A stretch of 64,000 nt of DNA from Ruminococcaceae bacterium R-25. GTDB taxonomy: Bacteria; Bacillota; Clostridia; Saccharofermentanales; Saccharofermentanaceae. Both the position numbers and the translations under genes were made by a program. This document shows positions 1 to 64,000 of the stretch, piece after piece (the stretch's first letter is position 1; every line of letters starts with the position of its first letter). Below the pieces are notes generated by a model that did not search any database, was not told the DNA's origin, and saw only the letters and a list, made by a program, of their open reading frames with translations. The DNA lies in assembly GCA_003149065.1 (NCBI GenBank), contig QGFZ01000001.1:868001-932000 (forward strand), written 5' to 3'.

Positions 1-332
1 AGGTTCTGAGCTGCCTTTCTGCATGAATCGAATGTATTTGAAAGAGAATGAGAAAGCGAGATGGAGAGGATATCAAGACCCTGCTTCAGATACTTCTCGA
101 AAAATGCCTCCTGAACCTCAATGTTCTTGATACCTGTTGTATACATGGAATCCTTGGACATTGATGTATAGAAATCCTGAGGTGAGATATTCTCCCAGTC
201 GAGCGTAGAGTCTTCGGTATGTCCGTCAGGGAATGTGATATTTCCCGGAAGATAATCGTCAATGCCGAATCTCTTTCTGAGATCCTTTGTAAGGTCTGTT
301 GAGCTGTCTGTGAGAATTACATAATCAGCCAT
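1..332 (-). CDS. DegV family fatty-acid-binding protein, N-terminal part
   Basis: Only the first ~110 residues are present; the gene runs off the left edge. The N-terminus MADYVILTDSSTDL carries the TDSSTDL motif typical of DegV proteins, followed by the usual segment with a TTGI motif and a SLSHSLSNTF segment. The start at 332 is supported by AAGGAG about 7 nt upstream of the ATG. DegV/FakB-type proteins bind a fatty acid and can present it to the FakA kinase for phospholipid synthesis. That role is family knowledge; FakA is not in this window. The acyltransferase operon directly upstream fits a lipid neighbourhood but does not prove a functional link. Confidence 0.85.
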   Translation of the reverse strand, partial: MADYVILTDSSTDLTKDLRKRFGIDDYLPGNITFPDGHTEDSTLDWENISPQDFYTSMSKDSMYTTGIKNIEVQEAFFEKYLKQGLDILSISLSHSLSNTFDSCRKAAQN

Positions 333-379
333 TTTCTGTTCTCCTTGTTTATATGTATTAAAATTTGAAAACTTATTCT

Positions 380-425
380 TAGATCTTTCCAATCTAAATA
401 AGGCTTAACGCCTAAAAATACCTTT
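380..425 (-). terminator. possible weak terminator after the lipid operon
   Basis: Downstream of the tandem acyltransferase stop there is a short AGGC/GCCT stem with a 4-5 nt loop, followed on the minus strand by a T-rich stretch. The stem is short, so readthrough into the DegV gene is possible. Confidence 0.25.
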
Positions 426-427
426 TC

Positions 428-1822
428 CTATTTTCCACCAGCTTTTGCACTCCTTGCCTCTTCGATTTCCTTACTGATCTTTTCAAGATTCGCCTTCATC
501 TCGGCTCTTATCTTTCTGATGTAAGAATTCATACCGGGCTTGGTCTCGGAAATCGCCTGACGCTTCAAGCTGTATAAGGCTTCGCGCATTATTTCATTGG
601 CTTTCTCCAAAGACTCATTATCTGTTACAAGCCCTTCTTTGTCAAACTCAATCGGGTCTCCGACAACGAATCTTGTAGGCTTGAACATTTTATAAGATGT
701 ATGAATATAAACAGGCACTACGGGCCTCTTTGTGTAGATCGAGAGCATAGCAGGTCCCTTCTGGAATTCTATGAGTTCATCATCGTAATTCATATGTCCT
801 TCCGGGAAGATAATGAAAGGCTCATGGTTCTTAAGACCGTTCATCATGGTCTTCAACGAGTTCCAGTCAAATCCGGACCTGTCGAGCAGTACGCATCCCA
901 TTGCCTTTTCGAAAAAGCCCCATGACTTATTAACTTCAGCAACATCCTTTGCAGCGAGGCTCCTGCAGTAAACTCTCTTGAAAACATAGTAAAGAAGCGC
1001 AGAATCGATCCACCAGGAATGGTTTGCGACAATTACCATGCCCTTGTCCATATATCTTGTACCGCGGGCAAGATCACCTCCGTAAGTGATCTTCGTTCTC
1101 ATGAGGAGTTTAATACCCGGCATAGCCGTAGCCTTCATGAAGTTATAAAGGAAACCTGCATACTTCGGGCGCTTTAACTTTTCGCCATCGGCAATAAGGA
1201 AGTTTCTTAAATAGAACTGCCTGTAAGTTTCAGTCCTCTCCTGGAGTTCTCTTGTAAATGCCTCTGCCCTGTCCTGCAATGTATCAAGGCCTTCACGGCA
1301 GATATAAGTATCCGGATACATGTAGCTTCCTACAAATACCAGATCCCTTTTGCCCGGTCCGATACGTCCGTTATGGAAAACAGGAACGATAGGACAGCCA
1401 GAGCTTAATGAGATAAGAGCTGCCGCCTGCTTATATTCCATGAGCTTTCCTTCGGTCTCAATATGACCTTCCGGGAAGATCAGGATATCGCAGCCTTTGT
1501 TAAGCACCTCAACAGCTTTATTTACAGCATCCATGTTGCCTGTAACTTCATCAACACGGATAACGCCCATTGCCTTCAAAAGGAACGTAAGAAACGGATT
1601 AAATGCATAGAACTGCGCTCCTACGAGCACGTACTTTCTCCTTCCCGGGAATGCGAGCAAAGCTTCTACATAATCCAGGAACGCAGTGTGGTTCATGGCA
1701 ATGATCTTAGGGCCCTTATACTTCTGCTTTATTTCCTTACGAAGATATATCTTCTTTATCGGGAAAAGGATCAAAGCAGGGATTATGCTGTTTAAGATAA
1801 GGAGCCATCTGATTAAAAACAT
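428..1822 (-). CDS. tandem PlsC-type acyltransferase (two acyltransferase domains)
   Basis: 464 aa with two complete PlsC/LPLAT domains in a row. Domain 1 has the catalytic NHTAFLD (His45, Asp50) and FPEGH at about 116-120. Domain 2 has NHSWWID (His268, Asp273) and FPEGH at about 339-343. The family transfers acyl chains from acyl-ACP or acyl-CoA to lysophosphatidate-like acceptors. Single-domain PlsC is about 240 aa, so this is a duplication within one protein with both active sites intact. A hydrophobic N-terminus (residues 5-25) suggests membrane attachment. The start overlaps the stop of the upstream acyl-AMP ligase gene, indicating translational coupling. Acceptor and product are unknown; two acylations of one backbone, or acylation of two substrates, are inference. 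Confidence 0.9.
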   Translation of the reverse strand: MFLIRWLLILNSIIPALILFPIKKIYLRKEIKQKYKGPKIIAMNHTAFLDYVEALLAFPGRRKYVLVGAQFYAFNPFLTFLLKAMGVIRVDEVTGNMDAVNKAVEVLNKGCDILIFPEGHIETEGKLMEYKQAAALISLSSGCPIVPVFHNGRIGPGKRDLVFVGSYMYPDTYICREGLDTLQDRAEAFTRELQERTETYRQFYLRNFLIADGEKLKRPKYAGFLYNFMKATAMPGIKLLMRTKITYGGDLARGTRYMDKGMVIVANHSWWIDSALLYYVFKRVYCRSLAAKDVAEVNKSWGFFEKAMGCVLLDRSGFDWNSLKTMMNGLKNHEPFIIFPEGHMNYDDELIEFQKGPAMLSIYTKRPVVPVYIHTSYKMFKPTRFVVGDPIEFDKEGLVTDNESLEKANEIMREALYSLKRQAISETKPGMNSYIRKIRAEMKANLEKISKEIEEARSAKAGGK

Positions 1823-3774
1823 TATTCTTTTGACTCCTTATTCTGTTCGATAAGATAATCCGCAATTGCCATAGGCGTAATAAGCGGAGTCTCAGTCATG
1901 TTGAGATTTCTGCCTGTAGCTTCAGCAACTTTGGAGAGCATCTCGACATATTCCATCGAATCGCCGCCAAGCGTAACGAAATTAGATGTTTCAGTGATCT
2001 CTGATCTGTCCTTGTTAAGAACTTCAGCATATACATCACAAACTTTGGAGATAAGCTCGGTATATTCTGCAGTTCTTGTACGTGTAACTTCCTCTTCAGT
2101 AGGTCTTGTACATTCGGTTGCAAAGAGCTCCATCTTTTCGAGCTTCTGGCTCAAAGCTTTACGGTCAATGCCTTTGAAGTTCTCAGGCATCGTGCCGATA
2201 AGGTTAAGCACCTTAACAGGTCTCTCGGACATTGTAAGTGTATCGATCGATGTGAATACTGACTTAAGTGATGACGCTTTCTCGAAAGCGCCCATCGTGC
2301 CGTCATCTGCAAGAACAAGAACCATCTGCTTCTCTTCTGCTCCGGGGAGCTGGCAGTTGATCATAGCCTCCTGTGTGAAAGCGCCCTTGTCGATACGTGA
2401 TTCGATCTCTTCAGGTGAGATGTTCTCACCATTAGGTCCGATGATGACGTCGTCCAAACGTCCGATGATATGAAGTCTTCCGGTCTCATCGATATTAACG
2501 AGATCGTTAGTGGGATAGAAATCTTCATTAAACTCATTGAACTTTCCATCAACATAGATGCCGTTCATTGAGTGATCCTTAGGGATCAAAAGTTCGCCCT
2601 GCTCACTGATCTTATACTTAACATTGCTGAAGATCTTACCAGTGCTCGTGCCGTTTCTGAACTTGGACTTTCTTGAGAGCTCAACGCAGATAACGCCGCA
2701 CTCAGTAAGGCCGTAGCCTGCATAGATCGAATAGCCCAGACCATTGAGAACTTCAAGTGTTCTGGGTGCAATAAATCCGCCACCGGAGATAAGGAAAGCG
2801 AGTTTTTCGCCCATGAGCTGGCTTCTTACCTTCTTGAAAATGATATTCCTGACAATGACAGGTCCCAAGAGCGGGAAAATATTCTGAAGCTTATTGGAGA
2901 ACCTGATAGCTTTATTAAACTTCTCAGTCTTTCCCTGCTTTGCAACTTCCCTCTCAAGTGCTGCAACAGTCTTGTTCCAGACCAAAGGAATAGCAAAGAA
3001 ATGAGTAACTCCTACTCTCTTACATACAAACTGAATGCTCTGTGCATCGTACTTCGGAAGGAATACGAATCCTCTACCGAAGAACATGAACCACATCAGG
3101 GTCGCGATAAGGCCGAAGATGTGATAGAACGGCAGGAACGCAAGATTATGGATATCGAGCTTTGCATTGTACTGGATAGACTGGTTTGTCTTTACGATAT
3201 CAGCGCTCATCTCAACCTGCAGACAGATCGTCTTGCCGCTGTGGCTGATGATCTTAGGCTTTGATGTAGAACCTGATGTGATGAGGATGATCTCGTCAGC
3301 CCAATTAACCATGGACTTATCGAACTTGACTGATTTGCCCTCTTCGAGAAGGTCCTTAACAGAAACAGCCCTGTCGACTCTCTTATCTTCAGATACTACA
3401 AAAACAGGATCCATCTCTTTAACGATGTCGTTATTGATGTTGATGTTATGTCTTGTGTTAAGAAGGATCGGCTTAAAGCCTGCCTGCAAAAGGCCCCAGA
3501 ACAAAGCTACCCAATCGCATGAGTTCTCAAGAAAGATTCCAACGAACTTGCTGCTTGATTCCTGCTTTTCTGCATATGTGATTGCAGCCTTAGAAAAGAG
3601 ATCCACCCTCTCGTAAAGCTCGTAATAGGACATTCTGCAGATCTCACCGTTTTCGAGCCATTCGCCGAAAAGCTCACTGGTGAACCTGTTCTTTATGATC
3701 GTATAGATCGACTCGAACGTCTGCGGCGCATTCTTAAGCGCTTCGATATTCTCTGTAACTATCTTCGAAACCAT
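1822..3774 (-). CDS. acyl-AMP ligase with C-terminal carrier (PP-binding) domain
   Basis: 650 aa. Residues ~30-530 form an ANL-superfamily adenylating domain: A3 motif TSGSTSKPK at 166-174, YAGYGLTECG further on, and GRLDDVIIGPNGENISPEEIE-type A8 motif. The last ~80 residues are an acyl-carrier domain with LGGDSMEYVEM; the phosphopantetheine serine is about Ser606. The enzyme would activate a carboxylic acid (probably fatty acid) with ATP and load it on its own carrier domain in cis. It is coupled to the tandem acyltransferase (1-nt overlap) and sits 6 nt after the hydrolase gene. This resembles in logic the Aas acyl-ACP synthetase/acyltransferase pair of Enterobacteria, split over two genes. 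A peptide or polyketide role is possible but no other megasynthase domains are nearby. Confidence 0.88.
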   Translation of the reverse strand: MVSKIVTENIEALKNAPQTFESIYTIIKNRFTSELFGEWLENGEICRMSYYELYERVDLFSKAAITYAEKQESSSKFVGIFLENSCDWVALFWGLLQAGFKPILLNTRHNININNDIVKEMDPVFVVSEDKRVDRAVSVKDLLEEGKSVKFDKSMVNWADEIILITSGSTSKPKIISHSGKTICLQVEMSADIVKTNQSIQYNAKLDIHNLAFLPFYHIFGLIATLMWFMFFGRGFVFLPKYDAQSIQFVCKRVGVTHFFAIPLVWNKTVAALEREVAKQGKTEKFNKAIRFSNKLQNIFPLLGPVIVRNIIFKKVRSQLMGEKLAFLISGGGFIAPRTLEVLNGLGYSIYAGYGLTECGVICVELSRKSKFRNGTSTGKIFSNVKYKISEQGELLIPKDHSMNGIYVDGKFNEFNEDFYPTNDLVNIDETGRLHIIGRLDDVIIGPNGENISPEEIESRIDKGAFTQEAMINCQLPGAEEKQMVLVLADDGTMGAFEKASSLKSVFTSIDTLTMSERPVKVLNLIGTMPENFKGIDRKALSQKLEKMELFATECTRPTEEEVTRTRTAEYTELISKVCDVYAEVLNKDRSEITETSNFVTLGGDSMEYVEMLSKVAEATGRNLNMTETPLITPMAIADYLIEQNKESKE

Positions 3775-3780
3775 TTTCCC

Positions 3781-4899
3781 TTAGATTCCCCAAACCTTTC
3801 TTACCTGATCGCACATCTCGAGGATAGCTGCCTGTGCCTGAGGCAGGATTCCGAAATAATCAAGGAAAGCATGTGACACGCCTCTGTATCTGATGTGCTT
3901 ATTGGAAATTCCGGCCTTATCCAAAAGCCTGGAATAATATTCTGACTGAATGCGGAGTCCATCATATTCAGCTGTAAATATGCCCGTAAAAGGCATGCCG
4001 CTTAAGTCAGCATAGATAGGGCTTACATCCGGTTTGCATTTAACTTCTTCATAGCGGCCGCCCGAATAAGCAAATACGATATTTGCCATAAGTTCGTTAT
4101 TGCCCTTACCGTCTGCTCTTCCGAGCTGGAGTCTGGAAGTAATGAGTTCCTTCTGCTCCTCATCGATATCGTACATATCGATATTCCAGTCGTAGAGCTT
4201 ATCCTGTGAAAACATATCAACTGCGGGATAAAACAAGCCTGCATAAGTGATCTTTGCATCAGACTTGTTATCCAGGATAGCTGCAAGAGCAAGGTTTGCG
4301 CCGGCACTGTCACCGAACAATCCGATGTGCTCTTTATCAACGCCTAAAGACTCACAGTCGTTATAAAGCTTTTCAACAGTTGCCATAACATCCTCAATAG
4401 CTGCCGGATAAACATTTTCCGGAGCAAGGCTGTAGTCAACGTTAAAGACTCTTACACCAAGGTTCTCAGCTGTATAGCGGCAGGGTTCTTTGTAAAACTC
4501 TGCTTTCGAAGCTATAAAAGATCCGCCGTGGATATAGATCAATGCGGGAAGAGTCTCTGCCTTTTTGTCAGCGAGAACATAAGAAAACACCTTAACGCTT
4601 CTGCCCTTAACATCGATATCAAAGGAACTCTCTTCGATTTCCTTCGTGCACATATCCTTGCAGTAAGTCTTAGTCGTCTGACGCATTCCCTCAATGGAGA
4701 ACTTCATCGGAACTGACTTCTGGAAAGCATAGATAGCGCTTCTGATAAAGAACTCACGAGAATCCATCTTGCCCTTGCCGTCACCGTCAGGTACTGCCTT
4801 AACGATGATCTTGCCGTCACCGTTTTCGATGACTTCCTCAGAAGCCATAATCTTCTTAACTAACTCAAAATCACAACTGTCCATAAATACCTTGCCCAA
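3781..4899 (-). CDS. alpha/beta hydrolase, HSL-type esterase/lipase family
   Basis: 372 aa. The oxyanion-hole motif HGGS is at 124-127, the nucleophile elbow GDSAG at 196-200 (Ser198), and a C-terminal SHAFLDYF holds the likely catalytic histidine. This is the signature of the hormone-sensitive-lipase (alpha/beta hydrolase fold 3) family, which hydrolyses carboxyl esters of short or medium acyl chains. The first ~80 residues before the hydrolase core are not recognised. No signal peptide is visible, so it should be cytoplasmic. It lies between the GT2 gene and the acyl-AMP ligase with gaps of only 6-9 nt, so it is part of the same operon and may edit or release an acyl product; that is inference. 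Confidence 0.88.
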   Translation of the reverse strand: MGKVFMDSCDFELVKKIMASEEVIENGDGKIIVKAVPDGDGKGKMDSREFFIRSAIYAFQKSVPMKFSIEGMRQTTKTYCKDMCTKEIEESSFDIDVKGRSVKVFSYVLADKKAETLPALIYIHGGSFIASKAEFYKEPCRYTAENLGVRVFNVDYSLAPENVYPAAIEDVMATVEKLYNDCESLGVDKEHIGLFGDSAGANLALAAILDNKSDAKITYAGLFYPAVDMFSQDKLYDWNIDMYDIDEEQKELITSRLQLGRADGKGNNELMANIVFAYSGGRYEEVKCKPDVSPIYADLSGMPFTGIFTAEYDGLRIQSEYYSRLLDKAGISNKHIRYRGVSHAFLDYFGILPQAQAAILEMCDQVRKVWGI

Positions 4900-4908
4900 A
4901 TTAAACTT

Positions 4909-5919
4909 TTAAACCTTTCCCAATATTCCGGAGCGTCCGAAGACGTAACTTAACAACATGATTATCACCAAACAAAGCACACCGCCCAGGAACATGTTCC
5001 AGCCCATGAAATAGAACAGGAGCATTACCAGGGTCGAGATGAAATACTTGATCGAACACGTAATGTAGTAGATAACGCTGATCTTCTGCTTGTGTCTGAT
5101 ACCTGCAGAGAAAACATTAAGGACCGCATGCATAGCCGTATTCCAGATATAGATACCGATGAGCCAGAAATAGAAAAACGGTATGTTGAACCATACCAAT
5201 ATGGATATGGTCAGAAGATAAAGCGTATAAAGCAACGCTGAAATAAGACCATAAGCCCAAAGCGATCTCTGGATCCTGATAGTATCCTTAATAGGTCTGA
5301 AATGCGTATTCTTATTGTTGTTCTCGTAGATTGTCTTAATGTCGATTCCGGTAACCTTCATGCCCTCTTTATGCGCTGTCGCAAGGACATTAAGCTCGAA
5401 CTCATATTTATTTCCGGGAATATCCTGGAGCCACATGCAAAGTCTTGTGGGGAAACCTCTTAAGCCTGACTGGTTGTCTCTTAAGTAAACACCCGTAACG
5501 ATCGTATAAACGATCTTAGACATATCGTTGCCGATCCTGGACTTGATCGGGATCTTCTCAGAAAGGTCACGCATGCCAAGTACAATACCGTCAGTCTTTC
5601 TGGTGAGCTTAGCGACACGCTCGATATCTTCGATTGCGTGCTGACCGTCAGAATCTGCGGTAACTATATAGTCGACTTCTTCAGCCAGGTTATTACCGAT
5701 ATACTCGAACCCGCGCTTCAAGGCAAAGCCCTTGCCCTTGTTCTCCTTATAGCCGATAATGTCTGCATAAGGCTGTGCCCTCTTGAAGAACTCATCGCAT
5801 CTTTCAAGGCTGCCGTCATTAACGGCAACAACCTTAAAGCCTCGCTTATAAAGCTCTTCGACAAGTCGAAGGAACTTCTCGTCAGGATTATAAACAGGCA
5901 AAAGAACCGCAGTCTTCAA
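4909..5919 (-). CDS. GT2 glycosyltransferase (DPM1/polyprenol type) with C-terminal membrane domain
   Basis: 336 aa. The N-terminal ~220 residues are a GT-A fold family 2 domain (LPVYNPDEKFLRLVEELY, NDGS, DSDGQH as the DXD motif). The C-terminal ~110 residues contain about four hydrophobic segments, like the GtrA-type domains attached to polyprenol-phosphate glycosyltransferases. It would move a sugar from a nucleotide donor to a membrane lipid at the inner face. The start is a TTG: an in-frame TAG lies three codons before it and no nearby ATG exists. The Shine-Dalgarno match is weak. It is the first gene of the operon that continues with hydrolase, acyl ligase and acyltransferases, suggesting an acylated glycolipid product (inference). 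Confidence 0.85.
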   Translation of the reverse strand: MKTAVLLPVYNPDEKFLRLVEELYKRGFKVVAVNDGSLERCDEFFKRAQPYADIIGYKENKGKGFALKRGFEYIGNNLAEEVDYIVTADSDGQHAIEDIERVAKLTRKTDGIVLGMRDLSEKIPIKSRIGNDMSKIVYTIVTGVYLRDNQSGLRGFPTRLCMWLQDIPGNKYEFELNVLATAHKEGMKVTGIDIKTIYENNNKNTHFRPIKDTIRIQRSLWAYGLISALLYTLYLLTISILVWFNIPFFYFWLIGIYIWNTAMHAVLNVFSAGIRHKQKISVIYYITCSIKYFISTLVMLLFYFMGWNMFLGGVLCLVIIMLLSYVFGRSGILGKV

Positions 5920-6100
5920 AGCTGATGCCTACCCAAAACCTTTCCCTTAAACCAAATGAGCACAAAAACCGAGTTTAAGATTTAAACAACATATTTTACT
6001 ATATTTATATTTTAAATAATAGGGTGACTAACCTTAACAATTACTTAAGAATGCCAAAGAGGACCTCCATCCTACTTTAAACACTAACTAACCACTAAAA

Positions 6101-6340
6101 CGAACGGCAAAATGAACGGCTACAGCCGTTCAAAATACCGTCCAAACACCCTAAAACAGAAGAAACGACGGCAAATCGGACGGCTATAGCCGTTCAAAAT
6201 ACCGCCCAAACACCCTAAAACAGAAGAAACGACGGCAAATCGGACGGCTATAGCCGTTCAAAATACCGCCCAAACATCCCAAAACAGAAAAACGAACGGC
6301 AAAACAGACGGCTAAAGCCGTCCAGATTACCGCCCATAAA
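6101..6340. repeat. four tandem ~64-bp palindromic repeats
   Basis: Units begin at 6101, 6166, 6230 and 6293 (65, 64, 63 and about 47 nt, the last truncated). Each carries a self-complementary core of the form ACGGCTATAGCCGT (variants ACGGCTACAGCCGT, ACGGCTAAAGCCGT), followed by a shared AAAATACCGCCCAAACA-like arm and an AAAACAGAA spacer. The units are nearly identical, so the duplication is recent or the sequence is selected. Short open frames crossing it are read-through artefacts. It directly abuts the left end of the nuclease unit. Confidence 0.9.
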
Positions 6341-6349
6341 AAAAGAAAT

Positions 6350-6426
6350 AGCACCTGCTGTTCTACGCCGTCAAGGGACGTATCCACTCGCCTACCGGCG
6401 CCCTTGACTGCTTGATCGCAGGTGCT
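6350..6426 (-). ncRNA. candidate structured RNA motif, copy 1 (left end)
   Basis: Read on the minus strand: outer stem AGCACCTGC/GCAGGTGCT (6418-6426 with 6350-6358), inner 8-bp stem GTCAAGGG/CCCTTGAC (6401-6408 with 6370-6377), and a 23-nt apical region holding a GCC-GGTA-GGC mini-hairpin and ending ACGT. It lies just after the stop of the nuclease gene and on the same strand, so it would be co-transcribed as its 3' region. The match to copy 2 (7474-7551) with compensatory stem changes is the main evidence that structure matters. Confidence 0.45.
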
Positions 6427-6438
6427 TAAAAGTGTTCA

Positions 6439-6460
6439 AGAGTTGGGTTACCCCAACTCT
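6439..6460. repeat. 22-bp palindrome, left copy
   Basis: Arms AGAGTTGGG and CCCAACTCT around a 4-nt centre, located between the nuclease stop codon and the left structured motif. A near-identical palindrome in inverted orientation lies at 7439-7461 on the other side of the gene. Confidence 0.7.
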
Positions 6461-6475
6461 CATCTAACGATGACT

Positions 6476-7279
6476 TTATGCAGCTTTAGTTTCAGATTTC
6501 CATATAAGAGCACTGTCAGGGATCATGTCATTGAATGCCGACAGCACTTGACTTACAAAGTATTCTTCATCAAAGTTCTGTTTGTCATATAAGATGATGT
6601 AAATTACTTCCCTTCCCGGTCTGTACTTTTCCAAAGAGAACCCATTAATTTTGGTAGCAGTACTAACTGAGTAGTTACCTTTATCATTCATACCCAATAT
6701 CTCGACATAGGAACATCGGTCAATTTCATAAAAGTTGGCCAGATAGTCAGGATTGATCATCTCGTTTATTGAAGGTAGATATACCGATGTCTCATACTTG
6801 AATGGAATTCCCATAAGCTCCAATAAGTCAGCACCCATCTGTTCATTTTTGGACTTGAGTTCACCGTGCTTACTGATAGTTGGCTTGTCTGGTTTGTACT
6901 TACCGCAGCAGCCGGCTTGATTGTTATAGAATGCATTGTCCATGCAGTGTGGATCCGAGAACTGTTTAATTGGGAATATAACTTTTGGCGGAGCAAAACA
7001 ATACATTCTTTTCCAATCATTAAGCAGAGACATGTATTCAGCATGTATCTTCTGAAATTCATTTATCTTATGAGCCAGATCTTGTCCTGTTTTTGTTGTG
7101 ACCCTTACTCTTCGTTGATGTCTACAATTAACCTTAGGGTTACTTGGATCATAATTGATGATAACGTATGATTTACCGTTTCTTTCTTTAAAATAACCGT
7201 GCGGCATCTTCTCAAGCATCAATCTTCTGTACTCCAGCTTAACTGCGTGGACCTTCATGGGATATACGATGTCGTTCAT
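6476..7279 (-). CDS. PD-(D/E)XK-type putative nuclease (paralog of the 60807-61601 gene)
   Basis: 267 aa, no recognised name. The C-terminal half has a restriction-endonuclease-like pattern: SKNEQ (Glu146), GIPFKYE (158-163), NPDYL (Asp178), then YVEILGMNDK (Glu193). The same order SK-x-E / GIP-KYE / PD / YE is seen in the protein encoded at 60807-61601, and both share an N-terminal P-x-G...RN-x-S-Y region, so they are full-length paralogs. A Cys/His cluster (HCMDN, AGCCGKY at about 111-128) might bind metal and is absent from the paralog. The start is supported by AAAGGAG about 10 nt upstream. It is flanked by inverted structured repeats. Nuclease activity is inferred from the motif only; the canonical lysine of ExK is not at its usual place. 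Confidence 0.6.
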   Translation of the reverse strand: MNDIVYPMKVHAVKLEYRRLMLEKMPHGYFKERNGKSYVIINYDPSNPKVNCRHQRRVRVTTKTGQDLAHKINEFQKIHAEYMSLLNDWKRMYCFAPPKVIFPIKQFSDPHCMDNAFYNNQAGCCGKYKPDKPTISKHGELKSKNEQMGADLLELMGIPFKYETSVYLPSINEMINPDYLANFYEIDRCSYVEILGMNDKGNYSVSTATKINGFSLEKYRPGREVIYIILYDKQNFDEEYFVSQVLSAFNDMIPDSALIWKSETKAA

Positions 7280-7438
7280 AAATAACTATCTCCTTTCTAA
7301 ACCGATAATGTCATTATGCATACTTGAAAACGGGTTTTGGGGGTAAGTTGCTCAGAAATGGAAAAAAGGCCTCTGAAATGAGACTTTTTGGCAAAAATTG
7401 AGACTGGTCTCAACTTGTAAAAGTTCCATCGTAAGATG

Positions 7439-7461
7439 AGAGTTGGGGTTACACCAACTCT
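7439..7461. repeat. 23-bp palindrome, right copy
   Basis: Arms AGAGTTGG and CCAACTCT. It is the inverted counterpart of 6439-6460 and is preceded by the same AAGATG block, at the inner edge of the right structured end. Confidence 0.7.
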
Positions 7462-7473
7462 TGACCACTAAAC

Positions 7474-7551
7474 AACACCTTAAATTCTGAGCAGTCAATG
7501 GTGCCGCAAGGCAAGGTTTACCGTCCATTGACGGCGAAGAATTAAGGTGTT
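7474..7551 (+). ncRNA. candidate structured RNA motif, copy 2 (right end)
   Basis: Outer stem AACACCTTAA-ATTC/GAATTAAGGTGTT (7474-7487 with 7539-7551, one bulged A), inner stem GTCAATGG/CCATTGAC (7494-7501 with 7525-7532), and a 23-nt apical region containing GCC-GCAA-GGC, a GNRA-type tetraloop hairpin, and ending CCGT. The apical region is exactly as long as in copy 1 and the stems differ by paired changes. Transcribed rightward it would sit in the leader of the zinc-ribbon gene at 7640. Confidence 0.45.
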
Positions 7552-7639
7552 AGTTAAGCAAATGTTAAGGTCTGTTTTATTGAACCTTAAAATCAATAAT
7601 GATATTATTCGGATATCTCAATACATGGAGGGTAATATA

Positions 7640-8200
7640 ATGTTTTGTACAAATTGCGGATCACAATTTGAAGATGGTAATGCTTTCTGCCCTAACTGCG
7701 GAACAAAGGTTGAAACAGTAGCTCAGCCTGTTGTTGAACCTGCTCCTGTAGCAGCTCCCGTTGAAGTAGCACCTGTTGCCGCTGCACCCGTTGCGGCAGC
7801 TCCTGTATATGCTACACCCGTTGAACCTGCTCCTGCACCGGCACCCACTGCAGTACCTGTTGCTCCTGTTGCACCCGTTCAGCCCGTTTATGCAGCTACA
7901 CCTGTTGCTACACCTATCGCAGGCGCTGACAACGAACTTGCTAAGAGTTGCATGATCATGGGCATCGTCGCTGTAGCTTGCTGCATCACATATTACTTCG
8001 CTTTCGTTGGCATCATCTTTGGTGCTATCGGTCTTTCAAAGGCAAAGAAGTTCATGGAAGATGCTGGTCAGCTCTTCGGTAAGGCTAAGGTTGGTAAGTA
8101 CCTCTCATTGGGCGGACTTATCGGCGGCTGCGTACTCACAGGTATCACACTGTTCTACATCCTCATGATGGTTATCGCAGCAATCGGAAGCAACTACTGA
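7640..8200 (+). CDS. zinc-ribbon membrane protein with Pro/Ala/Val-rich linker
   Basis: 186 aa. The start at 7640 follows a GGAGGG ribosome binding site; the reading frame remains open further upstream but would run through the structured motif. Residues 1-26 form a zinc ribbon (CTNCGSQFEDGNAFCPNCG, CxxC-x12-CxxC). Residues ~30-95 are a low-complexity Pro/Ala/Val segment, and the last ~90 residues hold two hydrophobic membrane segments separated by a short basic region (LSKAKKFMEDAG). This layout is common among uncharacterised Firmicutes membrane proteins (DUF4190-like). Function unknown. It is monocistronic and ends at a strong terminator. Confidence 0.85.
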   Translation: MFCTNCGSQFEDGNAFCPNCGTKVETVAQPVVEPAPVAAPVEVAPVAAAPVAAAPVYATPVEPAPAPAPTAVPVAPVAPVQPVYAATPVATPIAGADNELAKSCMIMGIVAVACCITYYFAFVGIIFGAIGLSKAKKFMEDAGQLFGKAKVGKYLSLGGLIGGCVLTGITLFYILMMVIAAIGSNY

Positions 8201-8223
8201 TATTGCTTAAAAGTTAAAAGATT

Positions 8224-8256
8224 AAGGGGTTGTCGTAATGACAACCCCTTTTTTTA
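8224..8256. terminator. bidirectional rho-independent terminator
   Basis: Perfect 11-bp stem AAGGGGTTGTC/GACAACCCCTT with a 5-nt loop, followed by T7 on the plus strand and preceded by A-rich sequence serving the minus strand. It separates the zinc-ribbon gene from the converging polysaccharide supercluster and overlaps the stop of the LicD-like gene. Confidence 0.9.
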
Positions 8257-9153
8257 TTTCGTTGAACCGACCTTAAACTCTGCGCAGCTGTGGATTACCC
8301 TGTCCTCAACCGGCGGAAGCTTCATATAATCCTTATAAAGGTTCGTGAGATAAGGTTCGTAGTTTTCAGGAATCTTAAAGAGTTCACCGTTGAATTCGAT
8401 ATCCATAAGCTTCGTGAAAAGTTCTTTCGGGAAAACTTCGCGGTTATAGCTGTAACCGGAAGGGATGCCGACGATGCCGGTCTCTTTCTTGCATGAATGA
8501 TCGAGAGTCGCACAGATCTTTAAATAGAATCTCATGCCGAAGAATACGTTCAGGATCGCGCCGATCCTTCTTCTCTTAGCGTAGTACTGCTTAACGTCTT
8601 TGTCAGTCTTAGCCTTTTCTAAGATTATCGGTGACGGATATTTATAATCGCCGATAAAGCTCGAAGCATGGAAAGCAAAGTCGTAGAAAGCACCTATGAA
8701 CTTGCGCTTAAACTTAGATGCCGGAAGGTCCTCTATAGGGAAAATGTCGACAAATACTCTTCTGTATTCGGCAGGAAGTCCTGCGTAGACTACTTCCGTG
8801 AAAACCGAATTCTTCAAGTAGATCTTTGGCTTTTTGTTGGTATACTTGCCGTCCAAAGGTTCTACCAGATCGTACTTATCACCCATTTCCTTGATGAATA
8901 CTTCCCTGAATTTCATGTATTCAGAGCGGAGCATCATGAGATCGAGATCATCATCCCACGGAATAAAGCCCTTGTGGCGGATAGCTCCGAGCATCGTTCC
9001 GCCTGCAAGAAGGATATCGATATTATGCTTTTCACAGACCTTTTTAATGTCCATGAGCATGCCAAACAGTGTCTGATGAAGAAGTTCTATCTGCTCGTCA
9101 GAGAAAATAAACTCACTGAAAACCTTTGAATATACGTCCTTCTGCTTTTTCAT
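8254..9153 (-). CDS. LicD family phosphotransferase
   Basis: 299 aa. The LicD/nucleotidyltransferase-fold signature is clear: ILLAGGTMLGAIRHKGFIPWDDDLDLMM at about residues 45-72, with the GG, the W and the Asp cluster that bind metal. LicD proteins transfer a phospho-headgroup (phosphocholine in pneumococcus) from a CDP-activated donor to a sugar of a wall or capsular polymer. Here the cluster encodes phosphonate-type activation enzymes, so the donor could be a CMP-phosphonate rather than CDP-choline; this is inference. It is the last gene of the supercluster, 10 nt after a GT2 gene, and ends in the bidirectional terminator. Confidence 0.88.
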   Translation of the reverse strand: MKKQKDVYSKVFSEFIFSDEQIELLHQTLFGMLMDIKKVCEKHNIDILLAGGTMLGAIRHKGFIPWDDDLDLMMLRSEYMKFREVFIKEMGDKYDLVEPLDGKYTNKKPKIYLKNSVFTEVVYAGLPAEYRRVFVDIFPIEDLPASKFKRKFIGAFYDFAFHASSFIGDYKYPSPIILEKAKTDKDVKQYYAKRRRIGAILNVFFGMRFYLKICATLDHSCKKETGIVGIPSGYSYNREVFPKELFTKLMDIEFNGELFKIPENYEPYLTNLYKDYMKLPPVEDRVIHSCAEFKVGSTK

Positions 9154-9163
9154 CTATATCCCC

Positions 9164-9982
9164 TTATGATTTGCGCAAAAGCGTCTGATATAAAAACTTG
9201 CGGAGCCAGTTAGGTGCAAGAGCGCCGGCACACCTTACGATTGTGCACTTAAAATACTGGCCTTTGGTAATAAACCCTGAATCCTTCATGTACTTGAAGA
9301 GCTCTTTTACTGCTTCGGCATATTTCTTTCCGCCCCTGCGCTTATACATGTCAGCGCCCGCACGCATCCAGAGCAAAGACTCCTTGATGTTATAGCCTCT
9401 GAAGCCGTGCTGAAGAACACGGACCCAAAGATAGTAGTCCTCAAGCTTGAAAGTTATATAGCCGCCGGATTCTTCGATCGCGGTCTTCTTATACATGATG
9501 CAGGGATGGTTAAAAGGACACCTGGTCTTGCAGTATTCGTAGACTTCTTCGGGTTCTTGAGGAAGTTCGCGCCTGGATTCGATAACGTCTTTGGATTCGA
9601 TGAATTCTTCGATGGTGCCTGATACTAAGTCTACGTCATCTCTTGATTCAAATATCTTGAGCTGTCTTTCGCAGCGGTCCGGATAAGAGATATCGTCGGA
9701 ATCCATTCTGGCAACGAGCTCGTTTTTGCACTTCTTGATGCCGATATTAAGAGCATTTGCAAGGCCGCCGTTCTTTTCGAGCCTGATAACATGGAGAACA
9801 TCAGGATGAGCCTTTTCGTTCTCTTCTATGACCTTGTCCAGTTCTTCGTTAAGGGGACCATCGCAAATGAGGATAAAGTCATCTGTGGGAACCGTCTGGT
9901 TCCAGATACTGTCTAATGCTTCGCGGAGAAATTCTGCCTTTTCTTTATGATAAACGCTCATAAGAACAGAATAGTTTTCCAT
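9164..9982 (-). CDS. GT2 glycosyltransferase
   Basis: 272 aa. A typical family 2 GT-A domain: YSVLMSVYHKEKAEFLREALDSI at the N-terminus, the MDSDD metal-binding motif near residue 93, and RCPFNHPC further on, as seen in amylovoran/rhamnosyl-type polysaccharide transferases. No transmembrane domain is evident. The donor and acceptor sugars cannot be read from sequence. It is preceded by a 72-nt gap after the DUF1667 gene and followed after 10 nt by the LicD gene, so it belongs to the distal part of the polysaccharide cluster. Confidence 0.9.
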   Translation of the reverse strand: MENYSVLMSVYHKEKAEFLREALDSIWNQTVPTDDFILICDGPLNEELDKVIEENEKAHPDVLHVIRLEKNGGLANALNIGIKKCKNELVARMDSDDISYPDRCERQLKIFESRDDVDLVSGTIEEFIESKDVIESRRELPQEPEEVYEYCKTRCPFNHPCIMYKKTAIEESGGYITFKLEDYYLWVRVLQHGFRGYNIKESLLWMRAGADMYKRRGGKKYAEAVKELFKYMKDSGFITKGQYFKCTIVRCAGALAPNWLRKFLYQTLLRKS

Positions 9983-10054
9983 TTGAACTGATCCCTCTTT
10001 TACAAATACTCTTAGAGAATAATATCAAATAATCTAATAAAGACAAAATGAGGG

Positions 10055-10435
10055 TCAGACAGATCCTACTGCTTTAGTCGCTACTACAAGAATACCTGTT
10101 CCTGCGCAGTCTTCGATAAGAACATCGCCTATTGCTACGGGAGCTTTGCACGAAGCCTTATTGATCACTTCCATGACCTCGAAAATCTTATCTTTCGGAA
10201 CAGCCTCTTTGGTCTTGCAGGAAACCCTGTCGGAAAGGCCGCCTGTGACCTTGATGGTCGTAGTTACGGTTCTTACCGGAGATTTGACTTCGTTGCAGGC
10301 ATAAAGGAATCCGCGCTTGCAGGTGTTGCCTTCAACGCTTAATATGTCGTCACCTTCCATCGTGACGGTGATGCGGCAGCCCATAGGGCAGTTGATGCAT
10401 GTTAATTCACGTTTTTCCATTTTAGCGCTCCGCAA
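10055..10435 (-). CDS. DUF1667 small Cys-rich protein
   Basis: 126 aa. The N-terminus has TCINCPMGCRI, a C-x2-C-x3-C motif, and a fourth cysteine in NTCKRG. This matches DUF1667, a small family found next to GlpA/GlpB-like oxidoreductases in anaerobes, probably binding an Fe-S cluster or metal. It overlaps the upstream FAD oxidoreductase by 14 nt, and the three genes form a tight triad. By position it may replace GlpC-type electron-transfer subunits; that is inference. Confidence 0.85.
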   Translation of the reverse strand: MRSAKMEKRELTCINCPMGCRITVTMEGDDILSVEGNTCKRGFLYACNEVKSPVRTVTTTIKVTGGLSDRVSCKTKEAVPKDKIFEVMEVINKASCKAPVAIGDVLIEDCAGTGILVVATKAVGSV

Positions 10436-11675
10436 TCTCTATTAAGATCTCAGAAGGTGTATTTGCCAGATCTTCCTTCTTTAAGATCACCTGCTCCATC
10501 TCGCCGGGAGTTATTATCGGCTTTCTTCTGCTGAGCTTTGTCTCGCCGTCGAAAAGCACCTTTATGTAAGAATCCTTGTAAACGTTACCAGATCTGAACC
10601 TGATAACGAGATCGTCTGAAAGCTCATTTACTCTTACAAAGCTTGGAACCGTATATCTTACGCCGTTTCCGTTCCTGATCTTTATGACAGGACCTTCAGC
10701 GGTAGCCTTGTTCTTTACGAATCTTGCAGCGCTTCTACCTGCTCTGCCTGATTCTTCGGAAACATAGTCAACAAGGTCATGAACATGTAAAACGTTGCCG
10801 CAGGCAAAGACGCCCGGGATCGAAGTCTCAAAAGATTCATTAACAACGGGGCCGTTTGTAGAAGGATTGATCTCGACGCCTGCTGATCTCGAAAGCTCGT
10901 TCTCAGGAATTAGACCGCATGAAAGAAGCAGCGTATCGCAAGCTATCTCCTGCTCTGTGCCGGGGATGGGCTTTGAACGTTCATCAACTTCAGCGATCAC
11001 AACAGAAGTGACTCTCTCCTTACCCTTGATATCAATTACTGTATGAGATAACAACAGCGGGATATTGAAATCATCCAGGCACTGGACGATATTACGCTTT
11101 AATCCGCCTGAATAAGGCATAAGCTCGCAGACGCATTTTACCTTGGCGCCTTCCAAAGTCATGCGGCGCGCCATAATAAGACCGATGTCTCCTGAACCTA
11201 ATATCACTACTTCCCTGCCGGGCATATAGCCTTCGATATTTACAAGTCGCTGAGCCGTACCCGCAGTGAAAACACCGGCAGGACGAAGACCCGGTATATT
11301 AAGAGCTCCGCGGGGTCTTTCGCGGCACCCCATGCAGAGGACTACCGCACCGCAATTGACTTTAAATACGCCTTCTTTGGAGTTTATCGCAGTCACGGAA
11401 CCTGAAGAAACATCAAGCACCATGGTTCCTAACATATAGCGGATGCCAAGTCCGTCTAACTGTTCTTCAAACCTTGCGGCATACTCAGGGCCAGTAAGCT
11501 CCTCGTTAAATGTATGAAGGCCGAAGCCGTTATGGATGCACTGGTTTAAGATACCGCCGAGTTCGTTATCACGCTCAAGGATCAGGATATCTAATGACTT
11601 ATCTTCTTTTGCAGCAGATATCGCAGCTGCAAGACCGGCAGGACCGCCGCCGACAATTACTATATCAGCCTTCAT
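10422..11675 (-). CDS. FAD/NAD(P)-dependent oxidoreductase of the GlpA-associated type
   Basis: 417 aa. Two dinucleotide-binding sites: DIVIVGGGPAGLAAAISA at the N-terminus for FAD and VVILGSGDIGLIMARR near residue 155 for NAD(P). A later FACGNVLHVHDLVDYVSEESGRAG motif is typical of the pyridine nucleotide-disulfide oxidoreductase fold. Members next to GlpA and DUF1667 are taken to pass electrons from glycerol-3-phosphate oxidation to NAD or another carrier. The gene overlaps both neighbours (11 and 14 nt). It is unusual to find this module inside a polysaccharide cluster. Confidence 0.85.
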   Translation of the reverse strand: MKADIVIVGGGPAGLAAAISAAKEDKSLDILILERDNELGGILNQCIHNGFGLHTFNEELTGPEYAARFEEQLDGLGIRYMLGTMVLDVSSGSVTAINSKEGVFKVNCGAVVLCMGCRERPRGALNIPGLRPAGVFTAGTAQRLVNIEGYMPGREVVILGSGDIGLIMARRMTLEGAKVKCVCELMPYSGGLKRNIVQCLDDFNIPLLLSHTVIDIKGKERVTSVVIAEVDERSKPIPGTEQEIACDTLLLSCGLIPENELSRSAGVEINPSTNGPVVNESFETSIPGVFACGNVLHVHDLVDYVSEESGRAGRSAARFVKNKATAEGPVIKIRNGNGVRYTVPSFVRVNELSDDLVIRFRSGNVYKDSYIKVLFDGETKLSRRKPIITPGEMEQVILKKEDLANTPSEILIEIAER

Positions 11676-13110
11676 TTTTGGTCCTCCCTAAGATTATCTT
11701 TGATCCGCCGCCGCTCTTTGTAACCTTATCAAGAGGCATATTAAGTTCACGGCTCAGGATATCCATTACCCTAGGCGAACAGAAACCTCCCTGGCATCTG
11801 CCCATTCCAGCTCTGGTCCTTCTCTTTACTCCGTCTAAAGACTTAGCACCCAAAGGCCTTCTGATCGCGTCAATGATCTCGCCTTCAGTTATGGTCTCAC
11901 AGCGGCAGATAATGCGCCCGTATTCGGGATGTTCTTTGATCAGAGCCGCGCGCTCTTCTTCGCTTAATTCAAAAGGCTTAACGACATCTTTGCAGATACC
12001 GTTCCAGAATTTCTTAAACTTCAGAGAGAGACTTTCAGCTATCTTTAATGCCATATATTCGCCGATTGCAGGGCAAGCAGTAAGACCGGGCGATTCTATG
12101 CCGACGCAGTCGAAGAAACCTTTACACCCTTCTGCTTCTTCCAAAATGAATTCGCCGCCGTCTTCGTGAGCTCTTAAACCTGAAAAGCCCGTAATTACCT
12201 GCTTTAGAGGCAGTCCCTTAACATTCTTTATTGCGCCTTCCTGAACTTTGGAAAGACCGTCAGCTGTTACTGGAGCTTCATCGCGGCTCTCGATATCAAC
12301 GGCAGTAGGTCCTACAAGCGTATTGCCGTGAACAGTAGGAGTTACGAGGATTCCCTTACCCATAGCCGTCGGCTGAGGGAAGATAACATGCTTAACAAAA
12401 CCGTCCAAAGAACGGTCGAGCAGCATATAGTCGCCTCTTCTGGGAGTTATGTGGAATTTCTTATCAGATACCATGTTGTGGATCTCATCAGCATGAGTGC
12501 CGGCGCAGTTGATAACTGCCTGACATTCAAATGAACCTGAAGAAGTCTCAACGATCCACTCATCACCTAATTTACTTACATCAGTTACTTCGCAGTTAAA
12601 CTTAAAGTCAACGCCATTCTGGGAAGCGCATTCAGCCAAAGCGATATTGAGCCTGAAAGGACAGATAATGCCTGCAGTAGGAGCATAAAGCGCACAGACA
12701 ACATCATCGGAAATGTTCGGTTCGATCTCACGGATCTCATCTTTTTCCAATATCTTCATATCAGGAACACCGTTTGCGATGCCCCTCGCGCAAAGTTCGC
12801 TAATTCCTTTTCGGTTAGCTTCGTCTGTGCAGACAACGAGAGAACCTATACGTTTGAACGGGATGTCCAGTTCCTCGCAAAGAGAAGTCATGAGCATGTT
12901 TCCGCGGATATTCATTCTCGCTTTGAGAGAACCGGTCTTGGCGTCGTAACCAGCGTGGACTATGCCGCTGTTGGCTTTGGAAGTGCCTGTGCAGACATCC
13001 TCATCTTTTTCGAGCACCAGACAGGAACATTCGTAACGCGAGAGCTCTCTTGCGATAGCACATCCGGTAACACCGGAACCGATGATGATTATGTCATATG
13101 AGCTTTTCAC
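11665..13110 (-). CDS. GlpA-like FAD glycerol-3-phosphate dehydrogenase with C-terminal [2Fe-2S] Bfd domain
   Basis: 481 aa. An N-terminal FAD-binding DAO domain (DIIIIGSGVTGCAIARELSRY) is followed by substrate-domain motifs such as SGIVHAGYDA. The C-terminal ~80 residues are a BFD-like [2Fe-2S] domain: ICRCETITEGEI...GMGRCQGGFCSPRV with four cysteines. This is the anaerobic GlpA architecture, oxidising sn-glycerol-3-phosphate to dihydroxyacetone phosphate. L-2-hydroxyglutarate oxidase-like substrates are an alternative for this family. It lies 20 nt downstream of the second initiating sugar transferase gene and heads the triad. A link to glycerol-phosphate decoration of the polymer is only a guess. 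Confidence 0.85.
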   Translation of the reverse strand: MKSSYDIIIIGSGVTGCAIARELSRYECSCLVLEKDEDVCTGTSKANSGIVHAGYDAKTGSLKARMNIRGNMLMTSLCEELDIPFKRIGSLVVCTDEANRKGISELCARGIANGVPDMKILEKDEIREIEPNISDDVVCALYAPTAGIICPFRLNIALAECASQNGVDFKFNCEVTDVSKLGDEWIVETSSGSFECQAVINCAGTHADEIHNMVSDKKFHITPRRGDYMLLDRSLDGFVKHVIFPQPTAMGKGILVTPTVHGNTLVGPTAVDIESRDEAPVTADGLSKVQEGAIKNVKGLPLKQVITGFSGLRAHEDGGEFILEEAEGCKGFFDCVGIESPGLTACPAIGEYMALKIAESLSLKFKKFWNGICKDVVKPFELSEEERAALIKEHPEYGRIICRCETITEGEIIDAIRRPLGAKSLDGVKRRTRAGMGRCQGGFCSPRVMDILSRELNMPLDKVTKSGGGSKIILGRTKNEG

Positions 13111-13130
13111 GGCAAGTCACCTCACCTTGA

Positions 13131-14558
13131 TTACTTACAGTCTGCGTCGTGCATCTCCTTGGCACGCTCGCTGTCAAAACCCTCTGTGCTTTCTTTCTGG
13201 AATAAGATCTTAATTGTCTCGAAAATTATCTGGAAATCCAATAAAACGCTGTAGTTTGCGATATATGTAAGGTCGAGCTTCAGCTTATCGAGAGCTGAAG
13301 TATTGTACTTGCCATATACCTGGGCATAGCCTGTAAGTCCGCCCTTTACCTTTTCCCTGAACTTGAATTCGGGAATATCGTTGGTGTACTTGATAACGTG
13401 CTCGAATCTCTCGGGTCTCGGGCCGACGATGCTCATGTCGCCTGCGAAAATATTGAAGAGCTGGGGAAGCTCATCTACTCTGCATGCTCTGATGATGTTG
13501 CCGACCTTAGTGATTCTGTCATCCTTTTCGCCTGCAGGGTGCGGACGGCCGTCCTTTTCGGCATCGACGATCATGGAGCGGAACTTCAGGATCATGAAGT
13601 GCTTGCCGTTCTTGGTTACACGCTCCTGCTTAAAGAAAACAGGACCGTGGTCTTCGATCTTTATCGCAAGAGCAGTAATGATGAAAACCGGGCTTAAAAC
13701 GATGAGAGCAAGGCCAGAAAGAACAATATCCATAGCTCTCTTAATAAATCTCTGGCCGAAGCTCATGCCGAAGTTGCGGCTCAGATAAAGCGGAGTATCG
13801 ATAACGTTGATACTGTCAGAGCACTTAAGGATGATATCTGCGAGCTTGGGAACCACATAGGTTCTGACATCTTTATCAAAGCAGAGCTTGATGATCTTGT
13901 TTTCTGCCTGTGCAGGAACGTCGTTGATAAGAACGCTGGAGCTCTCATTTATAACTTTCTCGAGATCGACACCGGGATCGTCAAACTTAACTCTCTTTAC
14001 GACCTGATACTTATGAGGAAGGCATGCGAGCTTATCCTCAATGTTATTCGGATGGTCGCCGTAAATAAGAGTGATCTTCAAAGGCGGTATGATCTTCCTG
14101 TAGAGGAAGTTCATTATGATGACAAGTACAGACAAAACGACAGACTGGGCGATCGCAAGGAGCAGATATCTCCATGCAAAATCAGGGATAAATCTGAAGT
14201 TGTTCTGGATCGTAGCAGATACCAATACCTCAGCAAGATCAGTTACAAAGAGCGCCATGGTAACGCTTACAGCCTGCTTTGCGATTCTCTCGACGCCGAT
14301 ACTGAATGCATGGAAGAACCTGCCGAAGATAATAAACATCATGATGTAGATGACAGTTGACATCGTGATGTTACCCAAACCAAGCAAGTAATGGGTACGG
14401 TTTTCAACATTCCGGATAAAGTCGATCCAGACCCAGAGGAAACTTCCTGCAGCAAGCGCCGTTAGAATGACCGCGCAAATTCCGCGGTATATATATCTGC
14501 CGCCCTGACTGTTCGCCTTGGCCTTATTAGCTGATACGTTGTTATTATCTTTACCCAT
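13131..14558 (-). CDS. polyprenyl-phosphate sugar-1-phosphate transferase (second initiating enzyme)
   Basis: 475 aa from the ATG at 14558, chosen because GGAG lies 6 nt upstream of it; an upstream in-frame ATG gives a poorer site. About four to five membrane segments lie in residues 20-160, then a CoA-binding-like domain, then a catalytic bacterial sugar transferase domain: FIKRAMDIVLSGLALIVLSPV, KFRSM, CRVDELPQLFNIFAGDMSIVGPRPE and GLTGYAQVYG. It starts repeat-unit assembly by placing a sugar-1-phosphate on undecaprenyl phosphate. A different enzyme of the same family is encoded at 39292-40734, so the supercluster has two initiators. Confidence 0.92.
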   Translation of the reverse strand: MGKDNNNVSANKAKANSQGGRYIYRGICAVILTALAAGSFLWVWIDFIRNVENRTHYLLGLGNITMSTVIYIMMFIIFGRFFHAFSIGVERIAKQAVSVTMALFVTDLAEVLVSATIQNNFRFIPDFAWRYLLLAIAQSVVLSVLVIIMNFLYRKIIPPLKITLIYGDHPNNIEDKLACLPHKYQVVKRVKFDDPGVDLEKVINESSSVLINDVPAQAENKIIKLCFDKDVRTYVVPKLADIILKCSDSINVIDTPLYLSRNFGMSFGQRFIKRAMDIVLSGLALIVLSPVFIITALAIKIEDHGPVFFKQERVTKNGKHFMILKFRSMIVDAEKDGRPHPAGEKDDRITKVGNIIRACRVDELPQLFNIFAGDMSIVGPRPERFEHVIKYTNDIPEFKFREKVKGGLTGYAQVYGKYNTSALDKLKLDLTYIANYSVLLDFQIIFETIKILFQKESTEGFDSERAKEMHDADCK

Positions 14559-14657
14559 CAGATCTCCATAAAATAAACACAAATAACAACGCTATTATAC
14601 ACTAAAACCTTTTAACTCAAGCCTTGCAATAAGTTCAAAGTATAGGCAGTTTGGATC

Positions 14658-15953
14658 TTAAATCTCGTCAATTAAGGTAATGATCTCCTTAATGGACATA
14701 AGTCTGTCGTCTACTTCCTTTGCTCTGTGATACTTAAGGATATCCTCAGCAGTCTTCTGCATTGCAGGGAAAGCTGATCTTGTGAGCTGGTTTGCATAGA
14801 TAACGATATTTACGCCGTGAGCTGCGAGCTCCTCTTCCGTGATCGTATTAAAAGAAGAAGGAACAACAACGATAGGTGTTTCCTTGTCGAACTCTCTGAA
14901 CTTGTCGCAGAATTCAAGTATCTCTGCAGGGTCCTTCTTGCGGCTGTGGATCATGATGCCGTCAGCGCCTGCAGCAACAAAGGCCTTGGCTCTGGCAAGA
15001 GCATCTTCCATTCCCTGCTCTAAGATAAGGCTCTCGATACGGGCGATGATCATGAAATCATCTGTGAGCTGAGCACGCTTTCCTGCAGCAATCTTTGCAC
15101 TCATCTCTTCGATCGTAGCCTGAGTCTGCTTAACCTCGGTTCCGAAAAGGGAATTCTTCTTTAAGCCCTTCTTATCTTCGATGATTACGGCTGAAACGCC
15201 CATTCTCTCGAGTGATCTAACTGTGTATACGAAGTGTTCCGTAAGTCCGCCTGTATCGCCGTCGAAGATGATCGGCTTTGTCGTAACTTCCATGATATCG
15301 TCGATCGTTCTAAATCTAGATGTCATGTCGACGAGCTCGATATCGGGCTTACCCTTAGCTGTCGAATCGCAGAGAGATGAGATCCACATTGCATCGAACT
15401 GCTCGAGCTTTCCGTCGTGCTCAACAACAGTCTTTTCGACGATAAGACCTGTAAGACCGCTGTGTGCCTCCATCGTCTTTACGATAGGAGTCATCTTGAT
15501 AAGCTGTCTTAAACGCTTTCTTCTGTATTCAGGCATAGCGAGCTTTTCACGGAGCTGCATGTCGATCTTCTTTACCTGTTCGTTGTATGTGTAAGGAACG
15601 TCGATAAGTTCGCCGCCGTATTCCTTGAGAAGTGAATCAACGTGGTCGCGGATAGCCTTTTCGGGACCGTTCTTCCAGTTATCGCCGTGGATGACGTAAT
15701 CAGGCTTGATCTGGGAGATTACGTCGTTATACATGAAATCGTTCTGGATAACGACTTCATCAACACCTTCAAGTTCCTGATAGAGCTTTATCCTCTCCTC
15801 AAGAGAGATCGTGGGAAATCTGTTGTACTTGATCAAAGCTTCGTCAGTAAGCGCGCCGACTACAACTCTGCCGTGCTCTTTAGCCTTTTCGATGATGTTC
15901 AAATGTCCAGCGTGGATAACGTCGGTGCAAAAACAGGTATAAACAGTCTTCAT
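14658..15953 (-). CDS. pepM: phosphoenolpyruvate mutase with N-terminal TagD-like cytidylyltransferase domain
   Basis: 431 aa. Residues 1-~135 are a TagD/RfaE-type nucleotidyltransferase domain with the HAGH motif at 14-17 and HGDNW near 89. Residues ~150-431 are a PEP mutase/isocitrate lyase domain: DGDTGG at 231-236 and EDKKGLKKNS at 259-268, which matches the EDK-x3-K-x-NS signature that marks true PEP mutases. The enzyme converts PEP to phosphonopyruvate, the entry to nearly all natural C-P compounds. The same fusion is known for capsule-linked AepX-type proteins such as that of Bacteroides fragilis. The next gene, 3 nt upstream, is a PhnW-like transaminase. What the TagD domain activates is unknown. 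Confidence 0.93.
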   Translation of the reverse strand: MKTVYTCFCTDVIHAGHLNIIEKAKEHGRVVVGALTDEALIKYNRFPTISLEERIKLYQELEGVDEVVIQNDFMYNDVISQIKPDYVIHGDNWKNGPEKAIRDHVDSLLKEYGGELIDVPYTYNEQVKKIDMQLREKLAMPEYRRKRLRQLIKMTPIVKTMEAHSGLTGLIVEKTVVEHDGKLEQFDAMWISSLCDSTAKGKPDIELVDMTSRFRTIDDIMEVTTKPIIFDGDTGGLTEHFVYTVRSLERMGVSAVIIEDKKGLKKNSLFGTEVKQTQATIEEMSAKIAAGKRAQLTDDFMIIARIESLILEQGMEDALARAKAFVAAGADGIMIHSRKKDPAEILEFCDKFREFDKETPIVVVPSSFNTITEEELAAHGVNIVIYANQLTRSAFPAMQKTAEDILKYHRAKEVDDRLMSIKEIITLIDEI

Positions 15954-15956
15954 AAA

Positions 15957-17096
15957 TCAATTCTCCTTATAGATAACGGGGATCTGAACGTTATATGTCT
16001 TAAGAGCTTCTTCGAAAACAACGAAGAAATCTTCGATATCCTTAACGTCGATAGCGCCAAGCGCGCAGAGTCTGAATGTGTTTGTTGAGCTGATCTTGCC
16101 CGGATAGATCGTAAAACCTCTCTCGTAGCAGTAATCGTGAACTTTTTCGAAGCTCCAGTTGGGATCGTCAGGATAGATAGCTGTGGAAACAAGGCCAGTA
16201 CGCCATTCGGGCTTTATGACCTGCTTAAAGCCGAGCTTATCAAGACCTTCATTGATGGCGTTAAAGACTCTGGTGTGTCTTGCCCACTTGCCTTCTTCGC
16301 CTTCAGCCCAATATTCCTTGATGCCCTGAAGTGTTGCATAGATCGTCTGTACCGGAGGTGTGAAATGCATCTCGCCGGTCTTTTCGAAACAGTCGTACTG
16401 TAAGAAAAGATTGCAGTAGTAGCTTCTCTTGGGGTAATCTTTGGACTTTTCGATGATGGCTCTGTTACCGACTACGAAAGAAAGTCCTGTCATTGCCATA
16501 AGACCCTTCTGGGCGGAAGCCATGCAGAAATCGATATTGTCTTCTTCGATGTTGATGGGGCGCATTGCATATGTGCTTGTGGTATCGACCGTGAAAACAG
16601 CACCATACTTGTGAGCAAGAGCGCCGATCTCCCTGATCGGATTTAAGATACCTGTGCCTGTTTCATTATGAGTCGTATGAACGAGCTTGATGTCAGGGTT
16701 ATTTTTCAAAGTTTCCTCAACAACAGCCAAGTCAGGACGCTGGTCTACAGGGAACTTGAGATCAATATGGGGAAGTCCGTAATACTGGCAGATCTCAACA
16801 GCTCTGGTGCTGTAAGCGCCGTTATCTACTACAAGGACCTTGCCGCCTTCAGGAAGCAGAGAGTTGATGCAGACATCGATATTTATCGTGCCTGAACCGC
16901 AGAAAAGAACGGATGTATATTTCTGAAGGTCGCCGTGAACGATCTTAACCAGGTCTTCACGAAGTCCCTTCATGAGTGAAGCGAATTCCTTTTCTCTCGG
17001 ACAGATATCCGGAACGACCTGTGCCATCTTGACTGTATCAGTCGTTGTGGACGGGCCGGGATTTAAGAGCACATTTCTCTTTACGATCGGATCCAT
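15957..17096 (-). CDS. 2-aminoethylphosphonate transaminase-like PLP enzyme (PhnW family)
   Basis: 379 aa, class V aminotransferase fold. NVLLNPGPSTTTDTVK at the N-terminus matches the (L)L-x-PGP-x-TT start of PhnW; Asp171 (FTVDTTSTY) and the PLP lysine Lys197 (MASAQKGLM) are present. PhnW interconverts phosphonoacetaldehyde and 2-aminoethylphosphonate. Placed after pepM it would run in the biosynthetic direction. No phosphonopyruvate decarboxylase is in the window, so direct transamination of phosphonopyruvate to phosphonoalanine must also be considered. GGGGG lies 6 nt before the ATG, and a possible promoter/operator lies just upstream. Confidence 0.87.
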   Translation of the reverse strand: MDPIVKRNVLLNPGPSTTTDTVKMAQVVPDICPREKEFASLMKGLREDLVKIVHGDLQKYTSVLFCGSGTINIDVCINSLLPEGGKVLVVDNGAYSTRAVEICQYYGLPHIDLKFPVDQRPDLAVVEETLKNNPDIKLVHTTHNETGTGILNPIREIGALAHKYGAVFTVDTTSTYAMRPINIEEDNIDFCMASAQKGLMAMTGLSFVVGNRAIIEKSKDYPKRSYYCNLFLQYDCFEKTGEMHFTPPVQTIYATLQGIKEYWAEGEEGKWARHTRVFNAINEGLDKLGFKQVIKPEWRTGLVSTAIYPDDPNWSFEKVHDYCYERGFTIYPGKISSTNTFRLCALGAIDVKDIEDFFVVFEEALKTYNVQIPVIYKEN

Positions 17097-17121
17097 AAAA
17101 TAACCCCCTGCTGTTCATTTC

Positions 17122-17167
17122 TTGAGTATAACGAACTCAATATTAGCACAACAGGAAATTAAAACAA
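17122..17167 (-). promoter_or_regulatory. possible internal promoter with inverted-repeat operator before the transaminase gene
   Basis: On the minus strand TTGTTT (17162-17167) and TAATAT (17140-17145, preceded by TGC as an extended -10) are 16 bp apart. Immediately downstream, covering the expected start site, is an inverted repeat TTGAGT-N7-ACTCAA (17122-17140). The arrangement is that of a repressor-controlled promoter for the transaminase-pepM pair inside the long operon. Confidence 0.35.
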
Positions 17168-17186
17168 TAGATTTTAAGGAAATAGC

Positions 17187-17222
17187 GTTCATTTTTCACC
17201 AGCTTTGCCTCGAAAAATGAAC
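17187..17222. other. perfect 11-bp hairpin in the intergenic gap
   Basis: GTTCATTTTTC/GAAAAATGAAC with a 14-nt loop, in the 138-nt gap between the nucleotidyltransferase and transaminase genes. There is no T-run after it on either strand, so it is not a standard terminator; it could be an RNA processing or pause site, or a protein-binding site. Confidence 0.5.
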
Positions 17223-17234
17223 TATCAGGCCAGA

Positions 17235-18131
17235 TCAGACGTCGTAACTCTTGTCGATCGCCTTAAGTTCCTTGAAAGAATCGATCTCAACGATGTCTTC
17301 TTCGAAGCATTCCTTAACTGCGACCTTGTAATTATCCTTGCGGTAAACAAGAGGAACCTGCTCCCAGTATCTCTCGCGTCCGCCGGGTGTCTGGAAGACA
17401 TCGTCGATGTCCTGTGAGAGCTTATGGCCGTCTGCTTCATTCCAGTAAGAGATTCCTACCATCTGCCAGCAGTCAAGGCCTCCCACCTTCTCTTCGACGA
17501 TAACGCCGTCTTTAACAGTAAAGCACCAGTCGTCGGTACGTTCCTTCTTAATTGCGAGAAAATCTGAAGAATAGTGATATTTCTTGATGATATTAGGATT
17601 GCTGCAGACCAAGTCCGCTTCCAATACATAAGCATTGGAGAGCATATATCTTGCAACAAGCGCGCTCGAAATGTTATTTGCATCGTTAAATGAAGGGTTC
17701 TCCAGGAACTTGATCATGGGGTACTTATAAAGGAGCTGGTCGAACTGCTCAGCAAGATAGCCTCTTACGATATAGATCTCTTCGATGCCGGCAGCAAGGC
17801 ATGCGTCGATAAGAGTATCGATAATGCGCTTGCCGTTAACTCTTACGAGCGGCTTAGGAGTATTAAGAGTGATGGGTACCATTCTGGAACCGAAGCCGGC
17901 TGCAATAAAAACAGCTCTCTTGGCTCTGTATGGCTCTAAAGCATCCAAACCTTTCTTAGTAATCTTGCTCTTATCTATAAAGCCCTGGTCTGCAAGTTCC
18001 TTGCTGAGCTTATTGACTGTCCCGAGAGAATAACCTGTGATCTTTTCCAGATCTCTTTGGGAATAAGCTTTATCGGAAGTTGCCAAAGCCTCTAAGATAT
18101 CGAATTGCTTTTTTGTAAGTTCAGTTGCCAT
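17235..18131 (-). CDS. winged-helix plus LicC-like nucleotidyltransferase (candidate CTP:phosphonate cytidylyltransferase)
   Basis: 298 aa. Residues 1-~65 form a MarR-like winged helix (LTKKQFDILEALATSDKAYS, then YSLGTVNKLSKEL). Residues ~72-298 are a nucleotidyltransferase with AAGFGSRM at 77-84 and TPKPL around Lys93, the G-x-G-x-R...PK signature of LicC and PntC. PntC enzymes make CMP-aminoethylphosphonate and are common partners of pepM. Located two genes before pepM in transcription order, it is a good candidate for that step; CDP-choline synthesis is the alternative. The fused HTH could make it autoregulatory. AAAGGAGG precedes the ATG. Confidence 0.82.
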   Translation of the reverse strand: MATELTKKQFDILEALATSDKAYSQRDLEKITGYSLGTVNKLSKELADQGFIDKSKITKKGLDALEPYRAKRAVFIAAGFGSRMVPITLNTPKPLVRVNGKRIIDTLIDACLAAGIEEIYIVRGYLAEQFDQLLYKYPMIKFLENPSFNDANNISSALVARYMLSNAYVLEADLVCSNPNIIKKYHYSSDFLAIKKERTDDWCFTVKDGVIVEEKVGGLDCWQMVGISYWNEADGHKLSQDIDDVFQTPGGRERYWEQVPLVYRKDNYKVAVKECFEEDIVEIDSFKELKAIDKSYDV

Positions 18132-18142
18132 ATAAGCCTCCT

Positions 18143-20428
18143 TTAAGAGTTACCTAATATCTTATGATACAGTAAATCGATCGAATTTCTATCAAGTGCT
18201 ATAGGATGATTCTTTAACCTGTCTACATTAACAGAAGACGCGAGCAATATAAACTCCTCTTCCGTAGCTTCAGGTGTCGACATGTTAAGTTTGGAATATA
18301 GATCTTCGAGATAATCGCAGACCTTATGAGGATCACTGTAGCCGAATGTCTCAGCTATATAATCCATGACAGACTTTAAGTAGTCCTCTCCTCTGAGGTC
18401 GATGCATTTGTCCATGTTTTCGAGCATCCACGGGAACAATGACTTAACACAGAGCATCGCAGAATGACCGTGTGCAAGACCATAAAGAGACGTAAGCTTA
18501 TAGCACATCGCATGTCCAGCAGTAGTCTGCGTGATATTGATCGCTTTGCCGGCCTTATAAGCTGCCATGAGCATCTCAAGATTAGCCTCATCGTCGTTAG
18601 CCAGATATCCGTCCATGTTATCAAGGATCAGATGAATTGCTTCACTCGCATAAGCCTTGCTCTCACCGGTGCTGTTAACAGACCATATCGATTCAACAGA
18701 ATGGCACAGGCTGTCTAACATCGTGCACTTTCTCTGATAAAGCGGCAGCGTCTTAAGAAGGCTGCTGTCCATGAGAACCGTCTTAGGAATAATGCTCTCG
18801 TGAGTGACCGACTGCTTTGCGCCGTTATAGTAAATCACTGCATATCTCGTAGCTTCAGAACCGGAACCTGCAGTCGTAGGAACAGCAAGGAACGGAATAT
18901 CGTTGGGCTTTATCTCCTGCTTAAGGAAATTTTTGGATTGATCCATGTTCGAAAAGAGCTTAATGCACTTTGCAACGTCCATTGCAGAACCGCCGCCTAT
19001 CGCAATAAGCGCTTCGCAGGATTCCTTGTTAAATAGTGAGACGCCTTCTACAACGAAATCGTAAACCGGGTTAGGCGTGAAATCGCTGAACCTTACGATC
19101 TTTACGCCGAGTCTCGCCTCAACACTGTCGAAATAGCTCTTGATCGGCATAGCATCCAGAGCGGCACCACATACGAGCATTATCGATCTTGCGCTTGTTG
19201 AAGCTATCCACTTATCGAGCTTTTCATAGTTGTTCTCAGCAGTGATTATCCCGTCTATTGCCTTCCAGGCATTTAATTCATTGACTCTGTTTTCAGGATC
19301 TGTGATCTCGCCGCTGAAAGTGTTTTCGATGGACTTATACTTGGCATCTGCAGAATAAGGGAATTCGACAAGCTTTCCGCCGTATTCAGCAAGGAGCTTA
19401 ATTACTTCTTCTCTTACGGGCTTCTGATATCCCGTAACCCAGTTATCGCCATGGACTACGATGTCAGGCTTGTATTTCCTGATGTTGTCAGCATAAGAGA
19501 GCGTATCCTGGTCGACTACCCTGTAAACGCCTGCGATATTTGCTACAAGGGCTTTTCGCTCGGATCTCGGTACAACCGGAGCACGCTTATAGCTTGCAAC
19601 AACTTCATCGGAAAGAACGCCGACCGTGAGCTTACCGAGCATTGCGGCCTTCTTGATTATAGAGATGTGTCCGCCGTGGATAACGTTCGTTGACAATGAC
19701 ATATAAACGGATCTGTTCTCTACTTCCTTAAGCCTTGCCGACACGACAGCCAGATCTTCAGGATTATCGATCTCTGAGCACAGTCTGTCCTTAACATCCA
19801 GAGCTGCAATATTGCATGCGCCATCCAGTTCATTAAGAGCGTTCTCAGCATAGCACTTGCGGTTATCGCTTTCGCAGAATTCGATTATCTTATCAAGCCA
19901 GATCTTCCAGTCATCTTTCTTGAGCTTATATAGCGCCTGGGCTTCCATCGCGTTTTCGAAAAAGTTAATGCCGACCTTTTGGACGAAGCCGTCCTTGATC
20001 ACGGCCTTAAAGTCCTTTTCGGGCAGCGGGATCGTAGATGAAACTTTCATGCAGCTGGTCTCACATTCGATGATGTCTGATAAGACTGACCATTCGAAAA
20101 CGAGGTCGCCGTGCATCAGTATGATGTCATCATCCAAGTATCCCCTTGCACAATAGATACTGTAGATATAGTTGGTTTCAGCATACAAAGGGTTGTTAAC
20201 GAACGTGAAGTTCATGGGGAGCCCTAAGAAGTTGCAGTAATCGATAAGGACCTGGTCGAAATATCCGGTCGTCATTACGACATCAGTTATGCCAAGGCTC
20301 AAAAGAAGTTTTAATTGTCTTGATAGGATAGTCTCTGTGGCAGATACTTCCGTCATGCACTTAGGGTGTTCAGATGTCAGAACGCCCATTCTGTGGCCCA
20401 GACCGGAATTAAGAATCAATGCCTTCAC
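18143..20428 (-). CDS. three-domain nucleotidyltransferase / TagD-like / iron-alcohol dehydrogenase protein
   Basis: 761 aa. Domain 1 (1-~230): LicC-like sugar/choline nucleotidyltransferase fold, with LNSGLGHRM and HPKCM around Lys23. Domain 2 (~238-375): TagD-like cytidylyltransferase with HGGH at 251-254 and HGDNW near 326-330. Domain 3 (~385-761): group III iron-dependent alcohol dehydrogenase with GGGSAMD at 478-484 and a full ligand set Asp572, His576, His639, His653. Iron-ADH homologs reduce phosphonoacetaldehyde to hydroxyethylphosphonate in phosphonate pathways. One chain could thus make and activate a hydroxyalkyl phosphonate. The TagD domain is strikingly like that of the neighbouring PepM. 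I do not know of a named family with this architecture; glycerol-phosphate chemistry is the main alternative. Confidence 0.82.
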   Translation of the reverse strand: MKALILNSGLGHRMGVLTSEHPKCMTEVSATETILSRQLKLLLSLGITDVVMTTGYFDQVLIDYCNFLGLPMNFTFVNNPLYAETNYIYSIYCARGYLDDDIILMHGDLVFEWSVLSDIIECETSCMKVSSTIPLPEKDFKAVIKDGFVQKVGINFFENAMEAQALYKLKKDDWKIWLDKIIEFCESDNRKCYAENALNELDGACNIAALDVKDRLCSEIDNPEDLAVVSARLKEVENRSVYMSLSTNVIHGGHISIIKKAAMLGKLTVGVLSDEVVASYKRAPVVPRSERKALVANIAGVYRVVDQDTLSYADNIRKYKPDIVVHGDNWVTGYQKPVREEVIKLLAEYGGKLVEFPYSADAKYKSIENTFSGEITDPENRVNELNAWKAIDGIITAENNYEKLDKWIASTSARSIMLVCGAALDAMPIKSYFDSVEARLGVKIVRFSDFTPNPVYDFVVEGVSLFNKESCEALIAIGGGSAMDVAKCIKLFSNMDQSKNFLKQEIKPNDIPFLAVPTTAGSGSEATRYAVIYYNGAKQSVTHESIIPKTVLMDSSLLKTLPLYQRKCTMLDSLCHSVESIWSVNSTGESKAYASEAIHLILDNMDGYLANDDEANLEMLMAAYKAGKAINITQTTAGHAMCYKLTSLYGLAHGHSAMLCVKSLFPWMLENMDKCIDLRGEDYLKSVMDYIAETFGYSDPHKVCDYLEDLYSKLNMSTPEATEEEFILLASSVNVDRLKNHPIALDRNSIDLLYHKILGNS

Positions 20429-20441
20429 GCTGTTACCCCCT

Positions 20442-21662
20442 TTACTTTCCGAGTATAAATCCGCAGCCCTTAAAACTGTCAGCCTGTTCAGTGCTCGAAA
20501 ACTTTATTATAAAGCTGCCTTTTTCGATGACAAGACCATAAGAGATCTCAGGAATATGTCTTTGACGGAATGAATATGTCCAATCAGTCTTTCTCTCCGC
20601 GGTCTTCTTGCCGTTGCTAAATACAGTTATGACATTTTCGCCCGGATAATCAATTATATCAATGACCATAAGAACGCCTTTTTTTCCGTTAAATGAAGGA
20701 ATGTCGCTCCCCTTTATTTCATTTGGCAGTTCAATGGAATAAGTATTACCGTTTCGCGTAAATCTTTCTGATGGAATCCAGCAAGAATTATCAAAAAACG
20801 AAGTATTGGTATGTTTCGGCTGTTCTTTAAGGCTTACCGGCAATGCTTTTATTTTGATCTGCTCTTCTATCACGCCTTCAACGGCTTCTGAATATAACGC
20901 ATGACCGGCATCATTAAGATGGATACCGTCTTTTACATATGAATCATACCCGGCTATCTGGTCATCAAAGAGCTTGATACAATCAACAACCGGGATATTG
21001 TAGTAACCTGTAATCTCTTTAATGCAGTTCATCTTATATGTATAGGACCTTTGAGAGTGCTCCAGTATGGATATTACCGAGCAATCAGGATAGATGGACA
21101 GCGCTTTTCTCACCATCGCTTCATAATAGCTCTCAAAGTTCTCGTCCTTATCATTCTGACCGTAACAAAAGATGACCAGATCATAATATGTGTTATCCTG
21201 CTCCAAGAGTCTGACAAAACCGGCGAGAGACGATTCGCCGCCCATAGACACATTGCTGAGTTTTACTTCTGATTTATATCTCGATTCAATTCTTTCCTTA
21301 AGAAGATACGTCCAGGCATGCTTTTCATCGGAAGCACCGGTGCCCTCAGAGATCGAATCACCTACAACAAGAATATTTACGGGTTTTCCTGAACTGATCT
21401 TGGAATAACAACTCCTGCGCTCATATTCCTCATATTCGCTGATAGAGCTCTCAACACTGCTCAATGAAGCCTTCAATTCATCCATAGACGACTGAAGTTC
21501 CATAATATAACTTTCTTCTGAATTAACGGAACTTACAATCAGATCATATTCAGACTTCTGCCTTCTGTCATGCTGATAAAAAACAAAGCATATAACTACA
21601 AACGCCAGCAGCAAAACCGGTGTAAGCAAAAAAAGAATACTTTTCCTTTTATCAGCGACCAT
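20442..21662 (-). CDS. membrane-anchored SGNH/GDSL hydrolase
   Basis: 406 aa. An N-terminal membrane anchor (residues ~9-29), then a short coiled-coil-like region (~35-80), then an SGNH hydrolase domain: block I VVGDSISEG (Ser103), block III GQND near 169, and block V DGIHLND-x2-GH near 236-245. The last ~130 residues look like a beta-rich accessory domain. Placed in a polysaccharide cluster, it probably acts outside the membrane as an O-acetyl esterase or acyltransferase on the polymer. The Shine-Dalgarno match before the ATG is weak; coupling to the gene upstream (33-nt gap) may compensate. Confidence 0.8.
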   Translation of the reverse strand: MVADKRKSILFLLTPVLLLAFVVICFVFYQHDRRQKSEYDLIVSSVNSEESYIMELQSSMDELKASLSSVESSISEYEEYERRSCYSKISSGKPVNILVVGDSISEGTGASDEKHAWTYLLKERIESRYKSEVKLSNVSMGGESSLAGFVRLLEQDNTYYDLVIFCYGQNDKDENFESYYEAMVRKALSIYPDCSVISILEHSQRSYTYKMNCIKEITGYYNIPVVDCIKLFDDQIAGYDSYVKDGIHLNDAGHALYSEAVEGVIEEQIKIKALPVSLKEQPKHTNTSFFDNSCWIPSERFTRNGNTYSIELPNEIKGSDIPSFNGKKGVLMVIDIIDYPGENVITVFSNGKKTAERKTDWTYSFRQRHIPEISYGLVIEKGSFIIKFSSTEQADSFKGCGFILGK

Positions 21663-21694
21663 GGAATGGATTATACAATAAAACCTTCTGACAT

Positions 21695-24052
21695 TTATTC
21701 TTTCAACCTGACCCTTATATAATTCAGAACACAGGACTTACCGGAATTATTGAAAACCTTGAACTCACAATCATTAAGCGTCTCCGTTACCGTAAACTCA
21801 TATTCAATCCTGTTTTCCGTATGCGTAACTGCCTTACCTTCTAAAGGCTTCATATCTCCATCCTGTTTATATGTAACGCCAGCTTCCTTCCCGTCAAGGC
21901 AGGATCCTTCTACTTCCATAATGTAGGAGCCGGGAACCAATGTTATTCCGGCTCCGAATGAGACGCCGTCAGGGTCAAGCACTCTTGTGCCATTATCGTC
22001 TCTTCCGCGGGATACATACTGGGAACTGAAGAAATCACTGTGATAAACGTATTTCTTTGCTATCTGGACACTGTCGATATGGCAGTAAGATGAGCCACTG
22101 TTATGTGCGGTAATCCTCAAGGTCTTCGTTTGCTCACCGAGCTTGAACTTCAAAACCACATGATCACCGCTCCTTGATACGAAAGTACTAGAGATCTCCT
22201 GAGGTCTGTTCAAAGTAGTCTTTTTATAATCCTTTACGATCACGGGATTATACCAGGCACCAAAATCAGCCTGATTAAGATCTGATCCTTGTACCGTCAC
22301 ATAGTACCAATCCGGATAAAGCTCAACATTTCTGGTCTTATATTCCTTACCGGGAGCGATAGTATAATTGTCGGAAATAGTAATATTTCCTATCAGGCCG
22401 TAGAGTTCATCGTAACTGCTGAACCCGTAGACATAAAACCTCTTCACGAGCTTTTCACTGTCAAAGACATCCCAGTTCACATCTTCAGGTGTCTCATAGA
22501 TAATGTGCTGGTCGGAAACATTCTTTATCAGTCTGCTGTCACGTCTTTGTGCTTCAGATAATACCCAGAATACTTTTCCTTCGGGATGCTCATAGACATG
22601 GGTTTTTTTCTGAAGCCATTCAAATATGCGGTCGTTGTTTTCGCCCTCATTTAATTCATCGCTGCTTATCCAGACATCAAGATATCCGTTTGAAAGTTCG
22701 GTTAAGACATTGCCGTTCCAGAAAGTGGCATAGCCGTCCCTGTAACCGTTCTCTGTGAGGAATACTGCGATCTTCTTAAGCTCAGCAAGGTCATCCCTCT
22801 CAGACAGAGTCTTATAACGGCACGCACCGGTAATCAGTATCAAGCCGCAAAACATGACCACGGGTATATATCTCATATTGAACTTGTTCCTGATCTCTTC
22901 AAATAAAAAGAAAATGCAAGGAACAGTCATCCATAAAAGTACAAGGCTATGCCTGTCTTTGAAGACGATATCAGAAAAAATGAATACGAGCACATATACC
23001 AGATATGAAGCAAGTGTCAGCAAGGAGAACCTGAAATAGAGATCTTTCTTTTTTCTCTTTAATCCCACGATAAGTGAGACAACGAAAAGCGCAAACCATA
23101 CAAAGCAGACGATGTTATGAACGAGATTTTCGGAAAAGACCTTACCTTCCGTATATCCGAAATTCTGGAAATAAAACGCTATAACATCTTTTAACCTGTT
23201 AATGTTGAACGATTTGAAATTGATATCATAGCTAAAGTAATCATAGTAAAGATGAAGTACGGTCGAGTTGATAATAAACCCGGCAAGGCCAAAGACGAAG
23301 GTCAAAACAGAACCCAATAAAGGTGATGAGTCTGCTTTTATTGATGCTTTAACACATTTTCCGATGCTCTTTTCACCATTCTTATAGTTTTCGATACTAT
23401 CCAAAACAAGAAGAATAACAGCCGTAACAAGAACAGGAAGATAAACGATAAGTATCTGCCTCGGGCCCCCAAGGCCTGACAGAAAAGCCAATAAACAAAG
23501 GACTGTAAGAAGAATGAAGGATAAAAACTTCTTTCCTTTTAGATTCCTTAGGCTCTCGAGTATCGCAACCGTCAGGATCGAGATCACGATGTGAGGATAG
23601 TAATATGCGCCCTTTAGCACGATCTCGAAATAATGAACTGAGGTCGGAATGAGCAACATTGCAAGTCCCAACCAGGCATATTTCTTCAGTTTGAAAACTC
23701 TGAAAAGCCAATATGCGGATACGAGCATAGTTAAGGTCAGCAGTATATCGGATACGATTCTGATATTATGCCAGTTATTGAAGAACTTAAAAAAGAAAGC
23801 ATAAACGATCTGCGTATTAAAGACTCTGAGTTCTGTCGAATAGAACCAGTTCGGAGTAATGAGGCGGTTCTCGTCTGCGAGTATTTTTGCAAGCATTAAC
23901 TCACTCGTATCGTCAGAATTTAAAAACCTTTCGATATTAACGTTCAGAAACCAGAACAGAAAACAAAAGCACAGACAGAACAGGATAAAGGATACGACTG
24001 TAAATATCCTTTCGTTTCTGTCGTTGCTTTTGAGACTGTTAATAGGTGTCAT
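21695..24052 (-). CDS. large polytopic membrane protein, GT-C glycosyltransferase-like
   Basis: 785 aa. About ten hydrophobic segments lie in the first ~420 residues. The first extracytoplasmic loop carries NSDDTSE, an acidic pair in the position of the catalytic aspartates of GT-C enzymes (GT39/GT83-like). The C-terminal ~350 residues are soluble and beta-rich, probably outside the cell. Such proteins transfer sugars from polyprenyl-phosphate donors onto surface polymers. No close family is recognised; a polymerase or export role cannot be excluded. It lies 6 nt after the phosphosugar mutase gene, on the same transcript. Confidence 0.6.
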   Translation of the reverse strand: MTPINSLKSNDRNERIFTVVSFILFCLCFCFLFWFLNVNIERFLNSDDTSELMLAKILADENRLITPNWFYSTELRVFNTQIVYAFFFKFFNNWHNIRIVSDILLTLTMLVSAYWLFRVFKLKKYAWLGLAMLLIPTSVHYFEIVLKGAYYYPHIVISILTVAILESLRNLKGKKFLSFILLTVLCLLAFLSGLGGPRQILIVYLPVLVTAVILLVLDSIENYKNGEKSIGKCVKASIKADSSPLLGSVLTFVFGLAGFIINSTVLHLYYDYFSYDINFKSFNINRLKDVIAFYFQNFGYTEGKVFSENLVHNIVCFVWFALFVVSLIVGLKRKKKDLYFRFSLLTLASYLVYVLVFIFSDIVFKDRHSLVLLWMTVPCIFFLFEEIRNKFNMRYIPVVMFCGLILITGACRYKTLSERDDLAELKKIAVFLTENGYRDGYATFWNGNVLTELSNGYLDVWISSDELNEGENNDRIFEWLQKKTHVYEHPEGKVFWVLSEAQRRDSRLIKNVSDQHIIYETPEDVNWDVFDSEKLVKRFYVYGFSSYDELYGLIGNITISDNYTIAPGKEYKTRNVELYPDWYYVTVQGSDLNQADFGAWYNPVIVKDYKKTTLNRPQEISSTFVSRSGDHVVLKFKLGEQTKTLRITAHNSGSSYCHIDSVQIAKKYVYHSDFFSSQYVSRGRDDNGTRVLDPDGVSFGAGITLVPGSYIMEVEGSCLDGKEAGVTYKQDGDMKPLEGKAVTHTENRIEYEFTVTETLNDCEFKVFNNSGKSCVLNYIRVRLKE

Positions 24053-24057
24053 AAGAT

Positions 24058-25728
24058 TTAGCTGAGCTTTCCTGATAATTCAGCCATGATCTCTGATTCA
24101 ACAGCCATGGCATTTTCCCTGTTATCTGCTACAACGCTTACGTAAGTCTTGAGCTTGGGCTCCGTACCGGAAGGTCTTACGACTACTGAAATATCCTTTG
24201 TGTAGAACTTAAGAACATCAGACTTCGGAAGGCCGTTCAAGCCCTTGCTGTAATCTTCTGTCTTAACGACTTCCTGGCCGGCAATAGAATCAAGACCCTG
24301 ATGGAAAGCTTCCATAATGGATCCCATCTTCTCCATGCCTGCAGAACCGGGGAATTCAAATGAATGCAGTGTATTCAGGCAATATCCGTACTCCTTATAG
24401 AGCTCGTTTAATTTATCGATAAGGCTGATGCCTCTTGTCTTATAGAATGCGAACATCTCAGCAATGATGAATGCTGCATTTACGGCATCCTTATCTCTTA
24501 CATATGAACCTGTAAGATAGCCATAGGACTCTTCAAAGCCGCAGATATAGTCAGCTTCCCTGCCCTTGGCTTCCATTCTGCCGATAACTTCGCCGATGAA
24601 CTTAAAGCCTGTAAGAACATTGATCGTCTCAACACCGTAATGGCTTGCGATCTTCTCAGCAAGGTCCATCGTAACGATAGTCTTAATGAATACCGGATGT
24701 TCAGGCATCTTGTTGTGCTTGATCCTCTGGCTGCAGATATAATCGAGCAGCAGGATACCGACTTCGTTGCCTGAAAGAAGCTGATAGTCGCCGTTTGCAG
24801 TCTTTATAGCTATACCGCATCTGTCAGCGTCAGGGTCGGTCGCGAAAAGAAGGTCCGCACCTGTCTTCTCACAATACTGAAGTCCAAGTTCCATCGCTTC
24901 CCTGATCTCGGGATTCGGATAAGGGCATGTCGGGAAGTTTCCGTCAGGGTTCCTCTGCTCTTCAACAACAATGATGTTCGTAAAGCCTGATTCTGCCAAA
25001 GCTCTTGTAACAGGCTTTAAACCGGTGCCGTTCAAAGGTGAATATACGATGGTTACGTTCTTGTCGATCTCATCACCGAAAAGGACAGACTGGCTCTTAA
25101 CAGCTTCAATGAAGCCGTCCATTACTGAATCAGGAATGTATTCGATCTTACCTTCTTCTACAGCCTTTTCGAAATCCATCGACTTGACGTCTGTAAAGAT
25201 ATCGAGCTTTTCGATCTCGGCTAAAATAGCAGCAGCTGCTTCAGTAGTGATCTGGCATCCGTCAGCGCCATAGACCTTATAGCCGTTGTATTTTGCGGGG
25301 TTGTGCGATGCAGTGATCATGATGCCCTGTGAAGCCTTGAGGTCTCTTATTGCAAAACTTACTGTCGGAACAGGGTTTAATGTAGGCCAGATATGGACCT
25401 TAAGTCCGTTAGCGGCAAAGACTGAAGCAGCAACCTTGGCAAAGAGGTCAGACTTGATGCGGCTGTCGTAACCAACTACTACGCTCGGCTGACCGTCAAC
25501 AGTCTTTAAAAGATAATCAGATAAACCCTGGCTCGCTTTTGCAACTACATAGATATTCATGCGATTAGTGCCGGCACCGATCGTACCGCGGAGTCCGCCC
25601 GTACCGAATGCTAAATTCCTGTAGAAAGCATCTTCCATGGCAACATCGTCCATGCCTTTAAGTTCGGCATTGATCTCAGTGTCTGTTGCAAGCTTTAACC
25701 AGCGTTCATATTCTGCTTTGTAATCCAT
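24058..25728 (-). CDS. phosphohexomutase (phosphoglucomutase/phosphomannomutase)
   Basis: 556 aa, alpha-D-phosphohexomutase superfamily. The phosphoserine loop TASHNPAKYNGYK, the metal-binding loop ATDPDADRCG and the sugar loop GFEESYGYL are intact, and the C-terminal RPSGTEPKLK phosphate-binding motif is present. Length fits the PGM2/PgcA-like subgroup of Firmicutes. In this neighbourhood (manA, manC, gmd, fcl) it most likely interconverts mannose-6-phosphate and mannose-1-phosphate for GDP-mannose, although glucose-phosphate activity is equally possible for the subgroup. Confidence 0.92.
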   Translation of the reverse strand: MDYKAEYERWLKLATDTEINAELKGMDDVAMEDAFYRNLAFGTGGLRGTIGAGTNRMNIYVVAKASQGLSDYLLKTVDGQPSVVVGYDSRIKSDLFAKVAASVFAANGLKVHIWPTLNPVPTVSFAIRDLKASQGIMITASHNPAKYNGYKVYGADGCQITTEAAAAILAEIEKLDIFTDVKSMDFEKAVEEGKIEYIPDSVMDGFIEAVKSQSVLFGDEIDKNVTIVYSPLNGTGLKPVTRALAESGFTNIIVVEEQRNPDGNFPTCPYPNPEIREAMELGLQYCEKTGADLLFATDPDADRCGIAIKTANGDYQLLSGNEVGILLLDYICSQRIKHNKMPEHPVFIKTIVTMDLAEKIASHYGVETINVLTGFKFIGEVIGRMEAKGREADYICGFEESYGYLTGSYVRDKDAVNAAFIIAEMFAFYKTRGISLIDKLNELYKEYGYCLNTLHSFEFPGSAGMEKMGSIMEAFHQGLDSIAGQEVVKTEDYSKGLNGLPKSDVLKFYTKDISVVVRPSGTEPKLKTYVSVVADNRENAMAVESEIMAELSGKLS

Positions 25729-25743
25729 CTTTATGTCTCCTGT

Positions 25744-26769
25744 TCAGATATTCTTTTCAATAATGTCTGCGATGTGGGAATAGTCATTGGGATAAACCTT
25801 ATCTGACCAATCGAAAGCATCCATCTTTTCTATTACTCTGCCGATATCCTTAAGTTCATCGACCTTAATGGATATCGCAAGTTTCCTGTCCTTTAACTGG
25901 TTGATCGTCATGGTATCTTCTGCGGTATCGTCACGCTCCAAAAGCGCCGTGTGGACGCCCGCTGTTACAAACTCCGATACTGTAGAATACCCTGCTTTTG
26001 CGATGCAGTAATCTGCTGCTGCAACGTAGTCCTGCGTATTATTTATTTTCGGATCCAGGTATTCGACGTTATCGCCGATGAGCTTTAAAGATCTCGTGAC
26101 TATGAACGAATACGGGAGTTCACTTACATCGATGTCAAAATCGAATCCTGAATTGCTCGCGCCACAAGTGATAAGAACTATTGGCTTATCGTGAGATTCC
26201 CTGATCGCCTTTACCTTTTCCGGATCGAAAGGTCTTGCGGAAAATCCTGCTTCAAAGCCTTCCTTGAAAAATGCTCTGGATGCTTCATTTGCGAGGTCGA
26301 AAAATATGATCTTATCAGCCTGCCTGTATGCGTCCTTATATATATTTAAGAGTTCATCAGGAACAAAAGGTTCATACTGCTCGATCCAAGTGAAATTGGT
26401 CATAAGAAAGCAAGGGATTCCCTTTTTCTTTGCAGCAATAACAGCCCATGGACAGATATCTACGATATAGCAGTCTGCATCGACGCTCTCTTTTATAAGT
26501 CGGTCCCACTTGGCGATGTGCTCTTCTATCCTCTTTACCGTTGAATCAGTATCGATAAGGATCGTGCCGGGATATACGATGAGGCCTGCGTCAGTATCGT
26601 CTACGATAAGGTCAGCCTTGCCGCCAAGATAGTTATCGGTTACGGCAGCATGTTCTTTTCCTGTTACGACAGTAACCTTATGGCCCCTTCTGATCAGTTC
26701 CGCCATGACAGGGAGTTCCCTCATCAGATGGCCGAACCCGTGATTGGTTATAAAGTAAGCAAATCTCAT
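25744..26769 (-). CDS. GT-B glycosyltransferase (MGT/MurG-like)
   Basis: 341 aa from the ATG at 26769; a TTG three codons earlier overlaps the manA stop codon and is less likely. The N-terminus RFAYFITNHGFGHLMRELPVMAELIRRGHKVTVVTG is the glycine-rich loop typical of GT1/GT28-like enzymes, and the C-terminal half has YSTVSEFVTAGVHTALLERDD, the donor-binding region. The donor sugar is unknown. The gene begins 3 nt after manA and is followed 15 nt later by the phosphohexomutase gene. Confidence 0.82.
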   Translation of the reverse strand: MRFAYFITNHGFGHLMRELPVMAELIRRGHKVTVVTGKEHAAVTDNYLGGKADLIVDDTDAGLIVYPGTILIDTDSTVKRIEEHIAKWDRLIKESVDADCYIVDICPWAVIAAKKKGIPCFLMTNFTWIEQYEPFVPDELLNIYKDAYRQADKIIFFDLANEASRAFFKEGFEAGFSARPFDPEKVKAIRESHDKPIVLITCGASNSGFDFDIDVSELPYSFIVTRSLKLIGDNVEYLDPKINNTQDYVAAADYCIAKAGYSTVSEFVTAGVHTALLERDDTAEDTMTINQLKDRKLAISIKVDELKDIGRVIEKMDAFDWSDKVYPNDYSHIADIIEKNI

Positions 26770-26771
26770 AT

Positions 26772-27746
26772 TTAACAACTTACATCAAGTATCTGCGCCT
26801 GACCGTGAAGTTTCATCTCGATGCTGTCAGCAGGTACGAAGATCAAGTCTCCTTTGAAGAAATTAAGCATAAAGCCGTCAGATACTATTATTCCGCAGCC
26901 GTCTACGCAGAGCAATGCATGAAATGAGTTTTCGCCTGTCTTAAAAGAGGCAAGTTCCCTGTTAACTTCCGTATTAAGAAGGAGTCTTTCGACTTGGAAA
27001 TACTTGCAGCGACACAAAAGCTCACTGGCGCACCCGGCTTTGTATTTTAACACTCTCATAGGCTGCCTGGGCGCTGCAGAAGCCTTGAGCTTAGCAACTT
27101 CAAGACCCTTATCGATATTTAATTCACGCGGCTTTCCATTCTTGTCGACACGGTCATAGTCGTAAAGACGATATGTAACGTTTGAGTTCTCCTGAATCTC
27201 TGCAACAAGGCAGCCTGCTCCTATAGCGTGTACCGTGCCGGATTCAATAAAGAACAGGTCATTCTTTTTAACAGGTACATGATTTAACAGGTTACCGACA
27301 GTATCGTCATCAATTGCTTTTCTGACTTCAGCTGCTTCAACATCTCTGTTAAAACCGTAGACCAAAGTCGAATCCTTTTTAGAATCCAGCACATACCAGA
27401 ACTCAGTCTTGCCGAGCTGGCCCTCGTTCTTAAGGCTGTATTCATCGTCAGGATGAACCTGTACGGAAAGGTCCTTATTTGCATCGATGAGCTTTATGAG
27501 GATCGGGAAATGTCCGTTTGCAACCGTTGAAGCATGAGTTCCAATATATTCAGGGTGAGCTTTTAAGACCTCTCTTAAAGTCTCTCCCGTTGTAAGCACA
27601 GAACATCCGTCTTTATGCGTGGAACATACCCATGCCTCTGCAAAAGGATCGGCATCGATGCCGAACTTGAAGTCGTCATTAAGCCTGGAACCACCCCAGA
27701 GGTAGTCCTTTGATGCAGGCTTTAACAGGAACGGCTTGTTGTTCAT
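26772..27746 (-). CDS. manA: class I mannose-6-phosphate isomerase
   Basis: 324 aa, cupin fold. PASKDYLWGGSRL at the N-terminus, DLSVQVHPDDEY with the zinc-binding histidine, KTEFWYVLD, and ESGTVHAIGAG are all typical of ManA. It converts fructose-6-phosphate to mannose-6-phosphate, feeding GDP-mannose and GDP-fucose. It is directly between manC and a GT-B gene in the cluster, so it probably serves the polysaccharide rather than mannose catabolism. Confidence 0.93.
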   Translation of the reverse strand: MNNKPFLLKPASKDYLWGGSRLNDDFKFGIDADPFAEAWVCSTHKDGCSVLTTGETLREVLKAHPEYIGTHASTVANGHFPILIKLIDANKDLSVQVHPDDEYSLKNEGQLGKTEFWYVLDSKKDSTLVYGFNRDVEAAEVRKAIDDDTVGNLLNHVPVKKNDLFFIESGTVHAIGAGCLVAEIQENSNVTYRLYDYDRVDKNGKPRELNIDKGLEVAKLKASAAPRQPMRVLKYKAGCASELLCRCKYFQVERLLLNTEVNRELASFKTGENSFHALLCVDGCGIIVSDGFMLNFFKGDLIFVPADSIEMKLHGQAQILDVSC

Positions 27747-27760
27747 CTGATCTCTCCTGA

Positions 27761-29074
27761 TTACAGTTCGTACTTATGCTTGTCTGCTACGTTGATATCT
27801 TCGCCCAACTGGACTTCGATAAGCTGGATGCCCTCATCACCCGCAAATACGGTGTGCTTGCATCCTGCTGCCATAGTGATGACGTCACCCGGTCTTACCA
27901 GCTGCTCCATTCCGTCAACGACCGTGCGGCCGGAACCCGCAATTACAGTCCATACTTCATCACGCTTATCGTGGCTGTGATAGTTCATCTTATTGCCGGG
28001 ATTAAGAGTTACCTTAACCGTCATTGAAGACTCTTCGATATCAAGGACTCTGTAAGAACCCCAGCTCTTCTCAGCAAACATTACGCGCTGGTCGATTTCA
28101 TCAACAAAAGGCTTGATGTAGGAGCTCTGCTCCTTATCGGATACAAGGATTCCCTCAGGGCTTGCAGAGATGACCATATCCTTAAGGCCCATACCGATGA
28201 TCGGAATACCAAGCTCATTGATGATGTTAACATTGGAGCACTTATCGTTCAGCGCGCCGTCACCGATGATGGGATCTGTCATGGCCTCAGTCAAAGTATT
28301 CCATGTACCAAGGTCCTTCCATTCACCGTTGTATCGGAGAACGTCAATTGAAGTCTCAGCCTCAACTACAGCGTAGTCGAATGAGATCTTCTTTAAGTTC
28401 GCATAGTTCGAAAAGAGCTCGTCGTAGTTATCGGTACCCAAAAGTTCCTTACTCTTATCAAGAACGTAAGAAAGCTTATAAGCGAATACGCCGCCGTTCC
28501 AGAGAGCGCCGCCGTCAATATATTCCTGAGCCTTCTCGGCAGTAGGCTTTTCGGTAAAGCCCCATCCGTCAGTACCGTCATCGTTCTTCTTGGGCTTGAT
28601 GTAGCCGTACTTCTCAGAAGGATAAGTCGGCTCGATGCCCATGAGAGTAAGATTCTTCTCACCCTTTGAAGCTGCTTCATAGAGTCTGTTTACGCACTCG
28701 AAATACGAATCCTCAACATAAGGATCTACCGGGCATACAACTACCGCTTCATCTCTCGGGACATTCATTACGCAGTTAAGATATGCAGTTGCAAGCGCAA
28801 TAGCAGCGAATGTATCTCTTCTGCAAGGCTCAACTGATACACCGATATCAAGGCCGATCTGGTTATGGATAGCGGATACCTGTGATTTGGAAGTAGCAAC
28901 TGTAACAACAGCATCGGGATCGACTGCCTTTATCTGGCCGTAGATCCTCTGGACCATTGATTCAAGTTCGCCGTTCTCATTTTTGAATATCTTAATGAAC
29001 TGCTTTGAACGGATGTCGTTCGATAAAGGCCAGAGCCTTTTACCTGATCCGCCTGATAGAAGGATTATGTTCAT
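27761..29074 (-). CDS. manC: mannose-1-phosphate guanylyltransferase (with C-terminal cupin)
   Basis: 437 aa. The nucleotidyltransferase domain (~1-310) has ILLSGGSGKRLWPLSN and FIKIF, the ManC signature; FTEKPT and WNGGVFAYK follow. The C-terminal ~110 residues form a type II cupin (VKVTLNPGNKMNYHSHDKRDEVW). ManC makes GDP-mannose from GTP and mannose-1-phosphate. It is shorter than the usual bifunctional ManC of about 470 aa, mostly in the linker. It follows fcl by 3 nt and precedes manA. Confidence 0.93.
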   Translation of the reverse strand: MNIILLSGGSGKRLWPLSNDIRSKQFIKIFKNENGELESMVQRIYGQIKAVDPDAVVTVATSKSQVSAIHNQIGLDIGVSVEPCRRDTFAAIALATAYLNCVMNVPRDEAVVVCPVDPYVEDSYFECVNRLYEAASKGEKNLTLMGIEPTYPSEKYGYIKPKKNDDGTDGWGFTEKPTAEKAQEYIDGGALWNGGVFAYKLSYVLDKSKELLGTDNYDELFSNYANLKKISFDYAVVEAETSIDVLRYNGEWKDLGTWNTLTEAMTDPIIGDGALNDKCSNVNIINELGIPIIGMGLKDMVISASPEGILVSDKEQSSYIKPFVDEIDQRVMFAEKSWGSYRVLDIEESSMTVKVTLNPGNKMNYHSHDKRDEVWTVIAGSGRTVVDGMEQLVRPGDVITMAAGCKHTVFAGDEGIQLIEVQLGEDINVADKHKYEL

Positions 29075-29077
29075 AAA

Positions 29078-30022
29078 TTACCTTTCTGCCCTCATCGGGT
29101 TTTCTAAAAAGTCCTTATATGCGAGTCTGATTCCGTCTTCTAATTCTGTCTTATATGTCCAGCCGAGCTTTGTTGCCTTGGAAACGTCCAAAAGCTTTCT
29201 CGGTGTGCCATTGGGCTTAGTGGTATCCCACTCGATCTTTCCTTCGTAACCTACAACCTTTGCAACGAGCTCAGTAAGTTCCTTGATAGTAAGTTCCTTG
29301 CCTGTGCCGGCATTTACAGTCTCGTCACCGCTGTAGTTGTTCATGAGGAATACGCAAAGGTTAGCGAGGTCATCTACATAAAGGAATTCTCTTAGCGGTG
29401 AACCGTCACCCCAGCATGTTACTGATTCCTTGCCCTCAACCTTTGCCTCGTGGAAACGGCGGATCAATGCCGGAAGAACATGGCTGTGCTCCGGATGGTA
29501 GTTATCGTTGGGTCCGTAAAGATTTGTAGGCATTACGGAAATATAGTCTGTGCCGTACTGGCCGTTTAAATATTCGCAGTACTTAAGTCCTGAGATCTTT
29601 GCAAGAGCATAAGCTTCGTTTGTCTGCTCAAGAGAAGAAGTCAGAAGGCATGACTCAGGCATAGGCTGGGGAGCCATTCTCGGGTAAATGCAGGAGCTTC
29701 CTAAGAACTCTAACTTCTTGCATCCGTTCTTCCACGCGCTGTGGATAACGTTCATCTCAAGGATCATGTTGTCGTACATGAAGTCAGCCTTTGCTTTGGC
29801 ATTTCCCATGATGCCGCCTACTTTAGCAGCTGCGAGGAATACATATTCAGGCTTTTCTTCTTCGAAAAACTTTTCGACCTGGTCCTGTCTTGTGAGGTCA
29901 AGTTCCTTATGTGTTCTCAAAACGAGATTGTGATATCCCTGACGCTCTAATTCTCTTACGATTGCTGAGCCTACCATTCCCTTGTGGCCGGCTACATAGA
30001 TCTTTGCATTTTTGTCCATCAT
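29078..30022 (-). CDS. fcl: GDP-L-fucose synthase
   Basis: 314 aa, extended short-chain dehydrogenase. AGHKGMVGSAIVREL is the Rossmann glycine motif; SSCIYP and the YALAKISGLKYCEYLN segment give the Ser and Tyr-x3-Lys catalytic residues; MPTNLYGPNDNYHPEHSHVLPALIRRFHEA is highly characteristic of Fcl/WcaG. It epimerises and reduces GDP-4-keto-6-deoxymannose to GDP-L-fucose. It begins 1 nt after gmd, so the two steps are coupled. Confidence 0.96.
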   Translation of the reverse strand: MMDKNAKIYVAGHKGMVGSAIVRELERQGYHNLVLRTHKELDLTRQDQVEKFFEEEKPEYVFLAAAKVGGIMGNAKAKADFMYDNMILEMNVIHSAWKNGCKKLEFLGSSCIYPRMAPQPMPESCLLTSSLEQTNEAYALAKISGLKYCEYLNGQYGTDYISVMPTNLYGPNDNYHPEHSHVLPALIRRFHEAKVEGKESVTCWGDGSPLREFLYVDDLANLCVFLMNNYSGDETVNAGTGKELTIKELTELVAKVVGYEGKIEWDTTKPNGTPRKLLDVSKATKLGWTYKTELEDGIRLAYKDFLENPMRAER

Positions 30023-30023
30023 A

Positions 30024-31067
30024 TCAGAGCGCCTCTTTCATTGCTTTCTGCTGCTTAGCGAGCATTCTGTCATGCTTTGCCATGATCTCGATAAGTTCTT
30101 CATATGTTGTCTTCTGAGGATTCCAGCCTAAGACTGTCTTAGCCTTTGTAGGATCGCCCCAGAGGTTATCAACGTCTGTAGGTCTGAACCATGCAGGATT
30201 TACGCAAACGAGCATCTTGCCGGTCTTTACGTCATAACCCTTTTCGTCAACGCCTGTGCCTTCCCAGCGGATCTCAATTCCGTTAGCCTTGAAAGCCTTT
30301 TCCGTGAAATCTCTTACAGTGTGCTGCTCGCCTGTTGCGATAACGAAATCGTCAGGTGTCTCCTGCTGCATGATGAGCCACATGCACTCAACATAATCTT
30401 TTGCATAACCCCAGTCACGGAGTGAATCCATGTTGCCTAATTCCAAGTGATCCTGAAGTCCTTCAGCGATCCTTCCTGCAGCGAGTGTGATCTTTCTTGT
30501 AACGAAGTTCTCACCGCGTCTTTCGGACTCGTGGTTAAAGAGAATGCCGTTAACTGCGAACATTCCATAAGCTTCCCTGTATTCCTTGATCATCCAGAAG
30601 CCGTACTGCTTTGCAACTGCATAAGGGCTGTAAGGATGGAACGGTGTTGTTTCTCTCTGGGGAACTTCTTCTACCTTGCCGAAGAGCTCAAATGTGGAAG
30701 CCTGATAGATCTTGCATGTCTTCTCTAAACCTAACATTCTCATAGCTTCGAGAAGTCTTAAAACACCGATGGCATCAACGTCGCCGGAATACTCAGGAAC
30801 GTCGAAGCTGACCTGAACGTGGCTCTGTGCAGCTAAGTTATAGATCTCATCTGGCATAACTTCCTTGATGATGCGGATAAGTGAAGTTGAATCTGTGAGG
30901 TCTCCGTCGTGGAGCTTGATCTTATCCAGGATATGCTCGATACGTCCTGTATTTGCAATACTTGCTCTTCTTGTGATGCCGTGAACTTCATAGCCCTTTT
31001 CCAAAAGGAACTCTGCGAGGTAAGAACCGTCCTGGCCTGTGATACCTGTGATCAATGCCTTTTTCAT
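30024..31067 (-). CDS. gmd: GDP-mannose 4,6-dehydratase
   Basis: 347 aa. [33 protein letters not shown] is the near-invariant Gmd N-terminus; [12 protein letters not shown], the Tyr-x3-Lys motif ([10 protein letters not shown]) and [18 protein letters not shown] follow. It produces GDP-4-keto-6-deoxy-D-mannose with bound NADP. Together with fcl, manC, manA and the phosphohexomutase it completes the pathway to GDP-L-fucose. AAGGAG lies upstream of the ATG. A hairpin at 31137-31173 precedes it, making this a possible break in the operon. Confidence 0.97.
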
Positions 31068-31136
31068 GTATAAATCTCCTTCAAATTAATATTCATTAGC
31101 ACTAAATGGTTCAAATACTTGACCATAATAAAATAT

Positions 31137-31173
31137 GCGAACTGCTCTAAGAATTCACCTTTTTGCAGTTCGC
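31137..31173 (-). terminator. intra-operon terminator-like hairpin between the AraC gene and gmd
   Basis: Perfect 9-bp stem GCGAACTGC/GCAGTTCGC with a 19-nt loop, followed on the minus strand by ATATTTTATT. The T-tract is interrupted, so it is a weak or regulated terminator. In a LoaP-controlled operon such sites are what the antiterminator would read through. Confidence 0.5.
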
Positions 31174-31194
31174 TTACATTATATAGCTTTTTTA

Positions 31195-32061
31195 TTACCA
31201 CTGCTCGCGGTAAACAGTAGGAGAAACTCCCTCGACCTCTTTGAAAACCCGTGAAAAGTAATGAGGTGCGCCGATACCGACTTCATATCCGATCTCTTCG
31301 ACGCTTTTATTCGTAAATCTTAATAACTGCTTAGCATGCGTGATCCTGACCGATAAGAGATATGAAGTGATCGTCATGCCGAACTGCTCTTTAAATGAAT
31401 GTGTCAGATAGTGCTTTGAAATAAAGAACTTCGCACAAAGGCTGTCTAACGATATCTTCGATTCGTAATTTTCATCAAGATAAGTCTTAACCTCAAGAAC
31501 ACTCGCCTTCTTTACCGGAAGCGCCTTGTCTTCCGGATGCCAGGACTCAGCCATTATCAGCCTTAGAAGCGTTGAGAGCTTCTCGTTTATAAGCATGTCT
31601 CTCATATGCTCTGAGCTTTTCGAGAGGCTTATCAGGTCGCCTAAGACATCTGCAAAAGGCCTGGTATCAGAAGGCTCGAATGAAGGTCTTCCGCCTCTCT
31701 CGCAATACTTGTTATAGATGGAAGCTAAAGTAGGACCATAGAAATGGCACCACGACAAAGCCCAGAGATCATCCGGATCAGGCTGATGGGAATATGGCTT
31801 ATGGCAGTCGATAAACACGCAGGAGCCTTTAGTCAGCTCATATTCCCTGCCGTTATATTTCAACATGCCGGATCCTTTTTCGACGATTATAAACAGATAA
31901 GACTGGAGATCAGATCTTGAAGATACGTGCGGCTTTAAAGCTTCCAGACGGCCAATTTCCTGAAGATGGAAAAGAGAACTCCTCGCAAAAGGCGATGCAG
32001 TATAAAGGACACGGTCCGAATCTACGATCTTGGACTTGTTGTTAGTAAAGAACTTGTCCAT
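31195..32061 (-). CDS. AraC family transcriptional regulator
   Basis: 288 aa. The N-terminal ~150 residues form a cupin-like sensor domain (LFIIVEKGSGMLKYNGREYELTKGSCVFID). The C-terminal ~100 residues hold two HTH motifs: SLDSLCAKFFISKHYLTHSFKEQFG and SVEEIGYEVGIGAPHYFSRVFKEVEGVSPTVYR, the standard AraC signature. It is on the cluster strand, 18 nt after the Wzy-like gene, and is followed by a hairpin and then the GDP-fucose genes. It may control that downstream part in response to a sugar; the ligand is unknown. Confidence 0.92.
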   Translation of the reverse strand: MDKFFTNNKSKIVDSDRVLYTASPFARSSLFHLQEIGRLEALKPHVSSRSDLQSYLFIIVEKGSGMLKYNGREYELTKGSCVFIDCHKPYSHQPDPDDLWALSWCHFYGPTLASIYNKYCERGGRPSFEPSDTRPFADVLGDLISLSKSSEHMRDMLINEKLSTLLRLIMAESWHPEDKALPVKKASVLEVKTYLDENYESKISLDSLCAKFFISKHYLTHSFKEQFGMTITSYLLSVRITHAKQLLRFTNKSVEEIGYEVGIGAPHYFSRVFKEVEGVSPTVYREQW

Positions 32062-32078
32062 CTCATCTTCCCTTCTAT

Positions 32079-33308
32079 CTATTTCTCAGGTAAAGCAATT
32101 GCCTTTATCCGTTTTAACAGTGCATATCTTTCTGATTGCTTGAAGTATCCCGCAATAGCAAGAGAGAACGCAAGGAATACATAACAGTTATCAAGGAATG
32201 ATTCACAAAGCAATACAACAAACAATGTGAAATATAAGATCAACAGCAGACCGGATCTCTTATCTTTATGATCAATAGCAGTCTTAAATACCGTAAACAG
32301 CATTACAAGATACCCGCCGAGCATCACAATGCCTCCCTGGATCAAAATATCAAAGAACAGATTATGGGCATTTCGGTCAATGCCGTGCCAGGTAATGATC
32401 CATCCTGATTCAAAATTGCCATAGCCGATAATGGGGTGCTTTGAGATCATCTCTATACACAACTGCCAAATCTCGGTCCTTCCCGAAAAGGTCAGGTCTT
32501 TATGGAGCACATTCTGGATGAGTGCTGCCAAAGGCGGTATCATGCCGGCATAAACAATGAGAAGCATGCAGACAAAATATGCGGCCAAAATGGTCTTCAT
32601 ATTTACGATCTTCGACCTTATCTTTGACTTGTGGATCGTCAGGACATAGATCATCATTACAAAAAAGCTTCCAAGTCCGGTACCCGACATCGTAAGGATA
32701 TTGGTTGCTCCGCCTACAATGAGTGCTACTATCCGCAAGACCTTATTTATTCTCTTATCCGGCAGCATAAATGCCGTAGCGATAGATATCAGGACAGGAA
32801 GCGATAATCGGTTATCAACTTCGATAAAGTTAAGCCTGTCGATCTGTCTGTAAGCATTATCCTTGGAATAGGTTGCGAACGTCGCTAATCCATCAGGTTT
32901 TATGATAAGGAAAAACAGGTTGATCACAAGTATGACCGTAAAGTACCAGGCACAAGCTTCCAAAAAGCAATTATCTTTCCTGTAAAACTCATATGAGACC
33001 AGGATCAGCACTGCCAGCAAATGCACTGTGGCACGGAAAAACAGCTTATAATCTCCGCCATGAAGGAAACAGATCATAAGGCTCGATAAAATGAAGACGG
33101 CTGCACCCGGAACGATCAGATTCTTCAGGTTCTTAAATCCTACGGTGGCAGAAAGAACAATCGCAACAAGAAGCACGAGACAGTGCACGGGAAACATCTT
33201 ATTATAGATCGCAGAAGTCAACGGCAGTTTCTCAAAAGACCTTGGTGTAAACAAGATCAGGAAAAACAGCATCAAGCATATAAATTCAATAAAGTTCTTT
33301 CTTCTCAT
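32079..33308 (-). CDS. Wzy/O-antigen ligase family membrane protein
   Basis: 409 aa, about ten to eleven predicted membrane segments. The large periplasmic-type loop contains SGRTEIWQLCIEMISKHPIIGYG, then NAHNLFFDILIQGGIVMLGGYL, the pattern of the O-antigen ligase/polymerase family (Wzy_C), with TGLGSF-like GSGLGSFF upstream. It probably polymerises repeat units on the outer face of the membrane. It follows a GT2 gene by 3 nt. Confidence 0.88.
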   Translation of the reverse strand: MRRKNFIEFICLMLFFLILFTPRSFEKLPLTSAIYNKMFPVHCLVLLVAIVLSATVGFKNLKNLIVPGAAVFILSSLMICFLHGGDYKLFFRATVHLLAVLILVSYEFYRKDNCFLEACAWYFTVILVINLFFLIIKPDGLATFATYSKDNAYRQIDRLNFIEVDNRLSLPVLISIATAFMLPDKRINKVLRIVALIVGGATNILTMSGTGLGSFFVMMIYVLTIHKSKIRSKIVNMKTILAAYFVCMLLIVYAGMIPPLAALIQNVLHKDLTFSGRTEIWQLCIEMISKHPIIGYGNFESGWIITWHGIDRNAHNLFFDILIQGGIVMLGGYLVMLFTVFKTAIDHKDKRSGLLLILYFTLFVVLLCESFLDNCYVFLAFSLAIAGYFKQSERYALLKRIKAIALPEK

Positions 33309-33311
33309 CGC

Positions 33312-34064
33312 TTACCATTCTTTTCTGAACTTATGCTTCAAATACCAGATATATGCTTTGACATTATTCGTCCAACTCTTTCTTTTCAAGCCGTTCTTAA
33401 CTTTGACATTATAAGAATCGACTATTGTTTTGTAATAGTCTTTATTGGATGTTCCTTCAACAGAATAGACACATACCACCCTGTTCTCATAATGGAATGT
33501 GTATTTCTTAAGATATGCCTGAAGGAAAAAATCGTAGTCTGCACCGATCTTAAACTGAGTATCAAAGGATATATCGTCAAATACCTTCTTTCTGGTAAAT
33601 GTCGCCTGGTGACAGAAGAATTTATAGTCCGTCAAAATACTGATATCCCTGTCGGCGAGATCAAGTTTTCTGGTATCTCCTTTAACTCTGTAGCTGTCAC
33701 CATAGACTATGTCATAACCCACATAATCTTTCCCTGTGAACAGATCTTTCAATACATCCGGATCAGCAAATGAATCATCTGCATTAAGGAAAAGTATCCA
33801 TTCACCCGAGCAGAGCTTTGCGCCTTTATTCATTGCATCATAGATGCCGTTATCCTTCTCTGAAACGACTTTGAAGCTTATGCCTTTATCTTCAAATCCG
33901 GATCTGAATCCTTCAACGATATTAAGCGTATTGTCCTTCGATGCACCATCTACGATGATGTATTCGTAATCAGAAAAGTTCTGTTCCAATACTGACTTTA
34001 TAGTATTGGAGATCGTCTTATCCGCGTTATAACAAACCGTAACAACACTTACTGCCGTACTCAT
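33312..34064 (-). CDS. GT2 glycosyltransferase
   Basis: 250 aa. VSVVTVCYNADKTISNTIKSVLEQNFSDYEYIIVDGASKDNT is the classic family 2 N-terminus, LNADDSF gives the DXD-type motif near residue 94, and the Lys-rich C-terminus is typical of small capsule GT2 enzymes. No membrane segment. Donor unknown. It starts 13 nt after the Stealth gene. Confidence 0.92.
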   Translation of the reverse strand: MSTAVSVVTVCYNADKTISNTIKSVLEQNFSDYEYIIVDGASKDNTLNIVEGFRSGFEDKGISFKVVSEKDNGIYDAMNKGAKLCSGEWILFLNADDSFADPDVLKDLFTGKDYVGYDIVYGDSYRVKGDTRKLDLADRDISILTDYKFFCHQATFTRKKVFDDISFDTQFKIGADYDFFLQAYLKKYTFHYENRVVCVYSVEGTSNKDYYKTIVDSYNVKVKNGLKRKSWTNNVKAYIWYLKHKFRKEW

Positions 34065-34077
34065 TTCTCACCTCTGA

Positions 34078-35076
34078 TCAGATCTCGAAAGAAGATTTTT
34101 CAGGAAGAATCCTTTCGAAACTCTCGATCAATCTTTTCTTCGTATTCTCAAATTCAGTCCCCTTGTATTCATCGTTGATACAAAGGATCTTTTTCTTATG
34201 GTTTTCGAGCTGGCTTATGACACCGTCGATATCATCGCTTTCGATGAATGTATAACCGAAACGGTTCGGCTTCTTCACATAGAACTTACCTTCACAAAGA
34301 CGCCAGTATCTTACAAGCCATGAAGAGACATCGTCTTTTGATCTGAATCTGTGCATCTGCGTGTTATACATCAGATCTGGAACCTTTGCCCAGACTGTCT
34401 CATAATTCTGCTTTGTAAATGAAAGCGGAACGTGATAATCACGGAACCCTGAAAAAGTTGTCCAGGGCTTTCTCAGAGCTAGAGTCCTATATAAGGATTT
34501 AGGGTCTTTTAAGCTGAACCATTTAGACCTGTTCTCAGATAAGACTTTACTCTTGGAGAAAAACTTATTGATCACATAAACGTTATTCATTCTGAGATAT
34601 TCAAAATCATTAGACGGTGTAAGCACATCAAGCGCCGCATAATCACAAGGCAGACCTTCTACGAAAAAGTCTTCCGGTGTCATTGGAGCTGTCGGGAAAC
34701 AGTCATCATTAAACAAAACAAACTGTTCACTAAGGCCAGGGATCTTATGAAGGCCGACTTCGATCGCGCTGGAATTAAAAGTCGGCAAAGCTTCCTTCGG
34801 CATATAATCCTTGTGATCGATCAGAACGAGCTTTTCACATTTTTCATTAAGCCAATCAAGCCTCTGGCCGCAGGTAACAAAATAAACTTTGTTTACCCAC
34901 GGAGCATATTTCTCGACACCACGGAACCAGTAGCGCATAAGATCCCAGTCACGGTATCTTTGGGCGCCTGTATTATCCTTGGAAGTCTCATTTCCGATGT
35001 ATTTGGCTTTTTCTTTCTGCCATTCAGGATCGTTGCCGTTGACCCACTCAACTATAAAATCAATCTTATCGCTCAT
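34078..35076 (-). CDS. Stealth family sugar-1-phosphate transferase
   Basis: 332 aa. IDFIVEWVNGNDPEWQKEKAKY at the N-terminus is the Stealth CR1 motif, and FVLFNDDCFPTAPMTPEDFF with conserved Asp-Asp near residue 128 is CR2. Stealth proteins (CpsY, SacB, XcbA, GNPTAB) transfer hexose-1-phosphate from a nucleotide sugar, leaving a phosphodiester link. This predicts at least one phosphodiester in the polymer backbone or side chain. The gene overlaps the upstream GT4 gene by 11 nt. Confidence 0.9.
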   Translation of the reverse strand: MSDKIDFIVEWVNGNDPEWQKEKAKYIGNETSKDNTGAQRYRDWDLMRYWFRGVEKYAPWVNKVYFVTCGQRLDWLNEKCEKLVLIDHKDYMPKEALPTFNSSAIEVGLHKIPGLSEQFVLFNDDCFPTAPMTPEDFFVEGLPCDYAALDVLTPSNDFEYLRMNNVYVINKFFSKSKVLSENRSKWFSLKDPKSLYRTLALRKPWTTFSGFRDYHVPLSFTKQNYETVWAKVPDLMYNTQMHRFRSKDDVSSWLVRYWRLCEGKFYVKKPNRFGYTFIESDDIDGVISQLENHKKKILCINDEYKGTEFENTKKRLIESFERILPEKSSFEI

Positions 35077-36214
35077 ATCCTGCCGCCTTCATATAAAAAC
35101 TCTCTAACACTTTTATCTGCGCATTAATATCATAACCTTTTTCGGTAAAGAGCTCACTTCTGTCTCTTCTAACCGTGTATTTTCCCATCATTTCTTCGAC
35201 AATGTCACTCCAGACAGAAGCACTCTCTGTAAGATTTACGGATCTTACCTTTTCTGTTAATACAGCAAGCTCGGGGATAGTATCAGATACAACGCAAATC
35301 AGATCTGCAGCCTGGGCTTCAAGCAAAGCAATTCCGAGTCCTTCGTAAAGTGACGGAAACAGGAAAACGTCAGCTGACATCAAAAGCTCAGGTATATCAT
35401 TTCTGTTACCCAGGAAAAGAACATCTTCTTTAAGTCCACGTTCTTCCACTTTAGACTTAATATTATCCTGTTCTTCACCTGTACCAACCAGAACGAGCGC
35501 AAATGAATCATCACGCTTATGAAGCTCATCAAATACATCAATGACTTTGCCGTGATTCTTCTGGGTGCGGAACTGACCGACATGAATGATCACTTTCCTG
35601 CCCTCAAGGCCTAATTCCTTGCGCACTTCATTTCTTGTTTCTTCATCAAAAGAATATGCTGAAGAATCGATCGAATTTTTGAGGAGAAGGTATTTTTCAC
35701 TATTGCAGATCTTATCTCCGAAGAGCCACTTGCCTGCTTCAGGAGAACATGCAACGAAGTATTCAGCATAACGTCTTAACAGGTGCTTTTCATAGATCAA
35801 GTAACACTTATGAAGATGATCCTTTAATCCCTTTGGATTATCAAGCTGGTCAGTGTTGTGGCTGTGTGCGATAAGTGCCTTTATTCCATGCTTTTTCGCA
35901 GCCTTAAGAGCCTCTTCACCGATCGCATCCATATGAGTATGTACAATATCGTACTCATGATCTCTGAAGAACTCATCAAGCTCCCTGTTATGGAGCTTTC
36001 TGTCTACGCCTCTTGCCGTTATCTGATAGAAACTGCAGCCTAAGGATTCAAGATATTTCTTATCATCAGACTGATCCGGTGTCTTGTCGAAAATAAGGAA
36101 ATCAATATGAAATCTGTCACGGTCAATATTTTTCACGATATTGATCATGACATTCTCCGTACCGCCCTTTTTCAACGGACAACCGAAAACAAAAAGTATC
36201 CTCAAAGGGTTCAT
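35066..36214 (-). CDS. GT4 glycosyltransferase
   Basis: 382 aa, GT-B fold. FGCPLKKGGTENVMINIVKNIDRDRFHIDFLIFD is the GT4 N-terminal Gly-Gly-x-E motif; the donor-binding half has IIHVGQFRTQKNH and FLFPSLYEGLGIALLEAQAADL with the E-x7-E motif. Substrates unknown. It overlaps the next GT4 gene upstream by 4 nt and the Stealth gene downstream by 11 nt. Confidence 0.93.
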   Translation of the reverse strand: MNPLRILFVFGCPLKKGGTENVMINIVKNIDRDRFHIDFLIFDKTPDQSDDKKYLESLGCSFYQITARGVDRKLHNRELDEFFRDHEYDIVHTHMDAIGEEALKAAKKHGIKALIAHSHNTDQLDNPKGLKDHLHKCYLIYEKHLLRRYAEYFVACSPEAGKWLFGDKICNSEKYLLLKNSIDSSAYSFDEETRNEVRKELGLEGRKVIIHVGQFRTQKNHGKVIDVFDELHKRDDSFALVLVGTGEEQDNIKSKVEERGLKEDVLFLGNRNDIPELLMSADVFLFPSLYEGLGIALLEAQAADLICVVSDTIPELAVLTEKVRSVNLTESASVWSDIVEEMMGKYTVRRDRSELFTEKGYDINAQIKVLESFYMKAAGYER

Positions 36215-37395
36215 ACCAGTTCCTCGTATAGTTTCATATATGCCTCGTATGTCTTATCTTTCGGAAATCTGAAAGAACTTACTTCTATCCTCTTGCCCGT
36301 ATCACAGATCTCTCCGATCTTTTGAGCAACGCTTTGAAGATCATGAGGTTCAACGATAAATCCGTCATTCTCCGTCATAGTCTCAGGGATTCCCGTACAG
36401 TTATATGCGACAACAGGCGTTCCGCATGCAAGGGCTTCAACATTCGGAAGACCGAAAGTCTCTTCAACACTCGCATTAAAAAGAACATTGGAAGCGCTGT
36501 ATATCTCAGCAAGTTCCTTGGGGCCGTCTGTTCTTCCGATACCGATCATGTTATCAGGAAGCTTAGCCTTCTGTTTATCATTAAGTCCTACCAGAACGAT
36601 CTTATAGCGTTCATCTAAGATCTTCGATAATTCAATAAAATCCGCAAGGCCTTTTCTCGTATCCCAGGTGCTCGCAACACCTAAAACGATACGCTTATCA
36701 CCCACATTATATTTGATCCTGAAATTACCCGAAGAAGGCTTAAAGACAGATGTATCTATGCCGTTGTAGATAACTCTTGAAGGCAGGTCTTTTAAGAATG
36801 AATCCTTCAATTCGTTATCGAGCCACTTCGAGACACATACCAGATGAAGGTTCTTTACAGAATGGAACATCTGATTCTTTTCGCTGAAATTCTTAGAGGA
36901 ATTATCCTTGAATATACTTGCAGGATAAGCCTTTTTCTGAGGGCATTTGCTGCATCCGGTAAGCTTCCATTTTTCACATCCTGCCATGCTGTAATAGCAG
37001 CAGTGACCCGTATAAGCCCAGCAATCATGCAGAGTCCATACTACAGGCTTACCGGCATCCTTAAGAAAGTCAAACAACATAGGGACATTAATGTAATATC
37101 CGTGAAGATTATGCAGATGAATGATATCAGGATCGTACTCTTTGATCTGCTTAATAAGCTTCTCCGTAGCACCTTTTGAATAATGTCCTGCTTTGTCAGT
37201 AAGTCTGGTAAGGACTCCGTCAGTATAGACCGATAAAGAGTTTCCTATCTTGAACGAAGGAACATCACCCGGAACCTCATTTCTTGCATAAGCAACTGCG
37301 CCTTCGTGTCCGCGCGATCTTAATGTGCGGTAAATATCAACGGCGATCTTGCCGGTGCTCAAATTTCCGAATGTGTTTATCTGCAGTACTTTCAC
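36211..37395 (-). CDS. GT4 glycosyltransferase
   Basis: 394 aa. KVLQINTFGNLSTGKIAVDIYRTLRSRGHEGAVAYARNE at the N-terminus and VLFNASVEETFGLPNVEALACGTPVVAYN (E-x7-E) in the C-terminal half identify a retaining GT4. A Cys cluster (CCYYSMAGCEKWKLTGCSKCPQKK, about 132-155) is typical of a WcaC-like subgroup of capsule transferases. Donor unknown. The gene starts 19 nt after the next GT4 gene in the cluster. Confidence 0.93.
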   Translation of the reverse strand: MKVLQINTFGNLSTGKIAVDIYRTLRSRGHEGAVAYARNEVPGDVPSFKIGNSLSVYTDGVLTRLTDKAGHYSKGATEKLIKQIKEYDPDIIHLHNLHGYYINVPMLFDFLKDAGKPVVWTLHDCWAYTGHCCYYSMAGCEKWKLTGCSKCPQKKAYPASIFKDNSSKNFSEKNQMFHSVKNLHLVCVSKWLDNELKDSFLKDLPSRVIYNGIDTSVFKPSSGNFRIKYNVGDKRIVLGVASTWDTRKGLADFIELSKILDERYKIVLVGLNDKQKAKLPDNMIGIGRTDGPKELAEIYSASNVLFNASVEETFGLPNVEALACGTPVVAYNCTGIPETMTENDGFIVEPHDLQSVAQKIGEICDTGKRIEVSSFRFPKDKTYEAYMKLYEELV

Positions 37396-37414
37396 GCTGT
37401 ATTCACCTGGTGTA

Positions 37415-38692
37415 TCAGAGCTTTGATATCACTTCTGTATATTTCTTAATGCTTATATCTTTTGTGAGGTTCTTAACAAGATAATCGTGGCCCTTAGTGC
37501 CCATGTCAGCTAAATCCCTGCTGTCAGCATTTTCGATAAACCATCTGATATTATCTTCAACAGCCTTATAATCACCCGGCTCAGAAACCTTGCCGCAGCC
37601 GATCTCGTTTATAAGGATCTCGACTTCAGAACCTTTTTCGAGCACAGCCAAAACAGGCTTTGCAACGCCTGCGATCCCGTAGAACTTACTCGGGCAAGAA
37701 ACGCCCTTGATTCCCTTGGCATTAACGCACCAGTGAACATCAGCTGCGTTGAGGCTGTAAATGAGCTTATCCTTGTCCTGATAAGGAATGAAAACAACGG
37801 AATCCATATTGTGCTCTTTAACGTAAGCCGTGAGCTTATCAAGCACGCTTCCTGCACCTACGAATGCGAAAACAACATCCCTGCCGTCAGGAGTCTTAGC
37901 TCCATTAAACTTTTCGATGACTTTGATGAGGCCTTCAAGATCATAGTAAAGACCGATATTGCCTGAATACATGATTATGTACTTGTTCTCAAGGCCGTAC
38001 TTCTGCTTGAACTCAACAATACCAGCCTCATCAGGATTCAAAGGATAGATCTGCTTTTCATCGATCCAGTTGTTGATCATGGTATGGTTAGGAACTTCTT
38101 CGCCCTTAAACCTGTTCTTTAATGTATCAACGAGATCCCGGCCTACTGTGATAACGAGATCAGACTTCCTGCAGGATTTCTTATCAAGGCTCATCGCGAC
38201 CTTTAACGCGGGCTTAAGCTTTACATATCCTGTAGCAAGAATCTGCTCAGGGTTATAGTCCTGAATGCAGTAAATGAACTTCGGGTGCTCTCCCTTATCG
38301 TTCTTGATATGCTTCTTGCCGTAAAGGCCCAGCATACCGCCCATTACAGGGGGCTGCGAGATCGTGAAAACATAGTCCTGAGGGCCGACCTTCTTAGTTA
38401 CTTTCTTTGCCTGTCTATAGTAAGCCAGAAGATTTTTGATCCTGCTCTTCTTGCTTGCTTTCGAAAACTCCGGAACAGGAACTCTATAAAGCTTTACTCC
38501 GTTTAATGACTCTTCGTATATCTTCTTTTCCTTATATTTCTCATCGATCTTTCCGGTATAAGAAGGCACGGTGCAGATAACCGTAACGTCAAAATCATCC
38601 AGCATACCCTCTGCCATATCCTGGAGGATCTGGCCTGTAGATGCGGCATCGGGCGCATAGTAATGAGCGTAGATGAGGATCTTTTTCTTCAT
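37415..38692 (-). CDS. GT4 glycosyltransferase (WbuB/WcaI-like)
   Basis: 425 aa. ILIYAHYYAPDAASTGQILQDMAEGML with CTVPSYTG is the N-terminus of the WbuB/WcaI subgroup; YSGNIGLYYDLEGLIKVIEKF is the donor-side start. WbuB is an N-acetylfucosamine transferase and WcaI acts in colanic acid synthesis; the sugar here cannot be assigned. Start and stop are coupled with the acetyltransferase gene (1-nt overlap). Confidence 0.92.
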   Translation of the reverse strand: MKKKILIYAHYYAPDAASTGQILQDMAEGMLDDFDVTVICTVPSYTGKIDEKYKEKKIYEESLNGVKLYRVPVPEFSKASKKSRIKNLLAYYRQAKKVTKKVGPQDYVFTISQPPVMGGMLGLYGKKHIKNDKGEHPKFIYCIQDYNPEQILATGYVKLKPALKVAMSLDKKSCRKSDLVITVGRDLVDTLKNRFKGEEVPNHTMINNWIDEKQIYPLNPDEAGIVEFKQKYGLENKYIIMYSGNIGLYYDLEGLIKVIEKFNGAKTPDGRDVVFAFVGAGSVLDKLTAYVKEHNMDSVVFIPYQDKDKLIYSLNAADVHWCVNAKGIKGVSCPSKFYGIAGVAKPVLAVLEKGSEVEILINEIGCGKVSEPGDYKAVEDNIRWFIENADSRDLADMGTKGHDYLVKNLTKDISIKKYTEVISKL

Positions 38693-39273
38693 CAGGATTC
38701 TCCGACTTTCTTTATAACCCTTGCCGGATTTCCTACGATAACTGAATCTGCTTCGAACTTACCTGAAACAACGGCACCTGCACCGACAACGCAGCCGTCG
38801 CCAAGTTCAGTGCCTTTGAGGATTATCGCATTGCAGCCGATAAAGCAGTTCTTTCCGATCTTGATGGGCTTTGCGGGGACAAGGTCACTGTCGCCGCCGT
38901 TCTTATCTGCAAGGAGCTTATTTCTTGTCTCAGCTTCGATTGGGTGGAAATCGTTATCCAGGATCTTTGTATTACCGCCGATCGCAGTATTTTCGCCGAT
39001 CTCGATACCTTTCCTGGCATAAATGGTAACACCGCTCATACCGACATTATTGCCGATCCTGATATATGCACCGGGAGCTCTTGTAACGATTATTGTCTTG
39101 CTGTAAAGGCCGACGAGATTCGAGAGGAATGAAGACTTGATCGTAACGTTGTCACCGATCGTAAGCTCGGCGCCCTTTTTATTGAAGATAACGGGAGCAC
39201 CCTTCAAAAGAAGGTTCTTGCCGTATCTTACTTTGGTCATCTTCATAACGAGCTTATACCAGTTGCTGTTCAT
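38692..39273 (-). CDS. hexapeptide-repeat acetyltransferase (WcaF/Maa-like)
   Basis: 193 aa, left-handed beta-helix. Repeated hexapeptides (IRIGNNVGMSGVTI, IEIGENTAIGGNTKI, IKIGKNCFIGCNAII, TELGDGCVVGAGAVV) and the C-terminal VIVGNPARVIKK are characteristic. The family O-acetylates sugars with acetyl-CoA. GGGAGGGG precedes the start. It probably acetylates a residue of the repeat unit, and the SGNH protein at 20442 could act on the same acetyl group. Confidence 0.92.
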   Translation of the reverse strand: MNSNWYKLVMKMTKVRYGKNLLLKGAPVIFNKKGAELTIGDNVTIKSSFLSNLVGLYSKTIIVTRAPGAYIRIGNNVGMSGVTIYARKGIEIGENTAIGGNTKILDNDFHPIEAETRNKLLADKNGGDSDLVPAKPIKIGKNCFIGCNAIILKGTELGDGCVVGAGAVVSGKFEADSVIVGNPARVIKKVGES

Positions 39274-39291
39274 GTCCCCTCCCGTTATATC

Positions 39292-40734
39292 TTACTTTGC
39301 GCCTTTTCCGGTAAATACGACACCGATAGTCTTTATGAGGATCATGAAATCCAATCCAAGACTCCAGTTGGAGATATATTCCGTATCGAGCCTTACGACT
39401 TCTTCGAAGTCAGTGATCTCGGATCTTCCCGATACCTGCCACATGCCTGTGATGCCGGGCTTAACCGCCATTCTCGCACGGTGGTGGAAATGATATTTCT
39501 CATATTCATCGAGCGTAGGAGGTCTCGTGCCTACCGTTGACATTGAACCTGCAAGAACGTTAAAGAACTGCGGGAATTCATCAAGGCTGGTCCTTCTGAT
39601 AAACTCGCCGACACCTGTCTTTTTCGTGCCGTCAGGAAGGATCTTGTTGCCGATGATCCTGGGGTCGAAATCCATCTTGAACATCATGCCGTCTTTGACG
39701 AGATTATCATCCATCAGTTCCTGCTTCATGTCTTCTGCGTCCATACGCATTGAACGGAGCTTATAGATCGTGATGTGCTTGCCGTTCTTACCGATCCTTT
39801 TCTGCTTGAAAAGAATGGGGCCCGGTGACTGGATCTTGATGATAGGTCCTATGACCGCCATTATGAGAAGCGCAAAAATGCTTCCGATGAGTCCTGCGAA
39901 AATGTCGAAAACACGCTTAATGAGGATCTGTACGGGAGTTGCATAGTTGATAGCCGTAGTAAGAACTGATGTGCCGCCGATCTTTTCGGAAAATCTCTTA
40001 ACACCTGACCTGCCCATATAAGGAACATGGTAATGCGTAGGAACGGCCATAACAGCACATGCATCCATGAGCTTTACGACCATACGGTCATTTATAGGAG
40101 CATCGATATAGACTGAATCGACCCACTCCTTAGCGATATACTGCGAAGCTTTCTTGATATCGCATACGACGGGAATTCCGTGGACGCTCGCAATATTTGA
40201 TGTCTCAAGCAAGATGATGCCTACGATATCGTAGCCTGCCCTGTTATCGCTTAAAAGCTGTGTGATTATCTGGTCAGCATTCTTTTCGGAAACGACAACA
40301 ACCATGTTGTTGCGCTCACGTCTGAACCTTCCGCGCTTTAAGATCTCTTTGTAAAGGATCCTGAAGCAGAAGCTGGCTACAACATAAATGCACATCGTGC
40401 CCGCAAGGACAACTCTGGAAAAATAAATATCCTGCTGTGTGGAAAACAGATAGAAAAGGATAACTGCGAAAACGTAAACGCAGTGCTTAATGTGTTCTAT
40501 AAGCTCTCTTGTAAACGGACGCTTGATTACATCGTGCAGAGAATTGTTAATGACCATTACGAGTAGATCAGCCAGCAGAAGAACTATGCCCAGATTCCTG
40601 TATTCACGTCTGAGATAAGCCCAGTCGTTGAAACGGAAAAAGTAAACGAGCATATATGAGGCCTGAAGGATTATGAGATCAAGCAGCAAAAAGTCGATGT
40701 GCTTTGACCATCCCTGTGCATTTCGCTTGTACAC
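39292..40734 (-). CDS. polyprenyl-phosphate sugar-1-phosphate transferase (first initiating enzyme)
   Basis: 480 aa. Four to five membrane segments in ~1-130, a CoA-binding-like middle domain, and the catalytic domain with LIKRVFDIFAGLIGSIFALLIMAV, KLRSMRMDAE, RRTSLDEFPQFFNVLAGSMSTVGTRPPT and KPGITGMWQVSGRS. That C-terminal motif is the WbaP/CpsE type that usually transfers galactose- or glucose-1-phosphate, or a fucosamine-type sugar. It is the first enzyme gene after loaP and starts the repeat unit of the proximal gene set. Confidence 0.95.
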   Translation of the reverse strand: MYKRNAQGWSKHIDFLLLDLIILQASYMLVYFFRFNDWAYLRREYRNLGIVLLLADLLVMVINNSLHDVIKRPFTRELIEHIKHCVYVFAVILFYLFSTQQDIYFSRVVLAGTMCIYVVASFCFRILYKEILKRGRFRRERNNMVVVVSEKNADQIITQLLSDNRAGYDIVGIILLETSNIASVHGIPVVCDIKKASQYIAKEWVDSVYIDAPINDRMVVKLMDACAVMAVPTHYHVPYMGRSGVKRFSEKIGGTSVLTTAINYATPVQILIKRVFDIFAGLIGSIFALLIMAVIGPIIKIQSPGPILFKQKRIGKNGKHITIYKLRSMRMDAEDMKQELMDDNLVKDGMMFKMDFDPRIIGNKILPDGTKKTGVGEFIRRTSLDEFPQFFNVLAGSMSTVGTRPPTLDEYEKYHFHHRARMAVKPGITGMWQVSGRSEITDFEEVVRLDTEYISNWSLGLDFMILIKTIGVVFTGKGAK

Positions 40735-40761
40735 TTAACCAGTAATTCTCCTAATGAAATA

Positions 40762-41277
40762 TCAATTCTTGGCAGGTATCTTCTCGATGATCTCGAGACC
40801 TACTTTGATCTCTCTGGGACCGCCCATGAAGTCAGCCCTGATAATGGCTATCCTCTTATGACGGTTGATCTTTAATATGTTTCCTTCCATTCCGCGCAAA
40901 GGTCCGTAATTGATCGTGATCTTATCTCCTTCGATCACACCTACAGATTCCTGTGCAATGTAGTCTTCACCAATAAGTATCCTCAAAAACTTTTCTTCAT
41001 CCGGCGATATCGAACTGAAACCGGATTCAGTTCCCAGGATCCTCGTAAAAGCGTTGATCTTCTTTAAGCGCAGATAAAAGTCTTTAACATTATCTGTCTG
41101 GAAAAAGATGTATCCCGGGAAAAGCGGAGTAGTAACCTTCGTCCATTCGCCCCTGATGCTTTTTCTCCGTTCAAACAAAGGAACGAAGATATCTTCACCT
41201 TCAGCTTTAACTTCCAGCTGTAATCTGGCAGCCAATTTGCGCTCATCGCCTGTGCGAACTTGTACTACATACCACAT
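40762..41277 (-). CDS. loaP: LoaP-like NusG paralog, operon antiterminator
   Basis: 171 aa. The NGN domain starts MWYVVQVRTGDERKLAARLQ and contains PLFPGYIFFQ; the C-terminal KOW domain contains GPLRGMEGNILKINRHKRIAII. These match specialised NusG paralogs of the LoaP type, which suppress termination in long polysaccharide or antibiotic operons of Firmicutes. It is the first gene of the ~33-kb supercluster on the same strand. The start is fixed by the conserved N-terminus, yet no clear Shine-Dalgarno sequence precedes it, which suggests low or regulated translation. Confidence 0.9.
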   Translation of the reverse strand: MWYVVQVRTGDERKLAARLQLEVKAEGEDIFVPLFERRKSIRGEWTKVTTPLFPGYIFFQTDNVKDFYLRLKKINAFTRILGTESGFSSISPDEEKFLRILIGEDYIAQESVGVIEGDKITINYGPLRGMEGNILKINRHKRIAIIRADFMGGPREIKVGLEIIEKIPAKN

Positions 41278-41360
41278 GCCGATATTTTATCATTAAAGCT
41301 AAAAGTATTATAAATAAGAAAAATAAGCGATTTTGAATGGGTTTTGGTGAAAGTGTGTAA

Positions 41361-41405
41361 GAAAATTGAAAGAATCCCCCTCAAATCATTGAAGGGGATT
41401 TAATT
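41361..41405. terminator. terminator between the Wzz-like gene and loaP
   Basis: Stem AATCCCC/GGGGATT with 2 further pairs and a loop of about 8 nt; on the minus strand it is followed by TCTTTCAATTTTC, a broken T-tract. It separates the Wzz-like transcript from the LoaP operon or leaks into it. Confidence 0.6.
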
Positions 41406-41427
41406 TCTTAAGATTCGCTGATTTTTA

Positions 41428-42954
41428 TCAGATTATTATCGCGCCGATTATCTTTGTTCCGGCATTTTCGATGAGCGCGATCTCGTTTGCGACATTCTTG
41501 AAAAGTGATACTTTTCGCTGCTCGATAAGAACCACTCCGTCATAGTCAGGAACAGCCTTAAGAACATCCGGATCACTGAACATATCAATCTTTACATCGC
41601 CCTTGATTCCAAGCTTCTTAACTGCCTCAGATATAGCCTTCTTATCGCCCGTTCCTGTGATCAGGACTTTGCCGAGATCCTTGGTTAAATTGCTGTAGTT
41701 ATTTGCAACGAGCTTTGCCATGTTATCGGCACTCATTTTCGAATCGTCTTCTGACTTGATATCGATCTTTACCGTAAATCCACAGCGCTTTCCAAGGGGC
41801 TTTAAAACGCCGATCTTCCTGATGTTTTTGAACTTGCCGAAGAACTGCGCCTGAGTTGTTATCTTCTTTCCGAAAACATAAACCAGAACGAGGATTACTG
41901 TTACAACGCAGAAGCCTGCAACGAAGCCTACGAGGCCGTACTTAATGCCGGGCTTCATTACGCTCATGAAGCTTACGGGCTCAGTAACATCAGGCATCGG
42001 AGCACCTGTAAGTTCTGCTTCTCTTTCAGTTTCAAAATAATTGATGAGATCTTCTTTTCCGGAAAGTCCTAAATCCTTTGCGACCTGCTCTAATGAATCA
42101 TTAAAACCTGTAACCTGCTTCTGGAGGTTTTCGAGTTTTGCTGTCTGGTTAGTCTGGTTATCTCTTATGCCTGAATCAGCCTTGCTGTTTTCCTGGACGC
42201 CGCCTAATGTGATCTTATGTGATGCAACAGTCTTGTTGAGCTTGGCAGATTCAGCAGTAATGTGATTCTTAATAAGCTCGGTTACATCCTTAACAAAGCA
42301 CTCGGAAGGTCCGATCGTCTTAACTGTAATCGATGCAACTCTAATTGCATTTTCATCGCCCGAAAGTACTGATGAGTCAGCTACTGTGCTGTCGATTGAA
42401 ATTACTTCCTTGATGTAATCAGCCTTAAAGCCGTTATTTTCTGCATATTCGTCAAGGAAAGTTCCGCCATATACAGCGTTCTGGTAAGCAGCGACTAAAG
42501 CCTTATCTGCGCCCTCTGCAGCCGTGCCGTCAAGCGCGATCACGAACTGTGTTCTAGATTCATAAACATTTTCGGGATCGATCTGCATATAAACAGAATC
42601 TGTAAGATAGCTTCTCTGGTGTTCGATCTGAAGCTTTACCTTATCGATCGCAGCAGCAATATCCCTTGCCCTGTCGATCTTATTGATCCTCTGCTGGTAC
42701 TCAAAATCAGACTCACTATTGCCCTGAACGGACGTATCGAGAGCATTAAAACTCTCTGTTGTTCTTGTGATCTTATATGCGAAAAGCGCTCCGGCCAGAA
42801 TTACGGCAACGATAAGAACGATTCCCAGATTCCTTAAGACCGAATACAACAGATCCTTCAGACTGAGCGTGGAATCATCTTCAGGATCCATCATAAGAAC
42901 AACCCCATTATTGTTCAGATTAAGATCCGCCTGCTCTTTAATATTCGAACCCAT
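41428..42954 (-). CDS. Wzz-like chain-length/co-polymerase protein with C-terminal kinase-like remnant
   Basis: 508 aa. Membrane segments at ~41-62 and ~345-368 enclose a large extracytoplasmic domain, the topology of Wzz/YveK/CapA proteins. The cytoplasmic C-terminus (~390-508) resembles the adaptor or nucleotide-binding fold of BY-kinases (VLITGTGDKKAISEAVKKLG, DGVVLIEQRKV, GAIII) but lacks a proper Walker A GxxGxGKT and a tyrosine tail, so it is probably not an active kinase. It has its own promoter and a terminator before loaP. No CpsD/CpsB kinase-phosphatase pair is present in the window. Confidence 0.85.
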   Translation of the reverse strand: MGSNIKEQADLNLNNNGVVLMMDPEDDSTLSLKDLLYSVLRNLGIVLIVAVILAGALFAYKITRTTESFNALDTSVQGNSESDFEYQQRINKIDRARDIAAAIDKVKLQIEHQRSYLTDSVYMQIDPENVYESRTQFVIALDGTAAEGADKALVAAYQNAVYGGTFLDEYAENNGFKADYIKEVISIDSTVADSSVLSGDENAIRVASITVKTIGPSECFVKDVTELIKNHITAESAKLNKTVASHKITLGGVQENSKADSGIRDNQTNQTAKLENLQKQVTGFNDSLEQVAKDLGLSGKEDLINYFETEREAELTGAPMPDVTEPVSFMSVMKPGIKYGLVGFVAGFCVVTVILVLVYVFGKKITTQAQFFGKFKNIRKIGVLKPLGKRCGFTVKIDIKSEDDSKMSADNMAKLVANNYSNLTKDLGKVLITGTGDKKAISEAVKKLGIKGDVKIDMFSDPDVLKAVPDYDGVVLIEQRKVSLFKNVANEIALIENAGTKIIGAIII

Positions 42955-42984
42955 CTATTATCTCCTGTTTTTTAAATAATATAA

Positions 42985-43013
42985 ATTATAAGCGCAAGCG
43001 ATGTTATCCACAA
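42985..43013 (-). promoter_or_regulatory. promoter of the Wzz-like gene
   Basis: On the minus strand TTGTGG (43008-43013) and TATAAT (42985-42990) are separated by exactly 17 bp, 30 nt upstream of the start codon, with a CAGGAGA ribosome binding site between. Confidence 0.65.
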
Positions 43014-43147
43014 ACGAGCAAGATACCCTATATATCCTGTAAGCATCAGCTCCATATCGGTAAAAATGCCAAAATGGACCGCCCGTAATATCCGCTTTTC
43101 ATATTTGTGATATGATTCAAATGTAGAACAAAGACCGGAGGCATTAT

Positions 43148-44467
43148 ATGGAAAATTCCTCTTTATCCGAACAGGAATTCAGCTTTTTGAAAAAGCTTAT
43201 TTCAATAGAAAGCACAGGCTCTTCGCCAGAAGTTGACGGCAAATACGGCACTCTCCCCTACGGTTCAAGAGCATTCTCGGCATTGAAGTTTTTCCTGGAA
43301 AACGCAGAAAAAGACGGCATGCGCGTTGGCACCATAGAAAACCGTGTCGGCTGGTGCGAGATCGGTCCCGAAAACGCCGAATTAATAGGCATCGTATGCC
43401 ACCTGGACGTCGTTCCCGCAGGTGACGGCTGGACTACTTCTCCTTTTGAATTAACACTTAAAGACGGCATCTTATCAGGCCGCGGAATCGTCGACGACAA
43501 AGGCCCTGCAGCTGCAAGCTATATCGCAATGAAAAGGCTTCTGGACAGCGGCTTTGAACTGACAAAGAGGATCCGTCTTATTCTCGGTACCGACGAAGAA
43601 AGAACCTGCTCATGCGTTGAGACATATGCCGCAAAGGGCGAGATCCCTTCATTCTCGATCACTCCCGATGCAGAGTTCCCTGTAATCTATGCAGAGAAAG
43701 GCATAATGAACATCAAGATCTCTGACGATGCACCTTCTTCTGTAATTGCTGCCGGAGGTTCTGCCGCAAACATGGTTCCTGCCAAATCTTCCTGCAGGAT
43801 CAACGGCAAGGAATATGTAGCAACAGGAAAAACGGCTCATGCTTCAAAACCTGATCTCGGTGTAAATGCAATTTTTGAGATGATAAAGCTCCTTGATAAG
43901 GCCGGCGAAGACTACTCTTCTTCACCGCTTTTAAGCTTTATCGCGAACGAACTCGTTCCTAAGACAGCAGCTGAATATACAGGCTGCGACATCAAGGATG
44001 AATCAGGTTCAGTCACAGCTAATCCTTCTATCCTCAAGTGCGGCGAAGACGGCGAATCTTTGATCATCGACATCAGATGTCCTGTAAGCTACCAGATGGA
44101 TTCGATCACTTCATTCATCGCCATGAAGGCAGCAAATTACGGCCTCTCAGCCGAGATCACAAACCAGATGTCACCGCTTTATAAAGCAAAGGACCTGCCC
44201 GAGATATCTGTCCTCACGGATATCTGGAAAGAAAACATGCCTTCATACACAGGCTATAGACCTGAATATCTTGAAAAATACACTGAGCCCATTGCGATCG
44301 GCGGCGGCACTTATGCCCGCCACATGCCTAACACGATCGCATTTGGCATCCAGACTCCCTGGCAGGAAGACCAGTGCCACCAGGCTAATGAATCAAGGGC
44401 TCTTACGGATTTTGAGACAGACATCAAGGTCATGACAGAAGCAATTAAAGCGCTGTCGGCATCGTGA
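43148..44467 (+). CDS. pepV: M20 family dipeptidase, PepV-like
   Basis: 439 aa. The metal-site motifs are GIVCHLDVVPAGDGW and GRGIVDDKGPAAASYIAMKRL, followed by GTDEERTCSC with the catalytic Glu-Glu pair, and a dimerisation/lid domain between. Length (about 440-470 aa) and the D-x-KGP motif fit the PepV dipeptidase subgroup, which hydrolyses dipeptides with two Zn ions. CCGGAGG lies 8 nt before the ATG. Transcribed away from the Wzz-like gene, alone, and ending in a bidirectional terminator. Confidence 0.9.
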   Translation: MENSSLSEQEFSFLKKLISIESTGSSPEVDGKYGTLPYGSRAFSALKFFLENAEKDGMRVGTIENRVGWCEIGPENAELIGIVCHLDVVPAGDGWTTSPFELTLKDGILSGRGIVDDKGPAAASYIAMKRLLDSGFELTKRIRLILGTDEERTCSCVETYAAKGEIPSFSITPDAEFPVIYAEKGIMNIKISDDAPSSVIAAGGSAANMVPAKSSCRINGKEYVATGKTAHASKPDLGVNAIFEMIKLLDKAGEDYSSSPLLSFIANELVPKTAAEYTGCDIKDESGSVTANPSILKCGEDGESLIIDIRCPVSYQMDSITSFIAMKAANYGLSAEITNQMSPLYKAKDLPEISVLTDIWKENMPSYTGYRPEYLEKYTEPIAIGGGTYARHMPNTIAFGIQTPWQEDQCHQANESRALTDFETDIKVMTEAIKALSAS

Positions 44468-44499
44468 GTTTTTCGCACAATTAAAAACATGCAAATTAA

Positions 44500-44535
44500 A
44501 AGGGGTTGCCGTTGTGGACAACCCCTTAAGTTTTT
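44500..44535. terminator. bidirectional terminator between pepV and the NlpC/P60 gene
   Basis: Stem AAGGGGTTG-CC/GG-CAACCCCTT with one mismatch and a 5-nt loop, T5 on the plus strand side and TTTTAATTT on the minus side. Confidence 0.85.
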
Positions 44536-44539
44536 GGTT

Positions 44540-45820
44540 TTAGATTACTCGCCTGATATGTGCGACATTCTTTGCGTTCGCGAAGTTATCTTCAACTACG
44601 CCGTACTTTGCACCCTTGGCGTGTACGTACTTGCCGCCGCCGATATAGATAGCCGAGTGCTCCATCGTTCCGTCACCGTTACGGTCAAAGCAGATGATAT
44701 CACCGCACTGAATATCTTCTTTCTTTACCTCTTTACCCTTCTTGGACTGCGATGTAGCGCCGTGAGGAAGTGAGACACCATAATAATTCTTGATGCAGTA
44801 CATAACAAATCCTGAGCAGTCAAAGCCCTTTGAAGGAGACGAACCGCCTGCAACATATTTGCATCCGATAAAGCTTCTTACGTACTTAGCGAAGTCACCG
44901 GACTTATCACCGACCTTGGTTGAAGATGAGCTGGAAGAAGATGAAGAGCTTGAAGAAGAGCTGGAAGACGAAGAACTGCTGGAAGAAGGTGCCTTAGTAG
45001 TTGTAAGGCTCGCCTTTACGTAATATCCGGAGCTTGACTTATACCAGCCGTTATCGGTCTCTGCGACAACAGATATCTTCGCGCCTGACTTCAGGGTTGA
45101 GAGCAATGAATATGAAATACCCGGACCGGATCTGGTATTAAGGCTGCATGTGGAATAAACAGTCTTGCTGCAGGAAGTTTCCTTAACGCCGTTAACAGTC
45201 TTAGTCGTTGTTTTTGTTGAAGAACTTGTCTTTTTCTTCGGCTTAGCTGTCGGCTTCGGCTTGGGTGTAGGTGTATTTGTAGGAACAGGTGTGATGACAG
45301 TCGCGGAGAGATCCGAATTCTTGAGATATCCCTTTGTACCGTCCTTAAGCTTTACGAGTGAATATGTCTTGTTATAAGAGATCCTGGTAACTGTATCACC
45401 GATCTTAAGCTTGATCTCCTTCTTGGCATCTGCCTCATCGCTGCCGTCAGGAAGCATGGGCGAAATGAGAGTTACATTAGCTTTAAGCCAGTTGGTGTTA
45501 CCGTCGTAAGTGATCGGATCCGTCGGGTCATTACCATAGTCGATCTTAACATCGGCAAATGAAACTTCCGCAACGAATGTATAGTCATTGATGCTGACAT
45601 TAGGATTTCCGAGGCTCATCGGAACAATGCCTGTCTCAACGATCTCATCATCATCCATGAGCTGTCTCTGGAAAAAGTCAACTTTTCCGGCACCTAAAAG
45701 TGACGGACTCTGAAGACCAATTGTGTTATTTGAACCGCATTCGTAAATGCAAAAAGAACTGACGGCAATTACTGCCGCAATACCAGCTGATACGATATTG
45801 AATATTCTGTTATTATTCAA
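44540..45820 (-). CDS. secreted SH3b-NlpC/P60 cell-wall endopeptidase
   Basis: 426 aa from a TTG at 45820. AAAGGAG lies 7 nt upstream and the resulting N-terminus NNNRIFNIVSAGIAAVIAVSSF is a good signal peptide or anchor; an upstream in-frame ATG would add an unlikely Arg-rich extension. Order: signal, an unassigned domain, a partial SH3-like segment, a Thr/Pro/Lys linker, an SH3b domain (STCSLNTRSGPGISYSLLSTLKSGAKI), a run of more than 20 serines, then NlpC/P60 with FDCSGFV (Cys), HSAIYIG (His) and YVHA (His). It cleaves wall peptide cross-links, likely between D-Glu and the diamino acid. Confidence 0.92.
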   Translation of the reverse strand: MNNNRIFNIVSAGIAAVIAVSSFCIYECGSNNTIGLQSPSLLGAGKVDFFQRQLMDDDEIVETGIVPMSLGNPNVSINDYTFVAEVSFADVKIDYGNDPTDPITYDGNTNWLKANVTLISPMLPDGSDEADAKKEIKLKIGDTVTRISYNKTYSLVKLKDGTKGYLKNSDLSATVITPVPTNTPTPKPKPTAKPKKKTSSSTKTTTKTVNGVKETSCSKTVYSTCSLNTRSGPGISYSLLSTLKSGAKISVVAETDNGWYKSSSGYYVKASLTTTKAPSSSSSSSSSSSSSSSSSSSSSSTKVGDKSGDFAKYVRSFIGCKYVAGGSSPSKGFDCSGFVMYCIKNYYGVSLPHGATSQSKKGKEVKKEDIQCGDIICFDRNGDGTMEHSAIYIGGGKYVHAKGAKYGVVEDNFANAKNVAHIRRVI

Positions 45821-45949
45821 ACGTCTTCTCCTTTGCACAACTAATCTTCTTTGTACTGTAATTTTAACATCAATACCTCTTTTAATTCCTGCAAAATCAA
45901 GCAAAATTTTGGCAAATGCCTAAAAATGCCACAGTTTTGTAATAAAAAT

Positions 45950-46070
45950 AGCCAAAAATCAGGATTTTCGAGAGTCTAAAAGATCATTTTCTTGATCTGG
46001 AAAAACAGTTTTCGCGAGCTCGAAAGATCATTTTCGAGTTAAGAAATTCATTTTTTCGCGCGCCTGGAAA
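45950..46070. repeat. intergenic AAAGATCATTTTC direct repeats and small hairpins
   Basis: The gap between the NlpC/P60 start and the tRNA operon holds AAAGATCATTTTC twice (about 45979-45991 and 46023-46035, 44 bp apart). The second lies inside a CGAAA-N6-TTTCG hairpin. There are also several TTTTCG/CGAAA blocks. No gene is seen. Confidence 0.5.
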
Positions 46071-46097
46071 TAAAAAACCTCCGCTCAGACGGAGGTT
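46071..46097 (-). terminator. terminator of the tRNA operon
   Basis: Perfect 8-bp stem AACCTCCG/CGGAGGTT with a 6-nt loop, followed on the minus strand by TTTTTTATTT, just after tRNA-Lys. Confidence 0.85.
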
Positions 46098-46110
46098 GGA
46101 ATAATCAAAT

Positions 46111-46186
46111 TGGTGGCTCACTGGAGGTTCGAACTCCAGACCCCTTGATTAAAAGTCAAGTGCTCTACCGGCTGAGCTAGTGAACC
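46111..46186 (-). tRNA. tRNA-Lys (UUU)
   Basis: 76 nt with encoded CCA. Acceptor stem GGTTCAC/GTGAGCC, D-arm TAGCTCAG, anticodon loop CTTTTAA (anticodon UUU) and T-loop GTTCGAACC are all present. Last of three tRNAs on the minus strand. Confidence 0.95.
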
Positions 46187-46190
46187 AAAT

Positions 46191-46265
46191 TGGCTGGGGT
46201 GGCAGGATTTGAACCTACGAATGCGGGAGTCAAAGACCCGTGCCTTACCCCTTGGCTACACCCCA
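46191..46265 (-). tRNA. tRNA-Gln (UUG)
   Basis: 75 nt with encoded CCA. Acceptor TGGGGTG/CACCCCA, anticodon loop CTTTGAC (anticodon UUG) and T-loop GTTCAAATCC. The U1-A72 closing pair is typical of bacterial tRNA-Gln. Confidence 0.93.
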
Positions 46266-46288
46266 GTGATAAGAGGCAATTAAAAAAT

Positions 46289-46366
46289 TGGGGTGGGATA
46301 TGGGATTCGAACCCATGATATCTAGTGCCACAAACTAGCGCTCTAACCAACTGAACTAATCCCACC
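46289..46366 (-). tRNA. tRNA-His (GUG)
   Basis: 78 nt including the extra G-1 opposite C73, the identity element of tRNA-His, and encoded CCA. Acceptor GTGGGAT/ATCCCAC, anticodon loop TTGTGGC (anticodon GUG). First tRNA of the operon. Confidence 0.95.
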
Positions 46367-46387
46367 ATGTCAGCCAATTGCCTAAAA

Positions 46388-46416
46388 AGTATAATGTTAA
46401 CTATCTTTTAAGTCAA
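46388..46416 (-). promoter_or_regulatory. tRNA operon promoter
   Basis: On the minus strand TTGACT (46411-46416) and TATACT (46388-46393) are 17 bp apart, about 22 nt before tRNA-His. A near-consensus vegetative promoter. Confidence 0.8.
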
Positions 46417-46477
46417 GCAGTTTATTGCACCTTACAATAAAGATGTGTAATATACGTTCGTTACTGATAATATTCAG

Positions 46478-46506
46478 TTGACTACTATCTTATGCAAGTG
46501 TATTAT
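46478..46506 (+). promoter_or_regulatory. argJ promoter
   Basis: TTGACT (46478-46483), 17-bp spacer, TATTAT (46501-46506), 68 nt before the argJ start. The two ARG boxes begin at the last base of the -10 and cover the start site. Confidence 0.8.
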
Positions 46507-46543
46507 ATGCAGAATTATACATTTCTTTGCATAAATATTCATT
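46506..46543 (+). promoter_or_regulatory. tandem ARG-box operator (ArgR site) of argJ
   Basis: Two 18-bp boxes, 46506-46523 and 46526-46543, separated by 2 bp. Against the ARG consensus WNTGAATWWWWATTCANW, the second box (TTTGCATAAATATTCATT) differs at one position and the first at three. ArgR hexamers bind exactly such pairs of boxes spaced 2-3 bp, so arginine-dependent repression of argJ is expected. Confidence 0.8.
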
Positions 46544-46573
46544 TGCAAGGATTCATGATCAAGAGGTTCTATT

Positions 46574-47827
46574 ATGGAAGAAGAATTAACTAAATCCTAT
46601 ATAACAATGCCTAAGGGCTTTAAGGCTAACGGCGTTTCAGCCGGCATGAAGTGCGCAGATCCCGCAAACATCAATGAGAACGATCCCAAATCAACTTATC
46701 TCGATATGGGCATGGTCTATTCAGACACGCTCTGCAACGTAGCAGGCGTCTACACTTCAAACCTCGTTAAAGGCCATTCACTCGTAAGATCCATGGGCAT
46801 TATCGAAAACACCGGTAAGGCCAAGGGAATCATCGTTAACAGCAAAGTTGCTAACGCAGGCGTAGGTGCTGTCGGTGTCGAAGATGCTGCAAAGGTTGCA
46901 GAATGTGCATCTTCCCTTCTCGGCTGCGATGTCAATGAGATCCTTACCGCATCAACAGGCGTTATCGGATCAAGACTTCCTTTGGACAAGATGACTTCTG
47001 CTATCCCTACACTGGTTAACGGATTGTCTTCTTCCGAAGAGACAGCACACAACGCAGAATACGCAATGATGACAACAGATACTGTTCCGAAGGAAGTTTC
47101 CGCTCAGATCGAGCTTACTGACGGCAAGACAGTTACCATCTCAGGCATGGCAAAGGGTTCCGGCATGATCCACCCTAACCTCGCCACCATGATCAGCATT
47201 TTCACAACAGACTGCGGCATCGAATCTGCTTCGTTGAAAAAGATGCTGCAGAAGGCCGTCAAATACACCTTTAACAGAGTTTCCGTCGACGGTGATACAT
47301 CCGTATGCGATATGGTCGTAATCTTCTCTAATGGCGCCTCTGGCGTTGAGATCGCTGAGGGTACTGAAGACTATCAACTTTTCGAGGAAGCCCTCTGCAA
47401 GCTCGCTGAGGACATTGCACGTATGTTAGCAGCTGACGGCGAAGGTGCAACCAAGTTCGTTGAGATCGAAGTTCACGGCGCCAAGGACGAGAAGGACGCC
47501 AAGCTCATCGTCACATCCGTCGCAAGATCCCCTCTCTGCAAGACAGCATTCTTCGGTGAAGACGCAAATATCGGACGTATCCTCACAGCAGTCGGCTACT
47601 CCGGTGCTATGTTCGATCCTGAGAAAGTCGATATTCACTTAAACGGCCTTCTTATGTATAAAGACGGTGCAGCCGTTGCTTTCGACGAAGAGGAAGCATC
47701 ACGCTTGCTTTCCGAGCACGACCTCAAGGTAGACATCACACTCTACGAAGGCGACGCTTACGACAGAATGTTCACCTGCGACTTCTCATACGACTACGTG
47801 AAGATCAACGGAAGCTACAGAACATAA
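46574..47827 (+). CDS. argJ: bifunctional ornithine acetyltransferase/N-acetylglutamate synthase
   Basis: 417 aa. ArgJ autoprocesses before an internal threonine; here KGSGMIHPNLATM places it at Thr205. KGIIVNSKVANAG and ASTGVIGSRLPLDKM are further family signatures, and the C-terminal TCDFSYDYVKINGSYRT is the usual end. It recycles the acetyl group between acetylornithine and glutamate in arginine synthesis. AGAGG precedes the ATG. It stands alone here, without argC, argB or argD beside it, but carries an ArgR-type operator. A terminator follows at 47849. Confidence 0.96.
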   Translation: MEEELTKSYITMPKGFKANGVSAGMKCADPANINENDPKSTYLDMGMVYSDTLCNVAGVYTSNLVKGHSLVRSMGIIENTGKAKGIIVNSKVANAGVGAVGVEDAAKVAECASSLLGCDVNEILTASTGVIGSRLPLDKMTSAIPTLVNGLSSSEETAHNAEYAMMTTDTVPKEVSAQIELTDGKTVTISGMAKGSGMIHPNLATMISIFTTDCGIESASLKKMLQKAVKYTFNRVSVDGDTSVCDMVVIFSNGASGVEIAEGTEDYQLFEEALCKLAEDIARMLAADGEGATKFVEIEVHGAKDEKDAKLIVTSVARSPLCKTAFFGEDANIGRILTAVGYSGAMFDPEKVDIHLNGLLMYKDGAAVAFDEEEASRLLSEHDLKVDITLYEGDAYDRMFTCDFSYDYVKINGSYRT

Positions 47828-47848
47828 TTAGAATTCATTATTTTTTTG

Positions 47849-47880
47849 AAAGGCAGTCTGAGAAGGCTGCCTTTTATATT
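47849..47880 (+). terminator. argJ terminator
   Basis: Stem AAAGGCAG/CTGCCTTT with a 10-nt loop followed by TTTTATATT, 21 nt after the argJ stop. Confidence 0.8.
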
Positions 47881-47945
47881 ATGTCTGTTTAAAGTCGGGC
47901 AGAATGCTGGCAGAGCCGTATTAAATAAATACAAGACCGCACTAT

Positions 47946-48141
47946 TGTATCGAAAACGCATAAAAACAAAGCGATTTCGATACAAGGTCGCACTTACCTG
48001 TATCGAAAACCTCTCAAAAACACCCCGTTTCGATACAAATTCGCGTTTTTGTATCGAAAACGCATAAAAAACAGGAGTTTTCGATACACGGTCGAACTTG
48101 CTTGTATCGAAAACACAATAAAACAAGCGGTTTTCGATACA
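47946..48141 (+). repeat. array of four 39-nt palindromic units, locus 1
   Basis: Units 47946-47984, 47999-48037, 48050-48088 and 48103-48141. Each is TGTATCGAAAAC, a 15-nt variable A-rich centre, then a partner arm close to GTTTTCGATACA. Spacers are 14, 12 and 14 nt. Total 196 bp. The centres differ but share a CAAAA-CA-like middle on one strand. It lies between the converging argJ and trigger factor genes. Open frames across it are artefacts. The same design recurs at 61637-61832. Confidence 0.92.
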
Positions 48142-48257
48142 CTTGGTTAACTTCAACTCCGTGCAGCCTTTATCAATCAAGCCGAGTGTAAAAACAGTAC
48201 ACAAAAACCACAATTTATGCACTGGATTTACACTGGTGGCCTAAAATGAAACCTCAC

Positions 48258-48297
48258 GAAAAATAAAACACCCCGCAAAGACGAACCTCACGGGGTG
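48258..48297 (-). terminator. trigger factor gene terminator
   Basis: Stem CACCCCG/CGGGGTG with a 15-nt loop, followed on the minus strand by TTTTATTTTT. Confidence 0.85.
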
Positions 48298-48322
48298 ATA
48301 ATTAATAAAATTAAGAGAAGAA

Positions 48323-49654
48323 TTACTCTTCTGTCTTAGCCTCTTCAGCAGCGGGCTCTTCAGCGGGCTTGGGCTCAACCTTAACTGCCTTGGATGCGAG
48401 ATACTCAACAGTCTTACGAGCGCGGATGGAATCCTTGATGAATGCGGAATCCTCGCCGATGGATTTCTTAACTTCCTCAACGTCGATCTTGTATGTGTTA
48501 GCGATCTGAGCGAGCTCTTCGTTGTAATCCTCGTCTGTAACCTCAGGATTGATCTTCTCTGTGATCTTCTCGATAACGAGTGAAGACTTAACTCTTACTC
48601 TAGCCATAGGCTCGAGAGACTTCTTGAAGTCGTCCATGCTCTGGCCAACATACTGGAGGTACATATCAAGAGCGATGCCCTGGTTGGACATACGAGCTGC
48701 CTGATCGTCAGCCATCTGCTCTACTTCGTTCTGAACCATTGAATCAGGAATGTCGATCTCGCAGTTGTCGCATACGGCTCTTACTGTCTCGTTCTCGAAA
48801 GCAGCCTTGTTGTCCTTGTCAGCTCTCTCCTGCTGCTTAGCTCTTACGTCAGCCTTGAGCTCTTCGAGAGTATCGAACTCGGAAACATCCTTTGCGAACT
48901 CATCGTCAAGTTCAGGAACAACTTCTGTCTTGATTGCGTGGATCTTTACGTTGAATGCAGCGTCAGCGCCCTTGAGGTCTTCTGCGTGATAATCTTCAGG
49001 GAACTTAACTTCGATAGTGAACTCTTCACCAACGCTGTGGCCTGCGACCTGCTCCTCGAAGCCGGGAATGAAAGACTTGGAACCGAGCTTGAGGTTATAA
49101 CCCTCGCCCTTGCCGCCTTCGAAAGCAACGCCGTCCTTGAATCCTTCGTAGTCGATTGTAACTGTGTCGCCTTCCTGAGCCGGACGGTCTTCAACTTCCT
49201 CGAGGGAAGCATTTCTCTTTCTCATACGCTCGATCTCAGCGTCAACGTCCTCGTCTGTAACTACCTGCTCCTTGAAAGGAACTTCAACGCCCTCGTACTG
49301 ACCGAGTTCGAATTCAGGCTTAACGTAAACTGTGATAGTGTACTTGATACCGTTCTCGTTGATGTCTGTTACATCCATCTCAGGTCTGGATACAACCTTG
49401 AGGTCGTGCTCCTTAACTGCTTCAGGATACTGAGCATTAGCGATCTCGTTCATAGCGTCCTCATAAAGTACGCCCTCACCGTAATACTGGCAAACGAGCT
49501 GATAAGGAACCTTGCCCTTACGGAAGCCGGGAACCTGGAAACGGTTCTTGTTCTTGTTGTAAGCCTTCTTTAAGGCTTCGTTCCACTCTTCCTTGCTTGA
49601 CTCGAGGCTGATTACTACCTGAGAGTGTTCTTTCTTCTCAATTGTGGATGCCAT
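48323..49654 (-). CDS. tig: trigger factor, ribosome-associated chaperone/PPIase
   Basis: 443 aa with the full three-domain layout. The ribosome-binding tail domain holds VPGFRKGKVPYQLV (the G-F-R-x-G-K-x-P signature). A central FKBP-type PPIase domain (EGDTVTIDYEGFKDGVAFEGGKGEGYNLKLGS) and a helical C-terminal chaperone domain follow, ending in an acidic Glu/Ala/Pro tail. It binds nascent chains at the ribosome exit. TTTGGAGGA precedes the ATG and a promoter lies at 49703-49732. Monocistronic. Confidence 0.97.
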   Translation of the reverse strand: MASTIEKKEHSQVVISLESSKEEWNEALKKAYNKNKNRFQVPGFRKGKVPYQLVCQYYGEGVLYEDAMNEIANAQYPEAVKEHDLKVVSRPEMDVTDINENGIKYTITVYVKPEFELGQYEGVEVPFKEQVVTDEDVDAEIERMRKRNASLEEVEDRPAQEGDTVTIDYEGFKDGVAFEGGKGEGYNLKLGSKSFIPGFEEQVAGHSVGEEFTIEVKFPEDYHAEDLKGADAAFNVKIHAIKTEVVPELDDEFAKDVSEFDTLEELKADVRAKQQERADKDNKAAFENETVRAVCDNCEIDIPDSMVQNEVEQMADDQAARMSNQGIALDMYLQYVGQSMDDFKKSLEPMARVRVKSSLVIEKITEKINPEVTDEDYNEELAQIANTYKIDVEEVKKSIGEDSAFIKDSIRARKTVEYLASKAVKVEPKPAEEPAAEEAKTEE

Positions 49655-49702
49655 GTGATATATCCTCCAAAATTATTATTATTAATTTATAGCCGAGTAT
49701 GA

Positions 49703-49732
49703 ATTGTATCACAGCACGGCAAAAGATTGCAA
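49703..49732 (-). promoter_or_regulatory. tig promoter
   Basis: On the minus strand TTGCAA (49727-49732), 18-bp spacer, TACAAT (49703-49708) preceded by TGA as an extended -10; 48 nt before the start codon. Confidence 0.65.
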
Positions 49733-49734
49733 TA

Positions 49735-50259
49735 TTATAATACGGTAACTTGAATTCCCTTGAGACAATCTAAGGTCGCCTGGTGAAGATCGGGCGCGAA
49801 AGATGCAGTCAGTGAAGAATCTACGATGACCTCTGCTTCAGGGCATGCAGCCTTTGCAAGTACTGTGTTTGAGAGGACGCAGATGTTGGAAACAAGGCCG
49901 CAGACTTCGATAGCACTTATGTCAGCGCTGTTGGAAGCCAGGTAATTTGCGAGTTCGATGCTTCCGAAAGTTGGCTTTTCGAAAACTTTCTTTCCTTCGA
50001 GCAAAGGCTTTAAATCATTGCAAAGCATCCAGCCGTCAGAGCCTTTGAGGCAGTGAGGGACCGGAAGGTTCTTGCCTTCCTGTGTTTCCATATAATTTTC
50101 GAAGTGGGTATCCAGCGTATAGACTATCTCATCGCCGGCTTTTTCGAACTCTTCGATCTTTGAGATGATGCCGGGAATGATCTTGTCTGCACCTTCAAAA
50201 CCCAGTGCTCCGTCAATAAAATCCTTCTGCATGTCTACAACAATGAGAATCTTACGCAT
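49735..50259 (-). CDS. isochorismatase-family hydrolase, nicotinamidase-like
   Basis: 174 aa from the ATG at 50259, chosen because GAAGGAGGT precedes it; longer in-frame starts would overlap tRNA-Arg. The catalytic triad is Asp9 (VVDMQKDF), Lys95 (FEKPTFGS) and Cys127 (GLVSNICVLS). A metal site of the nicotinamidase type is suggested by Asp50 and His52 (TLDTHFENY) and His69. It probably deamidates nicotinamide for NAD salvage; other amide substrates are possible for the family. Confidence 0.88.
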   Translation of the reverse strand: MRKILIVVDMQKDFIDGALGFEGADKIIPGIISKIEEFEKAGDEIVYTLDTHFENYMETQEGKNLPVPHCLKGSDGWMLCNDLKPLLEGKKVFEKPTFGSIELANYLASNSADISAIEVCGLVSNICVLSNTVLAKAACPEAEVIVDSSLTASFAPDLHQATLDCLKGIQVTVL

Positions 50260-50279
50260 GTGGTTACCTCCTTCGGTTA

Positions 50280-50310
50280 TAAAAAAAGCTGCCGCGTATA
50301 GCAACAGCTT
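50280..50310 (-). terminator. tRNA-Arg terminator
   Basis: On the minus strand AAGCTGTTGC/GCGGCAGCTT (with two U-G wobbles) and a 5-nt loop, followed by TTTTTTTAT. It ends tRNA-Arg before the isochorismatase-family gene. Confidence 0.85.
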
Positions 50311-50316
50311 TGAATC

Positions 50317-50393
<77 letters not shown>

Positions 50394-50444
50394 GTATAAA
50401 TCCATTGGTTTCCCAATAGCCTAATAATGATATTACTTGAAGCC

Positions 50445-50473
50445 TTGAATGTCAATCACGATTTGGATAGAAT
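50445..50473 (+). promoter_or_regulatory. promoter of the tyrosine phosphatase gene
   Basis: TTGAAT (50445-50450), 17-bp spacer, TAGAAT (50468-50473). It decides the gene start: an upstream ATG at 50449 lies inside the promoter. Confidence 0.7.
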
Positions 50474-50502
50474 ACTTTCGATTATTTTTATGGGGAATAT
50501 TT

Positions 50503-51249
50503 ATGGGCAATTATAATCCGGATACACAGCTGGTAAAGGAACTTGCATTGATCAATTGCCGCGAACTTGGCGGCATGCCTTTAAAAGACGGCAATATTTT
50601 TCGCGAAGGCATATTTATCAGATCAGGTTCACCGCATTATTTAAAGCCGGATCAGATTCAGGAAGTTAAAGACTACGGCATCAAGACAGTAGTCGACTTA
50701 AGAGGCCTTGAAGAGATCAAGCAGGCAGGAAACCCTTTTATCGGAGATCCCGACGTCTGCTATTACAACGTCCCTCTTCTTAACGGCAATCCTAACGATA
50801 CCAAGGACCAGACGATGGAATATCTGAGGACCCACATTCTTGGCGATTACTACATCATAATTGCCGAAGAGATGGGCGACCGGCTGGTAGAGATCATGAG
50901 AGTTCTTCTTAATTGTAAAGGCACTGCCCTCTTCCACTGCCACCACGGCAAGGACAGGACCGGGGTTGTAGCTGCGATCCTCTATCTTATCAGCGGTGCT
51001 TCTAGAGAAGACATCATCACCAACTACAAAGTTTCCTATGAATACCTGAAAGATTTCCTCGCGCCCTTCATCAGAAAAATGCCTGAAGACTTAAGGCACG
51101 CTTTAAGGTCCGACGAAGAGAACATGATCAAGTTTTTGGATTACCTTGACGAAAAATGGGACGGCGACGTTACAAAGCTTCTCATGGCAAACGGGCTCAC
51201 CTCAGATGAGATCAGTCAGTTAAAGGCCAAGTGCATTAAGAAGAATTAA
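50503..51249 (+). CDS. protein tyrosine/serine phosphatase (Y_phosphatase3 type)
   Basis: 248 aa from the ATG at 50503, preceded by GGGGAA and by a promoter at 50445-50473. LINCRELGGM near the N-terminus and the P-loop HCHHGKDRTG (C-x5-R plus the D-R-T-G ending) mark the family of bacterial dual-specificity/phosphoinositide-type phosphatases (LipA/MptpB-like). Substrate unknown. No signal peptide. Its stop overlaps the stop of the convergent lipoprotein gene by 4 nt. Confidence 0.88.
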   Translation: MGNYNPDTQLVKELALINCRELGGMPLKDGNIFREGIFIRSGSPHYLKPDQIQEVKDYGIKTVVDLRGLEEIKQAGNPFIGDPDVCYYNVPLLNGNPNDTKDQTMEYLRTHILGDYYIIIAEEMGDRLVEIMRVLLNCKGTALFHCHHGKDRTGVVAAILYLISGASREDIITNYKVSYEYLKDFLAPFIRKMPEDLRHALRSDEENMIKFLDYLDEKWDGDVTKLLMANGLTSDEISQLKAKCIKKN

Positions 51250-52544
51250 CCTACGTTCTCGCCCAGATCGATACGCTTAACGTTTCCGAAATCATCAAAT
51301 TCGAAGGACAGCGTAAAATCGCCGTCTACGTTTCTGAACGAGCTCTGATAATTACACTCGTCGAACATCGGATACACGAGAAGGAGCTCTGAGACATTCA
51401 TTCCGACATAGATATCGCTACCGAGCGAAAAGTCTCCCTGGTTGCGGACAGCGATCGAATAGAGCCTGCCGTATGTCCATTTTCCGTCCTTGATCTCAGC
51501 ATGGAGCCTTAATGTAACACCCCTGTATGCGAGTGCAACAACATCGCCTGAGACTGTTGATAACACAGGCTCGCCTAATAGTCTGAAGATTTCGCTCTGG
51601 CTGTATGTCGAGCCCATCCTGAGCTTGCTCTCGCCGTTCTTATAAAGACTTATCTCGTCAATCGTTGACGGGATTTTGTCCAGAATGCAGAGTGTGCCAT
51701 TTTTATAAAGCCTCAGAGAAACCGTTTTCGAGGTGATCGAAGTTTCGGAGAAGACTTCAGGAATGTTATAGGATATGTGCGTAGGCGAAAAGAGCTTCAG
51801 CTCATAGTCCTTGATGTTCGTCTTGACCTTCATCTTGTAGTAATCGGCGATGAAAAGAGCCTTTGCATTGATGACGGAATTGAGATAAATGTCCGAACGG
51901 TAAGTCGACTTGATGATAGCTTCCAGAGCATCGATATTCTCATCGTCGATCATGTCGAAATAGTGATTGATGTAGGTATAAGCGAAAATAGAATCCGTCA
52001 TATACTGGCCTGCGACAGTATATTTTCCGTCATTTACAGCAAGAGTAAATCTTACGGGCGGAGCATCAGCATCCCTGTCTTTTGAATAGCAGAGCTCAAC
52101 AACGTCCATATCTCCGTATTCGTCGATAGTCTTATACTCTTCACCTGCATCAGCATCGATCGACGCGAAATAATGCGCCTTCTCGGTGTCGGTCAAAAAC
52201 CTGAATGAGTCAGGCGTACCGTGTGCCTGAGAAGTCTTGCGAAGTACCATGCAGTACTGGGCAAAAACGGAATATGAGATATCGTCAAGCTGGCTTTCAG
52301 GGATCGCCGAAAACGAATCGGAAACATTTTTCTCGTTCATTATCGCTACTGTGATTATCCTTGCGAGCTCGGATTTTGAGAGTTCTTTCTGCGACTGTTT
52401 AAAGCCTCTGCGAAGTCCCTTAATGAAATCACATCCTGTAAGGCAGGTGCACATTCCGGAAATCAGTGTAACGCTCAAGATAACAGCAAGGACCTTAACT
52501 AAAGATCCCTTAAAAGTCTTTGCGCTGTTACCTCTAAATATCAC
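51246..52544 (-). CDS. lipoprotein of unknown function
   Basis: 432 aa, not recognised. The N-terminus has basic residues, a hydrophobic stretch (VLAVILSVTLISGMCTCL) and a lipobox LTGC, so it should be a membrane-anchored lipoprotein with Cys at about 38. The rest is mixed alpha/beta. Two C-terminal stretches (LRMGSTYSQSEIFRLLGEPVLSTVSGD and DIYVGMNVSELLLVYPMF) resemble the BLIP/SmpA-like pattern of small repeated beta-lactamase-inhibitor-type folds (G-x(S/N)...LLG-P). It is the last gene after cysS-mrnC-rlmB, 3 nt downstream of rlmB. Confidence 0.75.
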   Translation of the reverse strand: MIFRGNSAKTFKGSLVKVLAVILSVTLISGMCTCLTGCDFIKGLRRGFKQSQKELSKSELARIITVAIMNEKNVSDSFSAIPESQLDDISYSVFAQYCMVLRKTSQAHGTPDSFRFLTDTEKAHYFASIDADAGEEYKTIDEYGDMDVVELCYSKDRDADAPPVRFTLAVNDGKYTVAGQYMTDSIFAYTYINHYFDMIDDENIDALEAIIKSTYRSDIYLNSVINAKALFIADYYKMKVKTNIKDYELKLFSPTHISYNIPEVFSETSITSKTVSLRLYKNGTLCILDKIPSTIDEISLYKNGESKLRMGSTYSQSEIFRLLGEPVLSTVSGDVVALAYRGVTLRLHAEIKDGKWTYGRLYSIAVRNQGDFSLGSDIYVGMNVSELLLVYPMFDECNYQSSFRNVDGDFTLSFEFDDFGNVKRIDLGENVG

Positions 52545-52547
52545 TTA

Positions 52548-53441
52548 TCAGCCCTCTTTATGTCTCTTTGCCTGTGCCTCGAAAAGCACTACTCCGGCTG
52601 CAACTGCAGCGTTCAAGCTGTTTACGTGGCCGGTCATGGGGATCGAAACCGTGAAATCACAACACTTCCTTACCCCATCTCTCATGCCGTCGCCTTCACT
52701 GCCGATAACGACTACGAGATTGCCCGAATAATCGGCATCATGGTATTCATAATCGGCATTCATATCAGTACCGCAGACCCAGAAGTTTTCCTTCTCCTTG
52801 AGCCTTGTAAGCGTCTGCGCAAGGTTAGTAACTCTTGCTACAGGAACATATTCGATAGCGCCTGCGGATGCCTTTGCGACCATCGAATCCAAAGATACTG
52901 ATCTTCTCTCAGGAATAATGACGCCGTCAACGCCGCAGCAGTCAGAGATCCTAAGGATAGAACCAAGATTATAGGCGTCCTTGATCTCATCTAATGCAAC
53001 TAACAGAGCCGGTCTGCCCTCATCCCTGCACTTACCGATTATCTCATCAAGATCGGCATATTTATGAGGTGCTACTGAGGCAATTACGCCCTGATGGTTA
53101 TGAGTGCTGCTCATCTTATCGAGGATCTGCCTTGTAGCCCTCGTAACGATTATTCCGCGCTTGTTAGCTTCGTCCAGGATCCTGATAAGGCCATGATCTA
53201 ACGGCTTATCACCTTCAGGCTTTAAGATCCAGATCTTATTGAAATCTCTTCCGGCCTGCAAAGCTTCGGTTACGGCATTTCTGCCCTCCAACTTATCTGT
53301 GGAACCCTGCTCAGTAAAAGCATCGTCCTCACGCTCGCGCTTAAAATCGGGGCGTTCACGCTTAAAGTCGGACCTTGCTCCTCTTGCAGGTCTGTTATCG
53401 GGCTTTCTGTCCTGGTTAAAACGTCTCTTGCCTTTGTCCAA
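52548..53441 (-). CDS. rlmB: 23S rRNA 2'-O-methyltransferase (TrmH/RlmB family)
   Basis: 297 aa. The first ~50 residues are a disordered Arg/Asp/Lys-rich extension. An L30e-like substrate-binding domain (LEGRNAVTEALQAGRDFNKIWI) follows, then the SPOUT catalytic domain with NLGSILRISDCCGVDGVIIP, VVIGSEGDGMR and SIPMTGHVNSLNAAVAAG, the three SpoU motifs. RlmB methylates G2251 of 23S rRNA; some Firmicutes homologs have other targets. Its position after cysS and mrnC is the common Firmicutes order. Confidence 0.93.
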   Translation of the reverse strand: MDKGKRRFNQDRKPDNRPARGARSDFKRERPDFKREREDDAFTEQGSTDKLEGRNAVTEALQAGRDFNKIWILKPEGDKPLDHGLIRILDEANKRGIIVTRATRQILDKMSSTHNHQGVIASVAPHKYADLDEIIGKCRDEGRPALLVALDEIKDAYNLGSILRISDCCGVDGVIIPERRSVSLDSMVAKASAGAIEYVPVARVTNLAQTLTRLKEKENFWVCGTDMNADYEYHDADYSGNLVVVIGSEGDGMRDGVRKCCDFTVSIPMTGHVNSLNAAVAAGVVLFEAQAKRHKEG

Positions 53442-53444
53442 AGT

Positions 53445-53894
53445 TTATTCCTTCTCTTCCGTTTCTTCAGTATCTGTTTTCGGCTCATTTTTGATAACGC
53501 CGTCGCAGATATCAAAACTCTTATAGATCAGATATTCCATTCTGGGCTCTTCGTTATTGAGGAAGAGATATCCCAGAAGCGCTTCAAATCCTGTTGCGTA
53601 CATGTAGTCAGCATGATTCGCATTTTTCGAGACTGCATGCGGATTGGAATTCTTACCTCTCCTGAAGTAATCAGCTTCCTTCTCCGTAAGCTCGTCCTGC
53701 AAAAGTCTCGCACTGTATGCCTGAGCCTCGGCAGATACATAATGAACAGTGTTGTTATGCATCTTATTGTTGCTGCCCGCGCCTAATGTCGCTGACTTGC
53801 AGCGCGCATAAAGCTCATAGATCGAATCGCCGATGTAAGCTAAAACAAGCGGCGATACTTCTCTGAGATCAGCAGCAATAAACGGCTTTATCAT
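53445..53894 (-). CDS. mrnC: Mini-ribonuclease III
   Basis: 149 aa, an RNase III catalytic domain without the dsRNA-binding domain. LAYIGDSIYELYAR carries the catalytic Asp and Glu, and ATGFEALLGYLFL the second acidic site. It matures 23S rRNA ends in Firmicutes. It overlaps the cysS stop by 1 nt and is followed 3 nt later by rlmB, a conserved gene order. Confidence 0.96.
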   Translation of the reverse strand: MIKPFIAADLREVSPLVLAYIGDSIYELYARCKSATLGAGSNNKMHNNTVHYVSAEAQAYSARLLQDELTEKEADYFRRGKNSNPHAVSKNANHADYMYATGFEALLGYLFLNNEEPRMEYLIYKSFDICDGVIKNEPKTDTEETEEKE

Positions 53895-55303
53895 CAGTTC
53901 GCCTTCTCGATCTTATATCCGCCGGGTACGTCCTTAACAGTGTAGCCCTTTGATTGGATCTCGTCCCTGATGCGGTCAGCCTCAGCGTAATCCTTGGCTT
54001 TCTTAGCCTCTGCACGCTTATTTGCAAGTTCCGTAATCTCTTCAGGTATCTCATCTTCAAGATCCAACAGGATTCCGAGAACGCCTGTGAGCTCAACGAT
54101 CTTATCTCTTGCAGCTTTGAGCATCTCAGCTGAAACCTTAGCTTCCTGAGCACTTGTATTTGTCTGGCGTACGAGGTTAAAGATATCGGTAATGGCATCA
54201 GCACTGTTGAGGTCATCGTCCATATGAGCTACGAAGCTCTCGCCTGCTGCCTTGATCACATCTTCCAATACCTTGTCAGCCTCAGCGTCACCTTCGAATT
54301 TGCTATTTGCCAATAAGAAGTCAGCATTTCTTACGCAGTTGGAGATTCTTCCGAGGCTCGTCTGTGCAGCTGCCAAAAGCTCATCAGAGAAATTGATGGG
54401 GCTTCTGTAATGGCCGAGCAGGATGAAGAATCTGATTACGTTGTAAGGATACTTCTTAACGATGTCTCTGATCGTGAAAAAGTTGCCCAATGACTTACTC
54501 ATCTTTTCGCCGTCAATGTTAACGAAAGCATTGTGGACAAAATAATTGCAGAATGTGCAGCCGTTTGCAGCCTCGCTCTGCGCGATCTCGTTTTCGTGAT
54601 GCGGGAAGATAAGATCCTGTCCGCCGCCGTGAATATCGATAGTATCGCCAAGATATTGCTTGATCATGGCAGAGCACTCAATGTGCCAGCCCGGTCTTCC
54701 TTCGCCCCAAGGTGAACCCCATGAAGGCTCGCCCTCTTTCTTGAACTTCCATACAGCGAAATCGCCCGGATTCTTCTTGCCTTCGTAAGATGCCTTGCGC
54801 TCACCGCCGCCTGCTTCGAGCTCGTCGAGATTATAGTGTGAGAGCTTGCCGTAATCAGATTTCTTGGAAACGTCATAGTAAACGCCGTCGCCTTCGATGA
54901 TGTAAGTGTAGCCGTTTTTCTCCATAGCCTTGATGAGACCGATAATAGCCTTCATAGACTGGGTGGCTCTGGGCTGGAATGTCTGGCGCTTGATATTGAG
55001 GCCGTCAGCGTCAACGTAGTATTCCTTGATGAAACGGTCAGCGAGCTGCTCTACAGTGATGCCTTCCTCGTTTGCGCGCTTGATCATCTTATCGTCGATA
55101 TCAGTGAAGTTCTGGACGAAGGTTACGTCATAACCTCTGTATTCCAGATATCTTGCAAGCGTATCGAAAGTAACAAACGGCCTTGCGTTGCCAAGATGGA
55201 AATAGTTATAGACCGTAGGGCCGCACGCATACATCTTGACCTTGCCTTCTTCAATAGGCTTGAAATCTTCCTTATATCTTGTGAGTGTGTTGTAAAGTTT
55301 CAT
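53894..55303 (-). CDS. cysS: cysteinyl-tRNA synthetase
   Basis: 469 aa, class I. The zinc cysteine and HIGH-type motif are in KMYACGPTVYNYFHLGNARP; FVQNFTDIDDK follows; KMSKS is present as EKMSKSLGNF; the C-terminal anticodon-binding domain ends with AKDYAEADRIRDEI. It charges tRNA-Cys. AAAAGGAG precedes the ATG. Upstream lies a 445-nt non-coding region holding a possible Cys-containing leader peptide but no recognisable T-box. Confidence 0.97.
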   Translation of the reverse strand: MKLYNTLTRYKEDFKPIEEGKVKMYACGPTVYNYFHLGNARPFVTFDTLARYLEYRGYDVTFVQNFTDIDDKMIKRANEEGITVEQLADRFIKEYYVDADGLNIKRQTFQPRATQSMKAIIGLIKAMEKNGYTYIIEGDGVYYDVSKKSDYGKLSHYNLDELEAGGGERKASYEGKKNPGDFAVWKFKKEGEPSWGSPWGEGRPGWHIECSAMIKQYLGDTIDIHGGGQDLIFPHHENEIAQSEAANGCTFCNYFVHNAFVNIDGEKMSKSLGNFFTIRDIVKKYPYNVIRFFILLGHYRSPINFSDELLAAAQTSLGRISNCVRNADFLLANSKFEGDAEADKVLEDVIKAAGESFVAHMDDDLNSADAITDIFNLVRQTNTSAQEAKVSAEMLKAARDKIVELTGVLGILLDLEDEIPEEITELANKRAEAKKAKDYAEADRIRDEIQSKGYTVKDVPGGYKIEKAN

Positions 55304-55354
55304 ATTAAAAAATCTCCTTTTCGAGTTAAATCATTAAGCCTGTCAGTTTAAGAT

Positions 55355-55474
55355 TCAACATCGGCAGGATCTGAAATTTATAAATTTTTGGTATAAAAAA
55401 ACAGCACCAGCCACACTAAAAGCGGCCGGGCCGGAAGATGCCAGATTATTTGCATCGATATATTGTTCCATCAT
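55355..55474 (-). CDS. possible 39-aa leader peptide ending Ser-Cys-Arg-Cys, upstream of cysS
   Basis: A small open frame with a strong AAGGAG 5-8 nt before a double ATG (55469-55474). The peptide is MMEQYIDANNLASSG... with a hydrophobic middle, and it ends RSCRC just before TGA. Two of the last three codons are cysteine. It stops 52 nt before the cysS start. Its place and composition suggest a cysteine-sensing leader peptide, but no clear attenuator hairpin follows; chance is possible. Confidence 0.35.
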   Translation of the reverse strand: MMEQYIDANNLASSGPAAFSVAGAVFLYQKFINFRSCRC

Positions 55475-55489
55475 AATCTCCTTAAAAAC

Positions 55490-55650
55490 CCCCGAAACAC
55501 AACGGACTCTGATTGACACCCGGAAATCCAGGGCGGTGCTCAGGTATCAGATCTCAATAGTCCAACTTACAAGGCTTTACATCAAAAAGACAGGCCCAAG
55601 CTCCTTATTATGTCATGTAGGTCCAATTTAGAGGCCGCCATGCTCGAGTT
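55490..55650 (-). ncRNA. possible structured leader RNA or small RNA between purB and cysS
   Basis: Read on the minus strand, a TATAAT-like box just after the purB terminator would start a transcript near 55645. The region folds by eye with GGCGG (about 55635) pairing to CCGCC (about 55531), inner CTC/GAG, a GACA/TGTC arm and a CTTT/AAAG arm. 6S RNA was considered because of the elongated shape, but I cannot match its conserved bubble. It could equally be the cysS 5' leader. Confidence 0.3.
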
Positions 55651-55659
55651 GATTATATT

Positions 55660-55719
55660 TTAATATAAAAAGCGGGATATGCCAAACTGCGATTGCCGCG
55701 ATTTTGGAATATCCCGCTT
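55660..55719 (-). terminator. purB terminator
   Basis: 11-bp stem AAGCGGGATAT/ATATCCCGCTT with further CCAAA/TTTGG pairing inside, followed on the minus strand by TTTTTATATT. Confidence 0.85.
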
Positions 55720-55748
55720 AAGTTCTTTTTCGTAAAGTTTAGTTGCTC

Positions 55749-57191
55749 TTATACTTTCAGCTCAACTTCACTTACCTCAAGGTCATCCTTGTGCGCAGCA
55801 ATTAACGGCCTGACACACTCTGTAAGGAATGCATCGACCTGCTCAGGACATCGACCGATGTAAAGCTTGGCATCTCTGAGCTTAAGGAGCTCATCCATTG
55901 TCATGCCGAACTTGGGATCAGCTGCGATCCTCTCGAGAAGATCATTGGGCTTGCCCTCATTCTTAACAACAGAACCTGCCTGCATAGAAAGCTGGCGGAT
56001 CTCCTCGTGGAGTTCCTGACGGTTTCCGCCCTTCTTTGTTGCCTCCATCATGATATTCTCTGTCATCATGAAAGGCAGCTCATCATTGATGTGCTTTTCA
56101 ATAATCTTGGGATATACGACAAGACCGGAAACAACGTTTGTATAGATACCGAGGATTGCATCAACTGCGAGGAATGCCTCAGGTACTGAGATTCTCTTAT
56201 TTGCAGAGTCATCCAAAGTTCTCTCGAACCACTGCTCTGAAGATGTCATAGCAGGATTAAGAACATCTGCTATCACATATCTGGAAAGTGATGCGATTCT
56301 CTCGGATCTCATCGGATTTCTCTTGTAAGCCATAGCGGAAGATCCGATCTGGTTCTTTTCGAAAGGCTCTTCGATCTCCTTCAGGTGCTGGAGAAGTCTG
56401 ATATCGTTGGAGAACTTGTGAGCGCTCTGAGCGATAGCTGCAAGAGCTGAAAGAACCGTGTAATCGATCTTTCTGGAATATGTCTGGCCGGATACATAGT
56501 AAGACTGCTCAAAGCCCATCTTCTGGCAGATCTTCTTGTCGAGCTCGACACACTTTTCGTGATCGCCGTCGAAAAGATCATAGAAAGAAGCCTGTGTACC
56601 TGTTGTACCCTTGCATCCGAGAAGCTTCAATGAAGCAATAGCGTTCTCAATTGTCTCAAGGTCGAAAACGAGATCCTGGAGCCAGAGAGTTGCTCTCTTA
56701 CCGACAGTTACGAGCTGAGCGGGCTGGAAATGAGTAAAGCCCAAAGTAGGCATAGCCTTATATTCGTCAGCAAAATCAGCGAGCTTTGCGATAACTACAA
56801 CAAGTCTCTTCTTGATGAGTTCCAAAGCTTCTCTCATTATTATGATGTCTGTATTGTCACCAACATAGCAGGATGTTGCGCCAAGGTGGATGATCGCGTC
56901 AGCACCGGAACCCTTGACCTGCTTGCCATAGGAATGGACATGAGCCATTACGTCGTGGCGGCGGATCTTCTCCTCTGCTGCGGCATCCTCATAATCGATA
57001 TCATCCTTGTGAGCTTTGAGATCAGCGATCTGCTCATCTGTGATGTTAAGACCTAATTCTTTCTCTGCCTCAGCTAATGCGATCCAAAGAAGTCTCCATG
57101 TCTTGAACTTCTTGTCAGGCGAGAAGATGTACTGCATCTCGCGGCTCGCATAGCGGGAGTTTAACGGGCTCTCGTATGTGTCTTTAGTCAT
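55749..57191 (-). CDS. purB: adenylosuccinate lyase
   Basis: 480 aa, fumarase/aspartase superfamily. The signature loop SSAMAYKRNPMRSERI, the GATSCYVGDNTD motif and TLGFTHFQPAQ with the catalytic histidine are intact. The length matches the longer (~475 aa) PurB clade seen in many Clostridia. It acts twice in purine synthesis (SAICAR to AICAR, and adenylosuccinate to AMP). It starts 2 nt after the aminotransferase gene, so the two are co-expressed. Confidence 0.96.
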   Translation of the reverse strand: MTKDTYESPLNSRYASREMQYIFSPDKKFKTWRLLWIALAEAEKELGLNITDEQIADLKAHKDDIDYEDAAAEEKIRRHDVMAHVHSYGKQVKGSGADAIIHLGATSCYVGDNTDIIIMREALELIKKRLVVVIAKLADFADEYKAMPTLGFTHFQPAQLVTVGKRATLWLQDLVFDLETIENAIASLKLLGCKGTTGTQASFYDLFDGDHEKCVELDKKICQKMGFEQSYYVSGQTYSRKIDYTVLSALAAIAQSAHKFSNDIRLLQHLKEIEEPFEKNQIGSSAMAYKRNPMRSERIASLSRYVIADVLNPAMTSSEQWFERTLDDSANKRISVPEAFLAVDAILGIYTNVVSGLVVYPKIIEKHINDELPFMMTENIMMEATKKGGNRQELHEEIRQLSMQAGSVVKNEGKPNDLLERIAADPKFGMTMDELLKLRDAKLYIGRCPEQVDAFLTECVRPLIAAHKDDLEVSEVELKV

Positions 57192-57193
57192 TA

Positions 57194-58480
57194 TTAAAGA
57201 TCCTCCAACAATTTATCCACTGCTGTGATTTTAGCACAGATCGAGAGGATTCTGACGGCTTTCTCAATATCTTCGATACCGGGGAAAGAAGGAGCAAGTC
57301 TGATATTTGAATCAGAAGGATCCTTGCCGTAAGGATAGCTTGCGCCTGCAGGAGTAAGAGCTACGCCTGCTTCCTTGCACATTGTAACGATCTTTGTAGC
57401 CGTACCGGGCATAGCATAGAAGCTTACGAAATAACCGCCGTTAGGTTTTGTCCAGTGCCAGAGGTTATCAAAACCGAGTTCCTCATCAAGTACCTTCTGG
57501 CAAGCTTCGAACTTCGGACGGAGGATTGCTGCATGCTTCATCATGTGAGCATAAACAGCCTCAGCATCCGGAAGGAATCTTGAGTGAGCTAGCTGGTTAA
57601 CCTTATTTGTGCAGATAGCCTGGGCATTAAGGTATTTCTTTGCCCAAGTCATATTGTCCTTATTTGCTGCGAAGCATGAGATTCCGCCGCCTGCGAAAGT
57701 GATCTTCGAAGATGAAGCGAACTCATAAACTCTGTTTGCGTGGCCATAGCTCTCGCAGAGGGAAAGCATATCAGGGAGTTTGCCCCATGTACTTCTGTCC
57801 TCATAGAGGTGGTGGCATACATATGCGTTGTCCCAGAAGATTCTGAAGTCAGGAGCTGCTGTCTCCATTTTCGCGAGTCTCTCGCAAACTTCTTCAGAGT
57901 AAACAACGCCGTCAGGGTTGCTGTAGCAGGGAACGCACCAGATACCCTTAACCTTCTCGTCCTTAACGAGTTCTTCTACAACGTCCATGTCAGGACCGTT
58001 CTCAGTCATGGGAACTGCGATGAGCTCAAAGCCCATTGTCTCTGTAACTCTGAAATGTCTGTCATATCCAGGCGCAGGGCAAAGCCACTTCTTGCCTTCA
58101 ACCTGTGACCAGGGCTTGGGTGAATCGATCTCACCGAAGACCATAGAACGCATGATCGCATCATACATCTGGTTCAAAGATGAAGAATTGCCCATGAAGA
58201 TATTGTCTTTATCTGTACCCAAGAGATCAGCGAAGATCTTTCTGATCTCTTCGATTCCGGGAGCGATACCGTAGTTTCTGGTATCTTCATTCTTGGCGGT
58301 CTTAAAACCGTCCTTTAATGTGTCATATATATCGTTCGAAAGATCGAGCTGGACCGGAGAAGGCTTTCCGCGGGTCATGTCGAGCGTAAGATTGAGTGCC
58401 TTGCACTTCTCATAGCGTTCGTTCAGCTCTTCCCTAACCTTGAGGAGCTCTTCCTTTGTCATTTCGCGGTAACCCTTCAT
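57194..58480 (-). CDS. class I aminotransferase, aspartate-aminotransferase-like (Ic subgroup)
   Basis: 428 aa, PLP fold type I. LDMTRGKPSPVQLDLS, FMGNSSSLNQMYDAIMRS, FWDNAYVCHHLY and the PLP-lysine motif ASSSKITFAGGGIS identify the unusual aspartate aminotransferase subgroup annotated in many Firmicutes. Coupled to purB, which consumes aspartate-derived succinyl intermediates, so supplying or balancing aspartate is a reasonable role (inference). A promoter lies at 58563-58590. Confidence 0.88.
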   Translation of the reverse strand: MKGYREMTKEELLKVREELNERYEKCKALNLTLDMTRGKPSPVQLDLSNDIYDTLKDGFKTAKNEDTRNYGIAPGIEEIRKIFADLLGTDKDNIFMGNSSSLNQMYDAIMRSMVFGEIDSPKPWSQVEGKKWLCPAPGYDRHFRVTETMGFELIAVPMTENGPDMDVVEELVKDEKVKGIWCVPCYSNPDGVVYSEEVCERLAKMETAAPDFRIFWDNAYVCHHLYEDRSTWGKLPDMLSLCESYGHANRVYEFASSSKITFAGGGISCFAANKDNMTWAKKYLNAQAICTNKVNQLAHSRFLPDAEAVYAHMMKHAAILRPKFEACQKVLDEELGFDNLWHWTKPNGGYFVSFYAMPGTATKIVTMCKEAGVALTPAGASYPYGKDPSDSNIRLAPSFPGIEDIEKAVRILSICAKITAVDKLLEDL

Positions 58481-58562
58481 GATAAGCCAACCTTCCTAAA
58501 ATGAAATTTTGCAATCTTAAACTTGCATTTTTGTCAGGGGAATCCCCCTAAAAACCTCAACA

Positions 58563-58590
58563 ATTATAGTCTATTACATTTATAAAGCAA
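58563..58590 (-). promoter_or_regulatory. promoter of the aminotransferase-purB operon
   Basis: On the minus strand TTGCTT (58585-58590), 16-bp spacer, TATAAT (58563-58568). The leader also carries an AGGGG/CCCCT hairpin near 58540. Confidence 0.65.
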
Positions 58591-58663
58591 TAAAGGAAAA
58601 TTGCTAAAATGGCATTTACTCCCGTCAAAAATTCATTTTCGGATAAATTCGGCACTTTGCACA

Positions 58664-59044
58664 TCAAAAGGGCACAAAATCGATTCTCCGTATATTACCT
58701 TGCTTATCGTGTGTGACCATGCATATCTCGAAAACAATATTTTTATCATAAAGCCCGTTCTCCATCACAAAGTGCTCAGCGGTCCTGATTATCCTGTTCC
58801 GCTTAGCACCTGCAACAGATTCGACAGAATCCGGATAATAACCGATATTAAGCCTCGTCCTCACCTCCACTATATGAATATCGCTGTCCTTTTCCGCAAT
58901 TATGTCTATCTCTCCGACATTATGGACAACGTAATTGCGCCTTAAAACTGTAAAGCCCTTGGCGTTTAGAAGCTTTACTGCAGCATCTTCTCCCTTGGCT
59001 CCAATAAACTGCCTGTAGGTGATTTTTTGTATGTTCATTAACAA
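58664..59044 (-). CDS. yraN: YraN/UPF0102 family nuclease-fold protein
   Basis: 126 aa. GAKGEDAAVKLLNAKGFTVLRRNY, then GEIDIIAEKDSDIHIVEVRTR, the UPF0102 signature with a GEID-x12-VEV(K/R) endonuclease-like core. Linked to Holliday-junction-resolvase-like folds; biological role unclear. It is near purB rather than the more common rnhB/rplS neighbourhood. Confidence 0.92.
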   Translation of the reverse strand: MLMNIQKITYRQFIGAKGEDAAVKLLNAKGFTVLRRNYVVHNVGEIDIIAEKDSDIHIVEVRTRLNIGYYPDSVESVAGAKRNRIIRTAEHFVMENGLYDKNIVFEICMVTHDKQGNIRRIDFVPF

Positions 59045-59084
59045 ACCTCTGTTTCTCTGTTTTTTTTGATAATTCGCTTTTTCC

Positions 59085-59113
59085 TTGTAAACAAATCTTT
59101 AGTGACTTAAAAT
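59085..59113 (+). promoter_or_regulatory. promoter of the GGDEF-EAL gene
   Basis: TTGTAA (59085-59090), 17-bp spacer, TAAAAT (59108-59113), 28 nt before the start codon; AAGGA is the ribosome binding site. Confidence 0.6.
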
Positions 59114-59141
59114 CTAGGTATTAACTTTATAAGGATAGATT

Positions 59142-60800
59142 ATGGCCGCTGGTACTCCAGACATAAAAGGATTCTTTGAAGCACTCGACGAATGCGCCGA
59201 TTGTAAATTTACGGACAAATTTTTCAAGTACGCCGACTATCTCTCAATAGCCAAGATCGAAGATACCCAGATAATCAGCGGCAGACCCGTATCCAAAAAT
59301 GTAGACTTTCTGTCCGATAATGTCGGCCAGGAATTTTTCGAAGTAACACTGGGCACCAGGGATTCCGTTACCACGGTAGTCAGATTCACTTATAAGCAGT
59401 TCCCTCCCCAGCAGACCGTTGAGCAGCAGGAATTCATCAAGATATTCAGGGCATCCGTTGCCCACATGATCGCTGTATCCCGTCTCAGCGCCCAGTATTC
59501 ATATCTCTACAACTACGATATGGAGTTCGGCATGTACAATCCGAACTATCTCTTCACCAAATTCGACGAGATGTTCGCAACCGGAGTCGCTACAAAATAC
59601 TCCGTTGCCTTCATCAACATTAAACAGGTTAACCAGCTGAACAGATACTTCGGTTCTGATATTGCTGGCACCGCGATCAAGAGTTACGCCAATAAACTCA
59701 AAGAGCTGATTGACGAGAGTAGAGGCGAATTCGCAGTTCATTTGGGCGGCGACAACTTCATTGTCGTCATCATCACTTCCCGCCTCCCCGAGCTCGAGAG
59801 ACTCATCACTTCCGTTCCTGTAACACTTGCTTACGGTGTCGACAAATTCGAGTATGTCATTAAAAGCAGAGCCGGCATTACCACCATTAAAACAAGCCAC
59901 AGAAACGGCAAGCACGTTATGGGCGAGTGCTCTCAGGCTTACACTTATTCCAGGAAGAACAACATCGACATCGTATATTATTCCGACGAAATAAACGAAA
60001 AGAGCCACAACAATACAGAGACACTCACTAAAGCTCTAAACGATAACAAGTTCCTCATCTACTACCAGCCGATCATCAGCGTCGAAGACCAACCGCACCT
60101 TCACGCCGCTGAAGCTCTTGTAAGATGGCCAGTTGACGGCAGGATCATAGCACCTGAGGAGTTCATTAACATTGCTACAGATTCAGGTCTCGTTACAAGG
60201 ATCGACTTCTACGTTTTGGAAAACGTCTGCAAGAACATCAAGAACTGGCAGTCAATGAACATCCCGCTTGTTCCCATCTCGATCAACTTCTCCGGCCGTC
60301 ATCTTTTCAATAATTCGATCGCTAATGACATCCTGGCAGTTATCGACAAATATGAAGTTGACCACAGCCTCATCGGCATCGAATTCTCAGAGCCGGACTT
60401 CACACAGAGAATGCCGATCCTCAAAGACGTCAGCCAGACACTGACCGATGCGGGTGTCCTCGTTACTCTGGACAAATTCAGTACCGGCCAGTCCACTCTT
60501 AACATCCTCCACGACCTGGAAGCTAACTACGTTAAGATCGAAGCCGACCGTTTCGAACCTGAAGACCAAAGAGGCCGTATCATCACAAACAACATGATCA
60601 ACCTCGCTAACATCTTAGGCTACAAAGTTATCTGCGAAGGCGTTCATACCCAGAAGCAGGTCGAAGACCTTAAGATGTGCGGATGCCTCCTCTTCCAGTC
60701 TTTCTTCTACGACAAGCCAATGTCCGAAAGATTCTTCTTAAACAGACTTCAGAATCCTCTCTACGAGAATGAAGAGCCTTCAGGTATGCCTGCCCAGTAA
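59142..60800 (+). CDS. degenerate GGDEF-EAL domain protein
   Basis: 552 aa. Residues 1-~130 are an unassigned sensor-like region. The GGDEF domain (~145-285) reads GGDNF at its active site, so cyclase activity is doubtful. The EAL domain (~300-545) keeps EALVRW, INFSGRHL, IEFSE, the VKIEADRF lysine and CEGV, but the metal-binding DDFG is LDKFSTG, with the second Asp replaced by Lys, and QGY is QSF. It is more likely a c-di-GMP or nucleotide-binding effector than an active phosphodiesterase. Soluble. A hairpin overlaps its stop. Confidence 0.88.
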   Translation: MAAGTPDIKGFFEALDECADCKFTDKFFKYADYLSIAKIEDTQIISGRPVSKNVDFLSDNVGQEFFEVTLGTRDSVTTVVRFTYKQFPPQQTVEQQEFIKIFRASVAHMIAVSRLSAQYSYLYNYDMEFGMYNPNYLFTKFDEMFATGVATKYSVAFINIKQVNQLNRYFGSDIAGTAIKSYANKLKELIDESRGEFAVHLGGDNFIVVIITSRLPELERLITSVPVTLAYGVDKFEYVIKSRAGITTIKTSHRNGKHVMGECSQAYTYSRKNNIDIVYYSDEINEKSHNNTETLTKALNDNKFLIYYQPIISVEDQPHLHAAEALVRWPVDGRIIAPEEFINIATDSGLVTRIDFYVLENVCKNIKNWQSMNIPLVPISINFSGRHLFNNSIANDILAVIDKYEVDHSLIGIEFSEPDFTQRMPILKDVSQTLTDAGVLVTLDKFSTGQSTLNILHDLEANYVKIEADRFEPEDQRGRIITNNMINLANILGYKVICEGVHTQKQVEDLKMCGCLLFQSFFYDKPMSERFFLNRLQNPLYENEEPSGMPAQ

Positions 60801-60816
60801 GGCATATCACCTGAAG
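60778..60816. terminator. terminator-like hairpin overlapping two converging stops
   Basis: CTTCAGGT-ATGCC pairs with GGCAT-ACCTGAAG (3-nt bulge) over the end of the GGDEF-EAL gene and the stop of the nuclease-like gene; CTATTTTCG follows on the plus strand. Confidence 0.5.
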
Positions 60817-61601
60817 CTATTTTCGATCATCTCGGTTACTACTCTTACATCAAGCGGTTGTTTCGCAGATTCAAACGTGTAGAACAATCTGTCACCCTGG
60901 AATATTCCTTCAAACGCATATTTTCTTGATCTGTCTATCATATCCTCAACATAATCCGGGTCACCCATCTTGCCGCAGTGTTCATAGTAAATGATCTGCC
61001 TGTCGCTAAGCCTCAGGATCGTAAAGTCCGGATGGAATATTTCACCGCCCACCAATAGCGGACACTCATATTTATAAGGAATACCATAGTCATAAAGCAT
61101 GTTCGCAATGATCATCTCTGACTTAGATCTGACACGTTCGCCCTTCTTGGTTATATATACCGGCACATCATCAGAAATAGGTTTCTTCTTATATGGTTGA
61201 TTCACCCAGCGTTTTACAAAAGCGTCATCGGATATCATTATGTTTTTAGCAAACATCCTTCGCTCTTCCGGAAGAATGTTATAAATATCTTCTGCAACCG
61301 TCTCAGGATACTTCAAGATCAAATTCTCTAATACTGATTTTTCTTTGCGTGCGGCCTTCAAAACCATTTCAAGGTAACTTTTTTGAACCAGCACCTCTAT
61401 CTCTTCCGGATTCTTTCTGCTTAAAAGCCTTTCTTTCCTGTTTTTCGTTTCACCATAAGCATAGTAATAGGCACTATTATTCCTATGTTTTATTATTAAG
61501 CGGCCTTGTGGCACCCGCGCTAACTTTTCTTCGGTCTTCTTAACAAGATCTGAAATAACTCTGTATCTTTCAGAAAGGCTATTTCGCAAACCATAACTCA
61601 T
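60807..61601 (-). CDS. PD-(D/E)XK-type putative nuclease (paralog of the 6476-7279 gene)
   Basis: 264 aa from the ATG at 61601, chosen because AAGGAG lies 7 nt upstream; a longer frame continues through the repeat array and is not credible. The nuclease-like core is RSKSEMIIANML (Glu162), GIPYKYE (173-179), HPDFTIL (Asp192) and IYYEHCGKMGDPDY (Glu207). N-terminal RN-x-SAYYYAYG resembles the same region in the paralog. Function unknown; members with YEHxG motifs recur as hypothetical proteins in Clostridia. It is 36 nt from the second repeat array and faces away from it. Confidence 0.6.
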   Translation of the reverse strand: MSYGLRNSLSERYRVISDLVKKTEEKLARVPQGRLIIKHRNNSAYYYAYGETKNRKERLLSRKNPEEIEVLVQKSYLEMVLKAARKEKSVLENLILKYPETVAEDIYNILPEERRMFAKNIMISDDAFVKRWVNQPYKKKPISDDVPVYITKKGERVRSKSEMIIANMLYDYGIPYKYECPLLVGGEIFHPDFTILRLSDRQIIYYEHCGKMGDPDYVEDMIDRSRKYAFEGIFQGDRLFYTFESAKQPLDVRVVTEMIENSFR

Positions 61602-61636
61602 ATAATTCTCCTTGTAATTCATGAACACTAATTGCT

Positions 61637-61832
61637 TGTATCGAAAACCAACAAAAATCATCCATTTTCGATACATCATGACTTTGCAGTGTATCGACAA
61701 CTGCCTAAAACATGCGTTTTTCGAGACAATTTCGCAAATTTGTATCGAAAACACTATCAAACCATTGGTTTTCGATACAGTGTCATCGGCAAGTGTATCG
61801 AAAAACAACCAAACCAGAGTCTTTTCGATACA
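61637..61832 (+). repeat. array of four 39-nt palindromic units, locus 2
   Basis: Units 61637-61675, 61690-61728, 61741-61779 and 61794-61832, each 12-nt arm, 15-nt centre, 12-nt arm (TGTATCGAAAAC ... GTTTTCGATACA with scattered changes; unit 2 has TGTATCGACAAC and TTTTTCGAGACA). Spacers are 14, 12 and 14 nt, total 196 bp, the same geometry as 47946-48141. It fills the divergent region between the nuclease-like gene and the aminotransferase gene. Confidence 0.92.
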
Positions 61833-61972
61833 GTTCTTTTTAATTTGAAACTTTTTATCTAAATGGCAACGACATTCAAGACACTAAGCCGCCCCTTGAA
61901 CGCGAAGGTGCTACTTCGTCTTATATATTTGTGCTATATTATTCCTAATTTTCATTCATAAGAGGTATTACT

Positions 61973-63163
61973 ATGATTTCCAAGAAAATGGCTGAAGCTC
62001 TTAAGGGCGGTTCCGAGATCCGCAAGATGTTTGAGGAAGGCGGAAGACTTAAGGCTATTTATGGTGCTGACAATGTTTATGATTTCTCGATCGGAAACCC
62101 CGACCTGGAGCCTCCGAAGGAAGTCTTCGATGCTTTAAAGGACCTTGCAAATAATCCTACACCCGGTATGCACGGATATATGCCCAACGCAGGTTATCCG
62201 TCCACACGCCAGATCGTAGCTGAAAAGCGCGGCAAGGAAGCCGGAATGGAGATCGGACCTGATGCAGTATGCATGACCGTTGGTGCGGCTTCTGCCATGA
62301 ATGACGTTCTTCACTCGATCCTTGATGCAGATGACGAAGTAATCCTTCTTGCTCCCTACTTCATGGAATATAACGGCTATGTCGCTAACCACAATGGTAA
62401 GGTAGTTATCGTTCAGACTGACGATAAGTTCATGCCCGTCATCGCCGATATCGAAAAGGCTATCACTTCCAAGACAAAGGCCATTATCGTTAACTCACCT
62501 AACAACCCGTCCGGTGTTGTTTATCCGGCTGAGCTCCTTACCCAGCTTAACGACATGCTCAAAAAGCAGGATCACACGATCTACGTAATCTCCGATGAGC
62601 CTTATATCGACTTAGCTTACGATGGAGCTGAGGTTCCCTGCGCTCTCAAGTACATCGATAATCTCATCATCTGCTTCTCATGGAGCAAGTCACTGTCACT
62701 CCCCGGTGAGAGAATCGGTTATACTCTCGTTTCACCTAAGTGCGCTGATTTTGCCGAACTCACAGGTGCGATCGTTCTTTCTAACAGAACACTCGGAAGC
62801 GTTAATGCTCCTGCTATCTGGCAGAAGGTTATCGAAAAGGCTATCTACGCAAAAGTAGATGTTGCAAACTATGAGAACAGAAGAAACCTTCTTTACTCCA
62901 ATATCGTTGACGCAGGCTTTGATGCTGTTAAGCCTAACGGCGCTCTCTACATCTTCATGAACACACCTGAGGGTCTGACAGACGAAGAGTTCGCTAAGAT
63001 CTGCGCCAAGCAGAATCTCCTTCTCGTTAAGGGTTCGAGCTTTGCACGCCCCGGGTACTGCCGTCTTGCTTTCTGCGTTTCTGAAGCTTCTATCAGGAAT
63101 TCCAGAAAGGCTTTCTTCGCAGTTGCTGAAGAGTTGGGCTTAAGCCACAGAACTGAACTCTGA
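61973..63163 (+). CDS. class I aminotransferase
   Basis: 396 aa, PLP fold type I. SIGNPDLEPP at the N-terminus, NSPNNPSGVVYP (substrate Asn), SDEPYIDLAYDG and the PLP-lysine motif FSWSKSLSLPGERIGY, then RLAFCVS with the carboxylate-binding Arg. Close to the aspartate/tyrosine/aromatic aminotransferase group AT-Ib-like; the substrate is not certain. AGAGG precedes the start. Monocistronic; the stop is 11 nt from the convergent sortase gene. Confidence 0.9.
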   Translation: MISKKMAEALKGGSEIRKMFEEGGRLKAIYGADNVYDFSIGNPDLEPPKEVFDALKDLANNPTPGMHGYMPNAGYPSTRQIVAEKRGKEAGMEIGPDAVCMTVGAASAMNDVLHSILDADDEVILLAPYFMEYNGYVANHNGKVVIVQTDDKFMPVIADIEKAITSKTKAIIVNSPNNPSGVVYPAELLTQLNDMLKKQDHTIYVISDEPYIDLAYDGAEVPCALKYIDNLIICFSWSKSLSLPGERIGYTLVSPKCADFAELTGAIVLSNRTLGSVNAPAIWQKVIEKAIYAKVDVANYENRRNLLYSNIVDAGFDAVKPNGALYIFMNTPEGLTDEEFAKICAKQNLLLVKGSSFARPGYCRLAFCVSEASIRNSRKAFFAVAEELGLSHRTEL

Positions 63164-63174
63164 TAAGCATTAAC

Positions 63175-63858
63175 TTAGGAAGGTATCAGCGTAACTATAA
63201 AGCGCCAGCTGTTTCCTTTCTCTCTGGCACAGGTGATCAGGGTTACCATCACGGGATAATCTTCTGAAGTGCCGACATAATCTTGAAGATCATAGGGTGA
63301 ACAGTAGTATCTGCCGTTCACCCTATAATTTTGCTCAAAGCCTTCGGGTGTGGTTATTGTGACGGCAGCGCCGTTTTTTATCTTTGTAAGTTTATCGAAG
63401 ATAGTATGTGTAATGTTATTCCTGTGTCCTACTATTATGCTGTTGCCTTTATCTCCGGGACTGGGCGAATAATCCATAAGGATCACGCCGTAGCGCATGG
63501 CCAGATCCGTGTTTTCTTCCCATATAGGTTCTTCGATATCTAGTGAAGGTATGCTGATTATCCCAATAAGATGCAGCTTATCTGTCGCGTTAGTATTTCC
63601 TGCGGTATATCTCGCTATCTGTATCAATCCTTCTGCTGCATTTTCTTCAGCTGTAGTCTCTTCGCCATTTATAGCAAGATAGTCGCCTTTAGGCACATCA
63701 TATTCAACATCGTCATTTTCTCTTCTGTTAAGCACTTCATCTTTTACAGTATTCCGGATATAGGACTTCGCATATTCTTCCAGGAACAAAAGCATCCCGA
63801 TAACGGATAAGATTATCAGGACTGCTCCCAGAAACGCTTTGAAATAGTTGCTTTTCAT
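63175..63858 (-). CDS. sortase
   Basis: 227 aa. N-terminal membrane anchor (~8-27), then a sortase beta-barrel: IPSLDIEEPIWE, GHRNN with the catalytic His145, VTLITCAREKG with Cys210, and WRFIV with Arg219. The TLxTC motif defines the family; the class (B, D or E-like) cannot be set by eye. It covalently anchors surface proteins or builds pili. Its start overlaps the stop of the upstream gene by 4 nt (ATGA), and that gene ends like a sortase substrate. Confidence 0.92.
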   Translation of the reverse strand: MKSNYFKAFLGAVLIILSVIGMLLFLEEYAKSYIRNTVKDEVLNRRENDDVEYDVPKGDYLAINGEETTAEENAAEGLIQIARYTAGNTNATDKLHLIGIISIPSLDIEEPIWEENTDLAMRYGVILMDYSPSPGDKGNSIIVGHRNNITHTIFDKLTKIKNGAAVTITTPEGFEQNYRVNGRYYCSPYDLQDYVGTSEDYPVMVTLITCAREKGNSWRFIVTLIPS

Positions 63859-64000
63859 CTTATGTTCCTTTTGATCATTTTTCTCTTGATCTCATCCGTT
63901 ACAAAATATGCGCCGGCACCAACTGACACCAAGAAGATCACTGCGCCTATAACAGTCTTGCTGCTTAAGAGTTCGCCTGATATAGGAATGTCTGTTACCG
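63855..64000 (-). CDS. C-terminus of a probable sortase-anchored surface protein, partial
   Basis: Only the last ~48 codons are present; the gene enters from the right edge. They read VTDIPISGELLSSK, a hydrophobic span (TVIGAVIFLVSVGAGAYFV) and a basic tail (KRKMIKR). This is the pattern of a cell-wall sorting signal: a motif like x-P-x-(T/S)-G, membrane span and positive tail, with IPISGE in place of LPxTG. The overlap with the sortase gene supports a dedicated enzyme-substrate pair. A plain membrane protein is the alternative. Confidence 0.65.
   Translation of the reverse strand, partial: VTDIPISGELLSSKTVIGAVIFLVSVGAGAYFVTDEIKRKMIKRNIR

Follow-up and report, generated by a model that had tools for sequence, protein, structure and literature searches.

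The window analysed here, a stretch of 64,000 nucleotides from the 3.07-Mb genome of Ruminococcaceae bacterium R-25 (G000), contains two arrays of long palindromes, one of which adjoins a gene. This one, array 2, occupies 61637-61832 and consists of four palindromic units of 39 nt separated by spacers of 14, 12 and 14 nt, which gives exactly 196 bp in total; it lies upstream of an open reading frame, P0001, whose product we describe as a PD-(D/E)XK-like nuclease. Array 1 stands alone between genes that we take to be argJ and tig. The first-pass annotation of this DNA had noticed that the two arrays keep the same geometry despite the drift of their sequences, and this was borne out, both having 39-nt units and 14/12/14 spacers. 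Their middle spacers are ATTTCGCAAATT and AATTCGCGTTTT, with TTCGC common to both.

Features of the window
6104-6336, no strand: repeats 64 bp apart, palindromic (ACGGC...GCCGT), 3' of the second homologue
6476-7279, minus strand: second, distant homologue of the nuclease domain, 267 aa (hhalign probability 95.3, E 2.3e-8 versus A1)
47946-48141, no strand: array 1, dispersed (orphan), arm family and geometry as in array 2
60807-61601, minus strand: P0001, PD-(D/E)XK-like nuclease ORF, 264 aa, start 35 bp from array 2
61637-61675, no strand: array 2, unit 1, palindrome of 39 nt with arms TGTATCGAAAA / TTTTCGATACA
61690-61728, no strand: array 2, unit 2, with a single change per arm
61741-61779, no strand: array 2, unit 3, palindromic, 39 nt
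61794-61832, no strand: array 2, unit 4, palindromic, 39 nt

A nuclease-like gene beside the array

P0001 matches no Pfam family and no NCBIfam family; among 35 members of its family, Pfam gives a weak DUF790 match in three (best E 0.015) and scattered single matches. The protein has a variable N-domain (about residues 1-110) and a conserved nuclease domain (about 150-264), and residues 140-262 match the end of the PADLOC PDC-S68 proteins with E 7e-27. An alignment of 35 relatives has a variable N-terminal third and an invariant C-terminal core formed by S159-K-S-E162, P191-D192, H208 and G210, with E207 near-invariant. The acidic active-site residues of the PD-(D/E)XK superfamily are present, E162 and D192 being invariant and E207 nearly so. 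The canonical motif-III lysine, (D/E)xK, is absent from the 35 sequences, in which the motif reads E-H-C/L-G, and hence we use the name “PD-(D/E)XK-like”; judging from the alignment, K160 might act as a substitute for this lysine.

The AlphaFold model of P0001 has a mean pLDDT of 67.5, with blocks of 71-87 from residue 151 on. It predicts an alpha-beta-sheet-alpha-beta core with helices at 160-171, 215-230 and 252-263 and a strand at 239-243, and further strands at 176-178, 182-184, 187-189, 193-196 and 203-209. In fold, residues from about 140 to 264 resemble the Vsr-like homing endonuclease I-Bth0305I (Z 9.1), Bax1 (8.5) and TnsA (8.3), though these VIA values of 8-9 barely exceed the background flagged by the tool. 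By sequence, P0001 has no match among solved structures, the best PDB match being unrelated (E 0.24). Foldseek ranks a Bax1 complex first, at E 1.4e-3, and has no match at E 0.001 or better, so that the assignment of the C-terminal part of the modelled protein to a nuclease-like alpha/beta core is good, though not beyond doubt. For the N-domain, the modelling had no relatives in the alignment to draw on, and its likeness to coiled coils, TasH and prefoldin was taken as a helix artefact.

Linkage of gene and array across the family

At E 1e-5, P0001 gives 376 matches, spread over 82 of the 85 genomes of the genus, with a maximum of 12 per genome and seven in G000. Sixty-eight of the 376 copies were examined, selected from the match list and not at random: 30 returned as loci and 40 picked by hand from listings, minus two without a usable frame (L127, with a frame problem, and L222, with no ORF under the rule used). 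A strict unit finder recognised arrays in only 35 of the 68, and therefore linkage was scored by the count of inverted 7-mer pairs. At least six such pairs on one side of the gene are found in 58 of the 68 copies, upstream in 54 and downstream in four; the controls reached this count in 0/68 for coding sequence and in 1/68 for one shuffle of each upstream stretch. Several of the ten copies below the threshold show a weak array by eye. With a threshold of four pairs, the first 49 copies gave 41 upstream, three coding and six downstream.

Outside the genus the linkage is found in half of the loci scored. In a class-wide search at E 1e-20 the family turns up in 25 of the 391 genomes, and 19 of these do not belong to the genus. 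From 23 loci submitted for the outside-genus count, four belonged to the genus and L180 had no ORF; nine of the 18 with an ORF have at least six inverted pairs on a side, and one of 18 does in the coding control, with ORFs chosen automatically and the choice for L176 looking wrong.

The arms themselves vary by gene lineage, examples being TGTATCGAAA, TGTATCGGTA, AATCGGCAAT, TTTACCCCAA, TTTACACCA and ACCGACTAAA. In addition, 25 of the 68 copies have a palindromic box of GAGACYAGTCTCA type no more than 320 nt from the start, for instance upstream of L125, L136 and L115, and the box is also seen at about position 7400 of the window; it may be a regulator site common to these genes.

Arrays across the home genome

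A 39-nt pattern with up to three mismatches finds 58 units in G000 and the reversed pattern finds none, which shows that the units are not due to chance. Relatives of the window array occupy 18 other places in this genome, 14 of which hold complete four-unit arrays. In the resulting set of 15 complete arrays the spacers are 14-12-14 in 14 cases and 14-13-14 in one, the unit length is 39 nt in 54 of 60 units (38 or 40 nt in the remainder), and the total length is exactly 196 bp in ten. A degenerate fifth unit is found in four of the 15 (L003, L011a, L011b and L015). Four places are shortened: at L001 the middle unit is cut down to 22 nt, L012 has one unit, and L014 holds a one-unit hybrid plus a copy with one unit and a broken one. 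TTCGC, read on either strand, occurs in 11 of the 15 middle spacers.

A comparison of eight copies over 700 bp of flank showed that seven (L003, L011a, L013, L014a, L014b, L015 and L016) have about 75-110 bp of upstream flank in common, the eighth, L011b, sharing downstream flank instead. These shared flanks imply that some of the G000 set spread via copying of a longer stretch; no element ends, terminal repeats or target duplications are visible where the shared flanks of the eight copies end. By longest-ORF calls, the 18 places lie between ten tandem, six convergent and two divergent gene pairs; L007 was miscalled and is really divergent, which corrects the count to nine, six and three.

Private arm populations in related genomes

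Arrays with a given arm tend to be confined to one or a few genomes. With one mismatch allowed, the TGTATCGAAA pattern occurs in three of 115 family genomes; G000 has 55 of the units, G067 and G089 have a single one apiece, and the G000 nuclease copy L106 has this arm beside its gene. TTTACCCCAA occurs among the 85 genomes in G063 alone, with 18 units, and the nuclease copy L219 carries that arm. All six G063 arrays that were fetched have the pattern 39-14-39-12-39-14-39, the nuclease-linked one with an added fifth unit; by eye, TTCGC occurs in one of the six middle spacers. A seventh place in this genome, known from the match list only, has steps of 51 and 53 among three exact units. TGTATCCCAA, with two units, is confined to G020 among the 85 genomes, where the nuclease copy L112 has the same arm; both are located at the ends of contigs, with 159 of 160 positions identical, so that they may be a single place. 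G025 has no population units of TGTATCCCAA, though the nuclease there has the same arm.

TTTACACCA is more widely distributed, in seven of the 85 genomes: 17 units in G000, 12 in G079, six in G064, five in G017 and three each in G009, G071 and G073. Such units adjoin nuclease copies in G000, G079 and G017; the exact arm stands at none of the nuclease copies read in G009, G071 and G073. In G000 it forms a second arm family, in which six of the eight listed pairs consist of two 37-nt units 50 bp apart (exact matches), and one two-unit array is letter-identical between G000 (C2:240721) and G079 (C37:19430). The six G064 units are of a different kind, being near-identical 30-nt palindromes, TTTACACCATAAGAGGCGCTATGGTGTAAA (L255, L262), which are scattered and unlike these arrays.

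Beyond these genomes, the exact arm pattern matched 16 scattered single palindromes in GTDB contigs, 15 of which were read as chance, whereas the sixteenth (L054) contains the stretch that is also present at L018 of G067; a search of viral contigs gave no match. At L019 of G089, positions 1343-1840 hold a single array with some ten units, for the most part at intervals of 51-52 bp. Its arms begin as the TGTAGAAA type, pass into TGTATCGAAA and then into TATCTAAA, with every unit still roughly palindromic.

Spacing of the units

Of 52 arrays, 38 have a modal repeat distance of 50-53 bp, seven of 73-74 bp, five of 40-42 bp, one of 65 bp and one of 91 bp; other repeats in the flanks account for part of the values at 40-43 and 65 bp. 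In the main group, units of 34, 36-37, 38, 39 and 42 nt go with spacers of about 17-19, 15-16, 14, 12-14 and 10 nt, so that the spacer offsets the unit length and the period stays near 52 bp. With 10.5 bp per turn, 52 bp would make about five turns and 73.5 bp about seven; L220 and L233 also contain single steps of 64 bp (six turns). The concentration of phase is as high for 10.75-11 bp as for 10.5 bp (R 0.87 and 0.86), and whole helical turns are thus a reading of these distances and not a measurement. In a deep branch of the family (L220, L223-L225, L230, L231 and L233) the arrays mostly have 73-74 bp and not 52.

The first-pass annotation had suggested that a multi-subunit structure reads the spacing, and the finding that 45 of 52 arrays with different arms have repeat distances of 50-53 or 73-74 bp supports the view that the spacing is read. 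It had proposed tabulating the arrays of relatives for the strict 39-14-39-12-39-14-39 pattern, which indeed recurs, with unrelated arms, in the six G063 arrays. The spacer series 14-12-14 is found in only two arm families, other families having 13-13-13, 15-15-15 or 10-10-10. The idea of a module with a fixed number of units was not supported, as arrays have two to eight units depending on the family and one to five among the copies in G000. TTCGC as a mark of the middle spacer holds for both arrays of the window, but its incidence in G000 and G063 shows that it is not general.

One could also imagine that the arrays act as transcripts, with hairpins as the active form (antitoxin-like, guide-like or as a sponge); each unit could form a stem of 10-12 bp, and the arms of L019 are complementary inside units while differing between units. 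Against this, the 91 arm mismatches in 35 arrays comprise 22 G-T, 20 A-C and 49 others, and G-T and A-C being about equally frequent there is no wobble bias and no sign of RNA pairing. The period is regular across different arms, Rfam finds nothing but tRNAs in the window, and 41 of the 68 genes have a -10-like box (a loose pattern) 15-75 nt before the start, closer to the gene than arrays mostly are. We regard an RNA-level function as very improbable.

N-terminal domain and arm identity

The comparison of 41 loci (820 pairs) connects the arm with the N-domain. Where N-domain identity is at least 0.75, arms are shared in five of six pairs; where nuclease-domain identity is at least 0.9, in one of seven. 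The rank correlations with arm likeness are modest throughout (N-domain 0.25, nuclease domain 0.23, linker 0.31, whole protein 0.31). A looser score over 2278 pairs has a mean of 0.85 for three pairs alike only in the N-domain and of 0.32 for ten pairs whose likeness is confined to the nuclease domain, four of which reach 0.4; this score points in the same direction but is noisy, and for four near-identical proteins the rule happens to return 0 or 1.

Two pairs of loci appear as natural exchanges of domains. Between L227 and L125 the N-domains have a dS of about 1.0, the rest has a dS of 0.01 (one silent change in 91 sites), and the arms differ. Between L112 and L121 the N-domains have a dS of 0.0 (no silent changes in 58 sites), the rest has a dS of 0.64, and the arms are the same. 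Array and N-domain are adjacent on the DNA, and joint exchange by linkage could therefore mimic specificity. Yet L227 and L125 agree at 105 of 110 positions of the promoter, which lies between the array and the N-domain, and this one comparison speaks against mere linkage, which alone could explain L112 and L121 and explains L227 and L125 less well. We consider it quite likely that the array belongs with the nuclease in a single system, in which the N-domain is the probable reader of the arm.

Genomic sites and inheritance

The protein tree of the 68 copies tracks genomic site, with 12 changes compared to a shuffled mean of 35.5, 30 of the 68 rows having no named site; the group labelled C_KASA is not clustered (four changes, shuffled mean 3.9), and the other named groups are. 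At the site of P0001, gene and array are both missing in five close relatives (G079, G073, G067, G016 and G071), and in other relatives the gene is present with a different arm. At the argJ-tig site, which holds an array in G000, six of seven relatives have other repeats by eye and G071 has a short spacer; the repeats of G073, G009 and G082 match no nuclease copy fetched from those genomes. At the prmA-hisS site, also with an array in G000, other repeats are seen by eye in eight of nine readable relatives and none in G026, the comparison covering the relatives readable from the stretch used and so omitting G082, G079 and G073. In G067, which is without a close P0001 copy (best E 4e-39), a single place of TGTATCGAAA type survives in decayed form, as would be expected if arrays decay when they lack their enzyme, though this is one case.

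The protein might be mainly a DNA-binding regulator or nucleoid component that controls its own gene and loops the chromosome by way of the dispersed arrays, with the nuclease fold being secondary. The operator-like position of the array, upstream in 54 of the 68 copies, fits this, as does the regular spacing of the palindromes, which would suit a cooperative DNA-binding protein. However, at the six convergent places in G000 no neighbouring promoter starts, residues of catalytic type are invariant in the 35 relatives (E162, D192 and H208, with E207 nearly so), and the five close relatives do without gene and array; we therefore think such a role unlikely.

A role in defence seems to us equally improbable. 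The nuclease would attack invading DNA, the arrays would serve as self-marks, decoys or brakes, and the change of arms would reflect an arms race with phages; the exchangeable recognition domain and the many copies per genome are indeed reminiscent of restriction systems, and the nuclease domain is common to the candidate defence proteins PDC-S68 (at the E value given above) and to long proteins of viral contigs. The genes around family copies, on the other hand, look like ordinary housekeeping genes when read by eye, and the copies lie at recurring chromosomal sites.

Proposed mechanism

On balance, and by a narrow preference, we favour the reading that a chromosomal nuclease reads its own palindromes via the N-domain and maintains them as a population across the genome. 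The linkage of gene and array, the diversity of arms, the regular spacing, the dispersed copies of the linked arm and the going together of arm and N-domain were computed, and from them we infer binding, stoichiometry, cleavage, copying and spread as follows. A vertically inherited chromosomal nuclease would coexist with private palindrome arrays, one adjoining its gene and the others dispersed in the intergenic DNA of the same genome. The variable N-terminal domain would recognise the arm, a dimer sitting on each palindrome, and since whole helical turns separate neighbouring palindromes in this reading, the protein would bind them all from the same face of the double-stranded DNA. The PD-(D/E)XK-like domain would introduce cuts or nicks in or close to the arrays, and copying repair would homogenise and spread them, as is thought for TnpA-REP and REP repeats. 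Several such nuclease-arm pairs with different arms could operate in one genome.

The family of genes and arrays looks like a so far undescribed DNA-reading system, and limited queries of open-access text found no description of it. More tentatively, and with somewhat less confidence than we place in the mechanism itself, we suggest a new class of genome-resident element found across Clostridia: a nuclease that would read phased arrays through an exchangeable N-domain, with copying of arrays by cut and repair, turnover of recognition from species to species and several independent pairs per genome. Such a system would offer many natural pairs of enzyme and site with changing specificity, and, since the recognised sequence would be readable from the adjoining array, one could learn directly the code by which this uncharacterised family of nucleases recognises DNA. 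It would also be a second case, chemically different from REP/RAYT, of palindrome populations living in bacterial genomes.

Comparison with known systems

Restriction systems with exchangeable target-recognition domains have a variable recognition part that recombines against a conserved catalytic part. The nuclease family is similar in that variable and conserved parts recombine, and differs in that its presumed sites are organised chromosomal arrays.

The nearest working model, by analogy, is REP/TnpA-REP (RAYT; REPtrons), for which published work describes dispersed extragenic palindromes, an adjacent gene for a specific enzyme and co-evolution of enzyme and repeat (PMC8266576, PMC3116915), as well as the persistence of REP/REPIN-type palindrome populations (PMC8049555). 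As there, an intergenic palindrome population is linked to an enzyme gene with which it appears to co-evolve; in REPINs the palindromes stand in inverted pairs. Unlike REP/TnpA-REP, the present system has regularly spaced arrays of two to eight units, several enzyme-arm pairs per genome and an enzyme that is PD-(D/E)XK-like and not HUH/Y1, and thus it is not a member of that group; a search of G000 for RAYT/Y1 gave no PF01797 matches.

CRISPR-Cas arrays have near-identical direct repeats and cas genes; the repeats here are inverted arms, and P0001 matches none of the Cas models in PADLOC. As to the terminal repeats and target duplications of an insertion sequence or classical transposon, the shared flanks of the eight copies compared show no terminal repeats where they end, and at the two orphan sites compared with relatives, the relatives mostly have other repeats. 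With the PDC-S68 candidates, whose models have about 1200-1270 positions, P0001 has the C-terminal nuclease domain in common, but it consists of this domain and its own N-domain only and has an array beside its gene. A search with P0001 alone found no viral relatives; the family alignment found nine (L158-L166), each in a longer protein. In these proteins the nuclease domain is C-terminal and the lengths are 1198-1332 aa in seven, 723 in L160 and 1004 in L161; from their sequences they look like RecD-type helicase-nuclease fusions.

A second homologue in the window

The distant homologue at 6476-7279 has repeats 3' of its gene, at 6104-6336, which probably form its own array. Long inverted repeats lie around it at 6420-6472 and 7427-7480, and repeats containing AACGGC recur, by eye, in relatives (L203 and L209).
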